The translations under genes and the position numbers were made by a program. From contig NZ_AP023212.1 in the NCBI RefSeq assembly GCF_016593255.1, positions 248,001-312,000 of the forward strand: a DNA stretch of 64,000 nucleotides, read 5' to 3'. Source of the stretch: Hydrogenimonas urashimensis. Lineage in GTDB: Bacteria > Campylobacterota > Campylobacteria > Campylobacterales > Hydrogenimonadaceae. Below the pieces are notes generated by a model that saw only the letters and a program-made list of their open reading frames with translations, searched no databases and was not told where the DNA came from. Shown here one piece after another: positions 1 through 64,000 of this stretch (position 1 is its first letter; each line of letters opens with the position of its first letter).

Positions 1-172
1 CCAGCTTCCGGACGATGATGACATCGAGGGGAGCTTTGATACGCCTGGCGACTTCGTAGGCGACAGGAACGCCGCCTCTTGGCAGCGCCAGGACGATGGG
101 ATTTTCGAATGGGCCTTTCGCTGCGACGGCTTCCGCGAGTTTCTCACCCGCTTCGACTCTGTCTTTGAACAT
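1..172 (-). CDS. Phosphoribosyltransferase family protein (3' end outside window)
   Basis: Only the first 57 codons are present; the rest lies beyond the left edge. Residues 28-42 ([15 protein letters not shown]) are the N-terminal strand and glycine turn typical of the stand-alone phosphoribosyltransferases that are often paired with or fused to dienelactone-hydrolase-like proteins. The ATG at 172 is preceded by AAGGAG at about 178-183, a good ribosome binding site. The substrate cannot be inferred from this fragment. Confidence 0.75.
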
Positions 173-258
173 GGCAGCTCCTTGCAAATGTTTATTTTTA
201 TTTAAGATATAGCATAATTTAAGAATTATTTCAAGTTTTACAGAGTAATTTAAACGGT

Positions 259-636
259 ATGATGGAAAAAGAGAAAAAAGAAGGGTACTATTTTGGAACC
301 ACCGTCGATGGAAAATGGTGGAGACGGTATAGCGAAAAGGGTTTTTTCGCCCGGGGGAACGGTCTTTACTGGTTGGGATTGGACTCTTTTTGTTTTCAGA
401 AACATCTCACGCAAGAGGCATTTCGCATCCCCTTCACATCGATTGTCGATGTCGGTATCGGAAAATGGCATGCCGGAAAGTGGGGCGGCGGGTGGCCCGT
501 CGTGCGGATAACATGGGTCAAAGAGGGGAAAACACTCGCTTCGGGTTTTCTCTTCGCAAAGAGTGAGAAGCGATGGCGGGAGACGGTTCGCCGCCTCGAA
601 GAGGCTGCCGCTCTCAACACCGGCTCGGGGGTGTAA
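259..636 (+). CDS. Hypothetical protein, possible PH-like fold
   Basis: A 125-residue soluble protein with no signal peptide or membrane segment. It is rich in Trp and Gly ([18 protein letters not shown]) and alternates beta-like strands, ending in a basic and acidic helix ([18 protein letters not shown]). One strand-rich domain followed by a C-terminal helix resembles bacterial PH/GRAM-like domains, but I do not recognise the family and give no function. It stands alone and converges on the YqeY-like gene, whose stop lies only a few bases away. Confidence 0.6.
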
Positions 637-639
637 ATC

Positions 640-1089
640 TCAGGCGTTCAGAAGTTCTTTTGCGATCTGGTTGATCACTCTCCCCTCGGCGCGGCTTCCT
701 ATCTTCGCTTTGGCTTCGCCCATCACCTTGCCCATATCCTTCATTCCCGACGCACCCGTCTCTTCGATGATCTGTTTGAGGATTTCTCGCACTTCATCCT
801 CGCTCATGGGCTCGGGAAGGTAGCTTCGAAGAATTTCGAGCTCTTTCTCGTTTTTTTCCACGAGATCCTCACGCCCTCCTTCCCTGAACTGTTCGATGGC
901 GTCGTTGCGCTGTTTGATCTGTTTGACGAGGATCGCTTCGATGTCGGAATCGCTCAGCTCTTTGCGCTCGTCCACTTCGATCTGTTTGATGGCGCTCATG
1001 ACAAATCGGATGACATCGCGTTTGAAGGTATCTTTCTCTTTCATCGCCGTCTTTAAGTCGGTTTTCAGTCTCTCTTTGAGTTCGCTCAT
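640..1089 (-). CDS. GatB/YqeY domain-containing protein
   Basis: A 149-residue protein covering the whole YqeY family. The helical N-terminal half contains the family signature (LKTAMKEKDTFKRDVIRFVMSAIKQ, spread over residues 11-35). The C-terminal part matches the tRNA-binding tail domain also found in GatB (SGMKDMGKVMGEAKAKI, about 118-134). In the family this domain is linked to tRNA-dependent amidotransferases, but the free-standing protein has no fixed role. I chose the start at 1089 because AAGGA lies 6-7 bases upstream; the longer reading frame adds 38 unconserved residues that overlap flgH. Confidence 0.9.
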   Translation of the reverse strand: MSELKERLKTDLKTAMKEKDTFKRDVIRFVMSAIKQIEVDERKELSDSDIEAILVKQIKQRNDAIEQFREGGREDLVEKNEKELEILRSYLPEPMSEDEVREILKQIIEETGASGMKDMGKVMGEAKAKIGSRAEGRVINQIAKELLNA

Positions 1090-1166
1090 GCTAATCCTTC
1101 GTTTGGAACGGTTTTTGCTAATCCGTTCATAAATCTGGACCGAATTATACCAAAAGGATGATGGGA

Positions 1167-1868
1167 ATGCGAAAGATCGAAACGCTGGGGCTTTTGGCGA
1201 CAATACTGCTCTATACCGGGTGCAGCACCCACCAGGCCGATGCGAAGATCGATTTCAAACCGCCGAAATATGTGGAACAGGTGCCGCCAAGGGAGAAGTT
1301 CAGGGGAACCTACAATCCCGGCAGCCTCTTCGGACGGGGAGACAATCCCGTCTTCTCCGACAAAAAAGCGATGAACGTCAACGACATCGTCACGGTTGTC
1401 ATCGACGAAAACATTCTCTCCTCCTCGAGCGGTTCGAAGAAGATAAAGAAGACGACGAACGACAAGCTGGGCGGTGCGGTATTTGCGGGAGGCCCGGGAA
1501 ATTTCGCATCGCAGGCGAACAAGATAACCGATATCAGCGCCGGTATCAGTTCGAACAACTCTTTCAACGCCACCGGCACCAACGAACGCAAAGAGAAGTT
1601 CACGACGACAATTTCCGCGAGAATCATCAAAATTCTCGAAAACGGCAACTATTTTATCGACGGCCGAAGAGAGATGCTGATCAACGGACAGAAGCAGATT
1701 CTCCATGTCAACGGAGTCATCCGTCCCGAAGATATCACACAGACGAACATGATCGACTCGAAACATATCGCCGATGCCAAAATACTGTACGAAACACAGG
1801 GAGATATCAAAGAGGCGACGGAGAAGGGGTGGGGAACCAAGGCGATCGAGTCGGTCTGGCCCTTCTGA
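1167..1868 (+). CDS. flgH: Flagellar basal body L-ring protein FlgH
   Basis: FlgH is the outer-membrane lipoprotein that forms the L-ring bushing around the flagellar rod. The protein has an N-terminal lipoprotein signal ending YTGC (Cys19) and the family core: GSLFGRGDNPVFSDKKA, VNDIVTVVIDENI, then a Ser/Thr-rich section, the ISARIIKILENGNYFIDGRRE strands and the closing VIRPEDITQTN and SKHIADAKILYETQGDI blocks. At 233 residues it has the usual length. Two ATGs lie upstream at 1158 and 1161; the one at 1167 has AAAAGG (1153-1157) at a proper distance. No other flagellar gene is adjacent, as is common in Campylobacterota, where flagellar genes are scattered. Confidence 0.95.
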   Translation: MRKIETLGLLATILLYTGCSTHQADAKIDFKPPKYVEQVPPREKFRGTYNPGSLFGRGDNPVFSDKKAMNVNDIVTVVIDENILSSSSGSKKIKKTTNDKLGGAVFAGGPGNFASQANKITDISAGISSNNSFNATGTNERKEKFTTTISARIIKILENGNYFIDGRREMLINGQKQILHVNGVIRPEDITQTNMIDSKHIADAKILYETQGDIKEATEKGWGTKAIESVWPF

Positions 1869-1882
1869 GAGAGTGGCGGATA

Positions 1883-2434
1883 TTACTCCCGGATGGCGGC
1901 GAGCGAGGCGAGCAGTGTACGCCTGCCGTCCTCTCTCGTGACGAATTTCTCACTGTATTCGACAATATTGAGTGGACAGAAAACATGGAGCAGTTCATTT
2001 TTCTGCAGCAGGTAGTCGGGGTTGCCAGGGGCGCCTTCGTTGGCATCATCCGCCACGAAGGTTTCAAAAAGCAGGAGGCCGCCTTTTTCAAGATGTGACA
2101 TCATCGCCGGGTAGAGATTGCGGTTGAGATAGTTGAAGCAGAGGATGGCGTCATAGAGGCAATCGAGTGCGATGCCTCTTTCCAGGTCCGCTTCGATGGC
2201 ACGGACATGCGGGATTTTTTTCAGTGCATCAAGAGCGACATCGCTCCATTCGATGGCATCGACATAGTATCCACGCTTCGAGAGGAAACGGGCATGGCGT
2301 CCCATCCCCGCCGCGATATCGAGGACCTTTTTCCCGACGATCCTGTCGACATGTCGCAGCAGCAGCTCACTTGGCACCCCGGAAGGCGGCTGCGAAGCGT
2401 ATCTTCGGTTCCATCTCTCTTTGTCTTCAAACAT
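1883..2434 (-). CDS. Class I SAM-dependent methyltransferase (TehB-like)
   Basis: A 183-residue Rossmann methyltransferase. Motif I is VLDIAAGMGRHARFL at about residues 36-50 and binds SAM. It is followed by an acidic strand end (VDAIEWSD) and a motif IV-like segment (YDAILCFNYLNRNL). This arrangement is typical of the short TehB/thiopurine-methyltransferase-like group; the substrate is not predictable. The ATG at 2434 overlaps the end of the upstream FIST gene by 8 bases (ATGTTTGA), which indicates translational coupling and is why I prefer it to the longer frame. Confidence 0.85.
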   Translation of the reverse strand: MFEDKERWNRRYASQPPSGVPSELLLRHVDRIVGKKVLDIAAGMGRHARFLSKRGYYVDAIEWSDVALDALKKIPHVRAIEADLERGIALDCLYDAILCFNYLNRNLYPAMMSHLEKGGLLLFETFVADDANEGAPGNPDYLLQKNELLHVFCPLNIVEYSEKFVTREDGRRTLLASLAAIRE

Positions 2435-3989
2435 CGACTCTGTGTTCCCGTACGATGGCGATGCCTCCTTTGACGACACCCCGATTTACAATGGGGAGCG
2501 TATCGATGTGAACCTCTTTTTCCCCTCCTGTAACAGGATCGACGACCGATCCGATCTTCGAGTGGAACTTTCCTTCCAGTGTCTCCTCCAGCAGCGAAAC
2601 GATCCAGGATTCCATGCGGTGCAGATCCTTTCTTAAAGAGAGTTTTGTCCCCAGGCCGAGCAGTTTTTCGGCCGCTTTGTTGCATCGCTCCATCAGAAGA
2701 TCGCTGTTGTAGAGAATCACTCCCGCGGTGTACTCTTCCATAAGAATATCCAGGGCACTTTCGCGCAGTTCGAGCTCCTCGAACATGACACGGCTCAGAT
2801 GGCTCAGCGAATTGGTAAGAACAGTGGCCTCTTCCGAAGTGTCGGCGGGGAACGTTTTACACTCCTTCTGCACCTCTTCCTTTTTCTCTTTTCTTTCGCT
2901 CAGTCCCAGGACAACCATCGCCTGGTTCAGAAGGTAGGTTTTGTTCTCTTTGTGAAAGAACTGGCCGTATCCGAAATAGCCCACGGTCGTCGTATTTTGT
3001 GAGAGCATTTCAAGAGTCTCGTAGAGCCTCTCTTTGTTCAGCAGCTGGTGGGAGGCGTCGGAGAAGAGGAAAAAGGTTTCGAAACTCCTCTTCCCCGCCA
3101 ATGTGGGAAAACAGAAGGTGGAGGAGACTTGCCTGTCGATATACCCGAATTTCCATTTTTTTTCCGGGTTGATGTTTCCGGTATAGCGGATCGAGCCATC
3201 TTCATACAGCGACGTGGCGTTTCGGGCGATCTGCAAGCCGTCCGTCTCCGTCACCAGGGCGATTTCGAGTCCGGAGAGGGGAAATTTTTCCAGGAATGTC
3301 TTGCCAAGATAGTGCTCATAGAGTTCCGCCGCGATCGTTCCGTTGATTTCGTGGACACGGTTCTTTTTTGAAGAGGTGATTTCCAGGTCGGGACCCACGA
3401 CATGGAGGTCGACGATCGCTTTCATCGCAACCGTCAGGTTGGAACCGCTCAATCCCACGGCAACCGCCCCCTTGCTAATCGTTTGGTCGTTATGTACCAG
3501 AATCGTTTCGAAAAATTTGCCGTAATCCGCCGCGAGTCCGCCGCAGACGGGGGTCTTGTCATTAACCGTGGTGATGCCCGCAAGAAGCTCTTCCGGGTTG
3601 AGTTGGAGAGTGTCACAGAAAAGCAGCAGTAGTTTGGTGTCCCGTCTTATCACCTTTTTCGCCAGAAGTTTGCCCGCGTCGAAAGTCTGGTCATCTTCGA
3701 TTTCGCCAAGCGAGTAGCTGGTGAGCCGGGTTTTTTCGAACGTGGAGATGGCGATGATGGTCTTATGCTCGCTGAAAGCGTTGTTGTGAATATCGCCGAA
3801 CGTCGTGATCCCCACGATGACGGCTTCGGGAAAGAAGATCTGGACTTCATGCGCGATCTTTTCGAGCATCGAACGGGAGCGGTAGGTGCTGTAGATCTGC
3901 ACCAGCACCGATTTGGCACGGTTGATCTCCTCTGTGGGAAGAAGATGAAAAGTCAGTACCGATTCGTATACAACGGAATAGGTTTTCAT
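2427..3989 (-). CDS. FIST domain protein with C-terminal PAS domain
   Basis: A 520-residue cytoplasmic sensor-like protein. Residues about 25-220 form a FIST_N domain (IVGITTFGDIHN, VCGGLAADYGKF, GAVAVGLSG) and about 225-380 a FIST_C domain (FPLSGLEIALV, TTTVGYFGYGQF). After a helical linker, residues about 415-515 look like a PAS module (EYTAGVILYNSDLLMERCNKAAEKLLG, given in part). FIST domains are thought to sense small ligands, perhaps amino acids, and are usually joined to GGDEF, EAL, HK or MCP outputs. Here the C-terminus is only a PAS domain, so the output partner is unclear. It is co-transcribed with the downstream methyltransferase. Confidence 0.85.
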   Translation of the reverse strand: MKTYSVVYESVLTFHLLPTEEINRAKSVLVQIYSTYRSRSMLEKIAHEVQIFFPEAVIVGITTFGDIHNNAFSEHKTIIAISTFEKTRLTSYSLGEIEDDQTFDAGKLLAKKVIRRDTKLLLLFCDTLQLNPEELLAGITTVNDKTPVCGGLAADYGKFFETILVHNDQTISKGAVAVGLSGSNLTVAMKAIVDLHVVGPDLEITSSKKNRVHEINGTIAAELYEHYLGKTFLEKFPLSGLEIALVTETDGLQIARNATSLYEDGSIRYTGNINPEKKWKFGYIDRQVSSTFCFPTLAGKRSFETFFLFSDASHQLLNKERLYETLEMLSQNTTTVGYFGYGQFFHKENKTYLLNQAMVVLGLSERKEKKEEVQKECKTFPADTSEEATVLTNSLSHLSRVMFEELELRESALDILMEEYTAGVILYNSDLLMERCNKAAEKLLGLGTKLSLRKDLHRMESWIVSLLEETLEGKFHSKIGSVVDPVTGGEKEVHIDTLPIVNRGVVKGGIAIVREHRVDV

Positions 3990-4112
3990 GAAGCCCTTTA
4001 TAATGTGTTTTGTCTGGTACCGATGCTACAGTATACCATCAGTTTATATAATACAATAATCGGTATTTAAAGAGAGTTTGTTTACCATAGTTCCGAAAAG
4101 AAGGAGAAATTA

Positions 4113-4382
4113 TTGAAAATCATGATTCAAAACGAAACCGTCCGGCTCGAGGAAGTGGGGCAACTCTATCCGGCAGCCATCATCAGGTATGCAGACGGGA
4201 CCGTGACACAGATTTCTCTGGAGTGGTATGACGAAATGGCCAACAACGATGTGGAACTTCTGCATTATGCCATCTGCATCCACTATAAAGAGGAGGGGAG
4301 AGAACCTCTCGTCTTTTCATACGAAGACCGCAGCAAGCTGGAAGAGGCGATCGGTCAGCTCGTCTCCCAGTTTCGATCATGA
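4113..4382 (+). CDS. Hypothetical protein, TTG start
   Basis: An 89-residue soluble protein of unknown function with a beta-rich middle (IIRYADGTVTQISLEWYDEM) and an acidic C-terminal helix (DRSKLEEAIGQLVSQF). TTG at 4113 is chosen because AAGGAG at 4101-4106 lies 6 bases before it, whereas the next ATG at 4122 is too far from that site. The 3' end overlaps the tail of nspC on the other strand by 6 bases. Confidence 0.65.
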   Translation: MKIMIQNETVRLEEVGQLYPAAIIRYADGTVTQISLEWYDEMANNDVELLHYAICIHYKEEGREPLVFSYEDRSKLEEAIGQLVSQFRS

Positions 4383-5513
4383 GAGACGGTATTTGAAATC
4401 TTCGTAGCCGAAACGTCGGACGATCTCAAGTTCGTTCTTTTTGGTCCAGATGGCGATGGAGGGATGCTGCACGCCGTTGAATGTCGTGCTTTTGACCATC
4501 GTGTAGTGTATCTGGTCCTCGAAGACGATTTTGTCCCCGATTTCGAGTGGTTCGTCGAAGCTGTAGTCTCCCATGATGTCTCCGGCAAGGCAGGTGTTGC
4601 CTCCTAGGCGGTAGGTGTAGCGCTTCTCGCCCGCCTTTCCGGCACCGCGCACTTCGGCCCGATAGGGCATGGCCAGGGTATCGGGCATATGGGCTTCCGC
4701 CGATACGTCCAAAATGGCTATATCCATGCCGTTGTGGACAATGTCGAGTACCGAAGCGACGAGCGGACCGGTCTGCCACCCCACCGCTTCGCCCGGCTCC
4801 AGATAGACCGTCACATTGCCGTGGCGACTTTTGAATTCGCGGATTACGTCGATGAGACGAGCCACATCGTAGTCTTTGCGGGTGATGTGGTGACCGCCGC
4901 CGAAATTGATCCATTTCATTTTCGGAATATAGGCACCGAACTTCTCTTCGAACGCATCGAGCACGCTCTCTAGCGCATCGACATTCTGTTCGCAGAGGGC
5001 ATGGAAGTGAAGTCCCTCAAGCCCATCGAGAAGATTGGAGTCGAAATTGTCGATTGTGGTGCCGAGCCTGCTGTAGAGCCCGCAGGGATTGTAGAGATCC
5101 ACCGGCGCCGAAGAGAATTCCGGATTGACACGCAAACCGCAGGAGATTTGCGGATTGGCCGATTTGGCCGTTTTCAGAAACCGCCTTACCTGGTTGGGAG
5201 AGTTGAAGATGAGGTGGTCGCTGATGCGCGCGATGGTTTCGATCTCCTCTTCCTTGAAGGCCGGGGAGTAGGTGTGCACCTCCTTGTCCATCGTTTCCCG
5301 CCCCAGCATCGCCTCGTGCAGACCGCTCGCGCTCGTTCCTGCGAGGTATTTTCCGACAAGATCGAAAGTGCTCCACATGGCAAACCCCTTGAGTGCGAGC
5401 AGAATTTTCGCGCCGCTCTCTTTCTGCACGCGGTCCAGGATTTTCAAATTGCGTTCCAGCATCGCCTCTTCGCAGACGTAGCAGGGGGTTGGGATGATGG
5501 AAAGGTCGATCAT
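4377..5513 (-). CDS. nspC: Carboxynorspermidine decarboxylase
   Basis: This PLP-dependent enzyme of the alanine-racemase-fold decarboxylase group removes CO2 from carboxy(nor)spermidine, the last step of the aspartate-semialdehyde route to spermidine used in Campylobacterota. Lys42 in ALKGF is the PLP Schiff-base lysine. HALCEQ and INFGGGHH hold the cofactor phosphate, EPGE is the family signature near the active site, and NTCLAGD carries the catalytic cysteine donated across the dimer. At 378 residues it is full length. The partner dehydrogenase is at 11369-12562 on the same strand, separated from this gene by the cassette array. Confidence 0.95.
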   Translation of the reverse strand: MIDLSIIPTPCYVCEEAMLERNLKILDRVQKESGAKILLALKGFAMWSTFDLVGKYLAGTSASGLHEAMLGRETMDKEVHTYSPAFKEEEIETIARISDHLIFNSPNQVRRFLKTAKSANPQISCGLRVNPEFSSAPVDLYNPCGLYSRLGTTIDNFDSNLLDGLEGLHFHALCEQNVDALESVLDAFEEKFGAYIPKMKWINFGGGHHITRKDYDVARLIDVIREFKSRHGNVTVYLEPGEAVGWQTGPLVASVLDIVHNGMDIAILDVSAEAHMPDTLAMPYRAEVRGAGKAGEKRYTYRLGGNTCLAGDIMGDYSFDEPLEIGDKIVFEDQIHYTMVKSTTFNGVQHPSIAIWTKKNELEIVRRFGYEDFKYRLS

Positions 5514-5560
5514 GATTGTCCTTTAATAAGTTGTTTCAAAATTTCTTTTAAATGGAATAT

Positions 5561-5860
5561 TCAAGGCTTTTCATAATAGTATTTATAGACTTCATGCCCG
5601 CCGATATCGAGAAAAAAAATCCTCTCGTCGACAATGACGATATCGATCACCATGCGATACTGCATATTGATGGATATGCTGTAAAATTCCCGCTCTTTTT
5701 TTATATTTTACAGAAAAAACTCCACTTTTAGACTGTTCCAAATTCTGGGAGAAAACCACTGTGTCCTAAGTGAAACATTCTGTTCAGCCGCCAACCAATT
5801 GAGAAACGACTCGATTCCCTCCTTTCCCATATGAATGAGATGCTTTTTTATCGGTGCCAT
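5561..5860 (-). pseudogene. RelE/ParE-like toxin gene broken by an in-frame stop
   Basis: Reading from an ATG at 5860 with a strong GGAGGA site at 5865-5870, the frame gives 50 residues and then TAA at 5708-5710. The same frame continues for 48 more codons without another stop until TGA at 5561. The second half ends in a pattern typical of small RelE/ParE toxins (YRMVIDIVIVDERIFFLDI, then GGHEVYK). The total of 98 codons plus the stop is the usual length of such toxins. No antitoxin gene is visible on either side. It is best read as a decayed toxin gene, although translation of a 50-residue N-terminal peptide cannot be excluded. Confidence 0.6.
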
Positions 5861-5892
5861 TTTATCCTCCTGATAGCGGTACATTTTGTCAT

Positions 5893-5955
5893 GCTATTGG
5901 ATAAATGAACATTATCACGATAAAATGTGTTGATAATGGCTGAAAAACCAATAGC
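5893..5955. repeat. Nested inverted repeats in the spacer before the cassette array
   Basis: Outer arms GCTATTGG (5893-5900) and CCAATAGC (5948-5955) enclose inner arms CATTATCA (5910-5917) and TGATAATG (5931-5938). The two-stem layout recalls a folded attC site, but the AAC and GTT core boxes are missing, so I give it no name. The rest of the 5861-6134 spacer holds only the hairpin and repeat listed next. Confidence 0.45.
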
Positions 5956-6030
5956 AAGAGACCGTAAAACAGGTAAATTGTAGTAAAAACCAATAAAATG
6001 AGCACAAAATATATCAATTTCGAAATATCT

Positions 6031-6070
6031 GAAAAATAGCACAACATTTTTTGTGTCGTGCTATTTTTTC
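6031..6070. terminator. AT-rich hairpin at the left edge of the cassette array
   Basis: GAAAAATAGCAC (6031-6042) pairs with GTGCTATTTTTTC (6058-6070) with one bulged T around a 15-base loop. The A and T runs at the two ends would let it act as a terminator in either direction. It marks the boundary between the toxin pseudogene and the first cassette. Confidence 0.5.
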
Positions 6071-6086
6071 ATGACGAGGTGTTTAG

Positions 6087-6118
6087 TATACTTTGTTCGT
6101 ACAATAAATAGTTCTGCG
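6087..6118 (+). repeat. Cassette-junction repeat, copy 1
   Basis: A 32-base segment that matches 8600-8631 at 29 of 32 positions; shared parts include TTTGTTC and TACAATAAATAGTT. It ends in GTTCTGC, which resembles the GTT core box of an attC site, just before the first cassette gene. It may be the 3' part of a lost attC, and it may also carry promoter elements (TATACT, TACAAT). Confidence 0.6.
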
Positions 6119-6134
6119 TTAAAAAGGATATATC

Positions 6135-6776
6135 ATGAATTTTAGTGATTGGTTGTTGTCCACAATCGGGACTGGAGCAATATTATCCGGAGTTGGATGG
6201 ATATTGCGTGATTGGATAACTAGTCGTCTGAAAAAAGCAATTGAGCATGATTATAATAAAAAACTTGAAAAATATAAATCCGACTTAAAATCAGAAACTG
6301 ATAAGCAATTATTAATATTGCAATCGAAAGCAAATGTTGAATTTGAAAAATTCAGAGTTAGAATAGGTCGTTATACTGAAAAACAATTTGAACGATACAA
6401 TGAGCTATGGGTTAAATTAACAGAACTACGGCATACTATGGATGATCTATGGGAATCTGCAAATGAAAGAACTCTAAATAGATTTTCAAGAGACCTTAAC
6501 AATACATTCAGAATTCTTGAGAAAAGTGCATTGTTAATTGAACCGAATCATTATAGTGAGCTTATTGAGGCATTAAACGTATTTGCCAAATATCAAATAG
6601 GAAAGAAGACGCTAATAGAATTGAGAAAGCATACGGGCAACCAATATGTGTCTAATATTAAAGAACGGATTCAGGAGTTAATTATGACCAATGGACATCA
6701 TAGGAATCGCCTCAATCAAGCGATGCAAAATTTAATGGACGACATGCGGAGACAAATAAATGGCACAAATGAATAG
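6135..6776 (+). CDS. Cassette 1: membrane-anchored coiled-coil protein
   Basis: A 213-residue protein of unknown function. Residues 5-25 form one hydrophobic segment (LLSTIGTGAILSGVGWIL in part). A long charged helical region follows (KKAIEHDYNKKLEKYKSDLK onward, about 33-85) that should form a coiled coil facing the cytoplasm, and then a mixed helical C-terminus. It has a GGAT-type ribosome site before ATG 6135. The codon usage is AT-rich and unlike the flanking core genes. The general plan, a short N-terminal anchor plus coiled coil, is shared with cassette 2. Such proteins are common among integron and phage cargo of unknown role. Confidence 0.8.
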   Translation: MNFSDWLLSTIGTGAILSGVGWILRDWITSRLKKAIEHDYNKKLEKYKSDLKSETDKQLLILQSKANVEFEKFRVRIGRYTEKQFERYNELWVKLTELRHTMDDLWESANERTLNRFSRDLNNTFRILEKSALLIEPNHYSELIEALNVFAKYQIGKKTLIELRKHTGNQYVSNIKERIQELIMTNGHHRNRLNQAMQNLMDDMRRQINGTNE

Positions 6777-6777
6777 C

Positions 6778-6849
6778 ACAGAACAAAGCGCTCCACCTGA
6801 CCGCTATTCCGCTGCGCTCCATAGCGGCAGGTGAGCTTTGTCGTTATAT
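6778..6849 (+). other. attC recombination site of cassette 1
   Basis: AACAAAGC (6782-6789) pairs with GCTTTGT plus GTT (6836-6845), with an unpaired C before GTT. Inside, CACCTG and CCGCTAT pair with ATAGCGG and CAGGTG. The extra unpaired bases lie on one side, as in real attC hairpins. It begins within or just after the stop of cassette 1. Confidence 0.8.
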
Positions 6850-6871
6850 ATCAAAAAAAGAAGGAACATAA

Positions 6872-7270
6872 ATGTTAGAAAACATAGATTTAAAAAATAT
6901 TATATCAAGTATTGCAATAGTCGTATCAGTATTTATCGCAGTTTTTGGATGGTATTATAATAGTCAACAAAATAGAAAACATGAAATTTTTAAAAGAAGT
7001 ATGGATGCAAGAATAAAACTTTTAGAAGATTATTTATTGTTTTTTCAAAATGCTCAAGAAACTAAATCGTTAGATGGATTTAATAAAATACAAGTTAGAT
7101 TTTACATTTATGGCAATAAAGATGAAATTGAAATTGTTAAAACTATTTCTTCTGAAATAGAAAAAAATAAACAAATGACTAAAGAAATATTTGACAATTT
7201 TATAAAACTTAATAAACTAACAAGAGATAGACTAAGAGAAGAGATAGGGTTAGATAAAGTAGATATATAA
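6872..7270 (+). CDS. Cassette 2: small membrane-anchored coiled-coil protein
   Basis: A 132-residue protein of unknown function. Residues about 10-28 (IISSIAIVVSVFIAVFGWYY in part) form a single membrane helix. The rest is charged and helical (NRKHEIFKRSMDARIKLLED, later SSEIEKNKQMTKEIFDNFIK). AAGGAA lies 7 bases before ATG 6872. It is very AT-rich. It has the same layout as cassette 1 but no clear sequence identity with it. Its stop overlaps the start of a possible attC. Confidence 0.75.
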   Translation: MLENIDLKNIISSIAIVVSVFIAVFGWYYNSQQNRKHEIFKRSMDARIKLLEDYLLFFQNAQETKSLDGFNKIQVRFYIYGNKDEIEIVKTISSEIEKNKQMTKEIFDNFIKLNKLTRDRLREEIGLDKVDI

Positions 7271-7332
7271 CAAGTTATTGGAGAGAAATATTTGACCGTA
7301 CGGTCAAATATTTCTCAATTCAGTCGTTCGTT
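7264..7332 (+). other. Possible attC of cassette 2, with a 34-bp perfect palindrome inside
   Basis: ATAACAAGTTATTG (from 7267) and AATTCAGTCGTT (7317-7328) are in the positions expected for the two outer arms. Between them, 7283-7316 is a perfect palindrome centred on GTAC at 7298-7301; its left half begins GAGAAATATTTGACC. Natural attC sites usually have unpaired bases that set strand choice, and a perfect inner stem is unusual, so the attC call is tentative. The palindrome itself is certain. Confidence 0.5.
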
Positions 7333-7465
7333 TCTGACGAAACGATTAAAAAGACAGGACGATTGAAGACAAGACGATAAAAAAAATTATCCTGCTTATC
7401 CATGTGAATATTATTCGTTTAATTCGCATAATTAGCAGTTAGAAATAGTTATGTCATTAATAATC

Positions 7466-8570
7466 TGCATAAGTTCAGAAACATATGGCACTCCAGCAAG
7501 GAGTGAGTATGCAGACCGATTATCTCTTTCATGGCCTCAAAGGCTTCAAAAGATTACAAAGCGTATGCTATCGTTTGCAGATGCAAACCAACACGGCACT
7601 GAAACGATTGAAGATTTTGAAGTTCTACGACAAGTGGGATCTTGATGCCACCCTGGAAGCGTTCGATATCAGTAGACGAACGCTCTATCGATGGAAGGCT
7701 CTTTACAAAGAGAGCGACGGGGATATCCTTTCGCTCAACCCCCGCTCCAAAGCTCCGAAGAAAAAGCGTCAATCCCAAACACCCGGAGAGATCGTGGAAA
7801 AAATAAGAGAACTCAGATCGACGTACCCCAATATGGGAAAAGCCAAACTCTATCATCTGCTCAAACCCTGGTGTGAAGAGAACCGGCTGCCTGTGGTTTC
7901 GGAATCGACGATCGGCAGAGTGATCGCCAACGATAAGGACAAAATGCGGCTGATCCCCTATCGAATCGACTCCAAAGGAAACGTCAAACCCAAAAGAAGA
8001 GTCTTCAAAAACCGGAAACCAAAAAACCTCAAAAGCAAACCGATGCGTCTATGGGCAGTGGATACGATCCAAAGAGTCTGTGACGGGATGAGACGATACA
8101 TTATGACGCTCGTCGATCCACATAGCCGCGTCGCCTTCGCCGTCGCCATTCCCACCCGACACTCCAAACATACGGCCAATGTGCTCAATGCACTCCTTGA
8201 AGGTCTCTTTGATACCGCCCATGTCACGACAAAACCCCGATCCTTCTGTATCCTCTCCGACAATGGCAGTGAATTCATGAAACTCTTCGACGCCTTGGTA
8301 CAGGAGAAAGGGCTGACCCATTACTGGACCTATCCAAGAAGTCCCAAAATGAACGCCCACAACGAAAGATTCAATCGGACACTCCAGGAACAGTTCGTGG
8401 ATTTTCACGAAGATCTGCTCTTTACGGATATCGAACTGTTCAACCAAAAAATGGCCGAATGGCTTGTCGATTACAACACTCTCATCCCTCATCATTCCCT
8501 TCGATTGAAACCTCCGGTACAATACCTGATTGAACATCATCCGGAGTGCCATATGTGGTGGACTAATACA
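7466..8570 (+). mobile_element. Insertion sequence with DDE transposase (IS481/IS3-like)
   Basis: Inverted terminal repeats bound the element: the inner 14 bases ACATATGGCACTCC (7481-7494) are repeated exactly in reverse at 8543-8556, and the outer parts TGCATAAGTTCA and TGTATTAGTCCA (reverse complement) agree at 9 of 12 positions. The element is about 1.1 kb and carries one transposase gene. I see no clear target-site duplication. It lies between cassette 2 and the second junction repeat, so it appears to have landed in the array. Confidence 0.75.
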
Positions 8571-8582
8571 TGCTATTTATAG
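7509..8582 (+). CDS. IS transposase, DDE integrase core
   Basis: This 357-residue transposase has an N-terminal helix-turn-helix region (DATLEAFDISRRTLYRWKAL), a basic linker and a retroviral-integrase-type catalytic core. The three acidic residues are in LWAVDT, LSDNGSEF and HNERFNRT. AAGGAG just before ATG 7509 sets the start; the upstream ATG at 7485 lies inside the terminal repeat. The stop codon at 8580-8582 lies 12 bases beyond the proposed right end of the element, so the last residues come from the target DNA. The frame is intact, so the element may be active. Confidence 0.85.
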   Translation: MQTDYLFHGLKGFKRLQSVCYRLQMQTNTALKRLKILKFYDKWDLDATLEAFDISRRTLYRWKALYKESDGDILSLNPRSKAPKKKRQSQTPGEIVEKIRELRSTYPNMGKAKLYHLLKPWCEENRLPVVSESTIGRVIANDKDKMRLIPYRIDSKGNVKPKRRVFKNRKPKNLKSKPMRLWAVDTIQRVCDGMRRYIMTLVDPHSRVAFAVAIPTRHSKHTANVLNALLEGLFDTAHVTTKPRSFCILSDNGSEFMKLFDALVQEKGLTHYWTYPRSPKMNAHNERFNRTLQEQFVDFHEDLLFTDIELFNQKMAEWLVDYNTLIPHHSLRLKPPVQYLIEHHPECHMWWTNTCYL

Positions 8583-8599
8583 AGTGGCGGGGAATATGG

Positions 8600-8631
8600 T
8601 ATAGTTTGTTCATACAATAAATAGTTATGCG
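8600..8631 (+). repeat. Cassette-junction repeat, copy 2
   Basis: This matches 6087-6118 at 29 of 32 positions and ends in GTTATGC, close to the GTT core box of attC sites. It stands just before cassette 3, 30 bases to the right of the insertion sequence. It is probably what remains of the junction upstream of cassette 3. Confidence 0.6.
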
Positions 8632-8660
8632 CCATAAAAGTAAGTGAAAGGGAAGTTTTT

Positions 8661-9503
8661 ATGTTCAATCTAATTGTCAGTGGAAGCGGATGGGCAGAAA
8701 CTCGCGATACTTTCCCGCTTGGCAGAATATTCGAATACACCACTGATGATATTGTTGAGCGGTTCAAGCCTGGCGGGATCATTAATTTCGACGCCCTGAG
8801 GAACCTTCCGACCGTATTCATGGAAGAGACATGGGGCGATGGAAAGCAATTAGCAAGAGTCGGAACAATTATTCGGGCGAGAATAACTGGAGGAGAAGTG
8901 TCATTGGAATATTTTTATGATCCAGATGTTCCGCCCATTCCAAATAAGGCCATAGAATCGATCTCAAGTGAATTAGACATCCGAGACTTTGAATTCAATC
9001 GCACGCATTGGGCTGTAAAAGATCAAGACTTATTTCGGGTGTTATTTCGTCATTTTCAACCACGCCGATTAAAACCCAAGGTTTTTTCATTAAACGAACC
9101 AGAACAAATAGAAAGTGTTCTAGCTTCTGCAATGATGCCTTTTTCCCCGCATTTTGATTCGGTATATGATGCCCTAAAAACTGTTTGTGAAAAGGTTGGC
9201 TTTAGGTGTAGAAGAGCGGATGATATTTGGGAGAATCCAGCTGTAATTCAGGACGTTGTTTCCCTTATTGATAGATCGAGGGTGGTTATTTGTGACTGCA
9301 CAGGTAGGAATGCAAACGTGTTCTATGAGGCTGGGATCGCTCATACATTGGGACGTGAAGTAATTCTAATCACGCAATCAGAAGCAGATATCCCGTTCGA
9401 TTTGCGCCACCTGAGGTATGTTCATTATCTAAATAATGGCGAGGGGTTGCTTGAATTACAAACAAAACTCGAGAAGCGGCTATCTGATATTGCTGGGAAC
9501 TAG
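8661..9503 (+). CDS. Cassette 3: protein with TIR/deoxyribosyltransferase-like C-terminal domain
   Basis: A 280-residue soluble protein with AAAGGGAAG before its ATG. The N-terminal 140 residues are unfamiliar (GSGWAETRDTFPLGRIFEYT, ETWGDGKQLARVG). The C-terminal part, about 155-275, has the Rossmann-like pattern of nucleoside 2-deoxyribosyltransferase and TIR-like effectors: FDSVYDALKTVCEKVGFRC, RADDIW, IDRSRVVICDCTGRNANVFY, EAGIAHTLGREVILIT. The invariant features are the aspartate of CDCTGRN and the glutamate after NVFY. Related domains occur in antiphage proteins that cleave nucleotides or bind them, so a defence effector role is plausible but inferred. Confidence 0.75.
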   Translation: MFNLIVSGSGWAETRDTFPLGRIFEYTTDDIVERFKPGGIINFDALRNLPTVFMEETWGDGKQLARVGTIIRARITGGEVSLEYFYDPDVPPIPNKAIESISSELDIRDFEFNRTHWAVKDQDLFRVLFRHFQPRRLKPKVFSLNEPEQIESVLASAMMPFSPHFDSVYDALKTVCEKVGFRCRRADDIWENPAVIQDVVSLIDRSRVVICDCTGRNANVFYEAGIAHTLGREVILITQSEADIPFDLRHLRYVHYLNNGEGLLELQTKLEKRLSDIAGN

Positions 9504-9510
9504 GGTTAAC

Positions 9511-9595
9511 GCATAACAAGCGGGTGCACTTGACCGCCAATCCGCTGCGCCCTACGGGCTTGCGTCTTGTCGGCAAGTGATCCTTGTCGTAATGT
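9511..9595 (+). other. attC recombination site of cassette 3
   Basis: GCATAAC (9511-9517) is a near-consensus left core box. AACAAG pairs with CTTGT before a GTA-type right box (9584-9591). CACTTGACCG pairs with CGGCAAGTG with one bulged base. The loop is GC-rich. It starts 8 bases after the stop of cassette 3. Confidence 0.75.
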
Positions 9596-9678
9596 GTGAA
9601 AGGCCGAGAAACCTTAAATACCCTTTTGATTAAATGAGCGTTGGAAACCATAAACCGCGAAGTGAAGTATAAAAGGCA

Positions 9679-10335
9679 ATGTTTTTTAAAAAACTCAGAA
9701 TTTTGGAGAACAGATTATTTATTATGAATTCATTTTTAGAAAAGTTGTTTTGTATTATTGCCATTGATACTGAACATTTAATTAACTCGTATTTAACGCA
9801 AAGTGAATTACAGTACCTGAATAATTCCTTGAAATCTATAAAAGACTTAAATGGTGAGTTTTATACTACCTCAGAAGGTGAGAATCTAGAGGTATTGCTT
9901 TATTTTTTATATTGTCATAAAGAAGATATTCTGACTCTATGGGAAGATGAGTTTAAAAAAGAAATACTTGTGAGGCTATATACATCAGGAGTTATCTCTG
10001 GAAATTATCCATGTTTTCATTTTGATCTGTCTAAATTCAAACAAACTTATAAATCAAGCGGTCAAACATTGACTTTGTATCGAGTTGGCAGAGAACAGGA
10101 GCAAAAAGAAAACTTAGGAAACTCATGGTCTACAAGCACTACCGGCTTGAAAAACTACGTTCAATCATCTTCAATAGAAGTAGAAAATAACCCTGTATTT
10201 GTTATTGAAATAAATGACTCAGAAGTATTGTGTGAAGGTAATTCTCGAGAGAATGAATTGATATTAAAGAAAGGCTTTAAATTTAATAGTATTAAGTCAC
10301 TTGATATTGAACAAAAGCGTCAGCTTTTTGAGTGA
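9679..10335 (+). CDS. Cassette 4: probable ADP-ribosyltransferase
   Basis: A 218-residue protein. Its C-terminal half carries, in order, the three marks of the R-S-E class of ADP-ribosyltransferases: LYRVGR (the NAD-binding Arg), SWSTST (the STS motif) and RENELIL (an E-x-E motif), followed by KKGFKFNSI, the usual strand after the catalytic glutamate. The spacing is right for a compact single-domain ART. The N-terminal 110 residues are helical and unfamiliar. There is no signal peptide, so it probably acts inside the cell, as a toxin or defence effector. The start is uncertain: ATG 9724 is an alternative, and neither has an ideal ribosome site. Confidence 0.7.
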   Translation: MFFKKLRILENRLFIMNSFLEKLFCIIAIDTEHLINSYLTQSELQYLNNSLKSIKDLNGEFYTTSEGENLEVLLYFLYCHKEDILTLWEDEFKKEILVRLYTSGVISGNYPCFHFDLSKFKQTYKSSGQTLTLYRVGREQEQKENLGNSWSTSTTGLKNYVQSSSIEVENNPVFVIEINDSEVLCEGNSRENELILKKGFKFNSIKSLDIEQKRQLFE

Positions 10336-10361
10336 TATACTGTGCTTGTGGTATTAAAAAC

Positions 10362-10454
10362 ACCTAACAAGTGCGTCAACTTGGACTGGTTAACCCGCCG
10401 CTTCTCGTTCCTTGTCACTCTGGGTTAGCCAGCCGGTTACGTAAAACGTTAGAA
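10362..10454 (+). other. attC recombination site of cassette 4
   Basis: ACCTAAC (10362-10368) fits the left core consensus and GTTAGAA (10448-10454) the right core at six of seven positions; the two can pair as CTAAC/GTTAG. Inside, CTGGTTAACCC pairs with GGGTTAGCCAG with one mismatch. The site is 93 bases long, within the normal range. Confidence 0.78.
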
Positions 10455-10468
10455 GCTACTAGGAATAT

Positions 10469-11320
10469 ATGATGGCATCTCTTGCAGAAGAATTAATGCA
10501 TACGACTGTCAGGCTTGAAGGGAAAAAAATACAAGGAACTTCTGTTGGGACAGGGTTCTTCTTTATGCATGAGCAACGATTATTCCTTATAACAAACAAG
10601 CATGTTGTAGAGGGCATAGTTCATGGCAATTTTGTGGTGTTGAAAGGAAAGGTCGATGGCAAGACAAAAAAGCCTTTACTCGGTCAAGGCTACAGGTTCT
10701 CATTCAACGCAAATAATTTTATAGGCCATCCAAATCCAGATGTAGACGTGGCTGCTATGAATGTTTCAGCAATATTCAGCGAAGCTGAGAATAACGGAGA
10801 CATACTGTTCTGGAAGAATCTTACGGAAAGGGAATTCCCCACACAAGAGCAGATTGATAAATTCATTTCCCCAATAGAGGAAGTTGTATTTATCGGGTAT
10901 CCAAGTGGCATATGGGACACGAAAAATATTCTCCCAATAATAAGAAAAGGCATAACAGCCACTCCTTATTATATAGACTTCGATGGGCAAAAAAAATTTC
11001 TGATTGATGCATCCGTATTCCCAGGTTCCAGCGGTAGCCCTGTATTCATCTACTATGCTGGAGGATATCCAGATAAAGAAGGGAATCTTTATGCGGGAAA
11101 CAGACTGCACTTTTTAGGGATTGTCGCGCAGGTATATAAACGCGTAGAGCAAGGTGGTATTCGTATTGTCAATATCCCAACACAACAACTGCCTGTCGCA
11201 GAAATTGACCAAATGATCGACCTCGGCATCGTATTTAAGGCGGAAACAATAAAAGAATGTGTGGAATATTATGTCAACGTGGTCAATGCTTCTAACAATA
11301 AAATCCAGCCGGCGCAGTAA
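10469..11320 (+). CDS. Cassette 5: trypsin-like serine protease
   Basis: A 283-residue protein with a chymotrypsin/trypsin-like fold. The triad is visible as His in LITNKHVVEG, Asp in NPDVDVAAM and Ser in FPGSSGSPVF. No signal peptide or membrane helix precedes the domain, so it probably works in the cytoplasm. This fits the peptidases found as effectors in several antiphage systems, though that role is inferred. There is no PDZ or other extra domain. AGGA lies before ATG 10469/10472. The last codons overlap the start of the final attC site. Confidence 0.8.
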   Translation: MMASLAEELMHTTVRLEGKKIQGTSVGTGFFFMHEQRLFLITNKHVVEGIVHGNFVVLKGKVDGKTKKPLLGQGYRFSFNANNFIGHPNPDVDVAAMNVSAIFSEAENNGDILFWKNLTEREFPTQEQIDKFISPIEEVVFIGYPSGIWDTKNILPIIRKGITATPYYIDFDGQKKFLIDASVFPGSSGSPVFIYYAGGYPDKEGNLYAGNRLHFLGIVAQVYKRVEQGGIRIVNIPTQQLPVAEIDQMIDLGIVFKAETIKECVEYYVNVVNASNNKIQPAQ

Positions 11321-11347
11321 ACTGCGCGGCTGATTTAATCGTTAATC
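11290..11347 (+). other. attC recombination site of cassette 5
   Basis: A compact 58-base site. TTCTAAC (11290-11296) and GTTAATC (11341-11347) are the core boxes. AGCC plus GCGCAG pairs with CTGCGC plus GGCT around a TAAA loop with one bulged G, and AAAT pairs with ATTT. It is the last attC before core sequence resumes. The same hairpin could also end transcription. Confidence 0.75.
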
Positions 11348-11368
11348 CTCTCAAACCACTTTCATACC

Positions 11369-12562
11369 CTACACATTCATCTCTATCACATGCCACGGCA
11401 GCCCCTGGCGGTTAAGCTCCTCCATGAAGGGGTCGGGGTCCATCTGCTCCATATTGACGGTGCCGGGCCGCATCCACTTGCCTTCGCACATCAGTTTGGC
11501 GCCGATCATGGCGGGCACGCCGGTGGTGTAGCTCACACACTGAGCGCAGACCTCTTTGTAGGCTTCCTGGTGGTCGCAGATGTTGTAGATGTAGATTTTT
11601 CTCCTTTCGCCGTTTTTGATGCCTTCGCAGACGACGCCGATATTGGTCTTTCCCTTGGTGCGGGGACCCAGGGTCGCCGGGTCGGGGAGCAGGGCTTTGA
11701 CGACATGCAGAGGCACGACTTTGCAACCGTCCACTTCGATGGGGTCGATGCGCGTGAGGCCGATGTTGTCGAGGACTTTGAGGTGAGTCAAGTAGCTTTC
11801 GCCAAAGGTCATCCAGAAGCGGATGCGCTTGAGGCCGGGGATGTGCTTGATTAGCGACTCCTCCTCTTCATGGTAGAGAAGGTAGCTGTCCTTGGGTCCG
11901 ATGTCGGGGTAGTCCCAGACCATCTTCACCGCCATCGGTTCGGTCTCCTTCCAGTCGCCGTTCTCCCAGTAGCGCCCTTTGGCGTTGACTTCGCGGATGT
12001 TGATTTCGGGGTTGAAATTGGTGGCGAAAGGGTAGCCGTGGTCGCCGGCGTTGCAGTCGAGAATGTCGATGTACTCTATTTCGTCGAAATAGTGCTTGAG
12101 GGCGTAGGCGCAAAAGACATTGGTGACACCCGGGTCGAAACCGCTGCCTAGCAGTGCCATGAGCCCTTTGGCTTTGAAATCGGCATCCTTGGCCCACTGC
12201 TCCTTGTACTCGAATTTCGCCGTATCGGGGTGCTCGTAGTTGGCCGTATCGAGGTAGTGGATGCCGGTGAGCAGGCAGGCATCCATGATGGTCAAATCCT
12301 GGTAGGGAAGGGCGACGTTGATGACTACACAGGGCCGCACTTTTTTGATGAGCTGCACCAACTCCTCCACATTGTCGGCATCCACCTGTGCCACGTCGAT
12401 CGTCTTACCCTGCATCCGTTCGATCTCTTCCTTGATCTGCACGCATTTTTCCAGCGTGCGGCTGGCCAGGGTGATATGGTCGAAAACATCGCTGTTTTTG
12501 GCGCATTTATGGGCGACGACCCGGCCGACCCCTCCGGCTCCGATAATCAAAACTCTGCTCAT
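11369..12562 (-). CDS. Saccharopine dehydrogenase family protein, probable carboxynorspermidine synthase
   Basis: A 397-residue NAD(P)-dependent enzyme. The Rossmann motif GAGGVG is at residues 8-13 and the family core follows (VVINVALPYQDLTIMDACL in part, LDTANYEHPD, GSGFDPGVTNVF). In Campylobacterota such proteins condense aspartate semialdehyde with putrescine to give carboxyspermidine, which NspC decarboxylates. The presence of nspC at 4377-5513 on the same strand supports this reading over lysine metabolism. ATG 12562 is preferred over 12568 because AAGG lies at the right distance. Confidence 0.88.
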   Translation of the reverse strand: MSRVLIIGAGGVGRVVAHKCAKNSDVFDHITLASRTLEKCVQIKEEIERMQGKTIDVAQVDADNVEELVQLIKKVRPCVVINVALPYQDLTIMDACLLTGIHYLDTANYEHPDTAKFEYKEQWAKDADFKAKGLMALLGSGFDPGVTNVFCAYALKHYFDEIEYIDILDCNAGDHGYPFATNFNPEINIREVNAKGRYWENGDWKETEPMAVKMVWDYPDIGPKDSYLLYHEEEESLIKHIPGLKRIRFWMTFGESYLTHLKVLDNIGLTRIDPIEVDGCKVVPLHVVKALLPDPATLGPRTKGKTNIGVVCEGIKNGERRKIYIYNICDHQEAYKEVCAQCVSYTTGVPAMIGAKLMCEGKWMRPGTVNMEQMDPDPFMEELNRQGLPWHVIEMNV

Positions 12563-12658
12563 GTTCATCCTTGGAAATTGAAGTAGGTTATTATACCAAG
12601 CGATAGTTTCGATATAATCACGTCATTTTACAGAGTTTCCGAAAATAGGGATCGACCC

Positions 12659-13600
12659 ATGAAAAAAGCTATCATATTAATGAATATGGGAGGGGCTTCC
12701 CGTCTCGACGAAATAGAAATCTTTATGCGTAACATGTTCAACGATCGGCGAATTATCGGCGCGCCCGGGATGATTCGCAAAAATCTTGCCGAGCTCATCA
12801 CCCGTATGCGCCTGGAAGGGGTAAAAGAGAACTATCGACAGCTCGGCGGCGGCTCGCCCCTTCTGGAGATTACCGAAAAAATCCGGGAAAAACTCCAGGA
12901 AAAGGTCGACGACGCCGTGGTGGAGATCGTGATGCGCTACACGGAGCCTTTCGCGGTAGATGTTTTGAAAGGCCTGAAAGAACGGGGCATAGAAAAACTC
13001 TACCTGATTCTCATGTATCCGCAGTTTTCGACCACGACGACCGCCTCCTCGATCGAAGATATCCGAGCCGCGGCGAAATTGATAGACTATCACCCCGTCA
13101 TGGTCAGCACGCTGCACTACCACGATTTCGAACCCTATCTCGAAGCGGTCGAGGAGCGCATCGTCGAAACGCTGGGCGACGAAGATCCCGGCACGGTCAA
13201 TCTCGTCTTTTCTGCCCATGGTCTTCCGGTCCGGGTCGTCAAACGGGGCGATCCTTACCAAAAGCATGTGGAAGAGGAGGTGCTGCGCCATGTGACGCGT
13301 CTGCGCGCGAGGGGAATCGTCTTCAATCAGGTCCACATCGGCTATCAGTCGAAAGTAGGACCTCTCAAGTGGCTCACTCCGTCACTTGCGAGGGTGCTCG
13401 AAGAGATAAAAAACAAAAGGGTGTTGATCTATCCTGTATCTTTCACTGTCGACAATTCGGAAACTCTTTTCGAACTCGATTTTGAATATCGTGAGGTTGC
13501 GGAAAAATTGGGATTCGATCTTTACCGGGTGTGCCGCTGCCCGAACGACTCGGATAGGTTCATCCGAGCTCTTGAGCTGCTGTATAGAAAGATGGGGTAG
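12659..13600 (+). CDS. hemH: Ferrochelatase
   Basis: Ferrochelatase inserts ferrous iron into protoporphyrin IX, the last step of haem synthesis. The 313-residue protein opens with the ILMNMGGA strand, has RYTEPF and YPQFSTTT in the N-terminal half, and the metal-site histidine in FSAHGLP (His187). The second signature is YQSKVGPLKWL, and the acidic residues of TVDNSETLFELDFEY line the active site. It is full length for a soluble bacterial enzyme and diverges from the neighbouring dehydrogenase gene. Confidence 0.96.
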   Translation: MKKAIILMNMGGASRLDEIEIFMRNMFNDRRIIGAPGMIRKNLAELITRMRLEGVKENYRQLGGGSPLLEITEKIREKLQEKVDDAVVEIVMRYTEPFAVDVLKGLKERGIEKLYLILMYPQFSTTTTASSIEDIRAAAKLIDYHPVMVSTLHYHDFEPYLEAVEERIVETLGDEDPGTVNLVFSAHGLPVRVVKRGDPYQKHVEEEVLRHVTRLRARGIVFNQVHIGYQSKVGPLKWLTPSLARVLEEIKNKRVLIYPVSFTVDNSETLFELDFEYREVAEKLGFDLYRVCRCPNDSDRFIRALELLYRKMG

Positions 13601-13612
13601 GGGGTTGGGTTT

Positions 13613-13930
13613 TCAGCCCGCGGCCGATTCCAGATGCTCTTCGGCAAACTGCCTGAGTCCGTCGCACAGGACACGCCGTTTGTGTTCGATCACGGGAATC
13701 GATCTGATCTCCTCTTCGTTTTCGTGGTAGAGTGCGATTCCTTTGTCGAGCATCTCTTCCAACAGGTCGTCGGAAATGGCTTCGATTTTCATCTGCATTT
13801 CCTCCAGCAGACACTTGACGACGCTCATTCCCACGATTTTGGTATAGGGGTGGTTGCGAATCATCGTCCTGAGTCTCGGGTATTTGGTTCCGATGATCTT
13901 CACGACTTTCGCATTGAGTTGATGCATCAT
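13613..13930 (-). CDS. Hypothetical protein, helical
   Basis: A 105-residue, mostly helical and acidic protein of unknown function, with no membrane segment. It contains runs such as SDDLLEEMLDKGIALYHENE and IEHKRRVLCDGLRQFAEEHL. A strong GGAGGA site lies 4 bases before ATG 13930 and 7 before ATG 13927, so the start may be one codon later. It converges on hemH with 12 bases between the stops. Confidence 0.65.
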   Translation of the reverse strand: MMHQLNAKVVKIIGTKYPRLRTMIRNHPYTKIVGMSVVKCLLEEMQMKIEAISDDLLEEMLDKGIALYHENEEEIRSIPVIEHKRRVLCDGLRQFAEEHLESAAG

Positions 13931-14107
13931 CTTCTCCTCCTTTTTTCACCGCTGCAGCGAGGCCATGCCGCACCGGATTGATGATTTTCGGCTACACATA
14001 AAACAATTTCAATCATCTATAACATTTCGCCCATGACGGGCCGATTACAAAATTACAAGTTGTTTGCGGATGTGCAGAAGAGAAAGTATTTTATCTAAAT
14101 TTTATTT

Positions 14108-14113
14108 TATAAT
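14108..14113 (+). promoter_or_regulatory. Probable -10 element for the glycosylation operon
   Basis: A perfect TATAAT in a T-rich stretch about 55 bases before ATG 14169. The 13931-14168 spacer is otherwise AT-rich without open frames. Campylobacterota promoters typically have a clear -10 and weak -35, which fits. Confidence 0.5.
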
Positions 14114-14168
14114 CAAGTCCGGAATTTGGTAAAATTGCTTTCATAATTATTCTGACTGCAGGAAAACC

Positions 14169-15647
14169 ATGCAAAAAAGCGGTTCTTTTTACAACCTTTC
14201 CACACTCCTTCTTGCTCTCTTCGCTCTGAGCGTTTACCGTTTCTATGTGCTGACACAGGCGGCTGGAGTGATCGACCTCTACGCCGACGAAGCCTACTAC
14301 TGGGGCTGGGCGCAGCATTTTGATTTCGGCTACTACTCCAAACCCCCCATGGTGGCATGGCTCATCATGCTCGGTACCTCGCTTTTTGGCGACACATTCG
14401 TGGGTATCAAGGTTCTCTCGCTCTTTGTCTACATACTGACAACGCTCAATATCTACTTTCTGGCGAAGGAGCTTTTCGACAACGAAGAGATCGCCTTTTT
14501 CAGCGGGCTCGCATTTGTCACCCTGCCGGCGGTCTGGCTCTCCTCCCTCATCATTTCGACCGATGTGCCGTTTCTTTTTTTCTGGTCGCTGGCAATGCTC
14601 TTTTTCGTCAAGGCGCTCAAGAGCGACCGCTGGAGGGATTGGCTCGTTACGGGCATCGCGGGCGGCGGAGGACTGTTGAGCAAATATACGATGATCATCT
14701 TCGTCGTCTCCGCTTTTGCCTATCTTATCCTTTCCTCCCGCTATCGGCATCACCTGAAAAATCCGCGTCTTTACAGTGCGATGGCTCTCGCGGCGATTTT
14801 GTACATGCCCAACCTCTACTGGAACTATACCCACGAATTCGTCAGTTTCAAGCATACCAGCCGCGACAACGCCCATATTACGGGTCTTCATTTCCATCTG
14901 GGCAAAATGCTTGAATTTCTCGGTTCACAGTTTGGGGTATTCGGTCCCGTGCTCTTCGGGTGGTTACTGGCGATACTGCCCCGCTACGGCCGCTTGAGGG
15001 ACGATGAGAGGATGAAGCTTCTGTGGTGGTTCATCATGCCCATGTTCGCTCTGATTCTGACCGTGAGTCTTCTTTCGCGTGCCTTTGCCAACTGGTCGGC
15101 GCCCATGTACGTGGCCTCGACGCTGCTGGTGGTCGCCTGGCTCGTTCTCCGGGACAAAAAGAGATGGCTCGCCGCGGCGATCGCCGTGAATATAGCGCTC
15201 GGGGTCGGCCTCTACCACTATTACAGCATCGCCCATCTGATGGGCGTGGAGGTGACCCGGAAGATCGATCCGTTCCGTCGTGTCCGGGGGTGGCATGAAC
15301 TCGGCACGGCCGTGGGCGAGATTCTGAAGCGCCATCCGGGGGCGAAACTGCTCAGTGACGACAGAAAGGTGATGGCGGAGCTGATCTTCTACGTTCATCC
15401 CCATCCCTTCGATGCCGTGAAGTGGAATCCGAATCACACATTGCGGGACCACTATGAAATGACGACCGACCTTCAGAAGCATGTTGGGGACGATTTCATC
15501 TACGTCACCCGCCGCAAAGGGGCGGGGGGTGTCGCGAAATATTTTAAAAGTGCCGAAAAGATCGCAACGATCCGCATTCCGCTCCATAAAGAGGACGCAA
15601 TGGTCTTTGATGTATACTATCTCAAACATTTCAAAGGGTATCGATGA
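14169..15647 (+). CDS. Glycosyltransferase family 39 (ArnT/PMT-like) membrane protein
   Basis: A 492-residue multi-pass membrane enzyme that should transfer a sugar from a polyprenyl-phosphate donor on the outer face of the inner membrane. It has the acidic pair in the first periplasmic loop (DLYADEAYYWGWAQ, Asp40-Glu41) and the SKPP motif of the PMT/ArnT fold, then about ten hydrophobic segments and a soluble C-terminal domain (VRGWHELGTAVGEIL onward). It is the first gene of an operon that continues with a polyprenyl-phosphate sugar synthase-like protein through an ATGA overlap. The acceptor, whether lipid A or another envelope glycan, is not shown. Confidence 0.88.
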   Translation: MQKSGSFYNLSTLLLALFALSVYRFYVLTQAAGVIDLYADEAYYWGWAQHFDFGYYSKPPMVAWLIMLGTSLFGDTFVGIKVLSLFVYILTTLNIYFLAKELFDNEEIAFFSGLAFVTLPAVWLSSLIISTDVPFLFFWSLAMLFFVKALKSDRWRDWLVTGIAGGGGLLSKYTMIIFVVSAFAYLILSSRYRHHLKNPRLYSAMALAAILYMPNLYWNYTHEFVSFKHTSRDNAHITGLHFHLGKMLEFLGSQFGVFGPVLFGWLLAILPRYGRLRDDERMKLLWWFIMPMFALILTVSLLSRAFANWSAPMYVASTLLVVAWLVLRDKKRWLAAAIAVNIALGVGLYHYYSIAHLMGVEVTRKIDPFRRVRGWHELGTAVGEILKRHPGAKLLSDDRKVMAELIFYVHPHPFDAVKWNPNHTLRDHYEMTTDLQKHVGDDFIYVTRRKGAGGVAKYFKSAEKIATIRIPLHKEDAMVFDVYYLKHFKGYR

Positions 15648-16618
15648 AACTTTCGGTAGTGATTCCGGTCATGAACGAAGAGGAGAATGTCGCTCCGCTT
15701 TTTGAAGCGGTCAGAAAGGCGCTCGAGGGGATCGACTACGAACTGATCATGGTCGACGACGGATCGACCGACAGAACCGTCGAGCGTATGAAGGAGCTGG
15801 CCGACGAACGGACGAAGATCATCGTGTTCAACCGCAATTTCGGGCAGACCACAGCGATGGCCGCGGGTATCGAAGCAGCGAAAGGGGATATTATCGCGAC
15901 GCTCGACGGCGATCTTCAGAACGATCCGACCGATATTCCGATGATGATCGAAAAGCTGGAGAAAGAGGGGTGGGACCTTGTCGCCGGCCGTCGTAAAAAG
16001 CGGCAGGACGGGATGTTTTTGAGAAAGATACCCAGCAAGATCGCCAATGCCATCATCCGGCATTCCACCGGCGTCTATCTGCACGACTACGGCTGCACGC
16101 TGAAGGTCTTCAAACGGGACGTGGCCAAAAACCTGGGACTCTACGGGGAGCTGCACCGTTTTATCCCGGTTCTTGCCAAAATGTACGGCGCGAAAATCAC
16201 CGAGGTCGATGTCAAACACCATCCGCGCATTCACGGAGAGAGCAAATACGGCATCGGGCGGACTTTCCGGGTAATCAGCGACCTGCTGCTGATGCTCTTC
16301 ATGCAGAAATACAAGACGAAGCCGATGCACCTTTTTGGCACACTGGGTATCCCGATGCTCGCCATCGGCCTGCTCATCGACGCCTACCTGTTCGTTCTGA
16401 AACTCTTCGGAGAGAGTATCGGCCAGCGGCCGCTCCTGATTCTGGGGGTCATGTTGACCCTCGGCGGCATTCAGCTTATCACGACGGGATTTGTCGCGGA
16501 GCTCATCATGCGGACCTATTTCGAATCCCAGAACAAAAAACCCTATACCATCAAGGAGATATTCGTCGCTTCTTCGACAAAACCGAAAGAAAAAGAGGCC
16601 GATGAAACGGAAGCTTAA
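15644..16618 (+). CDS. Glycosyltransferase family 2, polyprenyl-phosphate sugar transferase-like
   Basis: A 324-residue GT2 enzyme of the DPM1/ArnC group. The GT-A nucleotide-binding domain carries VVIPVMNEEENV, VDDGSTDRT and the metal motif DGD (88-90) followed by LQNDP. The C-terminal third has two membrane helices (LGIPMLAIGLLIDAYLFVL in part, and ILGVMLTLGGIQLIT). It would charge a lipid carrier with a sugar for the GT39 enzyme upstream; the ATGA overlap of the genes supports this pairing. Confidence 0.92.
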   Translation: MKLSVVIPVMNEEENVAPLFEAVRKALEGIDYELIMVDDGSTDRTVERMKELADERTKIIVFNRNFGQTTAMAAGIEAAKGDIIATLDGDLQNDPTDIPMMIEKLEKEGWDLVAGRRKKRQDGMFLRKIPSKIANAIIRHSTGVYLHDYGCTLKVFKRDVAKNLGLYGELHRFIPVLAKMYGAKITEVDVKHHPRIHGESKYGIGRTFRVISDLLLMLFMQKYKTKPMHLFGTLGIPMLAIGLLIDAYLFVLKLFGESIGQRPLLILGVMLTLGGIQLITTGFVAELIMRTYFESQNKKPYTIKEIFVASSTKPKEKEADETEA

Positions 16619-17474
16619 GCTTCTGCTGAAAATCCTTCTGACGGCAGCGGCTCTTGCGTTCGTACTCCAAAAGGTGGAACCGGACCGGCTGAAATCGGCC
16701 CTTCGGAGTGCCGATGCTTTCTGGCTTTTTTGTGCGTTCTTTTTTTTCAATCTCTCCAAAATCGCCAGCGCCCTGCGGCTTAATCTCTATTTCGAGACGA
16801 TCGGCCTGCATCTAGCGCAAAGCTACAATCTTCTGCTCTATTATGTGGGCATGTTCTACAACCTTTTTCTCCCCGGCGGCATCGGCGGTGACGGATACAA
16901 AATCTATCTGCTCAACAAGACGTTCAAACAGAGACTCAAAACGCTCTTTCAGGCGGTGCTTCTGGACAGGGTGAGCGGTCTTGCCGCGCTGATTTTCTAT
17001 GCGGCGCTTCTTTGCGCCTTCAGCCGATACGCCCAGCTCTACCCACTCACGTACGGTGCGGCGATTCTTTGCGCCCTGCTTGTCTTTCCCGCCACCTACC
17101 TGATGACGAAACTCTTTTTCCCTCTCTTTCTCGATGTTTTCGGCAAGACGATGGCCTGGGGGCTTGCCGTTCAGCTGCTGCAGCTGGTTTCGGCGTGGAT
17201 GATCGCCAAAAGTCTCGGCATCGACGGGGCGCTGTGGGAGTATATGACGCTCTTTCTTGTCTCGAGCGTCGCGGCGGTGCTGCCGTTGACCATAGGCGGT
17301 GTGGGAATACGGGAACTCACGTTTCTCTACGGGCTGGAGTGGATTGGAGAAAATCCCGCTCTTGGCGTCACCTTCTCCTTTCTCTTTTTCATGGTGACGG
17401 CTCTCTCTTCGCTTGCGGGTCTCTTTCTTATCAACCGCATCCAGGCGCAACCTATCGACAAAGAGGTGATATGA
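16602..17474 (+). CDS. Lysylphosphatidylglycerol synthase-type transmembrane (flippase-like) protein
   Basis: A 290-residue membrane protein of the LPG_synthase_TM/UPF0104 family with seven to eight hydrophobic helices and the family marks YNLLLYYVGMFYNLFLPGG and GGDGYKIYLL near residues 65-100, then VLPLTIGGVGIRE. It lacks the catalytic lysyl transferase domain of MprF, so it is more likely a lipid or polyprenyl-linked substrate translocator. It begins 17 bases inside the end of the GT2 gene, so it belongs to the same operon and may flip the product. Confidence 0.88.
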   Translation: MKRKLKLLLKILLTAAALAFVLQKVEPDRLKSALRSADAFWLFCAFFFFNLSKIASALRLNLYFETIGLHLAQSYNLLLYYVGMFYNLFLPGGIGGDGYKIYLLNKTFKQRLKTLFQAVLLDRVSGLAALIFYAALLCAFSRYAQLYPLTYGAAILCALLVFPATYLMTKLFFPLFLDVFGKTMAWGLAVQLLQLVSAWMIAKSLGIDGALWEYMTLFLVSSVAAVLPLTIGGVGIRELTFLYGLEWIGENPALGVTFSFLFFMVTALSSLAGLFLINRIQAQPIDKEVI

Positions 17475-18535
17475 ACAACACAGCAAAACTTCGATTCATC
17501 CCCATGGACAGTGCGGCCCAGCAGTCTGTCGAAATGGCGAATTTGACACGCCGGAGCGAGATTGCAACCCTAACGGGGCCGTCGGAACCCTCATCCTCCG
17601 CCGTGCATGTTTTCGTTCTATCGGCTTTTGACGACTCCTCTTTGCAGAAGATAGCGGGTTTCAAAGGAAGAGGCATACTGCTGTTTCCGGATCAGGAGAC
17701 GAGCGGCCCCTTCATCGAAAAGGTGATGAAGAGTTCTTTTGTTCCCGTTCCGGTGAAACTGGAATCTCTCGCGGCCCTCTCCTTTTCCCATGCCGTCAAG
17801 AGCATCGAAACGCTTTTTGTCGAATCTTCCGAACAGGATTTCTCGCTGGGCGAAGAGGACCTTTTCGCTGTCTTCCAGGCTCATCGGCTCAACCGGTTTT
17901 ATTACACCGAGGGACGCCATCTGCGGGAAGCGGTGCTGCGGATGGCGCATCGCGTGCGCAGCCGAAGGGGCATCGAAAGTGTCGCCTACACCCTTACGGT
18001 TCCGGCAAACACCGCACTCTTTTCTCTCGATGAAGCCCTCGATGTGCTGGAGATCGCCGTGCCGCCCGAGAAGCCTCTGCATTTTGCGATCCGTTTCGCC
18101 TCAGGCACGAACCATATAAAAATCAGCGCCTGTATCGCCTCTTCGGAACGGACGCCTTCGGACATTCAAAGCCGCATCGATGCGCATCCGACCTATCTGG
18201 GCAAGCTGGCGGTGATCGTGGAGGGATTCGCCGACGGGAAGATCGACGAAAAGCGGATGGATGAGCTCTGCCGCGAGAACGGCATCGAGCCGGAAGATGC
18301 CGACAGGCTTTACGACATCTTCTACGTGCGTGCCGACGAGACGGCGGCTTTGATGCGCCATCTGCGGGAGAGCCGAAGCGCCGATGAGCGGATCGAACTC
18401 ATCGCCAAGGCGCTCGCAGACAATTTCATCGATGTTCGCGTTCTCGAGGAGCTCGCCAACCTCTACCGCCTGCCCGCCGACCGTATCATCGCAAGAGCCG
18501 GCGCACTCCAGGAAGAGGGATCGGCTTCCAAATGA
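17471..18535 (+). CDS. Hypothetical protein of the glycosylation operon
   Basis: A 354-residue soluble protein of unknown family. No signal peptide is visible. The middle (HLREAVLRMAHRVRSRRGI, SLDEALDVLEIAVPPEKPL) and the C-terminus (SADERIELIAKALADNFIDV, RVLEELANLYRLPADRII) are mostly helical. It starts with an ATGA overlap after the membrane protein and ends with another overlapping the NUDIX gene, so it is translated as part of the operon. I have no basis for a function. Confidence 0.75.
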   Translation: MNNTAKLRFIPMDSAAQQSVEMANLTRRSEIATLTGPSEPSSSAVHVFVLSAFDDSSLQKIAGFKGRGILLFPDQETSGPFIEKVMKSSFVPVPVKLESLAALSFSHAVKSIETLFVESSEQDFSLGEEDLFAVFQAHRLNRFYYTEGRHLREAVLRMAHRVRSRRGIESVAYTLTVPANTALFSLDEALDVLEIAVPPEKPLHFAIRFASGTNHIKISACIASSERTPSDIQSRIDAHPTYLGKLAVIVEGFADGKIDEKRMDELCRENGIEPEDADRLYDIFYVRADETAALMRHLRESRSADERIELIAKALADNFIDVRVLEELANLYRLPADRIIARAGALQEEGSASK

Positions 18536-18987
18536 AGAGAGTGAGTGCGGGTATACTGCCGTTTAGGCAGAAAGAGGGCGGAACGGAGGTCTATCTGATC
18601 CACATGGGGGGACCTTTCTGGCGAAAGAGAGAGCGCGCATGGAGTATCGTCAAAGGGGAGGTGGAAGAGGGGGAAGATCTGCTCACGGCGGCCAAACGCG
18701 AATTTTTCGAGGAGACGGGAGAGCGGATCGAGGGGAGCTTTCTGCCACTGGGAACGGCGAAAACCTCGAACAAGATCATCCACGCATGGGCCGTCAGGGC
18801 GGAACCTTCCACCCGTATCGTCTCCAACATGTTCGAATTGGAGTGGCCGCCCGGGTCGGGCCGGAAACGGAGTTTCCCCGAAGCGGATCGGGCGGCATGG
18901 TTTCCCCTTAAGAGAGCGGAAGAGGTGATCGTCAAATCCCAGATTCCGTTTCTTGAAAGATTGCGGGAACTTCTTTCCGGGAACTAA
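18532..18987 (+). CDS. NUDIX hydrolase
   Basis: A 151-residue NUDIX protein. The box runs from Gly42 (GEVEEGED) to REFFEETGE (56-64), with all metal-binding glutamates in place. The N-terminal SAGILPFRQ and WSIVKGEVE strands resemble the group that hydrolyses diadenosine polyphosphates or related nucleotides in an NTP-sanitising role, but the substrate is not certain. It is the last gene of the glycosylation operon, joined by an ATGA overlap. Confidence 0.9.
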   Translation: MKRVSAGILPFRQKEGGTEVYLIHMGGPFWRKRERAWSIVKGEVEEGEDLLTAAKREFFEETGERIEGSFLPLGTAKTSNKIIHAWAVRAEPSTRIVSNMFELEWPPGSGRKRSFPEADRAAWFPLKRAEEVIVKSQIPFLERLRELLSGN

Positions 18988-18992
18988 TGGCT

Positions 18993-19013
18993 GTTTGAAA
19001 GTGGTTTTCAAAC
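18993..19013. repeat. Short inverted repeat after the NUDIX gene
   Basis: GTTTGAAA and TTTCAAAC are separated by 5 bases, starting 6 bases after the stop codon. It may act as a weak terminator, although it has no T-run. The arms resemble those of the difH site at 23045-23073. Confidence 0.45.
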
Positions 19014-19022
19014 CAAAGACTC

Positions 19023-19028
19023 TATAAT
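19023..19028 (+). promoter_or_regulatory. Probable -10 element for the lipoprotein gene
   Basis: A perfect TATAAT 43 bases before ATG 19072. No good -35 box is visible at the standard distance. Confidence 0.5.
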
Positions 19029-19071
19029 GGCCCCAAGACAATTTCCAACATCAAACCAAAGGACAACGCGA

Positions 19072-19596
19072 ATGAAAATGAAAATTCTGTCGGCACTTTT
19101 CGGTGCAGCTCTGTTGATTGCAGGATGCAGCAACAAGGTGGAAGAGAAGCCCGTGGTGGAGATCAAGAAGGGCAAGGTGGCTCCCGCCATCGAGATCGGA
19201 AAACCTTTCGTTTCCGGCACTCTCAAGGACCAGTTCGGTAAAAAGGGGCAGGTAACGGGAGAGACTAAAAAGGTGATCATCGTCTTCGGCAAAGCGACCG
19301 GGCACCTGGTCAAAGAGTATCTCAACACGAAACCCGACGACTATCTGGACAAAAAACGGGTTGTTTTCATCGCCGATGTCAGCGGTATGCCATCGATGAT
19401 CCTCAAGTATGTCGCTCTGCCGGACCTGCAGAAACACCGATACTCGATCTTTCTGATCCGCGACAAAAAGGCGTCGGAGAAGTTTAGAAACGAAAAGTAC
19501 AGAGACTACATTATGGTGATCGACCTGGATGACGGCCTCATCGAAGATGTGGAGTTCGTCACGACCCCCAAAGACCTTGAAGAGGCGATCGACTGA
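19072..19596 (+). CDS. Putative lipoprotein of unknown function
   Basis: A 174-residue protein with a lipoprotein signal peptide ending LLIAGCSN (Cys about 19). The mature part alternates strands and helices (KKVIIVFGKATGHLVKEYL, KRVVFIADVSGMPSMILKY in part, RYSIFLIRDKKASEKF, DYIMVIDLDDGLI) in an order that recalls a thioredoxin-like fold, but it lacks a CxxC motif. AAAGGA at 19058-19063 fixes the start at 19072; the longer frame is unlikely. Confidence 0.75.
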   Translation: MKMKILSALFGAALLIAGCSNKVEEKPVVEIKKGKVAPAIEIGKPFVSGTLKDQFGKKGQVTGETKKVIIVFGKATGHLVKEYLNTKPDDYLDKKRVVFIADVSGMPSMILKYVALPDLQKHRYSIFLIRDKKASEKFRNEKYRDYIMVIDLDDGLIEDVEFVTTPKDLEEAID

Positions 19597-19738
19597 AAAG
19601 CTCGCCCTTTTCAAGGCGTTTCCCCTTTCGGAGAATTCCCATAGATCCCCGCGACGCTTTCCTCTTTTTTCACAAACCCATGCGCGATTAAGTCCGTTTC
19701 AAATGAAATGGCGTTAAAATGGAAAAAAGAGGCCTTCC

Positions 19739-20182
19739 ATGCTCAAAATCCTTCCTTTCTACTTCATGGCTGCTCTGCTGGCCGGCCTGTTTCGCTACTG
19801 GTTCGGATTTTTTCCCCTCGCTCATGCGCTCTTTCTCGGATTGGGATCGGCCTGGTTCGCTTCACTTTTCTATCGGCAGGAGCGAACTGCCGGGAAAAGG
19901 ACGGTTTTTGCAATCCTGGCGACCCTGCTCGTGGGGGAGCTGGCCGGATTCGGAATGGCTCAGCCCTGGTTCGATCCCCTCGGATGGCTATCGAGGGTTC
20001 TGCAGAGCGACACGACGGAAGAGATTTTCGGCCTGGCGCTGATGGGAGGGCGCATCGGGCGTAATTTCCAACTGGGAACGGGGGGAGGTTTCTGGGTTCT
20101 TTTTAATCTCATCGACGCCCTTTTTCTTCTCTTTTTCGTGATGACGGGCGTGAACACCTTCGTGTACAGGAAGCGGGGATGA
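19739..20182 (+). CDS. Hypothetical inner-membrane protein
   Basis: A 147-residue protein with four predicted membrane helices (about residues 4-20, 26-44, 55-75 and 117-138) joined by short loops. The third loop contains a Gly-rich stretch (GGRIGRNFQLGTGGGFW). I do not recognise the family. It is coupled by ATGA to the downstream TPR gene, so the two probably act together at the membrane. Confidence 0.7.
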   Translation: MLKILPFYFMAALLAGLFRYWFGFFPLAHALFLGLGSAWFASLFYRQERTAGKRTVFAILATLLVGELAGFGMAQPWFDPLGWLSRVLQSDTTEEIFGLALMGGRIGRNFQLGTGGGFWVLFNLIDALFLLFFVMTGVNTFVYRKRG

Positions 20183-20871
20183 ACGCGATGATGAAAAAAA
20201 TCACCGCCGTTACGCTTCTTGGTTCGGGGGTGCTGCTTCTTGTGTATCTGGGCGGATTCGATGCGGCCCGCGAACTGGAGGAAGCCGAATGGGCCTACCG
20301 CCACTTCGATTGCGACCAGGCGATCCGTCATGCACGGCGCGCCGCCTACTCGCAAGAGGGCAAAACAGCGGCCCGGGCATGGACAATCGCGGCGAAAGCC
20401 TCCGAAAGATGCGGCCGTAACACAGTGGCGTCCATCTATATCGAAAAGGCGATCGCCTCCGACGCCCGATGCGCAAAGTGCTACCTTTTCAGGGGGGATT
20501 TACGATACAAAGCAAAAAAGTACAAAGATGCGATAGAGGATTACAGCAGGGCATTCGTGCAGATTTCCCCGTTCCGGCGGGATGAAGCCGCTTTTTACCT
20601 GGCACGTCGCGGCATCAGCCTGCTGCGGGTGGGCCGCGTGAAAGAGGGATGCAGCGATGCCAGGAGTGCCACAGGAAGCGATCCCTCCTCGCCGCTCGCC
20701 CATTTTGCAAAAAGTTTCTGCCTGGAAAAATCGGGACATTTGCAAGCGGCGCTGAAGGAAGCGCAGAAAGGCTATGAGCTGGGCATGCTAAGTCGCGACT
20801 TCCTTTCACAGGAGGGGAGCGAATGGGCGAAATACCTCTCCCGCCTTGCGCTCGCCGCTGCCAAAAAGTGA
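20179..20871 (+). CDS. Tetratricopeptide-repeat protein, membrane-anchored
   Basis: A 230-residue protein with an N-terminal hydrophobic anchor or uncleaved signal (AVTLLGSGVLLLVYLGG) and four to five helical TPR-like repeats, e.g. AKKYKDAIEDYSRAF and SGHLQAALKEAQKGYELG. It has several cysteines (CDQAI, CGRN, CAKCY, CSDA, CLEK), consistent with a periplasmic location. TPR proteins act as scaffolds and no partner is identified apart from the coupled membrane protein upstream. Confidence 0.75.
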   Translation: MNAMMKKITAVTLLGSGVLLLVYLGGFDAARELEEAEWAYRHFDCDQAIRHARRAAYSQEGKTAARAWTIAAKASERCGRNTVASIYIEKAIASDARCAKCYLFRGDLRYKAKKYKDAIEDYSRAFVQISPFRRDEAAFYLARRGISLLRVGRVKEGCSDARSATGSDPSSPLAHFAKSFCLEKSGHLQAALKEAQKGYELGMLSRDFLSQEGSEWAKYLSRLALAAAKK

Positions 20872-20872
20872 G

Positions 20873-21793
20873 TCACACGCCAATCTGCATGAAATCGTAG
20901 GCGATATCGACTTTGCCGCTGAAATATCTCTTCGCTTCGTCCAGAAGTTCCGAAATTCTGTCGTTTTTGTCGTACCGTGGGCTGATATGATTTAATATCA
21001 AATGATCGACGCCCATCTGTTCGGCGGCGAGGGAAAGCTGCTTGGCGGTCGTGTGAAGAAACTTTCTCGGAAGCCGGTCGAAGTCGGCCTGGGTGTAGGT
21101 GGCTTCGTGGATCATCAGGTCGAAAGGGGCGTAGGGCGCGAAGAGGAGGGGGGCGTCGTTGTCCCCGCCGATGACGATCCGTTTGCCTCGGGTAGGAGGC
21201 CCGACGAGCGTGCTTCCTTCGATGGTGGATCCGTCCGGAAGGGTGATGGACTCTCCCCGTTTCAGGCGGGCGAAGAGGGGGCCTTCGGGAATACCGAGAC
21301 TCCTGGCTTTCTCGGCGTCGAAATGGCCGGGTCTGTCATCGAACGAGATGACGAAGCCGAAGGAGACAATGGAGTGGGAAAGGGCGACGACATCGATCTT
21401 GAATCCTTCGTACCGCAGGAGTGTGCCTTCAGAAATCTCGAAAATCTTCAGATCGAAGGGGAGGTTGAGCTGCGAAAGATGCATCACGTTTTCCAGCAGT
21501 TCCCGCAAGCCTGGAGGCCCGTAGATCTCAAGGGCAGATTCACAGCGCTGCATTCCTTTGGAGGCCAAAAGTCCGCAAAGACCGTAGACATGGTCACCGT
21601 GCAAGTGGGTGATGAAAATCCTGGAGAGGTGATAGGCGCTCAGTGATGTGTTCATGATTCGGTGCTGCGTTCCCTCCCCGCAGTCAAAAAGCATCCACTC
21701 TTTGCTGTTTTCAAGCTGCAGAGCCAGCGCCGAGACATTGCGTGTTCGTGTCGGCACACCCGCCGAGGTACCAAGAAACGTTATCGTGTGCAT
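20873..21793 (-). CDS. rnz: Ribonuclease Z
   Basis: RNase Z is the metallo-beta-lactamase-fold endonuclease that trims tRNA 3' ends. The 306-residue protein shows LGTSAGVPT at the start, DCGEGTQHR, the zinc motif HLHGDH (63-68), the later ligands SHS, GGDND and HEATY, and NHISPRY near the C-terminus. These are the family's usual landmarks and the length fits. It is convergent with the TPR gene. Confidence 0.95.
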   Translation of the reverse strand: MHTITFLGTSAGVPTRTRNVSALALQLENSKEWMLFDCGEGTQHRIMNTSLSAYHLSRIFITHLHGDHVYGLCGLLASKGMQRCESALEIYGPPGLRELLENVMHLSQLNLPFDLKIFEISEGTLLRYEGFKIDVVALSHSIVSFGFVISFDDRPGHFDAEKARSLGIPEGPLFARLKRGESITLPDGSTIEGSTLVGPPTRGKRIVIGGDNDAPLLFAPYAPFDLMIHEATYTQADFDRLPRKFLHTTAKQLSLAAEQMGVDHLILNHISPRYDKNDRISELLDEAKRYFSGKVDIAYDFMQIGV

Positions 21794-21836
21794 GCAACTC
21801 CTTCATTGATAGGGGGGTGGTCCCCGCATTTTCCTC

Positions 21837-22913
21837 TCACTCCGCATCCTTTGCTATTTCGTCCATCACGCTCGCCGCCTCCCTGAGTCGCTCTTTGTCG
21901 AAGTGGGTATAGATGCGTGAAGTGTCGAGACTGGCATGACCAAGCGCCTCCTGGACCAGTACCAGGTCTTTCTTCTTGAGGTAGAGCATCGTGGCGAATG
22001 TGTGCCGAAGCATGTGGGCGCCGTTTTTTTCCTTGCGAATTCCCGCCTGCATCAGGATCTTCTCGACGATACGGCTCACGTAGGCCTGGGTGAGGAGAGT
22101 GCCCTTTTTGTTGCAGAAGAGCAGGTCCCCATCGCACTTGCGAAGAAGGAGCCACTCCTGGAGATATTTTTTAATATGAGACTGTTTGATCATGACGACA
22201 CGCGCTTTGTTGCCCTTGCCGACGATACGGATGAGATAGACCTCGCCTTCGGGGATCAGGTCTTTGGTTTTAAGCTGCAGGGCCTCTCCGACACGGATGC
22301 CGGTAAAGAGTATCAGTTTGATAAGCATCCGGTTTCTGGCGGCAACGGCGCGTTGAAAGGGGTGGGTTTCGATCGCTTCGATGAATCGCTCGACTTCGGC
22401 TTCTTGCATGTAGGCCGGAAGTTTGGTACCGCTTTTGCCCCCCAGGCCGCCCCAGTTCTTGAGTTCTATGCCGAAATGGTGCGCCGAACCGTCTTTTTCG
22501 GCATTCTGTTTGTCGATATAACCGAAAAAGTTGATCATGGCGATACGGTAGTTCTTTTTCGTCGCGTCCGACAGTCCCGCCGTGGCGGAGGCCAGAAAGT
22601 CGCTGAGAAGCTCTTCGTCTATCTCCTTCATACTCGCCGGTCCCATGGCTGCCAGGTAACCGTAGAGCTTCTCCAGGGGCTTGTAATAGGTGTTGATACC
22701 GATCAGCCCCGCATTTCGGGCTTCCTTTGAAAGACGCGAGAGCGTTTCGATGGAATCGACGCCGCGTCGCAATCGGCCGATGATACGTGCCAGTGCCTGA
22801 GAATCTTTCACCTGACGGTTGGAGAGAGAGTTGAGTTTGGAGTGCATGTACCGACTCATCCAAAAGAGCAGAGTACGCTCGAAACGATCTTCGCAGTCAA
22901 GAGGATAGCGCAT
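21837..22913 (-). CDS. xerH: Tyrosine recombinase XerH
   Basis: XerH is the single-recombinase Xer protein of Campylobacterota that resolves chromosome dimers at difH. The 358-residue protein has the N-terminal core-binding domain with the typical KARNAGLIGINTY-like segment (here EARNAGLIGINTY) and KKNYRIAMINFFGYIDKQN. The catalytic set is Arg in FTGIRVGEALQL, Lys in the beta-hairpin, His-Arg in HMLRHTFA, His in LGHAS and Tyr in RIYTHFD. The start at 22913 follows the family alignment; the longer frame adds 31 unrelated residues. A difH-like site lies about 130 bases upstream. Confidence 0.93.
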   Translation of the reverse strand: MRYPLDCEDRFERTLLFWMSRYMHSKLNSLSNRQVKDSQALARIIGRLRRGVDSIETLSRLSKEARNAGLIGINTYYKPLEKLYGYLAAMGPASMKEIDEELLSDFLASATAGLSDATKKNYRIAMINFFGYIDKQNAEKDGSAHHFGIELKNWGGLGGKSGTKLPAYMQEAEVERFIEAIETHPFQRAVAARNRMLIKLILFTGIRVGEALQLKTKDLIPEGEVYLIRIVGKGNKARVVMIKQSHIKKYLQEWLLLRKCDGDLLFCNKKGTLLTQAYVSRIVEKILMQAGIRKEKNGAHMLRHTFATMLYLKKKDLVLVQEALGHASLDTSRIYTHFDKERLREAASVMDEIAKDAE

Positions 22914-23044
22914 ACAAATCCTTAGCAGGCGGACAGCGGGACGCTCACTCTGTTCGCTTGGCAAGTTTGGAATAAACACAGATTTCTGTGTCATTGTACC
23001 CGCCAAAGGCGTGGAGCGATTGTCCCGCTCGCCGTTTTGTAAAA

Positions 23045-23073
23045 AGTATTGAAAACTATAATTTTCAAACTAT
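23045..23073. other. dif: difH-like recombination site
   Basis: Two inverted 11-base arms, AGTATTGAAAA and TTTTCAAACTAT, flank a short AT-rich centre (CTATAA). The arms and spacing match the layout of XerH target sites known from Helicobacter and Campylobacter, where the site often lies close to xerH. This would place the window near the replication terminus. It sits in the 22914-23252 spacer with the TetR operators. Confidence 0.7.
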
Positions 23074-23117
23074 ATTCTATCGACTCTCCCATTAAGAAAT
23101 CCTTGCGAAATGTTATA

Positions 23118-23217
23118 TGAACAGTCGTTAATGCTTGCATTCAAGAGATATTAACGATTGTTCATGTATTATTATTGAAAAAGAACGCCCGTTCATGTGA
23201 TTATGAACAATCGTTAA
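23118..23217. promoter_or_regulatory. Three operator-like repeats for the TetR regulator
   Basis: TGAACARTCGTTAA occurs at 23118-23131 and 23204-23217, and in reverse (TTAACGATTGTTCA) at 23151-23164. Each copy is an imperfect dyad (TGAAC/GTTAA). The middle copy lies just before a TATTAT -10-like box at 23167-23172, so binding there would block transcription of the adjacent regulator gene, implying autoregulation. Confidence 0.7.
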
Positions 23218-23252
23218 TGCCAATGGATCCCCAAATCAAGGAGTTTCTGACA

Positions 23253-23846
23253 ATGCCTAAACAGACGAACACCAAGCAGAAAATCATCGAAGCGGCGATC
23301 GATCTGATTGCAAAATTTGGATACAGAGGCGCTTCGGTACGCAAAATCGCGAAAGAAGTGGGAATCAGAGAGAGTGCGATCTACAACCATTTCAAAAACA
23401 AAGAGGAGATTCTCAAACAGATCATCGCCGAGATATTCGTCACCCCTTTTGAATTCAAAGATATCGAAGAGAAAGCGAAAAGAGGCAAATCGTTTTTACG
23501 GGAATTCGTGGTGGCTTACAAGCTGATCGCTTTCGACAAAAAGAAGGAGAAGCTGTTTCGTGTGCTTGTGATCGAACTCTTTCAGAACCGGGCTTTGAGG
23601 GAGAGTTTTATCCAGGAGTTTCACCAGAAGGATATCCAGCAGATTTCCCAGGCTTTTTTTATCATGATGCAAAACGGCATGATCCGCTCCGGCGATCCGA
23701 TGTTCATGGCTCAGGAGTTTCTCGCTCCCCTCTTCTACATACGTCTGCAGGTTTCGCTTTTGCGAATCGATGCCAAACCGACGACATCGGTCTCAACGCA
23801 GTTTGAGAAACATGTCGACTTCTTCTGGGAATCGGTGGCGCAGTGA
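23253..23846 (+). CDS. TetR/AcrR family transcriptional regulator
   Basis: A 197-residue repressor. The N-terminal helix-turn-helix (KQKIIEAAIDLIAKFGYRG, ASVRKIAKEVGIRESAIYNH, residues about 8-50) is typical, and the C-terminal ligand-binding half is helical and of no specific class. AAGGAG at 23238-23243 supports ATG 23253; in-frame codons further upstream overlap the operators. There is no adjacent efflux operon on the same strand, so its targets beyond itself are unknown. Confidence 0.88.
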   Translation: MPKQTNTKQKIIEAAIDLIAKFGYRGASVRKIAKEVGIRESAIYNHFKNKEEILKQIIAEIFVTPFEFKDIEEKAKRGKSFLREFVVAYKLIAFDKKKEKLFRVLVIELFQNRALRESFIQEFHQKDIQQISQAFFIMMQNGMIRSGDPMFMAQEFLAPLFYIRLQVSLLRIDAKPTTSVSTQFEKHVDFFWESVAQ

Positions 23847-23914
23847 AGGGAACGGCCAGCGGCCTTTTGGCAGAGAATCCGGCGGCGCATAGAACGCGGG
23901 ATTTCAATGCGGTA

Positions 23915-25804
23915 TCAGGCGTATACGATGTAGCGGATGGAGGCTGCCTGGAGTTTTGAGAGATTCTCTTCATGAACTCCGGTGATGATAAGCTCGATAT
24001 CGAGACTTCCCAAAAGTGTCAAGAGTGCATTTTTGGAAGCGGTATCAAGATCGAGGAAGGAGTTTTCGCTCATTTTGACATAGGCGGGTGCACTGTATTT
24101 AAGATAGCTGTACTCCCCTCTTTCGGCACTGAAACGGCTGATACCGAAACGGACGCCGTACTCCTTGAGTGTCATGGAGACATGTTCTACAACAATCGGT
24201 TCGAGAGCCAGTATGTCGTGTTCCGAAATTTCGACGTAGAGTTTTCCCCTGTGGTTTTCCGCTATCTCTTTGACCGTATCTTCGAAAATGAAGAGCTTGT
24301 CGCTTTCTTGAAGCATATCGGCGATCATTTCGAAAGCGATCGTCTCCTCTTTGAAACGGTGTTTTTTCATATAGTCGAATTCGAAGTTCAGAAGATCCTG
24401 CTCCAATCCAAGTTCCACAACGGCGGGAACGTATTCGCCGTATCGGATGGTTCGGCCCTCGTGGATGATATCGAACGAAAGGATGTGGCTCGCCTCTTTT
24501 TGCTGTTTGAGATCGACAACCGGAGTCATAACTGGCTTGAGGTGTCCCTCCCTGAGGGCTTTTGTTATGATTTCCCGCCACTCTGTCTTTCCCGCCGCGG
24601 GCCGGTTTTCGTCCGATTCAAAGACCACGATGCGGTCCTCGTTGTACATTGCCGCATCGGTGAGCGCCGAATCGACACAGCTTAGAAGCTTGCTCATGGG
24701 CATCTTCCTGACATATTCGCAGATTCCGACACTTAGAGTGAGAAGATTGCGAAGGCCGTATCTCTCGCACAGCAGCATATGTTTTCCAATGATGCTTTTG
24801 GCGAGATCTTTGGCCGTTTGGGCATTGTAGACAGGCAGCAGCAGGGCGAATTCCGTACCGTTGATCCGGCAGATGAGCGGTTCATGAACCAGTTCACTCT
24901 CCTGCTTGAGAATTTTTGCAAACTCCAAAAGCAGTTCATCCATCTTTTTGTGCCCTATTTTTCTGTTTCCCTCCACCACCCCGTTCATACGGATCATCAT
25001 CAAGGATCCCCGGGAGCGGGTATCGTTGGCCATCAGGTATTCGGGAAGTTTGAGCTGGAAATAGCGCCGGTTGAAAAGATCGGTCGCCTGGTCGAGATAG
25101 AGCATCTCCTGACTCTCTTTCATCGCTTCGGAACTGCGCACATAGAGCTCTTTGACCCGTTTGACCATCGAGTTCATCGCAAGCACCACGTTTTTGAGTT
25201 CCACCGTGGAGGGGATCTCCTTCTGGATGATGAAGCGGTTATGTATGACCCCTTCCGCTTGGTTTTTTATGTTCTCCAGCGAGCGCAGAACGACACGCAG
25301 AACGAGGTTGAGAAGCAGGAGTCCCAGGATGCCGAAGATCACGAAAAGGGCGATCGTGTAGAAAAAGAGTCCGTAAAGCTCTCGATAGGCGGCGCTTCGG
25401 TCTGCCTGAACCAGGAGATTGAGAAATTTGCTATGGTCCTCCTCCAGGACATCGGTAGCGATGGGTGCCTTTATCTGCACCAATTCGACGAACCATTCGG
25501 GTACCTCTTTGAGATCGGCACGTTTGATTCGTTTGTACAGAGTGGCATTTTGCATGTCCTTGAGTTCGATCAGACCAAATTTGCCGCTGCCAAACAGGGC
25601 GTCGACGACGGTTTTCATCTCCTTTTCGTCATCGATGACGGGTTTGAGAGAGCGGGTCAGCGCATGCGCCGCACTTTTTGCATCTGCCGCCAGCTGCTCT
25701 TCGAAAAACCCTTTCGACTTGACGAAGTAGATGCCCAGAACGCTTCCGAGGAGAAAAAGTAGAAGAAGTGAGACGACGATACCGATCTGTTTGGTGAGTG
25801 ACAC
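23915..25804 (-). CDS. LapD-like membrane protein with degenerate GGDEF and EAL domains
   Basis: A 629-residue inner-membrane protein. It has a signal anchor (residues 8-28), a periplasmic LapD/MoxY-type domain (about 30-145), a second membrane helix (about 147-170), a HAMP-like linker, a GGDEF domain (about 235-395) and an EAL domain (about 405-625). The GGDEF loop reads NGTEF and the EAL signature reads DIIHE, so neither enzyme activity is expected. This fits LapD, which binds c-di-GMP and controls a periplasmic protease and so surface adhesion. No lapG is nearby. Confidence 0.85.
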   Translation of the reverse strand: MSLTKQIGIVVSLLLLFLLGSVLGIYFVKSKGFFEEQLAADAKSAAHALTRSLKPVIDDEKEMKTVVDALFGSGKFGLIELKDMQNATLYKRIKRADLKEVPEWFVELVQIKAPIATDVLEEDHSKFLNLLVQADRSAAYRELYGLFFYTIALFVIFGILGLLLLNLVLRVVLRSLENIKNQAEGVIHNRFIIQKEIPSTVELKNVVLAMNSMVKRVKELYVRSSEAMKESQEMLYLDQATDLFNRRYFQLKLPEYLMANDTRSRGSLMMIRMNGVVEGNRKIGHKKMDELLLEFAKILKQESELVHEPLICRINGTEFALLLPVYNAQTAKDLAKSIIGKHMLLCERYGLRNLLTLSVGICEYVRKMPMSKLLSCVDSALTDAAMYNEDRIVVFESDENRPAAGKTEWREIITKALREGHLKPVMTPVVDLKQQKEASHILSFDIIHEGRTIRYGEYVPAVVELGLEQDLLNFEFDYMKKHRFKEETIAFEMIADMLQESDKLFIFEDTVKEIAENHRGKLYVEISEHDILALEPIVVEHVSMTLKEYGVRFGISRFSAERGEYSYLKYSAPAYVKMSENSFLDLDTASKNALLTLLGSLDIELIITGVHEENLSKLQAASIRYIVYA

Positions 25805-25928
25805 GGCGACCCCTTTGGCGGTAGAGTGAGGCGAATTATAAATTGTATAGTGCGTAACATAAGATTGTATATAAATATCGGTAATTGTATTCTTAATATT
25901 AGGTTGGGGCCTCCCGGGAAGAGACCCC

Positions 25929-26300
25929 TCACTGTTGGGGCTGATAGGGGATCAGTTCGAAGCCGATCGAACGAAGATAGAAGATGCCGCCGTCGAGATT
26001 GACGACATTGTAACCCTGCTGTCGGAGGAAATTGGTCACCATCCGGGTACGGCTTCCCGTTCTGCAGATGAGACCGACCAGCGACTCTTTGTCCGCTATC
26101 TTTTCATAGGCCTCCATGAATTTGTCGATATCGTAATTGCCGTAGGCGTCGAAAAAGGTGATGCACGCCGCACCCGGTACGATACCGGTCTGCCGCCATT
26201 CCGGCTCGGTACGGATATCGATGATCTTCATCACGCCGCTTTCGAGCATCTTGGCAGTAGGGCGCAGATGGATCGCGTTGCTGATTTCTTCGGGAGTCAT
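25929..26300 (-). CDS. Rhodanese-like domain protein
   Basis: A 123-residue single-domain rhodanese. DIRTEPEW and GAACITF mark the fold, and the active-site loop is CRTGSRT with Cys79. It should carry persulfide sulfur in the cytoplasm. The start at 26300 follows AAAGGA; the longer frame adds 15 unlikely residues. It lies upstream of the LapD-like gene on the same strand with a 124-base gap that contains AT-rich promoter-like sequence. Confidence 0.88.
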   Translation of the reverse strand: MTPEEISNAIHLRPTAKMLESGVMKIIDIRTEPEWRQTGIVPGAACITFFDAYGNYDIDKFMEAYEKIADKESLVGLICRTGSRTRMVTNFLRQQGYNVVNLDGGIFYLRSIGFELIPYQPQQ

Positions 26301-26355
26301 TGTTTTCCTTTTGTCGAAATTTTGAAACCGACATTTTATCATCAATTCCGAGTTT

Positions 26356-26820
26356 TCAATCGCGGAGCAGACTCTTTGCCGGAACCGTCCGCCCTGCTTT
26401 TTTCAGCAGTTGCCTGTAATGGTCCACCCCCATGAAGCTCTTTTCGAGCCGCCATCTCAGGATGAATTCGACAATCTCCCCTTTGAGGCTCTCGTCGAGC
26501 TGTTCCACCCGGCCGAAGTAGCGGAGGCTGATGTTCTTGGCCCGCTTTCTCCCCTCCTCTTCCACGTAGGTGATGGCGATGATCTGCGCATATTTGCCCT
26601 CGCTGATTTTTCCCAGACTCTCCCCTCCCAGGGAGATGCCCGAAAGATTGATCGCCTTGAAAGCGAAAAGATCCTTAAAAGCCGGAACTTTCTCTTTCAG
26701 CCTAAGCGTTTCGTAGAGAGCTTTCAGCCGGTTGAGATTTTTCTTTCGTTCGATTTCGTAGGTGGATATGGCGGTGGCTTTGTCGGCGAGTGCTTTGAGG
26801 CGGTCGAGTTTGTCGGACAT
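26356..26820 (-). CDS. Hypothetical protein
   Basis: A 154-residue soluble protein with no membrane segment. A helical, basic N-terminus (KLDRLKALADKATAISTYEI, ERKKNLNRLKALYETLRL) precedes a strand-rich middle (KYAQIIAITYVEEEGRKRAK) and a helical end (GVDHYRQLLKKAGRTV). I do not recognise the family. It lies 55 bases upstream of the rhodanese start and may be co-transcribed with it. Confidence 0.7.
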   Translation of the reverse strand: MSDKLDRLKALADKATAISTYEIERKKNLNRLKALYETLRLKEKVPAFKDLFAFKAINLSGISLGGESLGKISEGKYAQIIAITYVEEEGRKRAKNISLRYFGRVEQLDESLKGEIVEFILRWRLEKSFMGVDHYRQLLKKAGRTVPAKSLLRD

Positions 26821-26903
26821 TTCAGCTCCATATTAAAGAATATCATCAATATTCTATCGCGTTTTTATGGTAAAATCAAACCACTTCCCAGGAAGGATGC
26901 CAA

Positions 26904-27326
26904 ATGCCCATACGAACCCCCTATCTCGCAACGGACAGTGTCATCGAATGCTTCAACGAGATGGACGAATTCGAAGGAATCGTACTGATCGAGCGAAAAA
27001 ACGCCCCCCATGGCCTCGCACTTCCCGGCGGTTTCGTCGATGTCGGAGAGAGAGTCGAAGATGCCTGCCGCAGGGAGATGAAAGAGGAGACCGGGCTTGA
27101 TGTCAAGCTGCAGCATCTGCTCGGAGTCTACTCCGACCCCGAGCGCGATCCCCGTTTTCACAGTGTCTCGGTGGTCTACGTGAGCCGCGCCCGGGGTCTG
27201 CCTGTCGGGGGAGACGATGCGAAAACGGCCCATCTTTTCCATTTTTCCCGCATCCCCTGGGAGAAGCTCGTTTTCGACCACGAAAAGATTTTGCGCGATT
27301 ATTTAGAGTACAAGGACAGATGTTAA
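26904..27326 (+). CDS. NUDIX hydrolase, ADP-ribose pyrophosphatase-like
   Basis: A 140-residue protein with a complete NUDIX box: GGFVDVGERVEDACRRE then MKEETGL. The N-terminal IRTPYLATDSVIE strand and the YSDPERDPR segment after the box match the small ADP-ribose pyrophosphatase group. ATG 26904 follows GGAAGGA. Its TAA is directly followed by the ATG of murA, so the two are co-transcribed. Confidence 0.88.
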   Translation: MPIRTPYLATDSVIECFNEMDEFEGIVLIERKNAPHGLALPGGFVDVGERVEDACRREMKEETGLDVKLQHLLGVYSDPERDPRFHSVSVVYVSRARGLPVGGDDAKTAHLFHFSRIPWEKLVFDHEKILRDYLEYKDRC

Positions 27327-28589
27327 ATGGATTACCTATCGATTACCGGCCCGTCACGACTTGGCGGTGAAATTTCGATTGCAGGGGCGAAAAATGCCGC
27401 TCTGCCGCTCATGGCCGCCACGCTCCTGTGCGACGCTCCCGTTGTCATCAACAACATCCCCGACGTTGCGGATATACGGACGCTGCTGAAACTCTTCGAC
27501 AAACTCGGCAGCAAATTTCTCTTCGAGGACCATACACTGACGATCGACAACGAAGCGGTCAACAACACGACGGCCACCTACGATATCGTTAAGACAATGC
27601 GCGCTTCCATTCTGGTGCTCGGTCCTCTGCTTGCCCGGTTCGGACGGTGCGAAGTGAGTCTTCCGGGCGGATGCGCCATCGGTCAGCGCCCCATCGATCT
27701 GCACCTCAAGGCCCTCGAGCAGATGGGGGCGATCATAGAAATCAAAAACGGGTACGTGGTCGCCACGGCGCCGGAAGGATTGCAAGGAACCCGTATCATT
27801 TTCGACAAAATCACCGTCACAGGCAGCGAAAACATCATCATGGCGGCCGCTCTCGCCAAAGGAAAGAGCGAACTGATCAATGTGGCCAAAGAGCCGGAAG
27901 TGGTGCAGCTATGCGAAGTGCTTCATGCCGCTGGGGTTGAAATCGAGGGAATCGGCGGAGATGAACTGATTATTCACGGGACCGACAGAGAGCCGGTCTG
28001 TTTCGAGGAGTTTTCAATCATTCCGGACCGTATCGAGGCGGGGACCTACCTCTGCGCGGCGGCCATTACCTACAGTAGCGTCACACTCAACCATGTACGT
28101 CCCGACCATCTCGACGCGGTGACGGCCAAACTTCATGAAGCGGGCTGCCGAGTGGAGAGCGATGAGAACACAATGACACTCTACCCCGCGGCGCGGCTCA
28201 AGGCGTTTGAAATCTCCACGACGGAGTACCCGGGGTTCCCGACCGACATGCAGGCGCAGTTCATGGCGCTTGCAACCCAGGCGGAAGGTGTGAGCATTAT
28301 CGAAGAGCGCCTGTTCGAAAACCGTTTCATGCACGTCAGCGAGCTGCAGCGTCTGGGAGCGAGTATCCATCTTAAAGGTCATACCGCCACCCTCAACGGA
28401 CCGATCCAGCTGCTTGGCGCCGATGTCATGGCGACCGACCTGCGCGCAAGCAGCGCCCTGGTGCTCGGCGGACTCGCTGCCAGCGGCGTGACCAATGTCC
28501 ATCGTATCTACCATCTCGACCGCGGATACGAAGCTCTTCACGAAAAATTGAAATGTCTTGGAGCAAAGATAGAGAGGCTGAAAGAGTAG
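27327..28589 (+). CDS. murA: UDP-N-acetylglucosamine 1-carboxyvinyltransferase
   Basis: MurA transfers enolpyruvate from PEP to UDP-GlcNAc, the first committed step of peptidoglycan synthesis. The 420-residue protein shows AKNAALPL (Lys22, Asn23) and [16 protein letters not shown] with the PEP-binding Cys116, the target of fosfomycin. [17 protein letters not shown] and [15 protein letters not shown] are the later family signatures. It is full length and starts immediately after the NUDIX stop codon. Confidence 0.97.
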
Positions 28590-28595
28590 CCGGGC

Positions 28596-28976
28596 CTACT
28601 CTTCCTCTTCGAAGATGATGATTTCGTAATTGTTTTTCGCGACCATGGCGCGATGGCTTGGAATGGTGGCATGGCTGTGCGCCTTTTCGAGCTCTTCGCG
28701 AAGAGAGTCGATCTCTTTTTGCATCGCATCGATCTTCTCTTTGAGCTGCATGATAATGTCCACACCCGCCAGGTTCACTCCCAAATCCCGTGTCAGACGC
28801 AGAATGAGTTTGATACGGTCGATATCCCGCTGAGAATAAAGACGCATGCGTCCTTGCGTACGTGACGGTTCGATGAGCCCTTCCCTCTCGTACTGCCGGA
28901 GTGTCTGCGGATGGATGTTCAGAACCTTCGCCACCACACTGATCAGATAGACCGGTTCGTCATAGCTGTGCATCAT
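28596..28976 (-). CDS. hspR: Heat shock repressor HspR (MerR family)
   Basis: A 126-residue MerR-type regulator. The helix-turn-helix region ([33 protein letters not shown], residues about 10-45) is typical of HspR, followed by a coiled-coil dimerisation helix and an acidic tail ending EEEE. HspR represses chaperone genes in Campylobacterota and works with DnaK or CbpA. Its ATG overlaps the stop of cbpA (ATGA), so the pair is one operon and is probably autoregulated. Confidence 0.92.
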
Positions 28977-29875
28977 TCACCTCCCGGTAGTTTTTCTTCC
29001 ATCATTTTAGCAAGTTCCGGATCGAGCTCTTCGACTTTGGGCAGAAGGATGTTGGCGATGAGGTAGAGATCGCCTTTCGTCTTGGTTTTGCGATTCGTCG
29101 CACCCAGCCCTTTGACGCGAAACTTTTGCCCGTTCTTCGTGTTTTTTGGCACTTTCAGCGTGATCTCCTTCTCCAGCGTGGGCACTTTGATCTTTCCGCC
29201 GAACATCGCTGTTTTCAAAGGAATGTCGATGGTTTTGTAAAGGTTGTCGCCTTTGCGCTCGTACTCCGGACTGGGCGCCACTTCGATCTTCAATAACAGG
29301 TCGCCACGCTGTCCGTTGTAACTTTTGCCTTTACCTCGGATGCGCAGGGTTTCGCCCGTTTTCACGCCGGCGGGTATGCGAATGTCGAAAGATTCGCCGT
29401 TGATCGAAATATTGTGGGTACCGCCCTGTACCGCCGTGTTGAAGGGAATCGTGATTTTGGCATGAATATCAAGATCGGGGGCCCCCATGCCTCCCATGTC
29501 GAAACCGCCGAATCCACCGCTGCTGAAACCGCCGAATCCTCCTCTTGCGGAGCCTCCGAATCCTCCGAAACCGCCTCCGCCGAAAATATTGCGCAGAATC
29601 TCTTCAAGGTCGACATTGCCGCCCTGTCCCTGCGCGAAATCGTGGAAACTCTGGCCGCCGAACATCTGGTCACCGAACTGGTCGTACTGTTTTTTCTTTT
29701 CCGGGTCGCTCAGGACCTCGTAGGCGGCATTGATCTCTTTGAATTTCTCTTCCGCACCCGGATCTTTGTTGATATCGGGATGGTATTTTCTCGCTAATTT
29801 CCGATAGGCACGTTTGATTTCGTCGGCGCTCGCATTTTCGCTGACGCCCAATGTTTCGTAGAGGCTTTTGCTCAT
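28973..29875 (-). CDS. cbpA: DnaJ-like co-chaperone CbpA
   Basis: A 300-residue J-domain protein. The J domain (residues 4-68) has the HPD motif at 32-34, followed by a Gly/Phe-rich region of about 60 residues and the two C-terminal beta domains ([20 protein letters not shown] in part). It lacks the four CxxCxGxG zinc motifs, so it is the CbpA type rather than DnaJ itself. AAAGGAG before ATG 29875 sets the start. It heads the cbpA-hspR operon. Confidence 0.93.
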
Positions 29876-29902
29876 GCCCACTCCTTTGATTACATTACAT
29901 AG

Positions 29903-29957
29903 ACTCTTTTTAGAGTTTTTTTAAGGAATTTTATCATAAATCTTTAGTCTATGTCAA
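29903..29957 (-). promoter_or_regulatory. Promoter and possible HspR operator of cbpA-hspR
   Basis: On the minus strand, TTGACA (29952-29957) and TAAAAT (29928-29933) are 18 bases apart, a strong sigma-70-type promoter. Just downstream, 29903-29916 is a dyad, ACTCTAAAAAGAGT, where a repressor could block elongation or initiation. That this is the HspR site is inferred from position only; it does not match the classic HAIR element closely. Confidence 0.65.
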
Positions 29958-29979
29958 TCAACTTTGAGCGGAAAAGCAC

Positions 29980-30531
29980 CTATTTACGGCTATTTTTTTG
30001 AAAAAAAAGGAGTCGTAGGCAGTGAGGAGTGAAACAGACGGGAGGAACTTCACGGGCATACCTCTCGTAGTCATCGCCGAACTTTCTGCGGCACTCCCTC
30101 TCTTCCAAAGTGAGAACCATGACGACGATGAACACCATCTCCACAGGTGCCACGATCGTGATGAAAGCGGGTGAACCGACGACAAAGGCGAGCGCCAGCG
30201 GCACGAGCGTAAGACCAAAGAGCATCGGGTGGCGCATATGGGCGTATATGCCGGTAGTGACGAGCCGGTCGGTTTCGAGCCTCGGCACATCGGGTGAAGA
30301 TTTGCCGCTTTTTGCCAGCTCCCTGCCGCCGGCCGCCGCAGCTTTGAAGGCAAGCGCCATCAGCCCAATGCCCGCCGGAAAAGAGAGCAGATGCCATATC
30401 CATGAGAAGAAAAGTTCCCGAAAATGCCGAAGATCGAGCCAGATGCCCAGACAAGTGCCGCCTATGAGCAAAAGAGCCCAAAGAAGCAGTCGCACAACGA
30501 CAGAAAAAGATGTGTTGATTCTCAAAAGCAT
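29980..30531 (-). CDS. Isoprenylcysteine methyltransferase/PEMT-family membrane protein
   Basis: A 183-residue membrane protein with four to five helices and the family's C-terminal signature: LVTTGIYAHMRHPMLFGL, then EERECRRKFGDDYERYAREV. These residues bind SAM in ICMT and PEMT enzymes. The methyl acceptor is unknown. AAAAGG touches the ATG at 30531, so a TTG start two codons later (30525) is possible. The gene begins shortly after the divergent tRNA. Confidence 0.85.
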   Translation of the reverse strand: MLLRINTSFSVVVRLLLWALLLIGGTCLGIWLDLRHFRELFFSWIWHLLSFPAGIGLMALAFKAAAAGGRELAKSGKSSPDVPRLETDRLVTTGIYAHMRHPMLFGLTLVPLALAFVVGSPAFITIVAPVEMVFIVVMVLTLEERECRRKFGDDYERYAREVPPVCFTPHCLRLLFFQKNSRK

Positions 30532-30647
30532 TCCTTTTGCATGAATGTCCCGTATTCCCTGCCGATTATAACTTAACAATTTAATGCCGAGATAGCTTCC
30601 GGAGTTTGCTATAATAACATTCGATTTTCCTGCAACACTCTTCGCAT

Positions 30648-30724
30648 GCACCCATAGCTCAGCTGGATAGAGCGTCGGATTCCGGTTCCGAAGGCCTGAG
30701 GTTCGAATCCTCATGGGTGTACCA
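30648..30724 (+). tRNA. tRNA-Arg (anticodon CCG)
   Basis: A full cloverleaf: acceptor GCACCCA/TGGGTGT with a terminal G-U pair, D-arm AGCTC..GAGC, anticodon arm TCGGA-TTCCGGT-TCCGA with CCG in the loop, and T-arm GAGGTTCGAATCCTC. The 3' CCA (30722-30724) is encoded. Confidence 0.95.
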
Positions 30725-30795
30725 CCCATCGTTCGCCTTGAATAATGATGTCCGATTTTACAAACTGATGTTACAAAATATCCCCGTTTTTCGAG

Positions 30796-30811
30796 AACGG
30801 CCCTAGCCGTT
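30796..30811. terminator. Short hairpin after tRNA-Arg
   Basis: AACGGC and GCCGTT pair around CCTA, 72 bases after the tRNA. It has no T-run, so it is a weak terminator candidate. Confidence 0.3.
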
Positions 30812-30896
30812 GTCTACCGATCTCTTCGTTTTGCGGCGTATCGCAGAAAGGCAATAGTTTGATAGAATAGTCCCAACAAAAAAAGAGAGGTTTTTC

Positions 30897-31490
30897 ATGC
30901 TGTTCGATTACACCCAGACCGACCCGAAACTCAACTACAAGCTCATGAGCCAGACCATCATTCCCCGTCCCATCGCATGGATTGTCACCGAAAATGAAGG
31001 CGTTGTCAATGTGGCGCCTTTTAGCTATTTCACGGGACTCTCCTCCAAGCCCCCTACGATGATCGTTTCAATCGGTCACAAAAGCGGCGGCATGCCCAAA
31101 GATACGCTGGCCAATCTGCACAAAAGCGGCAAATGCACCGTCTGTATGGTAAAACCGGAGCATCTTGAGTGGATGCATCTAAGCTCTAAGGAGATGGCGG
31201 ACGATCAAAGCGAAGCGGAAAAATTCGGTATTCCGCTGGAGCGGAAGATAAAAGCCTTTCCCCCGATGGTGAAAAGCTCGCCCGTCGCCTTCTTTTGCGA
31301 GCTCTACCAGGAGACCGACCTGAAGGGAAGCAAAACGATTCCGCTGGTCCTAGAGATCAAACAGCAGTATATCGACGACGGGTGCATCGTGGACAATGAG
31401 CGTTTGACGGTGAAGTTCGAAGCCCTCGCGCGAGTGGGCCGAAGCTATGCCCGCATAGGCGAGGAGTTGAGCGCTCCGGATATTCCGTAA
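30897..31490 (+). CDS. Flavin reductase family protein
   Basis: A 197-residue FMN-binding split-barrel protein. IIPRPIAWIVTENEGVVNVA and PFSYFTGLSSKPPTMIVSIG (both in part) are the FMN-binding segments of the flavin-reductase-like group, and GMPKDTLANLHKSGKCTV follows. It binds FMN and may reduce flavins or other small substrates. The gene is single and converges on the DUF2207 gene, with 4 bases between the stops. Confidence 0.88.
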   Translation: MLFDYTQTDPKLNYKLMSQTIIPRPIAWIVTENEGVVNVAPFSYFTGLSSKPPTMIVSIGHKSGGMPKDTLANLHKSGKCTVCMVKPEHLEWMHLSSKEMADDQSEAEKFGIPLERKIKAFPPMVKSSPVAFFCELYQETDLKGSKTIPLVLEIKQQYIDDGCIVDNERLTVKFEALARVGRSYARIGEELSAPDIP

Positions 31491-31494
31491 AAGG

Positions 31495-33384
31495 TCACCA
31501 CGACCCCCCTCCCCCGCCGCCGCCACCGCCGCCGGAAAAGCTTCCCCCGCCCGAGCCGCCTCCGCTGCTCGTGCGGGTCTGGGCCGTGTCGCTGAATTTT
31601 TCCAACGATCGGTCCAGATGCAGCAGTGTTTGCCTGTTTCCATCGAACCATGCCGGTGTGGAAGCCTCCAGGAGCGCATAAAATTTCAGCCAGTGGTCAG
31701 CGACGCTGAATACCATGGCATAGGGGAGTGCCCTGTCCAGATAGGCGGGATCTTTTTCGAGAAAACGTTTAAGCTCATCCTCCTTGACCCGTTTGATGAA
31801 CTCCTTGAAACCGAGCAGATGCCGATAGGCTTCGGCCCCTTTGCGCGTGTAGACTCCCATGTATTTGGCGAAAAAGAGAACAGGAAGCAGGCCGATAAGC
31901 AGAATGACCAGCGGCATGGTAAAGAAAAGATGCAGCCCTCCGGCCTCGGCGACTATGGAGACGCCGATCGCTATCGGCACCAGAACGAAGCCGATACCCA
32001 CGATTCTTGAGGCAAGATCTTTCTGAAACATGATGAGCATGAAACCCGCGACGAGAAAAACCGATAAGAAAAGAAGAGGCAGAATGACTTCAAATCCCCC
32101 GATCATCCGGGCGCTCTGGTAGGCGGCGAGGGCCATGAACGGGAGCATAACGCTGAAAGCCTTCCCGATGAAACGGATACGTGCCCTGGAGGGATTTTCC
32201 TGCATGTAGCCTTTTTGCCAGGACCATTCGTAAAGCGACCCGTTGATCTTTTCGTACCCTCTTTGAAACCGTTTCGCCCGGCTGTCGGAACGTTCGATCA
32301 GCACGAAGCGGTCACTGTAGGGAAAGAGAAGTTCGTTCAACACGATTCTGTACTCTTTCGAAAGGTTTCCGGTCTCTTTTTTTTGGCGGATAAGGACGAT
32401 TTGCTCACTTTCGAACGCCCTGCCGACGAGGGGGAGGCTCGCCAGAAGATTGTCGGTGGGCTCTTCTTTGATGCGCAAATAGCCCATTCGGGCCAGATCG
32501 ATGATGGCAGCCGCGATATCTTTGTTGTCGGCGAACTGGTCGATCAGAAGTCCGGCTTGAAGCACATCGATGTTTTCCGGAGGCTGGTACATCGGCGCGA
32601 TCGCGCCGATGGCGGGATCTTTTCCGTGCCGGTACCAGTAGTTAAAAAGCCCCGCGGTATAAAAAAGTAGGAAGATCCATGGCCAGCGGTATTGGACCCA
32701 CCCCCATACACCTTCGTTGAAATCGCCGCTTTGTCCAAGCGCTTCTTTTTCAAAGGCGAGCTCCACCGTCAATCCCTCGTGGGGCCTGAGTGAGTCGATG
32801 GTGGCTTCATAGAGTCGGGCACCACTTTTTTCTATTTTGGCGCGTGTGGCTATACTGCCGTAGGGGCCGCTGAATGTGCGGGGAGTCACGCTTTGCTGTG
32901 CCAGTTTTTCGGGAACGCGGATCATGACATGGACATTGTGGATGGGCACCTCCCACCCCGTACCGATGGCGTTCCAGCGCATCGCATCCCTTCCGTCATC
33001 CATACGGAGTATGCCGTGGGCGACCCGGTAATCGATGGTGTAGCGGTGCAGACCGGTCAGAAAAATGTCGCCGCGGCCTATTTTGAGCCGGACCATGGCG
33101 CCCGCGTCGCCCAATACATTCAGGGTCTCGAAGGGTTCCGGCGCATTGTCTCGCATGACGCGGAAATCGGCCAGGCCGATGGAGCGTGGGCCGTAGCGTC
33201 CCGTGACGTTTTTGGGGATGTCGCGGAAAATCCCGTGTCTTTGCGCCGTACCGAAATCGTAGTCGATGATCTCTTCGACATCCAAAGAGCCGTCTTCGTG
33301 CAGGTCGATCGTCACATCGTACTGCCGGATCGATTCCGCAAAAAGCAGCAGTGCGAAGAGCTGAAAAAGAAGGAGCGCTCTCAT
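31495..33384 (-). CDS. DUF2207 domain-containing membrane protein
   Basis: A 629-residue protein with a signal peptide (residues 1-17), a periplasmic beta-rich DUF2207 domain (about 20-240, starting RQYDVTIDLHEDGSLDVEEI), a membrane helix, a cytoplasmic segment, a helical hairpin (about 405-500) and a C-terminal Gly/Ser-rich tail. The function of the family is unknown. It overlaps the LemA gene by ATGA, and LemA-DUF2207 pairs are common and probably form one envelope complex. Confidence 0.9.
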   Translation of the reverse strand: MRALLLFQLFALLLFAESIRQYDVTIDLHEDGSLDVEEIIDYDFGTAQRHGIFRDIPKNVTGRYGPRSIGLADFRVMRDNAPEPFETLNVLGDAGAMVRLKIGRGDIFLTGLHRYTIDYRVAHGILRMDDGRDAMRWNAIGTGWEVPIHNVHVMIRVPEKLAQQSVTPRTFSGPYGSIATRAKIEKSGARLYEATIDSLRPHEGLTVELAFEKEALGQSGDFNEGVWGWVQYRWPWIFLLFYTAGLFNYWYRHGKDPAIGAIAPMYQPPENIDVLQAGLLIDQFADNKDIAAAIIDLARMGYLRIKEEPTDNLLASLPLVGRAFESEQIVLIRQKKETGNLSKEYRIVLNELLFPYSDRFVLIERSDSRAKRFQRGYEKINGSLYEWSWQKGYMQENPSRARIRFIGKAFSVMLPFMALAAYQSARMIGGFEVILPLLFLSVFLVAGFMLIMFQKDLASRIVGIGFVLVPIAIGVSIVAEAGGLHLFFTMPLVILLIGLLPVLFFAKYMGVYTRKGAEAYRHLLGFKEFIKRVKEDELKRFLEKDPAYLDRALPYAMVFSVADHWLKFYALLEASTPAWFDGNRQTLLHLDRSLEKFSDTAQTRTSSGGGSGGGSFSGGGGGGGGGGSW

Positions 33385-33932
33385 AGGTCGATATCCGGCA
33401 TTTTCCTTTCCGAAGGTTCCTCCAGTTCGAAATAGTCCCGCTCTTTGAAATTGAATTTGTTGGCCACCAGAAGGTCGGGGAACGAGTGGAGTTTGGCGTT
33501 GTAGTCACGGACAACCGCATTGTAGTAACGGCGGGCATTCTGTATCGCCTCCTCGATGGCGGAAAGTTCGTTTTGAAGCTTCGTAAACTGGGTGTCGGCC
33601 TTAAGCTCGGGATATGCCTCCGCCAGCGCGAAGAGGCCGCCCAGCGCATGCGTCAGAGCGTTCTGGGCCGCCGCCTTCTCTTTTATCTCTTTGGCATTTT
33701 CACATCGCTGCCTGGCCTCTATCACCTTTTCTAGCGTCTCCTGTTCGTAATTTTTGTAGGATTTGACCGTTTTGACCAGTGCCGGTATCAGGTTGGCACG
33801 CCGTTTGAGCTGCACGTCGATATCGGACCACGAGGAATCGATGGCGGCGCGAAGCGATACGAATTTGTTGTAGATGGCGATGAAGTAGAGAACGACGGCG
33901 GCGACGATGCCTAAAAAAATCCAGAGTCCCAT
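33381..33932 (-). CDS. LemA family protein
   Basis: A 183-residue protein with an N-terminal anchor (LGIVAAVVLYFIAIYN) and the helical LemA domain, including SWSDIDVQLKRRANLIPALV, EARQRCENA and ARRYYNAVVRDYNAKLHSFP. It is expected to face the outside of the inner membrane with a short N-terminal tail. AAGGA before ATG 33932 sets the start. It is coupled to the DUF2207 gene. Confidence 0.93.
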   Translation of the reverse strand: MGLWIFLGIVAAVVLYFIAIYNKFVSLRAAIDSSWSDIDVQLKRRANLIPALVKTVKSYKNYEQETLEKVIEARQRCENAKEIKEKAAAQNALTHALGGLFALAEAYPELKADTQFTKLQNELSAIEEAIQNARRYYNAVVRDYNAKLHSFPDLLVANKFNFKERDYFELEEPSERKMPDIDL

Positions 33933-33989
33933 GCTGCAATCCTTAAACTTTGATATCATATTATATCGGTCAACGGAGCGAAATAGAAA

Positions 33990-34634
33990 ATGGAATCGAA
34001 AATCGGAATATTCGAAAAATATGCGGAAGATTACGAAAAGTGGTTCGAGAGGCACGGGAGACTCTACCGGGCGGAACTCGAAGCGGTCCGCTCACTGATG
34101 CCGCCTTTTCAAAAAGGTGTCGAAATCGGAGTGGGAAGCGGAAGATTCGCCGCGCCGCTGGGCATCCAAACAGGTGTCGAACCCTCTTCCCGTATGGCCG
34201 AAATCGCCAGGCGGAGGGGAGTCGACGTAATCGTTGGCGTCGCCGAAAAGCTCCCGTTTGATGACGGGAGTTTCGATATGGCGCTGATGGTGACGACCAT
34301 CTGTTTCGTCGACGACCCGCCAAAAAGCCTGAGAGAGATTTGGCGCATACTGAAACCCGGCGGCTATATCGTCGTCGGATTCGTCGACCGGAAGTCGGAA
34401 CTGGGAAAGTTCTACGAAAGGAACAGGGAAAAGAGCAGGTTCTACAAAGAAGCGACATTCTTTTCCGCCGAAGAAGTGCTGGTACTGCTGCGCGAAGCGG
34501 GATTTTCGGATTGTGAAATTAGGCAGACACTCTTCGGACCCGATCTGGACCACATGCAAACCGGTGTCAAACCAGGATACGGCGAAGGCGCTTTCGTGGT
34601 CATACGGTGCAGGAAAAGCGATGCGCAAGCATAG
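33990..34634 (+). CDS. Class I SAM-dependent methyltransferase
   Basis: A 214-residue methyltransferase of the UbiE/Methyltransf_11 type. Motif I is VEIGVGSGRFAAPLG (about 43-57). DVIVGVAEKLPFDDGSFDMA covers motifs II-III, and LREIWRILKPGGYIVVGFVD the post-motif region. The substrate is unknown. It overlaps the following DUF434 gene by 14 bases. Confidence 0.88.
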   Translation: MESKIGIFEKYAEDYEKWFERHGRLYRAELEAVRSLMPPFQKGVEIGVGSGRFAAPLGIQTGVEPSSRMAEIARRRGVDVIVGVAEKLPFDDGSFDMALMVTTICFVDDPPKSLREIWRILKPGGYIVVGFVDRKSELGKFYERNREKSRFYKEATFFSAEEVLVLLREAGFSDCEIRQTLFGPDLDHMQTGVKPGYGEGAFVVIRCRKSDAQA

Positions 34635-35328
34635 GGGTCTCGCCCCCGAAGACAGGCTCTTTTTCGACAAAAGCCGTTTCGCCCGCCTCAAAAGGGCGGT
34701 GGAAGATCTTTCCTGGCTGCTTCGGCGCGGCTACGCGCAAAAAGCCGCGGTCGAACTGGTGGGCAACCGCTACCAGCTCACCCGGCGCGAACGCCACGCT
34801 CTCATTCACGCCGCGTGGGGGGGCGAGAACCGCCGCCGACCCGTTTCGGCGGACGAGCTTGCCGGTAGAACGCTCTGTATCGACGGTTTCAATCTGCTCA
34901 TCACCCTGGAGACGGCACTGGGCGGCGGCATTCTTATACGCGGCCAGGACGGATGCTATCGCGACATCGCCAACGTTCACGGGAACTACACTCTGCGCAT
35001 GGAGACGGAAGAGGCCATAAAACTGGCTGCCGAAGCGATCAAGACGCTGAAGGTGAAAGAGGCGCTCTGGTATTTCGACCGCCCCGTCTCCAACAGCGGC
35101 CGCATCGCGAAGCTTGTCAACGAAATAGCCGGACGATACGGGGCTGCGATGCGGGCAAAGACATCCGATCGGGTCGATTCTCTGCTCAAAGCGTGCGGCG
35201 ATGTCGTCGTCACCGCCGATGCCGTCATTCTCGACAGCGGCGTCGCATGGTTCGACCTGGCCGGCTGGATCATCGGGCACGAAATCGATAAACCGCTCAA
35301 TCTGCTCGACTTCTCATCCGTCCAATAG
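34621..35328 (+). CDS. DUF434/DUF5616 domain-containing protein
   Basis: A 235-residue soluble protein. The N-terminal part (SRFARLKRAVEDLSWLLRRG, KAAVELVGNRYQLTRRER) matches DUF434 and the C-terminal part (CIDGFNLLITLETAL, LWYFDRPVSNSGRIAKLV, VVTADAVILDSG) matches DUF5616, which resembles PIN/NYN-type nucleases with several conserved aspartates. No function is known. AGGAAAAGCG before ATG 34621 supports the start. Confidence 0.8.
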   Translation: MRKHRGLAPEDRLFFDKSRFARLKRAVEDLSWLLRRGYAQKAAVELVGNRYQLTRRERHALIHAAWGGENRRRPVSADELAGRTLCIDGFNLLITLETALGGGILIRGQDGCYRDIANVHGNYTLRMETEEAIKLAAEAIKTLKVKEALWYFDRPVSNSGRIAKLVNEIAGRYGAAMRAKTSDRVDSLLKACGDVVVTADAVILDSGVAWFDLAGWIIGHEIDKPLNLLDFSSVQ

Positions 35329-35336
35329 GCGACAAT

Positions 35337-37814
35337 TCACCGATGACCCGTTTTCGCCTTCGCCATCCCTTTTTTCGTCCTGTTTGTCGCGACGGCGCTC
35401 AGCGGGTCTTCGGGCCAGTAGTGTTTGGGATAACGCCCCCGCATCTCTTTGCGCACTTCCGGGTAGACGCTCTTCCAGAAATGCAGAAGATCTTCGGTGA
35501 TCTGCAAAGGTCGGTGCGCGGGCGAAAGCAGGTGCAGTGTCAGAGGCACCTTTCCATGCAGGATACGCGGGGTTTCTCTCCAGCCGAAAACCTCCTGCAG
35601 TCGCACCGGCAGCACCGCTTTGGCCGGGTCGCTGTAGTCGACGGCGATGTCGGAGCCGCTTGGCACTTCAATGCGCTCGGGTGCGATGTCGTCCAGCGTT
35701 TGCATGTTTTCCCACCCCGCATGGGCTCGTAGTATTTTCGCCATGTCGAGCCTTTGCAGGTCTTTGAAGGATTTCATTCCGCTCAGAAAAGGCCCGAGCC
35801 AGGTTTGCAGATGTTCAAGAAGTGCCATGTCGCTCATATCGCAAAAGGTCTCCGGCAGATGCCTGTGCGCAAAGCGGAGCCGCGCCAGCAGCGTCCTGCT
35901 CTTCGGAGTCCATGGAAGCGTTTGTAGGCCTTTGGCGCGCACCGCCTCCAGCAAGCCTTTGGTGATGAGGCGTTCGTCGGGATTTTCCAGCGGCCGGCTT
36001 TTAAGAACCAAAGCGCCGAAACATTCAGTTTCCAAAGCTTCGATGCGGCCTTTTTCGCCATTCCAGCCAACCACCTCCTTTTTCTCGATCAGGTGGGAAA
36101 AATGCGCATGAAGCGTTTTTTCATCCAGGGGCGCCGCTTCGTAGATGCGTCCTTCGGCGCCCTCCCCGCCCATGCGGGCGATCGCCAGAAATTTCGAATG
36201 GTGCAACGCACTCTTTTTCGTAAGGGCCGCCCCTTTGCCGGAGGCGCAGCGGTAGAGTCCCGGGCGGCCTCTTTGCATGGCGATGCGTTCCGGAAAGGCC
36301 AGGGCCGTCAGAAGCGCGGCGGCATCGGTGTCCGGTTCGTTTTTCGGCGCCGTTTCCATCGTTCGCAAAAGCCGCTTCAGTGACGTTTGAAACCGGGAAT
36401 CTCTGCGGCACACATCCGCACATCGGCGCATGATGTCGCCAAGATCACCGTTTTCGCTCCTGAAAGGATGTTCCTGCCAGTAAAGAGCCAAAAGCGCCGC
36501 TTCGTACCCCAAAGAGAGTTTTTTGGCTTCCAGCAGCATGTGGGCGATACGGGGCGGCTGCCCCAGCGTGAGCGCTTTTTTGCCATGCGGTGTGATTTGA
36601 TTGTCCGTGGACATCATATTTAAAAGTATCAACAGGTTTTCAGCCTCTTTCAGGGCATACTCCGGCGGAGCGTCGATCCATTTCAGTTCATTGGCCGATG
36701 CGCCCCAGGCGGCGAGCTCCAGCCGAAGCTGCGAGAGGTCGCCTGTCAAAATCTCCGGCTTGCGGGTGGGCGCAAGGGCATGGGTTTCATGCCAAAGGCG
36801 GTAGCAGACCCCCGGTTCCGTCCGCCCCGCCCTCCCCGCGCGCTGGGTGGCCGACTCCCGGCTGATGAGGCGCGTTTCGTACCTTTGCATGCCCGAAGCG
36901 GCATCGTAGCGCACACTCCGCTCCAACCCGCTGTCTACGACGACGCGCACGCCCTCGATGGTCAGGCTCGTTTCGGCGATATTGGTTGCCAGTACCACTT
37001 TGCGTTTTCCTTCGGGAGCGGGTTCGATGGCGGCGCGCTGGGCCTGCGAATCCATCGCCCCAAAAAGCGGCGCGACGACGATCTCTTCGCCGATCGCCGT
37101 TTCAAGAAGCCGTTTCGCTTTGAAAATCTCCGCAGCGCCCGGCAGAAAGACCAACACACTCCCCTCTTCGCTGCGAAGCGCATGCAGCGTTTGCCGCGCC
37201 GCCGCCTCGGCGATCCGCGAAGGGTGCGGGCGGGGGGTTCGGATATCAAGATGCCGCAGCGAAATCGGGAAGCTCCGCCCCTCGCTTTCGAGAATCGGCG
37301 CGTCGTTCAAAACCGTGGCGATGGAGGTTTTCTGCAGTGTCGCCGACATCACCAGAATGCGCAGTTCATCGCGGAACATCTCCTGGGTTTGAAGCGAAAG
37401 CGCCAATCCGAGGTCGGCATGGATGGAGCGTTCGTGAAACTCGTCGAATATCACGAGCCCCACGCCCTCCAGTGCCGGGTCGTTTTGGAGCATGCGGGTT
37501 AAAATACCCTCTGTCACCACCTCGATGCGGGTTTTTTCGGAGACGTTCACCTCGCCCCGCATCCGGTACCCCACGCGCTCGCCAACCTTCTCGCCCAGTG
37601 TTCGGGCCATACGTTGCGCCGCGGCACGAGCCGCCAAACGCCGCGGTTCGAGCATGACGATCTTTTTGCCATCGAGCCAGGGCTCGTCCATAAGCGCGAT
37701 CGGTACGACCGTGGTTTTCCCGGCCCCGGGAGCCGCCTGCAAAACGGCGTGAGGAGAGGCGCGAAGTGTCGATTTGAGGTCCGGGAGAATGGCGTGTATC
37801 GGAAGCGTTGTCAT
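35337..37814 (-). CDS. hrpB: ATP-dependent helicase HrpB
   Basis: An 825-residue DEAH-box helicase. Walker A is APGAGKTT (residues 28-35), motif II is DEFHE, motif III SATL and motif VI QRAGRAGR. The helicase-associated and HrpB C-terminal domains follow (LLSPAHRPLQITEDL, RKEMRGRYPKHYWPEDP). The length is right for HrpB. Its cellular role in most bacteria is unclear. It converges on the DUF434 gene. Confidence 0.95.
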   Translation of the reverse strand: MTTLPIHAILPDLKSTLRASPHAVLQAAPGAGKTTVVPIALMDEPWLDGKKIVMLEPRRLAARAAAQRMARTLGEKVGERVGYRMRGEVNVSEKTRIEVVTEGILTRMLQNDPALEGVGLVIFDEFHERSIHADLGLALSLQTQEMFRDELRILVMSATLQKTSIATVLNDAPILESEGRSFPISLRHLDIRTPRPHPSRIAEAAARQTLHALRSEEGSVLVFLPGAAEIFKAKRLLETAIGEEIVVAPLFGAMDSQAQRAAIEPAPEGKRKVVLATNIAETSLTIEGVRVVVDSGLERSVRYDAASGMQRYETRLISRESATQRAGRAGRTEPGVCYRLWHETHALAPTRKPEILTGDLSQLRLELAAWGASANELKWIDAPPEYALKEAENLLILLNMMSTDNQITPHGKKALTLGQPPRIAHMLLEAKKLSLGYEAALLALYWQEHPFRSENGDLGDIMRRCADVCRRDSRFQTSLKRLLRTMETAPKNEPDTDAAALLTALAFPERIAMQRGRPGLYRCASGKGAALTKKSALHHSKFLAIARMGGEGAEGRIYEAAPLDEKTLHAHFSHLIEKKEVVGWNGEKGRIEALETECFGALVLKSRPLENPDERLITKGLLEAVRAKGLQTLPWTPKSRTLLARLRFAHRHLPETFCDMSDMALLEHLQTWLGPFLSGMKSFKDLQRLDMAKILRAHAGWENMQTLDDIAPERIEVPSGSDIAVDYSDPAKAVLPVRLQEVFGWRETPRILHGKVPLTLHLLSPAHRPLQITEDLLHFWKSVYPEVRKEMRGRYPKHYWPEDPLSAVATNRTKKGMAKAKTGHR

Positions 37815-37865
37815 GGAAGCGAAAGGAAGCGACGGCCCGGCATTGCGAAGCCATCGACTGGAAAA

Positions 37866-38243
37866 TCAGCCCTGCTGTTGGGCCTCCTGCTGTTTTTTGA
37901 CCTCTTCGCGAACCTGCTCCATATCGAGCGCTTTGACCTGTCTGATCAGATCGTGCAATCCCTCTTCGGGAATGAGGCCGGGTTGCATGAAAAGCACGAT
38001 ACCCTCCCTTAAAATAGCGACCGTCGGAATGGATTGGATATTGAAATGCGCCGCGATTTCGCGCTCCTCTTCGGTGTTAACTTTGCCAAACAGAATATCG
38101 GGATGCTCCTGGGAAACCTTTTCGAAGATGGGACCGAACTGCTTGCACGGCCCGCACCAGGGAGCCCAGAAGTCAAGAATGACGATATCGCTGGCCGAGA
38201 CTTTGTCGTTGAAGTTCCCGGAAGTGAGATTTTCGAGTGCCAT
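37866..38243 (-). CDS. Thioredoxin
   Basis: A 125-residue thioredoxin with the active site WCGPC (Cys30, Cys33) and the IPTV cis-proline loop. The C-terminus carries a short extra coiled-coil-like tail rich in Gln and Lys (EQVREEVKKQQEAQQQ) beyond the usual fold. The start at 38243 omits 10 unlikely residues and follows AAAGGAACT. It is a general disulfide reductase; the main trxA of the genome may lie elsewhere. Confidence 0.9.
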   Translation of the reverse strand: MALENLTSGNFNDKVSASDIVILDFWAPWCGPCKQFGPIFEKVSQEHPDILFGKVNTEEEREIAAHFNIQSIPTVAILREGIVLFMQPGLIPEEGLHDLIRQVKALDMEQVREEVKKQQEAQQQG

Positions 38244-38304
38244 GGGAGTTCCTTTGGGTAAAGTAGGGGGCATTATGGCATGAATGGGTTGAAAAGGGGA
38301 TTAG

Positions 38305-41300
38305 TCAGCGAATCATTTCCATTAATGCATCAAAACTGTTTATTACATCATATTTCACTTTATCCGAGGTGATCTGTTTGAAAAATTTCCTTGCACATGT
38401 GATCTTGACTTTTTCAATTTTACGCAGCTCCATTGTCAACATTGACCCCTTGGTCTCGGCTATAAAATAGATATGTCTGACGCTGCCTTCCTGAAAGGCG
38501 ATGGCCCAGTCGGGGTTGTATTCGCCCACGGGCGTGGGAATGAAAAAACTCGATGGAAGCTTGGCGTAAACCACCACCTCATTCGCCGTATCGAGGTCAT
38601 GGGCGAATGCTTTTTCCGTTTTCGAATCTGTCACAACATAGTCATAGACATGCTTGCGCACCTGCTGCAGACGCTCGGTATCGTATGTTTTGGACTCGAG
38701 GGTGAAAATATCTTCCAGACGGTGCCGATCTTCGATGGCGTTGTAACTCAAATGTTCCACCACGGTGGCCGCTTTTTGCTCGTTGATAATCCGGGCGGCG
38801 TTTCGGATGAACTCTTCGGGATTCTGCCGGTATTTGTCGAAGGTTTTGTCGCTGATCTTCTTGAGGATATTCCCGACCGTGCGACGGGTCAGTTTCGTCG
38901 CTTCGGCCAGTTGTCCAATCAGATCATACCGCACTGCGGAGTGTGCGGAGCGATCCGCTTCGACAGTTGACTGCTCTTTGACGCTGAAGCCGTCGCCACG
39001 CTGGAGCTCTTCATCGCTCAGATCGCTTTTCATCTCCCCTTCGATCAAACGATAAGCCAATTTTGCCACTTTCAGCTCTTTGTTCAGGGCGTTGGCTGCA
39101 TTGTTTACCAACTCATCCGAGTCAAAATGGACGGTATAGACCGCTTTGCGGTTAATCTTCTCCCACAGAGAGAGGAATTCCCTCTTTTTGATATTGTCGT
39201 TGAGGCGATTGCGTTTGACTTTGTGCTCATCGGCGAAGTCGGGAAGCAACGCATCGCTGTAAACACTGTCGATGAGCAGGAAAACCCCGTCGGCAATGGG
39301 CCCGAGCTCTTCAGGCAGCGGTGCCAGAGCCCCCTCCTCTTTGGCTTTGTGGTAGTTTTTGGTGATTTTCCCATCCAGATCGACATAATCGTTTTTGATG
39401 AGATAGCGTTCGATCAGTTTCGCCGTGCACTCATCGATCACTTTCGACGCTTCCTCCGTTTTGACCACTTTGCCCGTGAAATATTTGGCGTCGGCTTTTT
39501 GGGGCCGGTCGCTGACGGCTTCGGCGATCTCTTTTTGCAACCCGGCGACAAAATCCTTGTAGCTCTCGTTGGCGACGACGGTGAGTACATTGATATCGTG
39601 CACCGTCGCAGGATCGTCCATGCGCTCCCCTTTCTGGTTGACCGCGATCCGCATGCCGCGGCCCACCTCCTGGCGGCGGGCGACGGTGTTGTCGCTATGC
39701 TTGAGGGTGCAGATGACGAAGATATTGGGGTTGTCCCACCCCTCCCGCAGCGCGGAGTGGGAAAAGATGAACCGGGTCGGCTCGTCGAAGGAGAGAAGGC
39801 GCTGTTTATCTTTGAGGATCAGGTCATAAGCATCCACATCGTCACTCAGCCCCGCCTCTTCGCCCCGTTTTTTGATCGCGGGATCCTTGAGTCTTCCCTT
39901 TTTGTCGATAGAGAAGTAGCCGTTGTGGGTCTTTTCGACGTCGATGGCGCGCAGATAGTCGAGATAGGCGGGATCGTACAGCGAGCCGATCTCTTTGATC
40001 GCTTCTTTGTACTCCTCTTCGAAAATCCTGGTGTACTCCCCTTTCTGTGCTTCGCCGGCTTCCTCATAGAAGCGGTATTTTGCCACCTCATCGATGAAAA
40101 AGAGGGTCAACACCTTGACCCCTTTGACATAAAGTTCTTTCTCTTTCTGCAGATGTGAATCGATCGCTTCTCGGATCTGGATACGCCGCAGCATCGCCTC
40201 ATCGACATGGCCGACCGCCTCTCCGGCGCTCAATGTCACTCCATTGGTCAATTCGACGCTATTGCGCAGCGCGTCGATCTCTGAGACGACATAGCCCCGG
40301 TACTGCTCCAGCTCCCCCGAGAGCTCGAAAAGGTTGTCTCCCCTCTCCAGACGGCGCAATACCCGTTTGATGCCCCCTTTTTGCCGTATCTCCATCTCCA
40401 TTCTCGCCACGGGCGCTCTGCCTTTGGCCACCTCGATCGACTGCAGGTAGAGATACCCCTGGGTGCCGCTGAGCCCCTTGACGCTGATCCCTTTGACGGC
40501 GATCTTTTTGACCAGTTTTTTGTTGTAGGCATCCAGCGCATCGAGACGGTGAACCAGATTGTGCCGGGTTTTATGAGTGGCGGAGTAACGCAGAATCATC
40601 AGGGGGTCGAACTCTTTGAGTTTCGCTACCGTCTTTTTGCCCTCCATCTTTTGAGGTTCGTCTAAAATGAGAATGGGACGGTTGGCTTTGATCAGGTCGA
40701 TGGGGCGGCGCGATTCGAACTCGTCAAGCTCCATATAGATGCGTCTGGCATCTTTGCTGCGTGCATTGCTCTCCGCGTTAAATGCCTGCACGTTGATGAT
40801 CATCACCTGGATCCCGCCGTCGGTGGAGAAGCTTTTGATGTTTTGGGGTGATTTGGAGTCGTAGATGAAGTGGCGCGCCTGCAGGCCGTACTCTTCGAGG
40901 AAATGCTCACGCGTCAGATCGAAGCTCTGCGCCACCCCTTCGCGGATCGCCACACTGGGAACGACGATGATGAACTTGCTCCAGCCGTAGCGTTTATAGA
41001 GCTCGAAGATGGTCTTGGTATAGACGTAGGTTTTGCCTGTCCCCGTCTCCATCTCCACATCGAGATTGACAGGACTGACGGAAGTTTTGACCAGTTTGCC
41101 GTCCATCGGCAGGTTCTGCCGGCGCTGCACCGCCTGGATATTGTGCAGCAGTTGCGAATCGCTCAGTTCGATGGGGTGGTTCTTGAACCCGGTCTCGATC
41201 TCTTCGTCATACACAATACGCTGCTGCCCCTTGATCGTCACCGTCCGCCCCGGATCGACACGGTACGCTACCCCTTCCCTGCGTGGCTGCCCCTCGAAAC

Positions 41301-41361
41301 AGTCGATGACGGAAGCGACCGCTTCAGCCTGATAGAGTTGGTGTTTGAATCGGATTTTCAT
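38305..41361 (-). CDS. Type III restriction enzyme Res subunit
   Basis: A 1018-residue superfamily-2 translocase-nuclease. Walker A is TGTGKT (106-111), motif II LDEPQKM, motif III SATHK and motif VI QEVGRGMRI. The C-terminal nuclease domain shows PD-(D/E)xK marks, NPDWAI then IYFIAETKG. In type III systems Res needs Mod for sequence recognition; mod is at 44299-46241 in the same transcription direction. Between them are the Abi_2 and AlbA-type genes. A short spacer (41362-41479) before this gene carries TATTAT/TATATT boxes, so it may also have its own promoter. Confidence 0.93.
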   Translation of the reverse strand: MKIRFKHQLYQAEAVASVIDCFEGQPRREGVAYRVDPGRTVTIKGQQRIVYDEEIETGFKNHPIELSDSQLLHNIQAVQRRQNLPMDGKLVKTSVSPVNLDVEMETGTGKTYVYTKTIFELYKRYGWSKFIIVVPSVAIREGVAQSFDLTREHFLEEYGLQARHFIYDSKSPQNIKSFSTDGGIQVMIINVQAFNAESNARSKDARRIYMELDEFESRRPIDLIKANRPILILDEPQKMEGKKTVAKLKEFDPLMILRYSATHKTRHNLVHRLDALDAYNKKLVKKIAVKGISVKGLSGTQGYLYLQSIEVAKGRAPVARMEMEIRQKGGIKRVLRRLERGDNLFELSGELEQYRGYVVSEIDALRNSVELTNGVTLSAGEAVGHVDEAMLRRIQIREAIDSHLQKEKELYVKGVKVLTLFFIDEVAKYRFYEEAGEAQKGEYTRIFEEEYKEAIKEIGSLYDPAYLDYLRAIDVEKTHNGYFSIDKKGRLKDPAIKKRGEEAGLSDDVDAYDLILKDKQRLLSFDEPTRFIFSHSALREGWDNPNIFVICTLKHSDNTVARRQEVGRGMRIAVNQKGERMDDPATVHDINVLTVVANESYKDFVAGLQKEIAEAVSDRPQKADAKYFTGKVVKTEEASKVIDECTAKLIERYLIKNDYVDLDGKITKNYHKAKEEGALAPLPEELGPIADGVFLLIDSVYSDALLPDFADEHKVKRNRLNDNIKKREFLSLWEKINRKAVYTVHFDSDELVNNAANALNKELKVAKLAYRLIEGEMKSDLSDEELQRGDGFSVKEQSTVEADRSAHSAVRYDLIGQLAEATKLTRRTVGNILKKISDKTFDKYRQNPEEFIRNAARIINEQKAATVVEHLSYNAIEDRHRLEDIFTLESKTYDTERLQQVRKHVYDYVVTDSKTEKAFAHDLDTANEVVVYAKLPSSFFIPTPVGEYNPDWAIAFQEGSVRHIYFIAETKGSMLTMELRKIEKVKITCARKFFKQITSDKVKYDVINSFDALMEMIR

Positions 41362-41479
41362 GCAGTTTTCCTTATTTTCGTTCAGGATCCGTTAAATATA
41401 CTTTGGTATAATACCGTCGTCACAAACGCCAAGCCTCTACTTTTGCGGCATTGCGCCCAAAAGATACGCTTGGCTTTTT

Positions 41480-42529
41480 TCATTCCATCCCTTTCAGAAT
41501 GAATTGACATATTCTTTCAAACTCTTTTCTGCTCATCCGCTTTGTAAGATAGAATGAATCGGTTCGTATGTAATAGTCTTTTTTGAATGATCGGCAGAGT
41601 CTTTTGATCTCCTCTTTCTTGAAAAGCTCTATAGTCGGATACCTGTGAAAATCCAGTTTCCCAAGCATAAAAAACAAAAAGAGATAGACATCCATAAAGC
41701 CATGATCCCTGATCGTTTGGCTTATACGCTTGTAATGCCCCACACGCGTAACGCTTCGGTAGCTTCTGTTAAAAAGCCGTTCACGGTGTGCGGCACGGTT
41801 TCGCACTTCATTGAGACGTTCCAAATAGGAAACAAAATCGACCTTCGGGTTGAAAATACCAAATTTTTTCGCCACATGTTCCATGACATCGAAACTGTCG
41901 ATTTTTAAATGTTTTATCAGGTATTTGATCGTTCCAAGCGTGGCGCTTTCCACGAAATAATGAAAAGGAGGATAGTTGACTCCATTTTGCAAATGGAGCG
42001 TGTGGGATGATGAAAGATAGCTCCGTTTATTTGAAGGAAAATCATATTTCGCATGATAATACAATCCATAATGGATATACTCTTCGGTATGGGTTACCGA
42101 AGATTTGTTTTTCCAGTTATCTACCGAAGGTCCATAGAGTTTTGGATGACTGTTTTTGTAGTTTGCGCTTATCAGATAGAAAAAGGGGTTGTTTTTCAGA
42201 GGATGGCTGCGAGGTAGTTTGCTTATATGCTGATAGCATGTCTCTATCAATACCGATTTGAGTCGCGTCTCGACACCCGAAGTCATATCCATCAGCAAAC
42301 GACTCAAATATTTATCGAAAAAGAAAAGCAGTACTACATCATCCAAAGTGTGCCTGGAAATATCGGGACGAAAGGCATAGACATACCCTTTGAATTTGAA
42401 TATTCCAATCCTTTCCAAAAGTTCAACGACCGTAGAATCATCCAGATAGCGGCTCTTCTGCAGACCGTCTGCGTAGAGATTTTCGATGTACCTTTTGACA
42501 TTTTTATTTTTGAATGTGTAGTGTCCCAT
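41480..42529 (-). CDS. Abi_2 (AbiD/AbiF-like, HEPN) abortive infection protein
   Basis: A 349-residue Abi_2 family protein. It opens with the family pattern (LERIGIFKFKGYVYAFR) and contains the HEPN ribonuclease motif R-x4-H as RNRAAH at 243-248. Related proteins cleave RNA and stop phage growth by disabling the host. The gene has lower GC than the Res and helicase genes, suggesting separate acquisition. AAAAAGGG before ATG 42529 is a good ribosome site. The start lies 12 bases after the remnant of a mod gene tail. Confidence 0.85.
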   Translation of the reverse strand: MGHYTFKNKNVKRYIENLYADGLQKSRYLDDSTVVELLERIGIFKFKGYVYAFRPDISRHTLDDVVLLFFFDKYLSRLLMDMTSGVETRLKSVLIETCYQHISKLPRSHPLKNNPFFYLISANYKNSHPKLYGPSVDNWKNKSSVTHTEEYIHYGLYYHAKYDFPSNKRSYLSSSHTLHLQNGVNYPPFHYFVESATLGTIKYLIKHLKIDSFDVMEHVAKKFGIFNPKVDFVSYLERLNEVRNRAAHRERLFNRSYRSVTRVGHYKRISQTIRDHGFMDVYLFLFFMLGKLDFHRYPTIELFKKEEIKRLCRSFKKDYYIRTDSFYLTKRMSRKEFERICQFILKGME

Positions 42530-42541
42530 CGATACCCTTTT

Positions 42542-42619
42542 TCATATCACCCTCACATCCGTCGACGGTGCGAGCTGCTTGAAGATCTGCTCAGTGTTGA
42601 TCTTGGTTTCGGCGTTCAT
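42542..42619 (-). pseudogene. Duplicate 3' end of a type III mod gene
   Basis: The 78 bases encode a tail ending AETKINTEQIFKQLAPSTDV then RVI and stop, the same 24 residues as the end of mod at 44299. The DNA differs at four positions, all synonymous. It therefore derives from a related mod gene rather than from a neutral copy. An ATG in frame at 42619 could allow a 25-residue peptide, but no ribosome site is obvious. Confidence 0.85.
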
Positions 42620-42656
42620 CTGTTAAATATTCCTAATCTCTTTAACATGTTTGCAG

Positions 42657-42691
42657 GATATGTTAAAAATTTTCGATTTTTTTAACATATC
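42657..42691. repeat. AT-rich 13-bp inverted repeat downstream of the AlbA-type gene
   Basis: GATATGTTAAAAA (42657-42669) pairs perfectly with TTTTTAACATATC (42679-42691) around a 9-base loop. Related half-sites (TTAACATG) lie nearby at about 42643. It could be a terminator for the AlbA-type gene or an operator. The 42620-42829 spacer contains no gene. Confidence 0.55.
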
Positions 42692-42829
42692 TGTGACATT
42701 TGTCATTACCTATCATCAAACAAGAATCAAACAAATCACTGACTCTAAGCCCCCAATTAATGGGCCTCAAGGTTATTTTAGCCATCTTCATCCCCGCAGC
42801 GATCAAACAACAGTCAAACAAAACAGTCT

Positions 42830-44302
42830 TCATTGTCGAGCCCACCATGGAATATATTTCCTGGCCTTTGTCCCAACCGATTCATCGTAAATGTAAATTA
42901 CACCTTCATCAAGGGCTTCTTTTATAATCCTCGATATCATAGCGGTATTTTTGCTTTCTACGCCAAACCTTTCCCTCAAGGATGTATTGGTCATATAGTT
43001 ATGCTGAACATAACGGAGGCAGGCATGGAGATAACAGGCACGCACCCTGTCTTGCTTATCCATCTCCTTTAATTTCTTATGAGCAAAAAGTATTGCTTTG
43101 GTATGTTCTTGGGTTGTCTGGAACAGCGGGGCAGGAAGCTGATAGAATTCTGTTTCAAAAACCACTTTGTCTATGCCACTACCTCGTTCTTCGCAAACGC
43201 CGATTCTCCTCATGAATGAGGCAAGAGCCTCATTCCTTGATTTGGGAGGAGAGTCGAGAAACCTATCGGTCGGCACCAGAGGCTTCCCAGGATTGGTGAT
43301 CTCCATACGATTAGAAAATATTTCAATCATAGGACCGGTACCGGCTTGAAAAAAATCTTGATGGATCAGTGCGTTGGCTATCAATTCACGAATTGCCAAT
43401 TCAGGATACATGGGTACAGTTTCCCGTAAGGCCTGATGGATCACTTCATTGGTGGGCAAAAGAGCATTCACAAAACCAATCAACCCCTCAAAACCACTGG
43501 CGTAGCCTTTATGCCCTACCTCTTCACGGATGGTTTTGATACGCCCTGTTCCCTCATACTGTATTACTCGAACCGCTTTGCGTTTTAGTCCTTGAAAACT
43601 CTCCAACTTTTTGGCGAACAATATCGCTCCCAGATTGGTGATATTCCAACCCCCTCCATCATTTTCCACGATGAGATCATCACTGGACAACGCCTCGAGT
43701 ATTCCAAGTCTATTTTCAGGCAAGGGGAGTTTGAGTAGTTCAAAATAGGCGGGATAGTCCAATAACGACAACACTTCATCATCATTTATATGCTCTGCCG
43801 CGATCTGTTTTTCAAATGGCACAGCGTCCAATATCCGCCATAATTTTCTCTCTTTTTCCGGGTAATCTTTGAGCTTCTTTTTATAACTGCCTATACGAAT
43901 GTACTCTTCGCCTTTGAAGCGTACAGGATGACGATAGGCCGGTGTAATCTCCAATATGACAATCGGCTTGTCATCTATGTTCAACTCATGAAATCGAAAA
44001 TCGATTTTTGGTTCCAACAGACGCAAAAGCCAGTTTTCCAACTCTTCATTTCCGACTTTTGTTTCCTGTGGGCAAAAAGTTGTGCCGACAATCTGATGTG
44101 AGTTATCTTCGATACCCCAAATCATATAGGCACTGCTTCGCCCATTGACTGCGGCACTGTTGGAGAGTGCGGAGATATATTCACCTATATCCTGTGCGAC
44201 GGCCTTATTGGTTTTAAATTCGATCCACTCCGTCTCTTTGGGATAACTTCGCAGTTCATGCAGCAGTGAGACAAGATAATCGGGATTACGATCGATGCTC
44301 AT
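42830..44302 (-). CDS. Schlafen/AlbA_2-domain putative ATP-binding protein
   Basis: A 490-residue protein. Residues about 20-150 form an AlbA_2 (Schlafen-like) domain: EWIEFKTNKAVAQDIGEYIS, then IWGIEDNSHQIVGT and EEYIRIGSYKKKL. Residues about 260-400 resemble an HATPase_c-type domain (AIRELIANALIHQDF, NRMEITNPGKPL, ERGSGIDKVV). The C-terminus has a winged-helix part (TSLRERFGVESKNTAMISRI). Such proteins are often called RecG-like regulators and occur in defence islands, where they may bind nucleic acid or regulate. It overlaps mod by ATGA. Confidence 0.85.
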   Translation of the reverse strand: MSIDRNPDYLVSLLHELRSYPKETEWIEFKTNKAVAQDIGEYISALSNSAAVNGRSSAYMIWGIEDNSHQIVGTTFCPQETKVGNEELENWLLRLLEPKIDFRFHELNIDDKPIVILEITPAYRHPVRFKGEEYIRIGSYKKKLKDYPEKERKLWRILDAVPFEKQIAAEHINDDEVLSLLDYPAYFELLKLPLPENRLGILEALSSDDLIVENDGGGWNITNLGAILFAKKLESFQGLKRKAVRVIQYEGTGRIKTIREEVGHKGYASGFEGLIGFVNALLPTNEVIHQALRETVPMYPELAIRELIANALIHQDFFQAGTGPMIEIFSNRMEITNPGKPLVPTDRFLDSPPKSRNEALASFMRRIGVCEERGSGIDKVVFETEFYQLPAPLFQTTQEHTKAILFAHKKLKEMDKQDRVRACYLHACLRYVQHNYMTNTSLRERFGVESKNTAMISRIIKEALDEGVIYIYDESVGTKARKYIPWWARQ

Positions 44303-46241
44303 ATCACCCTCACATCCGTCGACGGCGCGAGCTGTTTGAAGATCTGTTCGGTGTTGATCTTGGTTTCGTCGTCTTTGAAGCCGCTCTCTTTGAAGACGAC
44401 GCGCAGGGCGTCATACCTGGCGAGCTTTTTGATGAGCTCCAGGTCCAGGTCGTCGTCGAAGCAGGCGATGAGGTCATCGTGGCCGACGAAAAAGACCGTT
44501 TTGTCCCCGATCGTTTCGCGGCGGATCGGCAGGGTCAGGTCCACGCCCCAGTCTACCAGTACCCCAAAGAGCAGGTCTTCGGGGCTGCGGTCCTCTTTGA
44601 TATGATCGACGGTATCGAAGAGGCTTTCGCGGTCCACTTCGTCGGGGGTGTAGTAGATATCTTTCATATTGGAGCTGTCGATCTTGAGGACTCTGAAGCC
44701 GATATCCAGATCGTCGATCCCCTCTTTGTCGGCGTTCTCTTCTTTGATCTTTCGGCCCGCGCGGCGGATGCGCTCTTTGCCGATCTCGGCGATGGTTTTG
44801 TAGCCCGCTTTGTAGGCTTTGCTCTTTTCGTCGGTGGCTTCGGGAAGCTGCACCATGATAAACCTGCGCCTGCCGCCGTCTTCGGCGTTGAGCTGCATCA
44901 CGGCGTGGGCGGTGGTGGCGGAGCCGGAAAAGAAGTCGAGGATGATGTCGTCTGGACCAGATCCTGTTTCAATTAATTTTTTTATTAAAATAACAGATTT
45001 TGGAAAATCCATTACCGTCTTACCCATAAGTTCTTTAATTGATTTTTTCCCATAATCGTTATTAATTTCTTTATCAATCCATAATGATTTTGGTAATGTA
45101 GTTGCTGAGTTTCCAGATTTATCATATAAATAATCTTTCCTATAGACTCTCCACTCAGATCCTATTTTTTCAGCTATTAAAAGATCATTTTCGGCTATGA
45201 TTTTTTCTTTCCCCCAAGTCCAACAGGTTTTAATTCCATCTGTGGTATCTGGCCATACTTCATCAGTAAAATCCTTACTTTTCTCAAGAGAAATTTCATG
45301 AGTTTTAGGATTTACGTACAATGGAAAATATAGATTTGGTCTTGTTGTTGGATTAAATGATTGATTTCTATTACGAAGACCCAATATTCTATATTTTCCT
45401 CGATTATCTTTACGATTGTATTCTTCAATCATTTTTCCTTCTTTTTTAACACCAAACATTGTAGTATTTTTGTCTATATTTTTTCCTATTGCAAGGATAT
45501 ATTCATGTGTTTTTGCAATAAATTTATCTAAATGTCGACCTCTTGGGTTTAGCTGTACTACAAGCTGAGCGATAAAATTTCCCTCCCCAAACACCTCATC
45601 ACAAATCTTCCTCAGATTATGCACCTCGTTATCGTCGATCGAGATAAAGATCACCCCGTCATCGCGCAGCAGATTTCGCGCCAGGCGCAGGCGTGGGTAC
45701 ATCATGCTCAGCCAGTCGGAGTGAAAGCGCCCGTTGCTCTCCAGGTTGGCCACCAGCCGTCCCCCTCTTCGTCCATCTGCCCGCTCTCTATGAGCTCCGC
45801 TTCGCGGCTTCGGGTGAAGTTGTCTTTGTAGACGAAATCTTTGCCGGTGTTGTAGGGCGGATCGATGTAGATCATCTTCACTTGGCCCAGATAGCTCTCC
45901 TGCAGGAGCTTGAGCGCTTCGAGGTTGTCCCCTTCGATGTAGAGATTTTTCGTAGTGTCGAAATCCACACTCTCCTCCTTTGAGGGGCACAGGGTCTTGG
46001 TGATGGGGGTATTGGCGGCCAGCAGCGCCTCGCGCTTGCCCGGCCAGTCGAGGCGGTAGCGCTCTTTGGGCCCGTCGACGATGTTGTCTGCGAGTTCCTG
46101 TTTGAGCAGATCAAAGTCTATCGCTTTTTTGAGCTTGCCGTTTGCATCCTCTACTTCCGTCACACAATGCGGAAACATCGCTGCGATCTTCGCTATGTGT
46201 TCATCGGTAAAGTCCGGGGTTCGCTGGTCGAGTCGTTTCAT
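44299..46241 (-). pseudogene. Type III DNA methyltransferase Mod, frameshifted
   Basis: The gene would encode an adenine methyltransferase of the beta class: DPPYNTG (127-133) comes before the SAM motif DFFSGSATTAHAVM, as in type III Mod. It gives the sequence specificity of the Res complex. The frame breaks at the five-C run 45761-45765: the first part reads MDEEGDGWW, and the second frame continues RLVANLESNGRFHSDW. One extra base there would restore a product of about 647 residues. The middle of the gene (about 44945-45600, the target recognition region) is markedly AT-rich. It starts with an ATGA overlap after rloB. The break may be real, a phase-variable state, or a consensus error. Confidence 0.85.
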
Positions 46242-46933
46242 TCGGGGCATCCTTTTTTCTCTTCTTTGAAATATTTGTGCTCTTTGAGATATTCAAGCTC
46301 TTCGATCAGCAGATGCACATAGGTCGAGGGGTCGTCAGTACCGGCGCTTCTTGCGGCATGGAGAGCTCTATGGGCATTGGTTTTGGCTATCGGCAGTTTC
46401 TCTTCTACCAGTCTCTTGGCTTCCAGCCTGTCGGTTTTGCTGTAGCCGGGCAGATGAGTTTTGATGAGTTGATCGCAGGGCTTGTGCCCCGAGGTGCCGA
46501 ATGTGGACGTCGTGTATCTTTCGTGCATCAAAATCCAAAACTCGAAGCAGGGAACAGACGGTACGACACAAAGCACGGTAGCGCACTCTTTGGGAGGTGT
46601 ATAGTGTCGAACTTTCGAGAGTGCTTCATCATATTTCTGATGATGGTCTTTGTCGATGACGCAATAGACTTTGGCGTAAGGGTTGCCCTGTGCACAGGCT
46701 CTTTCAAGCTCTTCGATCGCATAGGCTACGACGGTCTGCGGTGCGCTCCTGCCCCGGGCCGGATCAACTTTGACGGCAGCTGTGGGTAGTTGCAGAAAGT
46801 TGATCACCGCATTGAAATAGTTTGGCTCCGTCTCACTTCCTTCGCATACGATCAGGACGCTATCCCCCGCATATCGCATCGGCCTTCTGGAGCGGGCGGG
46901 GTAGCCGCTGCGTTTTCTACTCCTGCGGGCCAT
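46238..46933 (-). CDS. rloB: RloB family protein (TOPRIM-like)
   Basis: A 231-residue protein of the RloB family, first named from restriction-linked genes of Campylobacter. The VLIVCEGSETEPNYF segment (Glu31) and VYCVIDKDHH have the TOPRIM pattern of a conserved Glu and a D-x-D, so a nuclease activity with the ATPase partner is plausible. It overlaps rloA by 17 bases and mod by 4, so it is translationally coupled to both. Confidence 0.9.
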   Translation of the reverse strand: MARRSRKRSGYPARSRRPMRYAGDSVLIVCEGSETEPNYFNAVINFLQLPTAAVKVDPARGRSAPQTVVAYAIEELERACAQGNPYAKVYCVIDKDHHQKYDEALSKVRHYTPPKECATVLCVVPSVPCFEFWILMHERYTTSTFGTSGHKPCDQLIKTHLPGYSKTDRLEAKRLVEEKLPIAKTNAHRALHAARSAGTDDPSTYVHLLIEELEYLKEHKYFKEEKKGCPE

Positions 46934-48212
46934 CGCTGTCCCTCTGTATCAACCCGTAGGGGATGGAGATGAAAGGAAGGGCTTCGTAGCGACCGCTCAG
47001 ATAGGCTTTTTCGATATCGGTTACCCCTTTGCGCGGTTTGAACTCGACCAATGAATAGAGTTGGGTCGCCTTGTTTTTCTTGTCGCAAAACCAGATCTGA
47101 TCCCGTCGGAAGATATCCTGACTCATCACCGTCGTTTCGTGAGAGGTAAAGATAAGCTGGGCGTTGCGGGTATTGATATCGTTGTCATGAAAAAGCTGGA
47201 TCAAAAACTTCACCATCAGCGGGTGAAAGTTGTCATGTAGCTCATCGATCACCATCACATAACCATTTTCGAGTGTATCGATCCAGGGTCCGATAAAGCT
47301 GATAAACTTCTTTGTCCCTTCAGATTCGTGGGTATCGACTTTGAAACGCACACGCTCGCCTTGCAAATCGGTATGAATCGAATAGGCTGTTTTTAGTTTT
47401 TTCCCTTGCAACTCATCGACGATCTCTTTTTTTAGAACTTCCGGCACATCGTCAGGCAACATTTCATTGGGGTCAAAAGGCTTCTCTTCCACCTCGATAT
47501 CATCGATATCCATATCGGCGACTTTGAGAAACTCCAGGACTCTCTTTTTGTGCTCTTCATCTTCACAAAGTTGATAGGTGAAAGAAGGATGCCAATACTC
47601 TTTTGCATTGCTCAGAATATGAAGTTTTTTCTTGAACCAGTCGTAGACGGGTCGAAGCATCTCGCTATTCATATTGACGGCTGTGGAGAGAAAAAGGGAG
47701 TTTTCGCGCGTTGATTCGCTCCAGAGTTTTTTATTGCCCCGGAAATAACTGCCGAAAGTCCATTTATCTCCTATTCGGTGATACCACTTCTGTGCCGTTT
47801 TTTTCGGGTAGGCGTAGAGCCACTCCTCTTCGATTCTCTCCTTTGTCGCCACAAAACCATATTGATACTGCACTCCCCCTTCGATAAACATCACTTCGAA
47901 TTCGGAAGGCGCGTGGCGGGACTGGGCGTCTAGCAGGAACGGCTCGATCGGCAAAGTATCACCACGCTGATACTTGCTATAGGAAAAGAGCACGATATCC
48001 TGCATCGCATCGAGTGCCTTGATAAGATTGCTTTTGCCTGAAGCGTTGGGTCCGTAAATCGTGGCACTTCGCAGAAGCCGAAAATTTTTCTTTTCCGCGA
48101 ATGGAGCAAAAGTATTGCTATTTTCCAAGCCTGTTATTGAGCTTTTGACCATCGACAACGTTACTTCTTCCAAGATGGAACGAAAATTTTTCACCCTGAA
48201 GTCGATTAGCAT
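46917..48212 (-). CDS. rloA: RloA family AAA ATPase
   Basis: A 431-residue ATPase of the AAA15/AAA21 (SMC-like, OLD-related) group. The N-terminus is IDFRVKNFRSILEE, Walker A is GPNASGKSN (54-62), and Walker B is VMVIDELHDNFHP, followed by a TSHETTVM switch. Pairs of such ATPases with TOPRIM proteins act as phage sensors in several defence systems, although the RloAB pair itself is poorly studied. ATG 48212 has AGGTGG upstream; a GTG three codons earlier is less likely. Confidence 0.9.
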   Translation of the reverse strand: MLIDFRVKNFRSILEEVTLSMVKSSITGLENSNTFAPFAEKKNFRLLRSATIYGPNASGKSNLIKALDAMQDIVLFSYSKYQRGDTLPIEPFLLDAQSRHAPSEFEVMFIEGGVQYQYGFVATKERIEEEWLYAYPKKTAQKWYHRIGDKWTFGSYFRGNKKLWSESTRENSLFLSTAVNMNSEMLRPVYDWFKKKLHILSNAKEYWHPSFTYQLCEDEEHKKRVLEFLKVADMDIDDIEVEEKPFDPNEMLPDDVPEVLKKEIVDELQGKKLKTAYSIHTDLQGERVRFKVDTHESEGTKKFISFIGPWIDTLENGYVMVIDELHDNFHPLMVKFLIQLFHDNDINTRNAQLIFTSHETTVMSQDIFRRDQIWFCDKKNKATQLYSLVEFKPRKGVTDIEKAYLSGRYEALPFISIPYGLIQRDSDGPQE

Positions 48213-48275
48213 ATTTACCACCTGGAATTGAGATTACAGTAATTTTTGCATAAAAATGCAAATTTTTGGCTTAAT

Positions 48276-48959
48276 TTATTGTTTGGTAGGTAATTTTAAC
48301 TCATCTATCTCTATTTTTAGAGTATGCATCTGCCCATTGATCTGCACCTTTTTGTTGAACTGCTTCTCTCTGTCTCTTTTCGCCTTGAGCCGACGGTATT
48401 CCCGCTCCAAGGCCTCGATGCGCTTCGCCCGCTCCACCTCCGCCTCGATGTCGCCGGTTTTGGCGGTCTCGGCGATCGTCTGGGGCATCAGGGCTTTGAT
48501 CAATTGGGCATAGAGCTTCTCCAGATCCAGCGCCACGGGGAGCGGCTCGGCCGGGGTGTCGGCCGGGAGCCAGTCGGTCTCGAAATAGCTCTCGATGACC
48601 CATTTATGGCTGTCCGCTTCACTGGGGCGCTTGTAGGCGGCTTTGATTTTGAGAGCGCCGTCGCCGCTGCGGTGGAGGATAAACAGGATCGGCAGGGGAA
48701 TCGCCCGGTCGATCGCTTTCAATACCGCTTCATCGATCGTATCACCCTTGAGGTAGATATCGAAAATCTCGATCTCAGGAACTTTTTCGGTGGCGGGGAG
48801 ATGGAGCGTCTCTTCGGCCAGCTTGTAACTCCAGACGATCTTGTCGATCTGCCCGATGAACCTCTGCCGCAACGCACCGCCGATGGAGGCGTGCTCGTAG
48901 ATTTTGCTCTTGGGGATGACGCGGCCGTATTTTGCCTGCGACGGAAACTCAAAGCGCAT
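48276..48959 (-). CDS. DUF4391 domain-containing protein
   Basis: A 227-residue protein. It matches DUF4391, a family usually found with SNF2-like helicases and type III methylases (YKLAEETLHLPATEKVPEIE, KWVIESYFETDWL), and ends in a charged coiled coil (RIEALEREYRRLKAKRDREK). Its role is unknown, but it is probably a subunit of a complex with the helicase. ATG 48959 overlaps the helicase stop by 11 bases. Confidence 0.88.
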   Translation of the reverse strand: MRFEFPSQAKYGRVIPKSKIYEHASIGGALRQRFIGQIDKIVWSYKLAEETLHLPATEKVPEIEIFDIYLKGDTIDEAVLKAIDRAIPLPILFILHRSGDGALKIKAAYKRPSEADSHKWVIESYFETDWLPADTPAEPLPVALDLEKLYAQLIKALMPQTIAETAKTGDIEAEVERAKRIEALEREYRRLKAKRDREKQFNKKVQINGQMHTLKIEIDELKLPTKQ

Positions 48960-51900
48960 CGTCGGTCTCCTGCACGACAATGAAACTGATGAGCTCGAAA
49001 TCCTCCAGCCCTTCGATCCTGGTCGTCAACGCCGTGGTCCGGCCGCCGCTGAAGAGCGAATCGATATCGTTCTCCTCCTCTTTGTCGATCATCGAGGCGA
49101 TGGCACGGTCGAGAAGCTCGGAGTAGACGTGCATATCCCGCCCGTCTTTGGTCGCCTGGTTGAAAGCGTGGTAAGCCGCAACGATTGGTTTGTCGCGCCC
49201 TTTGCAGGCGGCGCGGGCGAGGTCGAGGAGCCGCTTGGCTTCGGTATGGTCGGCGAGGATCTCCCCGTCGTTGCCGATATAGACCAGATAGTAGGGGTGC
49301 AGTCGGTTGCGGCGGTTGACATTGACGCCCGGGTTGCGGTTGTAGAGAGTGAAGATGACACCGGGCTCCAACCCTCTGGCAGGGTCGGCGGGCACGACGG
49401 TATGCAGGCCGTTGGGGAGGGAGCGCATCTCGCCGTGCTCTTTGATGTAGCCCAGCAGGTCGACACGAAATTCGTTGAGCCCCAGGTCGGTGATGGAGAT
49501 ACCGGTTTTGAGATCTTCGAGCTCGATCACCTCCTCCTGCAGACGCCGCAGCTGCTCTTTGCGGTAGGAGATATCGTTGGCTTTGGCGCTGAGGATATTG
49601 TCGTCGCCCGTGGCGGTGACATCGACGATCATCATGCGGTTTTCGACCCGCTCTTTGAGGTTGATGTACTCATCCAGCGAAATGTCGGGCCAGTAGTTGA
49701 CGAGCTGGATTTGGGAATTCGGAGAGCCGATGCGGTCGATCCGCCCGAAACGCTGAACGATGCGCACCGGATTCCAGTGGATGTCGTAGTTGATCAGATA
49801 GTCGCAATCCTGAAGATTCTGCCCCTCGCTGATGCAGTCGGTGGCGATGAGAATGTCGATCTCGTCGGGATTTTCCGGCATCACCAGTGCCTTCTCTTTG
49901 GCCCTTGGGGCGAAAAGCGTCAGGGTGCTTTGGAAGTCGTAATGCGCTTCGAGGGTGGTTTTGGGATTGCCCTGCCCGGTGATGCAGGCGGTGTGAAGGC
50001 CGTGCGTCGAGAGAAAATGGGCGGAGAGCTGCTCGTAGAGATAGTAAGCCGTATCGGCGAAGGCGGTGAAGATGATCACCTTTCGGTTGCCGGGGTTGAT
50101 GGGATGGGCGATCTTGTCATCGACGCTTTGGCGCAGATGCTGGAGTTTGTAGTCTTCGTCAGGGGTGATCTTGTCGATCTCGATCAGCAGATAATCCAGA
50201 ATGAAAAAATCGTTCTTGAGATCATGCTTCCATGAAAGAATATCGACATCTTCGAGCTGAATACGCACCTTGCCGCCCACCCAGCTCTCCTCGGCCTCTT
50301 CGAGCTCCTCTTCGAAACCTTTGGGCAGCTCTTCAATTTTGACGCTTTTGTCGCCCTGTTCGTAGCGGCTGATCTGCGAAAGGAGATCGCCGTAGTTCTT
50401 CCGCAGCTTCTGCAAGGTCAGGCGAAACGCATGAACCGAACTCTCCAGCCGCTTGAGCAGGTTGGTGGTCATGAGCGCCTGGAGGCTCCGCTCACGGTCG
50501 CGCTGGTGAAACTTCGATTTTCCTTCCTGCACATCTGTATCGTACAGCGCTTCGTACTTCGCCAACCGACTGGGATAGACATAGCTCAGCGGCGCATAGA
50601 TGGAGAGGTTCATCTCGGAGAGCTTGGTATAGAGTTCGTTGAAACTAACCACATGCTCCATCCTCGAGAGCGGCGTATGGTGGGAGATGGGCGGCAGACG
50701 TGTCGGGAAGGTTCCGATGTCGCTGGTGTCGTAAAAGGTCTGGATATGTTTGCGGGAGCGGGCGATGGTCACACTGTCGAGCAGTTTGAAGAAGTCGAAA
50801 TCGAGCCTATCGAGAATCGCCTGGGCCGTGCGCTTTTCGGGCGGGAGCTTCGACCAGGCGTTGAAAGCCGCCTGCGCCCTGCGGAAAACCTCTTCGATAC
50901 TCTGGCCGATGCCGATCTTTTCGCGCAGCGACTCGGACTCCCCTTCGTACGCCAGCGCCAACTGGTTCCGCAGATCGGCGAAACGGTTGTTGACCGGGGT
51001 GGCGGAGAGCATCAGCACCTTGGTCTTGACACCGCTTTTGATTATTTTGTTCATCAGCTTCTGGTAGCGGGTCTCCTTCTCCTTGTAGACCTGGGCATTG
51101 CGGAAGTTGTGGGATTCGTCGATCACCACCAGATCGTAGTTGCCCCAGTTGATGCGGGGAGGTCGATGCCGTGGGAGTAGCCCCGGCTCCGGGAGAGGTC
51201 GGTATGGTTGAGTACGTCGTAGTTGAAGCGGTCTTTGGCGAAGATGTTGGTGACGAGATTGCTGTTGTAGGTCAGCCAGTTGTCGGCCAGCTTTTTGGGG
51301 CAAAGCACCAGCACGGAGCGGTTGCGCAGCTCGTAATATTTGATCACCGCCAATGCCGTGAAGGTTTTACCCAGCCCCACGCTGTCGGCGAGGATACAGC
51401 CGTTGAAAGTTTCGAGTTTGTTGATGATCCCCGTGGCGGCGTCTTTCTGGAAATTGTAGAGTTTCTGCCAGATAAGCGTCTCTTGAAATCCGGTGCGGTC
51501 GTTGGGTAGGACGTCTTCGTTCAGATCTTCGAGAAATTCGTTGAAGATGTTGTAGAGCATCAGGAAGTAGATACGTTCGGGAGCGTTTTCGCGGTAGACG
51601 GTGCTGATGTGTTCGATAATGGCATCGGTGACGTCGTCCAGCTTCGTTTCGTCGTTCCAGATCTGATCGAAGGTCGCCAGCCATGCCCGGGTCATGGAGG
51701 GCTCTTCGAAGCGGTTGACCATATTGGTGACAGCATCGCCTCTTTGATACCCCAGGTCGACTGCGGTGAAACCGTTGAGCGGCATGTAAACAATGTTGTC
51801 GGCGTCGGGCTTTTCGATGCAGGCGAACTGCTGCATCGGGGCGGCGGTTTTGTTGGATCGGAACGTGACTTTGGCGCGTATCCATTCGGCGCACTCTTTG

Positions 51901-52214
51901 GCGATGGCCCGTTGGGTGAGTTTGTTGCGCAGCTGTATCTCGAACTCGGTGCCGTAAAAACTTCGCTCCCGCTCGCTTTTGGGGATGTAGAACTCCCGAC
52001 GCTCTTTTTTGATCTTGTCGACCACTTCATCGGGAACGAAGGTGGGAGAGGTGAAGATAAACTCCAACGCATCGACCTGCTTCAACTCTTTTTTCAGAGC
52101 CTCGTAGGCATAGATGGAAAAAGTGGCGGTGGCGATTTTGAGACGATCGCCTTTTTGCAGGGTTGTTTTGAGATCGTCGCCCAAAAAGTGGGTTATATTG
52201 TCGATAATTTGCAT
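48949..52214 (-). pseudogene. SNF2-like helicase with PLD-like N-terminus, frameshifted
   Basis: If joined, the product would be about 1088 residues. The N-terminal 170 residues look like a phospholipase-D-like domain without a clear HKD motif. The helicase part has DSVGLGKTF (Walker A), VIDESHNFR (motif II), LSATPVNNRF (motif III) and RFGRIDRIGS (motif VI). The frame breaks in the four-G run 51156-51159, between HGIDLP and RINWGNYDL; one more base would restore it. It is the first gene of the defence operon. Whether the break is real cannot be decided from this sequence. Confidence 0.85.
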
Positions 52215-52235
52215 AATCAGTCCTAATTTTACTAA

Positions 52236-52264
52236 GGTATATTTTATCTCAAAATTTAGAACAA
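52236..52264 (-). promoter_or_regulatory. Probable promoter of the defence operon
   Basis: On the minus strand, TTGTTC (52259-52264) and TATACC (52236-52241) are 17 bases apart in a strongly AT-rich spacer, 22 bases before ATG 52214. AGGA precedes the ATG. The genes downstream are closely packed on this strand to about 38.3 kb. Confidence 0.5.
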
Positions 52265-52323
52265 TGCTAAAATAGTCATGAATAAATAATGATTGTAGAA
52301 ATATCTGGTCACATAGAAAATAA

Positions 52324-52329
52324 TATAAT
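52324..52329 (+). promoter_or_regulatory. Probable -10 element for the MBL-permease operon
   Basis: TATAAT in an AT-rich spacer 21 bases before ATG 52351, with GAGG as the ribosome site. The -35 box is weak. Confidence 0.4.
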
Positions 52330-52350
52330 ATATGAGGAACAAACTTAAAT

Positions 52351-53058
52351 ATGTACAAGTTAATAATAGTTTTCGACAACTACGCCTATCTCGAAGGTTT
52401 TCCCACACCGTGGGGGTTCGCCTGCTTCATCGAAACACCGGAAACGACGTTTCTGTTCGACACCGGCAGCAACGGACGGGTGCTTTTGAAAAATATGGAG
52501 CGTCTTGGCGTCGATTTGCAAAAGGCCGAGGCTCTGGTGCTGTCGCATCCGCACTGGGACCATATCGGCGGGGTCGATTCGGTGCTCGAAGTCCATCCGA
52601 ACCTGAGAATTTTCGCCCCCTCTTCCCTTTCGAAACATCTCGTTCGTGACCTGAATGCCCAGAGCCTTGGCGTGACCGTCATCGGCGAAGAGCCGTGGCA
52701 GATTCTGCCGGATGTCTGGTCCACGGGGACCATGGGGGAGATCGGCGAGCAGTCGGTTGTGATCGATACCTACAAGGGGCTCGTCGTGGTGACGGGATGC
52801 GCGCACCCGGGTGTCGAGAATATCGCGGCACGCGCCATGGAGATGCTTGGCAAGCCGATCGATCTGTTGATGGGAGGGTTCCACCTGATGTACTCCGACG
52901 CGGCGCACATCGCTTCGGTCATCGAAACGCTCCGGCGCCTTGGGGTACGGAATGTCTGCCCGACCCACTGCAACGGCGATTTGGCCATAGAAATGTTCAA
53001 AGTGGCGTTCGGCTCCCACTTCCTTCGGGGCGGCGTCGGAAGGGTCATCGAACTGTGA
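52351..53058 (+). CDS. MBL fold metallo-hydrolase
   Basis: A 235-residue metallo-beta-lactamase-fold protein of the group called dihydropterin-ribofuranosylaminobenzene-phosphate synthase-like. The motifs are FLFDTGSNG, SHPHWDHIGG (His66, His68, Asp70, His71), TGCAHPGV and GGFHLM, ending in PTHCNGD. The true substrate is unknown. It is followed through a GTGA overlap by the permease pair, so it is linked to a transport process. Confidence 0.88.
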   Translation: MYKLIIVFDNYAYLEGFPTPWGFACFIETPETTFLFDTGSNGRVLLKNMERLGVDLQKAEALVLSHPHWDHIGGVDSVLEVHPNLRIFAPSSLSKHLVRDLNAQSLGVTVIGEEPWQILPDVWSTGTMGEIGEQSVVIDTYKGLVVVTGCAHPGVENIAARAMEMLGKPIDLLMGGFHLMYSDAAHIASVIETLRRLGVRNVCPTHCNGDLAIEMFKVAFGSHFLRGGVGRVIEL

Positions 53059-53486
53059 AGCCAAACAGAAGCTTCGCGAAATCGCTGAAAAAGGCATTCA
53101 TCGGCCTGGTCGGGATGTTTCCGATGCTGCTGGCCGTCATCGGGCTGGTGGGGCTTTTTCAGGTTTTCGTTTCCAAAGAGATGCTCGCGTCGATGTTCAC
53201 CGGCGATCCTGTCAAAGATACGATCACGGGCACGGTCGCCGGTGCCATCGCCGTGGGGCAGGCGCTCATTAGCTACATACTCGGCGGCGAACTGCTGCAG
53301 CAGGGGGTGTCGATGTATGCGGTCACGGCCTTCATCCTGGCGTGGGTGACGCTTGGCGTCGTGCAGCTTCCGGCGGAATCGGAAGTGCTGGGTGTTCGTT
53401 TCACCCTCTATAGGAATATTCTGGCGTTTGTCTCGACGATACTGGTCTCCGTCGCCACCGTTTGGACACTGGGGCTGTTTCGATGA
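53055..53486 (+). CDS. Permease subunit, ArsP/DUF318-like (first half)
   Basis: A 143-residue membrane protein with three to four helices (LVGMFPMLLAVIGLVGLFQ in part; ITGTVAGAIAVGQALISYIL; VTAFILAWVTLGVVQLP). It resembles one half of the larger permeases of the ArsP_1 family, which carry organoarsenicals or unknown metabolites. It starts with GTG at 53055, overlapping the MBL stop (GTGA), and overlaps the next gene by ATGA. Confidence 0.8.
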   Translation: MKPNRSFAKSLKKAFIGLVGMFPMLLAVIGLVGLFQVFVSKEMLASMFTGDPVKDTITGTVAGAIAVGQALISYILGGELLQQGVSMYAVTAFILAWVTLGVVQLPAESEVLGVRFTLYRNILAFVSTILVSVATVWTLGLFR

Positions 53487-53983
53487 AATTCAAAGGCGTC
53501 AAATTTCTGATCGCGGTATCGCTTCTTTATGCGGTGGTTGGAGCGCTCCATAGCGAAAAATCTGTCGCGGCGCTCGAAAAGAGCGGGATGGTTCTGACGA
53601 AAATCGGGCCGATTCTTCTGATCGTTATTTTCATCACCGCGGTGATCGACTACTTCTTCAATCCGAAGGATGTGGCGGCACATCTGGGCGAAAAGTGCAG
53701 CCTGAAAGGGTGGCTCATCGCACTGGCTGCTGGCATCGCAAGCCACGGCCCCATGTACGCCTGGTACCCGATGATCGAGGATCTCAAGCGGCATGGGCTC
53801 AGAAAGGGGCTTATCGCTACTTTCTTCTACGCCCGAAGCATAAAGGTTCCGCTGCTTCCGATCATGATCGACTATTTCGGGCTCGCTTTCACGTTCGTGC
53901 TGACGCTTTACATTCTGATTGCATCGGTCATTCAGGGAATTCTGATCGATCGGTTGTGCAGTAAAATTAATCGTTGTGATTAA
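53483..53983 (+). CDS. Permease subunit, ArsP/DUF318-like (second half)
   Basis: A 166-residue membrane protein with four helices. ALAAGIASHGPMYAWYPMIE and FFYARSIKVPLLPIMI match the second half of ArsP_1-type permeases. With the preceding gene it probably makes a two-subunit transporter that is one chain in other species. The gene order MBL, half 1, half 2 suggests an operon for handling one compound, unknown here. Confidence 0.8.
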   Translation: MKFKGVKFLIAVSLLYAVVGALHSEKSVAALEKSGMVLTKIGPILLIVIFITAVIDYFFNPKDVAAHLGEKCSLKGWLIALAAGIASHGPMYAWYPMIEDLKRHGLRKGLIATFFYARSIKVPLLPIMIDYFGLAFTFVLTLYILIASVIQGILIDRLCSKINRCD

Positions 53984-54039
53984 CTGAATCTATACAAACG
54001 ATACGTATAATTTGGTGAAAAAAGAGAAGGAGGATAGAT

Positions 54040-54642
54040 ATGAATGCAGTGAAAATGGCCATGATAGCCACATTGACCTCGGGGTTGCTTTTTGCGGCGC
54101 AGGGTGAGCCGAAAACGGCTTCGAACAAGGGGAAAAAGAGCGGCGGTGAAATATCGCAGGTCGTCAAGACGGGCAACGAAGCGAGCCGGCTGCTCCTCAA
54201 GACGCTCGGCGGCAACATGAAAAAACATATGAAAAAGGGCGGACCGCTGGAAGCTTTCGAATTCTGCTCCTCCCACGCGAGGGAGCTGACCGAGGAGGTC
54301 AACGCAAAGCTGCAGGCGGGAGTGAGTGTCAAACGCATCACGCTCAAACCCCGCAACCCGCTCAACGAAGCGAAAGGGGATGAACGGGACGTGCTCGAAG
54401 CGCTTGAGCTTTTGAAAAAAAACGGCGTGCGTCTGCCCAACCATCTGGTGCAAAAGACGGAGGATGGGTACAAGTTTTACAAACCCCTGAAAATCAGCAA
54501 AAAAGTGTGTCTGACGTGCCACGGAACCGACATCGATCCGACGCTGGAGAAAAAGATACGAAGTATCTACAAGATGGACAAAGCCCACGGTTACAAAATG
54601 GGCGATCTGCGCGGTGCGATTGTCGTAGAAATCAAAAAATGA
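54040..54642 (+). CDS. DUF3365 domain-containing haem protein
   Basis: A 200-residue secreted protein. A signal peptide ends near residue 19 (LLFAAQG). The DUF3365 (Tll0287-like) domain follows, including EAFEFCSSHARELTEEVN, VKRITLKPRNPLNEAK and a c-type haem motif CLTCHG near residue 153, then GDLRGAIVVEI. It is probably a periplasmic haem sensor or electron-transfer protein. It overlaps the methyltransferase downstream by ATGA. Confidence 0.88.
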   Translation: MNAVKMAMIATLTSGLLFAAQGEPKTASNKGKKSGGEISQVVKTGNEASRLLLKTLGGNMKKHMKKGGPLEAFEFCSSHARELTEEVNAKLQAGVSVKRITLKPRNPLNEAKGDERDVLEALELLKKNGVRLPNHLVQKTEDGYKFYKPLKISKKVCLTCHGTDIDPTLEKKIRSIYKMDKAHGYKMGDLRGAIVVEIKK

Positions 54643-55304
54643 GCCGGCGATACAGGCAGGAAGATTCCAAAGTCGAGGTGAGAGGTTTCGAAGCCCGTCA
54701 CTACGACACGCTGATGAATCTGATTACATTCGGCTGGTACCCGAAATTCATTCGCCAAGCCATTGCGGATCTGGGTCTGCAACCGGGTGAAAAGGTACTC
54801 GATTTCGGCGCGGGAACGGGTCGCAACGCTCTGTTGATGCGCGAATATGTGGGCGAGAACGGCACGATCACGGCGCTGGAGATCGGAGAGGAGATGAAAG
54901 CGCAATTTACAAAGAAGACGGCGACCTTTCGCAACATCGGATTGGTCGACCGGCGTATCGACGAACCCCTGCCCTACGAGAGTGAATACGATGTCGTCTT
55001 CATCTCCTTCGTCCTGCACGGTTTCGTGCAAGAAAAGCGCGACATCATCATCCAAAACGCCTACCAAGCCCTCAAACCGGGCGGCCGTTTCGCGATACTC
55101 GACTACAGCAATTTCGACGTGGACCGTGCGGTCTGGTATGTCCGGTGGGCCATCCGCAAAGCGGAGTGCCCGCTGGCGGAGGATTTCATCGACCGCGATA
55201 CGAAAGCGATGCTCAAACCTTTCGGTTTCGAGAGGTTCGAAGAGCATTTCTATTTCAAGAACTATTTGAGACTGTTGAAAGCTTACAAACCGATCAAAAT
55301 CTAA
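54639..55304 (+). CDS. Class I SAM-dependent methyltransferase (UbiE-like)
   Basis: A 221-residue methyltransferase. Motif I is VLDFGAGTGRNALLMREYV (about 48-66), later segments are ITALEIGEEM and IDEPLPYESEYDVVFISFVL, and LKPGGRFAILDYSNF follows. The pattern resembles UbiE/COQ5 but the substrate is unknown. The ATGA overlap ties it to the DUF3365 gene. Confidence 0.85.
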   Translation: MSRRYRQEDSKVEVRGFEARHYDTLMNLITFGWYPKFIRQAIADLGLQPGEKVLDFGAGTGRNALLMREYVGENGTITALEIGEEMKAQFTKKTATFRNIGLVDRRIDEPLPYESEYDVVFISFVLHGFVQEKRDIIIQNAYQALKPGGRFAILDYSNFDVDRAVWYVRWAIRKAECPLAEDFIDRDTKAMLKPFGFERFEEHFYFKNYLRLLKAYKPIKI

Positions 55305-55346
55305 ATTAAGCGTCGTTGTGACCCTGAAATTGGTTACAATGGCGCC

Positions 55347-56912
55347 ATGAAAAAGCTATGGATAGTTCCCCTTTTGCCACTGCTTCTCGTTGCCGCGGAG
55401 TTCAAGGTGGCAAGCTACAACGTCGAAAACCTTTTCGACCTCAAAAAGAGCGGTTCGGAATATACCGAGTACATCCCTTTCACCGGATACGGCTGGAACG
55501 AGAAAGCCTTCGCGACGAAAGTGCGGAACATATCCAGAGTCATCTGCGACCTCAAACCCGACATCATCGGCTTGCAGGAGATCGAGAGCGACGAAGCGCT
55601 TAAGGCGCTTCAAAAAGGGCTTATGGCGTGCGGATGGAAGATGCCCTATCGGGCGATTGCCGACAACAAGCCCACAGTGGTCAAAACCGCCCTGCTTTCC
55701 CGATATCCCATCGTCGAAAAGAGTGAGATCGATCCGGACGGGTCGCTTCGGACCCGGAATATCCTGGAGACGACCGTCGATTTGAACGGGAAACATCTCA
55801 AAGTTTTCGTCAATCACTGGAAATCGCGCAACGGGCCGGAGAGTCGGCGTATCGTCAGCGCCGAAGCGCTGATGAAGCGGGCAATGTCGCTGCCCAAAGA
55901 GAGCGACTACATTCTGCTCGGGGATTTCAACAGCGACTGGAACGAGTGGCGGACCCTTCCCAAATCGCCCCGCCTGAACGACACCGGCGGCATGACCGGT
56001 ATCAACCATATTCTCAAAACCGTCGAAAACGGCAAGCCTGTCACCAAACGAACGATCGTGTGGCCCTGCCATTACGACCTCTGGCTGGAGCTTCCGCCCC
56101 AAAAACGCTGGTCTCACAACTTCTACGGCCATAAACACGCATTGGACCATATGCTGCTACCGGTGGGAATGTTCGATGCACGGGGTATCAATTACAAAGA
56201 CCGCTCATTCAGGAAGTTTACCCCCCGATACCTCTTTACAGAGCGTGGAGCGCTCTATCGGTGGCAGGTAGCCAAACAACGGAGGGGAAAGCATTTGGGT
56301 GCCGGGTATTCGGATCATCTTCCCGTTTACGCCTATATCACGACGAAGCCTTTCGGTTTTTCTTCCGATGCCCATAAAAGAGCCGATACGGAAAACTATG
56401 TAAAAACGGCGCCCCGAACGATCCATATCGCCGAGCTTTACAGTTTGCCCCTGGGATGGATGAACGGCATCGTCGAAGATGCGGTCGTCATCTACAAACG
56501 CGGGAAAATCGCCATTCTCAAGGAGCCCAGGGGCCGGTCGATTCTGGTCTATCGGGATACGGGGCATCTTAAAAAAGGGCATCGCTTCAAAGTAGCCATA
56601 CGCAAACTCTACGAATACAAAGGGCTGCGCGAAGTGACGAAAGTCGACGTGCTCAAAGACCTCGGCAAAGCAGATGTGGAACCGCTCCTGCTGAAATCTG
56701 TCGAAAATCTGAGCGATCCGGGAGTTGTCAACGAAGTGGTCGCTTCCGTTTCGGGTATCTACAGACGGGGGTATCTCTATTATGGTCAGGGCAAAAAGAT
56801 CAAACTCTTTTTCCGCGACAGAAAACGGCGGCCCAAAAACGGGGAAACGGTGAGACTTCAGAAAGTGCGTATCGGTATATACCGGAATCGGCCCGAACTG
56901 GTCGTCGATTAA
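55347..56912 (+). CDS. Endonuclease/exonuclease/phosphatase family protein, secreted
   Basis: A 521-residue protein with a signal peptide (PLLPLLLVAAEF). The EEP nuclease fold shows VASYNVENLFD, GLQEIES, VNHWKSR, LGDFNSDWNEW and the catalytic SDHLP. The C-terminal quarter (about 375-520) looks like a pair of OB-fold strands (IAILKEPRGRSILVYRDTGH, GIYRRGYLYYGQGKKIKLFF). This layout fits an extracellular or periplasmic DNase, possibly for nutrient use. The start follows the spacer after the methyltransferase, and the gene seems to stand alone. Confidence 0.9.
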   Translation: MKKLWIVPLLPLLLVAAEFKVASYNVENLFDLKKSGSEYTEYIPFTGYGWNEKAFATKVRNISRVICDLKPDIIGLQEIESDEALKALQKGLMACGWKMPYRAIADNKPTVVKTALLSRYPIVEKSEIDPDGSLRTRNILETTVDLNGKHLKVFVNHWKSRNGPESRRIVSAEALMKRAMSLPKESDYILLGDFNSDWNEWRTLPKSPRLNDTGGMTGINHILKTVENGKPVTKRTIVWPCHYDLWLELPPQKRWSHNFYGHKHALDHMLLPVGMFDARGINYKDRSFRKFTPRYLFTERGALYRWQVAKQRRGKHLGAGYSDHLPVYAYITTKPFGFSSDAHKRADTENYVKTAPRTIHIAELYSLPLGWMNGIVEDAVVIYKRGKIAILKEPRGRSILVYRDTGHLKKGHRFKVAIRKLYEYKGLREVTKVDVLKDLGKADVEPLLLKSVENLSDPGVVNEVVASVSGIYRRGYLYYGQGKKIKLFFRDRKRRPKNGETVRLQKVRIGIYRNRPELVVD

Positions 56913-56956
56913 ACGGAAGTTCGATAAAATAGCACTATCTTTTTCAAAGGGAAGCG

Positions 56957-57721
56957 ATGGGCAGTGTCGAATTGAGTACGATCTTTCTGGTGGCCCTACT
57001 TGGATCCTTCGGGCATTGCATCGGGATGTGCGGCGGGTTCGTGCTCGCCTATACGGCGGCGAAAGTGGATGCCCAATGGTCCAAAACACGGCAGATGACC
57101 GCCCACCTCCTCTACTCCCTCGGCCGGGTCACAAGCTACATGATTATCGGGGCCTTTTTCGGATATCTCGGGCAGAAGGTCAGTTTCGACATGACGGCGA
57201 AAGGTCTTCTGTTCATCGCGGTCGGAATGCTGATGCTTTTGATCGGTCTTTCGCTTATTGGAAAACTCAAGTTTCTCAATTCGATCGAATCCTCCATCGC
57301 CCAGAGTTCCTGGTTTGGCAGACTCTTCAAGATGGTGATCCACTCCAGGACCCTTCCCAGTTTTTTTCTGATGGGCATGCTCAACGGATTCATCCCGTGC
57401 GGCCTTGTCTACTTTTTCGCGACCGCCGCCATCGTGGCGGGTTCGGCGCTCAAAGGCGCCATCGTCATGGGAGTCTTCGGTATCGCCACAATTCCTGCGA
57501 TGCTGGGCGTGGGCATCTTCTCCTCACTGATCAAAGGGTCGAGTTACCGCCAGCTGGTCATCAAAATCGCGGCGGTGGTTGTGATGCTCTTTGGCCTTTT
57601 TACCAGTTACAAGGGGTATATAATGATCACGAAACCCGAAATCATTCAGAAAAAGATGCAGAAGATGCACGAAGAGTTGAAAATTCTTCCCGAAAGAAAC
57701 GTTTCAACTCATTCGAAATAG
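56957..57721 (+). CDS. Sulfite exporter TauE/SafE family (UreH-like) membrane protein
   Basis: A 254-residue protein with six to seven helices. GSFGHCIGMCGGFVLAYTA (residues about 16-34) and NGFIPCGLVYFFATAAIV carry the two Cys motifs of the UreH/DsbD-like TM group, which is linked to metal or copper handling near cytochrome oxidase genes. The substrate is unknown here. AAAGGGA precedes ATG 56957. Confidence 0.88.
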   Translation: MGSVELSTIFLVALLGSFGHCIGMCGGFVLAYTAAKVDAQWSKTRQMTAHLLYSLGRVTSYMIIGAFFGYLGQKVSFDMTAKGLLFIAVGMLMLLIGLSLIGKLKFLNSIESSIAQSSWFGRLFKMVIHSRTLPSFFLMGMLNGFIPCGLVYFFATAAIVAGSALKGAIVMGVFGIATIPAMLGVGIFSSLIKGSSYRQLVIKIAAVVVMLFGLFTSYKGYIMITKPEIIQKKMQKMHEELKILPERNVSTHSK

Positions 57722-58074
57722 ACGATATAAAGAGTCACCAGCCAGACGGCAATCGTAAAAATGACGGTAAAGAGCACCATCGTGGCGCCGGCATCTTTGG
57801 CGTGCTTGGCGAGGGTGTGCCTTTCTCTTGTCACCAGATCGACCGTGCGTTCGATGGCGCTGTTTGCCAGTTCGGCGATAAGTACCAGCAGCATCGAGAG
57901 GCCCAGAACAGCCTTGGCGATCAGCGGCATCGGAACAAACGGGAGGGCGACCCAGACGATGACGCTTAGAATCACTTCGATTTTGAAAGAGGTTTCGTGG
58001 CTGAAAACTTCGAAAAACCCCTCCATCGCGTAGCCGGCGTTTCTAAAGAGCGAATATTTCGGCTGGTTCCTCAT
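57709..58074 (-). CDS. dgkA: Diacylglycerol kinase
   Basis: A 121-residue membrane enzyme that phosphorylates diacylglycerol to recycle lipid from envelope synthesis. It has three helices and the active-site signature ELANSAIERTVD followed by AKHAKDAGATMV. It overlaps the TauE gene tail by 13 bases on the other strand, and starts by an ATGA overlap after the HD gene. Confidence 0.93.
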   Translation of the reverse strand: MRNQPKYSLFRNAGYAMEGFFEVFSHETSFKIEVILSVIVWVALPFVPMPLIAKAVLGLSMLLVLIAELANSAIERTVDLVTRERHTLAKHAKDAGATMVLFTVIFTIAVWLVTLYIVYFE

Positions 58075-58616
58075 CGCATCTGCTCCAGTGTGCGCTCATA
58101 AAGCGCTATTTTTTTCTCCAGCCGCTTCGAGAGCCATGGCGACGCTTCCGCAAGCATCTGCAGTATCAGATTCGCGTTGGCCGTGATGGTTTCTATTTTC
58201 ATTACGCTCCATTCCGACGATACGGGCAGCATGCTGCTGATTCGGTCGGCCAGTTTCGCCATGGCGATCTCCCGGGGCTGTTCCAGAATCCGCACCAGCG
58301 AATCTTTGAGCTGCTCCTCCTTCGGGAGGATTTCGTTTTTCGTCATTGCTTCCACCCCTTCCGCCACCGACTTTCCGAAATCCTTCCGGATCGATTTGAG
58401 TGTGACATCACTCTTTTCGACGACATCGTGCAGAAGTGCCGTTATCACGGCAAGATCGACATTGAAGGTTTCTCCCGCGGCCTGTGCGGCGATGATTTCA
58501 TACCCTGCCGCCACGGGATGGGTGACATAGGGATCGCCAAATTTCGTCACCTGACCATAGTGCGCCCAGGCAGCCAGGCGAAGCGCTTTGTGATAGAGAT
58601 CGGTATTTGGTATCAT
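58071..58616 (-). CDS. HD domain protein, (p)ppGpp hydrolase-like
   Basis: A 181-residue single-domain protein. The metal motif is LLHDVVE (61-67) with an upstream His in AHYGQ and THPVA, and the RelA/SpoT-type hydrolase pattern continues as LKSIRKDFGKSVAEGVEAM, MAKLADRISSM. It lacks the synthetase, TGS and ACT domains, so it resembles small alarmone hydrolases (MESH1-like). Its actual substrate is unproven. The start at 58616 gives the usual length for the group. Confidence 0.85.
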   Translation of the reverse strand: MIPNTDLYHKALRLAAWAHYGQVTKFGDPYVTHPVAAGYEIIAAQAAGETFNVDLAVITALLHDVVEKSDVTLKSIRKDFGKSVAEGVEAMTKNEILPKEEQLKDSLVRILEQPREIAMAKLADRISSMLPVSSEWSVMKIETITANANLILQMLAEASPWLSKRLEKKIALYERTLEQMR

Positions 58617-58679
58617 ATTCAGGACTTTATGTAATTGTTCGGTACATCGGTTCGGAATTTTACCAAAAAAGGGAATAAT

Positions 58680-59462
58680 TTGTTGGATCAGCTCACCGCT
58701 GCCTTGCTTGACGCGGGCCGAATCTTTCAGGAAGGGTTCGAAACAGTCAAGGAAGTCCGGCACAAAGGTACGGTCGACCTCGTCACGGAATACGATGTCG
58801 CCGTGGAAGAGTTTCTCAAAAAGAGGATTTCCGCGATATTGCCCGAGCATACGATCGTCGGCGAAGAGAGTGGCGACGAACATACCCGGGCGCAAAAGGC
58901 GGTCTATATCGATCCGATCGACGGGACGACCAATTTCGTCCACAAGATCCCTTTCTGTGCCATCTCCGTGGGGGTCTGGGACAAGGGGATACCCGTCGCC
59001 GCGCTCGTCTACAATCCGGTTCTCAACGAACTTTTCGCCGCCGAAAGAGGAAAAGGTGCACGGTGCAACGGCCTGGCGATCCATGTCTCAAAAACCTCGG
59101 ACCTGCAGCAGTCGCTTCTAGCGACCGGATTTCCCTACACGAAGGTCGAAAAGGGACGTGACTTCCGATGGGTCGTGCGGACACTGGAAAATCTTCTTCC
59201 CTATACACAGGATATCCGCCGATTCGGGGCGGCATCGATCGACCTGTGCTATGTGGCCAACGGCATTCTGGACGGATTTTACGAGTGCAATCTCAAACCG
59301 TGGGATGTCGCCGCCGGGATTCTGCTCATCGAAGAGGCGGGGGGAAGAGTGACCAACCATCGGGGCGAAACCTATCGGCTAGGCGATCCGGTCATCGTGG
59401 CGACAAACGGGAAAAATCATGATAAACTTCTCGAAAAGATGGCAGATTACGAGGAGGTTTGA
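58680..59462 (+). CDS. Inositol monophosphatase family protein
   Basis: A 260-residue metal-dependent phosphatase. VTEYDVAVEEFL, VGEESGDE, DPIDGTTNFVH (the metal-binding signature) and WDVAAGILLIEEAGG are all present. It may act on inositol-1-phosphate, NADP or PAP; the substrate is not set by sequence. No ATG lies at the right place; a TTG at 58680 has AAAGGGA at about 58668-58674 and fits the family start. A TTG at 58635 is an alternative. Confidence 0.9.
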   Translation: MLDQLTAALLDAGRIFQEGFETVKEVRHKGTVDLVTEYDVAVEEFLKKRISAILPEHTIVGEESGDEHTRAQKAVYIDPIDGTTNFVHKIPFCAISVGVWDKGIPVAALVYNPVLNELFAAERGKGARCNGLAIHVSKTSDLQQSLLATGFPYTKVEKGRDFRWVVRTLENLLPYTQDIRRFGAASIDLCYVANGILDGFYECNLKPWDVAAGILLIEEAGGRVTNHRGETYRLGDPVIVATNGKNHDKLLEKMADYEEV

Positions 59463-59990
59463 ATGCAGAGGCTCAACCCGCAGCGCTGTGCGCTGCTGAC
59501 CCAGGTCATCTCATCCCACTACCCCAATCAGCAGATCCTCCATCTGACGGATGGGTGCAACGATTTGCATCGGACGCTTTACGACTTCACCAAAACGAAG
59601 AATTTCGAGTATGACCTGCGGACCGTCGGCTGCGAGATCGGCGACCTGGACGCATCCTGCCATGCCGGTTTCCGTCTCGAGCCCCTTGATCTCTCGGCGC
59701 GGCGATTCAACAGGCATGCGAAACTTTACGAAAATATTTTCGTCACGCTTTCGGCACAGACGCTGGAGCGTGATATTCAGACGGTCCTGAAGAAATTTTT
59801 CCGTGTCATGAAAAACGCCGGGGTGTTGACATTGATGATCGAACGGGACTCTCCGCTTCTGGAGCGGATAGACCGTGAGCTCGAGGAGTGCTATTTCGTG
59901 GCGATCAGCCATATCGACATTTTCGACGACTACGATGTCGTCACGTCGCGAAAGATGCATGGATGGGGTGCCTACAACGTGGGCTTTTGA
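59463..59990 (+). CDS. Hypothetical protein, methyltransferase-like fold
   Basis: A 175-residue protein of unknown function that starts directly after the stop of the IMPase gene. The segments QQILHLTDGCNDLHRTLYDF, FVTLSAQTLERDIQTVLKKF and NAGVLTLMIERDSPLLERI follow the secondary structure of a class I methyltransferase, but motif I lacks the glycine-rich loop, so SAM binding is doubtful. The order of the genes suggests co-transcription with the IMPase gene. Confidence 0.65.
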   Translation: MQRLNPQRCALLTQVISSHYPNQQILHLTDGCNDLHRTLYDFTKTKNFEYDLRTVGCEIGDLDASCHAGFRLEPLDLSARRFNRHAKLYENIFVTLSAQTLERDIQTVLKKFFRVMKNAGVLTLMIERDSPLLERIDRELEECYFVAISHIDIFDDYDVVTSRKMHGWGAYNVGF

Positions 59991-60038
59991 AAGCTGTTTC
60001 CCGCAGGATGATGCAAAGACGACAAAAAGGATGTGAGG

Positions 60039-60308
60039 ATGCAAGAGAGACGCTATACGCTTGAAGAGGCGGTCAGACTCTATGAAGAGGAACGGTTCGA
60101 AGAAGCGCTGACAGCGCTGAAGCAGCACAGGAAAAAGGCCGATGCGCAATATTTCATAGGAATGATCTACTACGAAGGGTTCGGTGTCGTGAAAGATATG
60201 CAAAAAGCGAAGCACTGGTTCAAAAAAGCCTCCCGTCAGGGAAGCCTCGATGCCGAATATATGCTGCTTTGCTGTGAAGGCAACACGTCCAGCTGCTGCA
60301 AGGCGTGA
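60039..60308 (+). CDS. Sel1-repeat protein
   Basis: An 89-residue protein. A Sel1/TPR-like unit (DAQYFIGMIYYEGFGVVKDM, QKAKHWFKKASRQG) covers the middle, preceded by a helical repeat (VRLYEEERFEEALTALKQH). The C-terminus is cysteine-rich (CCEGNTSSCCKA). It is probably a small scaffold. ATG 60039 is preferred over a GTG at 60033 because of the spacing from AAAAAGGA. It converges on gltA with the two stops adjacent. Confidence 0.75.
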   Translation: MQERRYTLEEAVRLYEEERFEEALTALKQHRKKADAQYFIGMIYYEGFGVVKDMQKAKHWFKKASRQGSLDAEYMLLCCEGNTSSCCKA

Positions 60309-61592
60309 TCACGGCCCTACGTAGATCTGCCGCGGCCGGACGATCTTCTGGTCTCTGTCTTTTTTGAATTCGATCCACTGGGAGATCCAACCGACCGTCC
60401 TCCCGATCACGAAGATCGGGGTGAACATGGTGCGCGGAATGCCCAGTGCCGTCAGAATCACCCCGCTGTAGAAATCGATATTCGGGTAGAGCTTCCGCTG
60501 GATGAAATAGTCGTCGCTTAAAGCGATCTCTTCGATACGCGAGGCAATTTGCATCAGGTTGCTGTCGAGATCGAGCTCCTCTTTGAGGCTGTCCTGGTAC
60601 TTTTTGAGAATCTGTGCCCTCGGATCGAAGTTTTTGTAGACCCGGTGACCGAATCCCATCAGGCGGAAGGGATCGTTCGGGTCTTTCGCCTTGGCGATGA
60701 ATTTGTCGACATTTTTGACATTGCCGATCATCTTGAGCTGTTCGATGACCGATTCGTTGGCACCGCCGTGGGCTCTGCCCCAGAGTGCGGAGATCCCGGC
60801 GGAAATGGCGACATACGGGTGGGCGCCTGTCGACGCGACACTGCGCACCGTCGTCGTGGAAGCGTTCTGCTCATGGTCGGCATGGAGGGTGAATATCGTG
60901 TCGAGGGCTTCGATTTCGATAGGCCGGATCGTATTCTCGCCCTTTTTCGTGATGTGCATCTTGCCGCCGGGATAGGCGCGCAGCATGTAGAGGAAATTTT
61001 CTGTGAAACTTCTCCCGATATCGGGATAGATGAAAGGGATTCCCCGTGAATGGCGGTAGGAGAAAGCCGCGATGGTTGGAATCTTGGCGATGATGCGCCG
61101 TGCCATCTCCTGATATTCCGCCTCTTTGTTGATCGTCAGATGCTCGTAATAAAAAGATGAGAGCGCCGCGACCGCCGAAGAGAGTGTCGACATCGGGTGG
61201 GCATCCTGGGGAAAGGCGTCGAAAAGGTTTTTGAGCCCCTCATGGATAAAGGAGCGGTGACGAAGTTCGAAGTCGAAATCGACCAGTGCGTCCCGCGTTG
61301 GCAGGGAGCCGGTCAGGAGCAGATAACAGGTTTCCAGGTAGTTGTGTTCCGTCGCGAGTTTTTCGATGGGAATGCCCCGGTAGAGCAGTTCGCCCTTCTC
61401 TCCGTCGATGAAGGTGATTTCCGAACGGCAGCTTGCCGTCGATGTGAAACCGGGGTCGAAGCTGAAGTGACCGCTGTCACGGTAGAAGGTACGCATATCC
61501 ACGCCGTTGGGTCCCCGTGTCGATTCGATTACCGGGTAGGAGTACCTTTTGCCTGTCGTATCATCGATTATGGTAAATCTCTTCTCGGCCAT
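60309..61592 (-). CDS. gltA: Citrate synthase
   Basis: A 427-residue type II citrate synthase that joins acetyl-CoA and oxaloacetate. Catalytic histidines are in LHADHEQNASTTTVR and GFGHRVYKNFDPRA, and the Asp is in the NIDFYSG motif. WGRAHGGANE is the substrate loop. The protein is full length. The start at 61592 (MAEKRF) follows AAGGAAAACAG; a longer form starting 35 codons earlier is less likely. The citrate step serves the TCA cycle or, in reductive-cycle species, biosynthesis. Confidence 0.95.
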   Translation of the reverse strand: MAEKRFTIIDDTTGKRYSYPVIESTRGPNGVDMRTFYRDSGHFSFDPGFTSTASCRSEITFIDGEKGELLYRGIPIEKLATEHNYLETCYLLLTGSLPTRDALVDFDFELRHRSFIHEGLKNLFDAFPQDAHPMSTLSSAVAALSSFYYEHLTINKEAEYQEMARRIIAKIPTIAAFSYRHSRGIPFIYPDIGRSFTENFLYMLRAYPGGKMHITKKGENTIRPIEIEALDTIFTLHADHEQNASTTTVRSVASTGAHPYVAISAGISALWGRAHGGANESVIEQLKMIGNVKNVDKFIAKAKDPNDPFRLMGFGHRVYKNFDPRAQILKKYQDSLKEELDLDSNLMQIASRIEEIALSDDYFIQRKLYPNIDFYSGVILTALGIPRTMFTPIFVIGRTVGWISQWIEFKKDRDQKIVRPRQIYVGP

Positions 61593-61721
61593 CTGTTTTC
61601 CTTCTGTTTCTTGAGTATCTTCCATTGTATTGTTTTTTCTTTTCATTTTCCCTTTTCTGCCGCATCGTGGCCGGATTGTCGGAAAGGGTCGCAACGGCGG
61701 TTTTTCCTCTCAAACGCCGAT

Positions 61722-62216
61722 TCATGCAAAATAGCCACCGGCCATCGATTTGAGTTTTTCATAGACTTTCTGGAAATCGGTGCTGTAGACACGGGTTTCG
61801 CCGATGGTGGTGATGAAATTGGTATCGCGCTGAAAACGGGGCACCAGGTGAAGATGGATATGTTCGGCGATGCCCGCGCCGGCCGCTGCACCCAGGTTCA
61901 TTCCCAGGTTGACCCCTTCGGCACCGAACCCCTCTTTGAGCATGCGCACGCCCTGATGCGCCAACGCACTGATGCGCAGCCAAACGTCAGGATCGAGTGT
62001 TTCGAGTGCGTCGGTGTGCCGGTGGGGAATGATCATGAAATGGCCCGGTGTGTAGGGATATCGGTTCATAACGATAAAGCAGCGGTCGTCTCTGAAGAGT
62101 ACATGGTGTTTTTCATCGCGTTCGGGATGTTCACTGATGTGGCAGAAGACGCATCCTTCGATCTTCTCTTCGTTGGTGATATAGGCGGTGCGCCAGGGTG
62201 CATACAGGTGATCCAT
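61722..62216 (-). CDS. HIT family hydrolase
   Basis: A 164-residue histidine-triad protein. CVFCHISEHP is a zinc-binding Cys pair, VMNRYPYTPGHFMIIPHRH the core strands, and HIHLHLVPRF the triad. It resembles AP4A phosphorylase-like HIT enzymes that act on dinucleoside polyphosphates. GAGGAG just before ATG 62216 supports the start. Confidence 0.92.
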   Translation of the reverse strand: MDHLYAPWRTAYITNEEKIEGCVFCHISEHPERDEKHHVLFRDDRCFIVMNRYPYTPGHFMIIPHRHTDALETLDPDVWLRISALAHQGVRMLKEGFGAEGVNLGMNLGAAAGAGIAEHIHLHLVPRFQRDTNFITTIGETRVYSTDFQKVYEKLKSMAGGYFA

Positions 62217-62319
62217 TGCCACTCCTCGGTAAATAAAAAATTATACAACATCTTTTTTCAAAGAAGCTTTTAAATAAGAAAGATTAATAATAAAACTATC
62301 AGCTTCGAAGGAGGCAAAG

Positions 62320-62520
62320 ATGATAGGAGGAAAGTACAAAAACATCGCGCTCGTCACGATCGTTCTGGGCGGATTCGTGCTCTTTATGATCGTCACGACG
62401 GCATGGGTCGTCTACGACGTTTCAAAAGGACGCTCCTGCGTGAAGACCTGCGAGAAAAAAGAGAAAAAGGCTAACGAAGAGACGAAGAACGCCTCGTCCC
62501 CTATCCCAGCCAGTAGATGA
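62320..62520 (+). CDS. Small single-pass membrane protein
   Basis: A 66-residue protein with one helix (NIALVTIVLGGFVLFMIVTT) and a charged tail (KTCEKKEKKANEETKNA). AAGGAGG lies 7 bases before ATG 62320, a strong start signal, so it is probably real. The function is unknown. Its 3' end overlaps the TRAP permease gene on the other strand by 20 bases. Confidence 0.65.
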   Translation: MIGGKYKNIALVTIVLGGFVLFMIVTTAWVVYDVSKGRSCVKTCEKKEKKANEETKNASSPIPASR

Positions 62521-63796
62521 TCTTCGGCCAGAACATGACGATGGCCAGCGCCGTCATCTGCAGGAGAATGAAGGGGACAACCCCCCGGTAAATCTGCCCG
62601 GTCGTCACTTTGTCTCCGGCGGCCCCTTTGAGATAGAAGAGCGCGAAGCCAAAGGGCGGGGTGAGGAAGGAAGCCTGCAGGTTCATGGCGATCAAAATGG
62701 CAAACCAGATGGGATCGATACCGAAAGTGGCGGCGATCGGGACCAGGATAGGCACGACGATAAAAGAGATTTCGATGAAATCGACGAAAAATCCCAGCAC
62801 GAATATTACCGCCATTGTCACGAGTATGAAGGTCCATCTGCTGCCAAGCTCTTCGGTGAAGAACCGGTGGACGAAATCGCCCCCGTCGAAGGCGTTGAAG
62901 ACCAGGCTGAAGGCGGTCGCGCCGATGAGGATCATGAAGATCATGGCGCTCAGTTTTACTGTCTCGATGGCGGCGTACCTGAGAATTTCGAAGTGGAAAC
63001 TTCTTTTCAGAATCGTCAGGATCACGGCACCCACGACACCGACGGCCGCCGATTCGGTGGGGCTTGCGATGCCGGCGAAGATGGAGCCGAGCACCGCAAC
63101 GATGAGAACGAGCGGTGGCAGAATCGCCATGCCCGCCCGCAGCAGAAGTCTTGCGTAAGGGATCGGCTCCCGCTCCATGGCCGGCGCGATATCGGGTTTG
63201 AGCCAGGAGAGGATGAGTATATAAAGAATATAAAGCGATGTCAGGATAACGCCGGGCATGACGGCCGCTTTGAAGAGGTCCCCGACACTGACATACATGA
63301 CGTCACCCAGAACGATCAGAACCACAGAAGGCGGGATGAGCTGTCCCAGGGTGCCGCTGGCGACGATAGCCCCGCTGGCCAGCTTCGGGTCGTAGCGGTG
63401 TTTGAGCATGATGGGCAGGGTGATAAGCCCCATCATGACGACGCTGGCTCCCACGATGCCGGTGCTGGCGGCGAGAATGGCGCCCACGAGGACCGTGGAG
63501 ATGGCGAGCCCTCCCCGAACGGGCCCGAAGAGTTTGCCCATCGATTCGAGCAGGTCTTCCGCCATTTTGGACTTTTCGAGAACAAGCCCCATGAAGATGA
63601 AAAGGGGCACCGCCATCAGGGTGAAGTTCTGCATGATACCGTAGATGCGAAAAGGAAGCAGTTCGAAAACCTGCAGACCCACATCCCACGGGAAGAGGAG
63701 TGCGAAAAGAATCGCCACCCCTCCAAAGGCGAAAGCGACGGGAATGCCCAGCAGCAAAAACACGAGGGCGGTCAGAAACATCAGCATGCCGATCAT
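62501..63796 (-). CDS. TRAP transporter large permease, DctM-like
   Basis: A 431-residue membrane subunit that moves a substrate delivered by a periplasmic binding protein, using the ion gradient. It has about 12 helices and the DctM marks PVAFAFGGVAILFAL, SMGKLFGPVRGGLAI, GIVGASVVMMGLITLPIML and ASGTLGQLIPPSVVLIVLG. The substrate cannot be predicted from this subunit. It overlaps the small subunit gene upstream by ATGA. Confidence 0.93.
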   Translation of the reverse strand: MIGMLMFLTALVFLLLGIPVAFAFGGVAILFALLFPWDVGLQVFELLPFRIYGIMQNFTLMAVPLFIFMGLVLEKSKMAEDLLESMGKLFGPVRGGLAISTVLVGAILAASTGIVGASVVMMGLITLPIMLKHRYDPKLASGAIVASGTLGQLIPPSVVLIVLGDVMYVSVGDLFKAAVMPGVILTSLYILYILILSWLKPDIAPAMEREPIPYARLLLRAGMAILPPLVLIVAVLGSIFAGIASPTESAAVGVVGAVILTILKRSFHFEILRYAAIETVKLSAMIFMILIGATAFSLVFNAFDGGDFVHRFFTEELGSRWTFILVTMAVIFVLGFFVDFIEISFIVVPILVPIAATFGIDPIWFAILIAMNLQASFLTPPFGFALFYLKGAAGDKVTTGQIYRGVVPFILLQMTALAIVMFWPKIIYWLG

Positions 63797-64000
63797 ACCC
63801 CGCCTCCTTCGAGCTCACCCAGACGATAGAAGGCTTTGACGGTTTCGCTGAGAGCCTGAAGAATCAGCAGCAAAAAAGCGAGGATAACGAAAGATTTGAT
63901 GACGTATCGGCAGCAGAGGCCCCCGGGGTCGGGGCTTCCTTCGTGTTGGATGAAACTCTGCAGAACGAAATCCCAGCTGTACCAGACCACCAGAAGCCCC
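63793..64000 (-). CDS. TRAP transporter small permease, DctQ-like (5' end outside window)
   Basis: The last 68 codons of a gene that begins beyond the right edge. They contain a loop (SFIQHEGSPDPGGLCCRYV) and a final membrane helix (FVILAFLLLILQALSETV), as in DctQ. The reading frame is open to the edge of the window. Its stop overlaps the start of the large permease. The binding-protein gene is presumably further to the right. Confidence 0.75.
   Translation of the reverse strand, partial: GLLVVWYSWDFVLQSFIQHEGSPDPGGLCCRYVIKSFVILAFLLLILQALSETVKAFYRLGELEGGGV

Follow-up and report, generated by a model that had tools for sequence, protein, structure and literature searches.

Decayed integrons and CALINs that have lost intI and kept their cassettes have been described in Treponema phagedenis (PMC3607928) and Xanthomonas (PMC12444791). 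The locus reported here, from a 64-kb stretch of the Hydrogenimonas urashimensis genome (the window), resembles these cases in both respects, and also in carrying its attC array at a chromosomal site of related platforms. It differs from them in that an intI stub and two attI sites remain, in its phylum and in its location between lys1 and nspC. A second point of comparison is provided by the delta-attI-type cassettes known from integrons of classes 1 and 2 (PMC12901181), in which a partial or complete attI replaces attC within the array and is followed by further cassettes. These cassettes of mobile integrons are the nearest described kind for the additional attI found here, which by contrast is chromosomal, belongs to Campylobacterota and retains 53 bp; in related genomes up to the whole leader of approximately 240 bp is retained, with several copies per genome.

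Integrons of Campylobacterota are already known and common: a 2021 review lists the phylum among integron-bearing phyla (PMC8618304), and among 397 genomes of the same class, 34 have an intI that passes the curated cut-off. The remark of an earlier, sequence-only note on this DNA that such arrays are much less known from this phylum needs correction accordingly. What is less ordinary is the presence of several attI per array or genome, which recurs in relatives. Campylobacterota integrons with an intact intI (such as those of genomes G252, G203 and G287) have the same attI core, leader, attC type and divergent intI-attI layout as our locus, from which they differ in having kept intI and in their longer arrays of up to 10 chained cassettes. 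Sedentary integrons are also said, by Darracq et al. and Getz et al. in 2025 (cited in PMC12444791), to act as stores of anti-phage genes; the present array has in common with these its defence-family cassettes (a TIR-like effector and PDC-S45), here within a small array and recognized by family matches. Our analysis indicates that the locus is, with high confidence, a decayed sedentary chromosomal integron, presumably frozen without IntI, the cassettes of which are probably still read from Pc at attI.

The intI stub and two attI sites

On the minus strand, positions 5759-5860 contain 34 recognisable codons of intI (MAPIKK-HLIHMGKEGIESFLNWLAAEQNVSLRTQ), the gene having undergone an internal deletion and the loss of its 3' part. 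The best NCBIfam match of this stub is the integron integrase family TIGR02249 (positions 35-64, E 0.0018); as this match is weak by itself, the weight of the assignment comes from context. The DNA of the stub aligns with the intI locus of G074 through the start codon, leader and attI. The leader (5861-6030), situated between the intI start codon and the first attI, aligns to both G074 and G409, and a profile of 27 intI-adjacent platforms matches 5844-6113 with an E-value of 1.9e-23. The first attI, attI-A (6031-6111, plus strand), comprises a hairpin (6032-6068), a Pc-like -10 box (TATACT) and the crossover G at 6111; it lies approximately 250 bp from the start codon of the stub and is nearly identical to the attI beside intact Campylobacterota intI. 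The attI core, AATAAATAG^TT, is conserved in 27 Campylobacterota intI loci, mostly at 260-300 bp from intI.

A search of the complete 2.30 Mb genome, which the earlier note had proposed, returned no intact intI: the highest TIGR02249 score was 47 bits, the cut-off being 265. A tyrosine recombinase at 21837-23006 was considered as a candidate IntI and rejected (47 bits against 265, 23% identity). The contention that the window holds no intI-like gene is therefore correct for an intact gene and incorrect with regard to the 34-codon stub.

Of the components of a complete integron, an attI with a G^TT crossover and a cassette array are present and an intI encoding an integron-type tyrosine recombinase is not. 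With attI and stubs left out of account, a finder would formally class the locus as a CALIN (at least two attC within 4 kb, no intI). Off-target insertion is a common explanation, among others, of CALINs (PMC8618304), and the lack of an intact intI at the locus or anywhere else in the genome would agree with cassettes inserted by an IntI located elsewhere, a full integron never having been present here. This origin is very improbable, since off-target insertion would not supply the stub, leader and attI that lie directly upstream in the canonical integron layout. The earlier description of an array lacking an integrase thus stands as far as an intact intI is concerned, but does not extend to a plain CALIN, as the stub and two attI make this a decayed complete integron.

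The second attI lies further along, beyond an IS481-like insertion sequence (7467-8571, plus strand) between cassettes 2 and 3. The transposase ORF of this element (7485-8582) scores 176 bits against the IS481 model NF033577, below the cut-off of 224. Its terminal repeats are imperfect (28-29 bp; repeats at 7481-7494 and 8543-8556), no target duplication was seen at its ends, and the genome contains one full copy together with a second fragment that matches up to 8571. Beginning exactly at the right end of the element, attI-B (8572-8624, plus strand) has lost its left part there; the 53 bp that remain include a Pc-like box (TATAGT) and a crossover G at 8624, share 78% identity with attI-A across a 54-bp alignment, and were matched in the attI search with an E-value of 1.2e-6. 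In a delta-attI-type cassette attI takes the place of attC within the array; attI-B does sit inside the array, but the unit on its left is cut by the insertion sequence. That truncated cassette (7327-7466, plus strand) is defined by position only, from the attC2 crossover to the insertion sequence, and neither an ORF nor an attC was found within it. The transposase gene, both attI sites and the stub are additions to the features listed in the earlier note.

A variant on the order of events would have two integrons, or else one integron plus a delta-attI-type unit, joined at the insertion sequence through IS-mediated deletion or recombination, with cassettes 1 and 2 under attI-A and cassettes 3 to 5 from a separate platform. 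The abrupt start of attI-B, the lack of a target duplication and the unfinished cassette on the left are all in keeping with such a junction, as is G074, which carries two full platforms, 227 bp of which are held in common, at the same site. Internal attI nevertheless occur without an insertion sequence in G116, G318 and G396, and the element is now single-copy, so that its recombination partner would be gone. We regard this variant as a serious possibility, though not one to be assumed.

attC sites and cassettes

Five plus-strand inverted repeats, each directly 3' of a plus-strand ORF, had been reported, and all five are where they had been placed. The training set of a covariance model (R1) consisted of 16 attCs taken from intI arrays of Campylobacterota, from class 1 integrons and from a Kovacikia plasmid, and included no site of the window. 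At E<=10 over the 64-kb window, this model, a check that the earlier note had called for, found exactly three sites, all on the plus strand: attC2 (7265-7332; 32.9 bits, E 3.8e-5), attC4 (10362-10454; 24.5 bits, E 0.0033) and attC5 (11290-11347; 21.4 bits, E 0.017), the last being the final site of the array. With filters off, attC1 (6778-6849, plus strand) ranked fourth and weakly, at 13 bits and E 0.12. No model, R1 included, matched attC3 (9511-9595, plus strand), whose R' box is altered to GTAATGT; its canonical geometry was recognized by hand and by fold, CACTTG pairing at position 17 with the extrahelical A present. The type to which attC2 belongs (TTGGAGAGAAATATTTGACC...) is common in Campylobacterota integrons and is found at intact intI loci.

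A geometric test, requiring an AAC box, a stem beginning 15-17 nt in, one to three extrahelical bases on the L'' side and a GTT box, gave 13 paired bases at 6778, 15 at 7265 and 11 at 11290, the expectation for at least 11 in the shuffled region being 0.0075. The array thus contains five attC sites in one orientation, one per cassette: three by model, one by geometry and one damaged. For the whole-genome attC search, 150 of 289 first-look candidates were scored, and additional weak attC may be present outside the array. RNAalifold on a MAFFT alignment of the attCs placed just 10 pairs, and a hand-given structure was used instead. Rfam at its gathering threshold found no attC. To our knowledge, Rfam holds no attC family. 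Two simpler finders were discarded: a loose AACAA..GTTA pattern, which performed at chance level, and R''-R' complementarity applied to single sites, which returned only noise. Because R' within an array belongs to the next cassette, complementarity needs to be tested against the 5' end of the cassette's own sequence.

By this measure the boundaries of five plus-strand cassettes are as follows. Cassette 1 (6112-6843; ORF 6135-6776, 213 aa with an N-terminal membrane segment) pairs its 5' GTTCTGC with R'' ACAGAAC at 6/7 bases, and cassette 2 (6844-7326; ORF 6872-7270, 132 aa, with distant relatives in six other genomes) pairs GTTATAT with ATATAAC at 7/7. Beyond attI-B, cassette 3 (8625-9589; ORF 8661-9503, 280 aa with a C-terminal TIR-like domain) matches GTTATGC to GCATAAC at 7/7, cassette 4 (9590-10448; ORF 9679-10335, 218 aa) matches GTAATGT to ACCTAAC at only 5/7, and cassette 5 (10449-11341; ORF 10469-11320, 283 aa, a trypsin-like peptidase of the PDC-S45 type) matches GTTAGAA to TTCTAAC at 7/7. 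Over the five cassettes 32 of 35 bases agree, a total reached by one of 120 pairings, and the match of R'' to its own 5' end exceeds that to the following R' in four cassettes and ties in the fifth. The G+C content of the cassettes is 0.23-0.44, as compared with 0.56 in the flanks.

The lys1-nspC site and the history of the array

The array is flanked on the left by nspC, encoding carboxynorspermidine decarboxylase (4377-5513, minus strand; TIGR01047, 560 bits over cut-off; structure 3n29, E 3e-136), and on the right by lys1, encoding carboxynorspermidine synthase (11369-12568, minus strand; NF043000, 424 bits, below the cut-off of 800; Sacchrp_dh_C, E 3e-45). In most congeners lys1 and nspC are neighbours, and here they are split by the integron element: the gap is 5.9 kb, compared with approximately 13 kb in G074 and 0-100 bp in eight relatives. 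The earlier note had named a gene order conserved in relatives as evidence against an array; there, the flanking genes are instead adjacent and the array is absent. A platform at nspC is found in the sister genomes G000 and G074 and also in G409, of another clade. By their NspC match and gene content, the comparison genomes fit Campylobacterota.

These observations bear on the simplest alternative, namely that the ORFs are ordinary chromosomal genes, each followed by a chance hairpin or a Rho-independent terminator. Hairpins resembling attC are able to serve as terminators, and attC1 and attC3 score poorly; set against the model and shuffle statistics, the chain of junctions, the attI homology, the adjacency of the flanking genes in relatives without this run of genes and a crossover-exact copy of one cassette in another phylum, such coincidence may be practically dismissed. 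The reading as an integron-like cassette array is upheld by the three model-matched attC sites in a genome without a working integrase.

For the decayed integron, we infer the following order of events. A platform consisting of a divergent intI, a leader with Pc and attI would have come to lie between lys1 and nspC and have captured cassettes at G^TT, with IntI as the recombinase. The array would then have received a second attI, by platform duplication or as a delta-attI-type unit, the left part of which was afterwards removed by the IS481-like element, and intI would subsequently have shrunk to the present stub. In a genome without IntI the array should be frozen, neither capturing nor excising cassettes unless IntI is supplied in trans. 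To judge from the Pc-like promoters at both attI, the cassettes are probably still transcribed, attI-B providing cassettes 3 to 5 with a promoter of their own. If this is true, the locus documents stages of integron death: an intI stub, intact attI and cassettes frozen but probably readable.

A broader interpretation, which we put forward tentatively, is that the Campylobacterota integron may be a multi-site system, with attI-Pc units present in multiple copies per genome, in arrays or at separate loci, where cassettes are captured by a trans-acting IntI or by one since lost; the two-attI array of the window would be a worn example. The notion of the secondary attI as a mobile unit of fixed length was dropped, copies within one genome sharing from approximately 12 to 243 bp upstream. 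The authors of IntegronFinder remark that, class 1 apart, descriptions of attI sites are poor (PMC9024848). With the attI conserved across Campylobacterota platforms such sites become searchable, and genomes come to light that have several attI but lack intI; finders that rely on intI and attC would overlook these or describe them incompletely. The attI pattern matches in 114 of 397 genomes, a count that is not a frequency because a reversed control matches roughly half as many genomes.

Cassettes shared with other bacteria and their defence-type matches

A copy of cassette 5 is present in a Gammaproteobacteria MAG with 91.6% DNA identity over 895 bp, running from crossover to crossover with boundaries at G^TT. 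The 5' end and R'' covary between the two copies (GTTAGAG/CTCTAAC in the MAG, GTTAGAA/TTCTAAC in the window), and one mobile cassette thus has the same crossover-exact boundaries in two phyla. The relative of cassette 4 in Vibrio diabolicus (61%) is a cassette too, and its attC is of the VCR type. Comparison with PADLOC matched cassette 3 to a TIR effector (E 8e-10) and cassette 5 to PDC-S45 (E 1e-93), and on these family matches a role in phage defence is probable for two of the five. In G074, the cassettes matching defence families include one for a reverse transcriptase that has a Toprim domain.

Cassettes, their attC sites and their boundaries

All five attC-like inverted repeats proposed in the earlier note are present in one orientation, each 3' of a plus-strand ORF. 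A covariance model was trained on 16 attC sites from outside the window; their sources were Campylobacterota arrays beside intact intI, class 1 plasmids and one cyanobacterial plasmid. When it was run on both strands of the 64 kb, its three matches at E ≤ 10 all lie in the array: attC2 (7265-7332, plus strand, E 3.8e-5), attC4 (10362-10454, plus, E 0.0033) and attC5 (11290-11347, plus, E 0.017). Without filters, attC1 (6778-6849, plus) ranks next at 13 bits and E 0.12; attC3 (9511-9595, plus), whose mutated R' reads GTAATGT, shows attC geometry by hand. A geometric rule independent of the model finds 13, 15 and 11 paired bases at 6778, 7265 and 11290, where a shuffled region is expected to yield 0.0075 such matches. 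Across the complete one-contig genome (2,297,889 bases, the window being 248001-312000; 150 of 289 candidates scored), the array is the sole match at E ≤ 1. The arrays of loci L095, L096, L097, L099 and L107 from compared genomes, whose ordinary attC length is 67-71 nt, also contain attC sites of 132-135 nt. These longer sites have a long inner loop, and some are alike between genomes.

Because crossover falls at G^TT, a cassette's own last six bases stand at its 5' end, so that R'' should complement that end and not the R' after it. Complementarity is 7/7 in cassettes 2 (GTTATAT, R'' ATATAAC), 3 (GTTATGC, GCATAAC) and 5 (GTTAGAA, TTCTAAC), 6/7 in cassette 1 (GTTCTGC, ACAGAAC) and 5/7 in cassette 4 (GTAATGT, ACCTAAC). 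The sum, 32, is reached by one of 120 start-R'' pairings, the true one.

The cassette 3 product carries a TIR-like domain at its end (PADLOC, E 8e-10) and cassette 5 encodes the trypsin-like peptidase PDC-S45 (PADLOC, E 1e-93); protein family searches gave no usable match for cassettes 1, 2 and 4. Cassette 5 recurs on a Gammaproteobacteria MAG contig (91.6% identity, 895 bp), the ends being the crossovers; there GTTAGAG faces R'' CTCTAAC, so 5' end and R'' have changed together. The contig could be misbinned, but even then the cassette stands in a different DNA neighbourhood. In Vibrio diabolicus a relative of cassette 4 (61%) is likewise a cassette; its attC is of VCR type and its R'' reads ACCTAAC.

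Two attI sites and an integrase remnant

Beside intact intI in Campylobacterota, attI is strongly conserved (AATAAATAG^TT, 3' of a TATAAT-like box) and lies some 200-350 bp from intI, mostly 260-300. The window holds it twice: attI-A (6031-6111, G at 6111) precedes cassette 1, and attI-B (8572-8624, G at 8624) lies between the insertion sequence described below and cassette 3. The two are 78% identical over 54 bp. DNA upstream of attI-A aligns with the intI leader of the sister genome G074, through the start codon. The earlier note saw no intI-like gene; an intact one is indeed missing, from the window as from the whole genome, but a 34-codon stub (5759-5860, minus) lies upstream of attI-A. 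Its frame, MAPIKK-HLIHMGKEGIESFLNWLAAEQNVSLRTQ, has the integron integrase profile TIGR02249 as top NCBIfam match (E 0.0018); relative to G074 intI (MAPIKKKLLDM...HDKKHPIHMGKAEIESFLSWLAAEQNVSPTT), it lacks the 3' part and, between two Lys-Lys pairs, about 40 codons. G074 intI has an in-frame stop, and intI traces occur in 4 of 18 genomes of the genus, one above cut-off. The genome has four phage-integrase-type recombinases; one, at 21837-23006 (minus, 389 aa), is a tyrosine recombinase that is not IntI (47 bits against the TIGR02249 cut-off of 265). Between stub and nspC, a 34-codon ORF end at 5590-5710 (minus; MQYRMVIDIVIVDERIFFLDIGGHEVYKYYYEKP), partly present in G074, is reminiscent of how RelE-type toxins end, but has no Pfam or NCBIfam match.

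Cassettes 2 and 3 are separated by an insertion sequence (7467-8571, imperfect terminal repeats) with an IS481-like transposase ORF (7485-8582), absent from the earlier account of the interval. The ORF overruns the inferred right end at 8571, and what remains of attI-B supplies its final codons and stop; either the gene or the end of the IS may therefore be truncated.

The sites, the cassette boundaries, the stub, the lack of an intact intI and the splitting of the operon are directly shown. IntI, while still intact, would have captured the cassettes, and the array would later have frozen. Pc-like boxes at both attI sites may drive transcription, and cassettes 3 and 5 may serve in defence. Whether attI-B or the IS came first is likewise something we infer.

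A split lys1-nspC operon

The flanking genes, nspC (left) and lys1 (right), encode two steps of the carboxynorspermidine/carboxyspermidine route. Their gap is 0-100 bp in eight relatives, so the array is not conserved as ordinary chromosome; it is 585 bp in two more, but reaches 5.9 kb in this genome and about 13 kb in G074. The G074 interval holds two complete leader-attI platforms sharing 227 bp. The second precedes a cassette (L083, 8149-10134) whose attC has a matching R'' and which encodes a Toprim-containing reverse transcriptase of 587 aa (PADLOC RT-Toprim_I-C, E 5e-185). Genome G409 has an attI and a different intI stub at the same place, adjoining nspC. In two other congeners, G399 and G405 (L084, L085), the gap holds a different insert of roughly 590 bp, which we take to code for a Uma2-like protein; the site thus takes inserts repeatedly.

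Extra attI sites in the phylum

Cassette arrays are better known from this phylum than the earlier note supposed, Campylobacterota integrons being already on record (PMC8618304). Loss of intI with cassettes kept is known from Treponema (PMC3607928) and Xanthomonas (PMC12444791) integrons. Class 1 and 2 integrons have attI copies within arrays (PMC12901181); that such copies also occur in chromosomal integrons is a supposition of the same authors. Given this record in open-licence PMC papers, the element by itself is a worn example of a type already described, and what varies is the two-attI architecture, recurring in relatives.

Twenty regions picked from an attI pattern scan hold attI without intI, solitary or within arrays (for example in G116, G318 and G396). 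At 34 attI-like sites, including those of the window and of intI loci, the R'' of the first attC within 3 kb perfectly matched the attI-adjacent 7-mer in 13 cases; of 576 random GTTR starts, 19 had such a match. Many of the extra attI have thus received cassettes. The upstream length common to attI copies varies widely, as is more in keeping with worn copies of the platform than with a mobile unit of fixed extent; at L155 an extra attI adjoins an intI fragment. Genome G326 (L156-L160) has five attI-like sites, some with attC downstream, and no detectable intI. In G287 (L095 / L018, about L018 1163-1220) a second attI core, oppositely oriented, lies ~40 bp from the attI beside intI.
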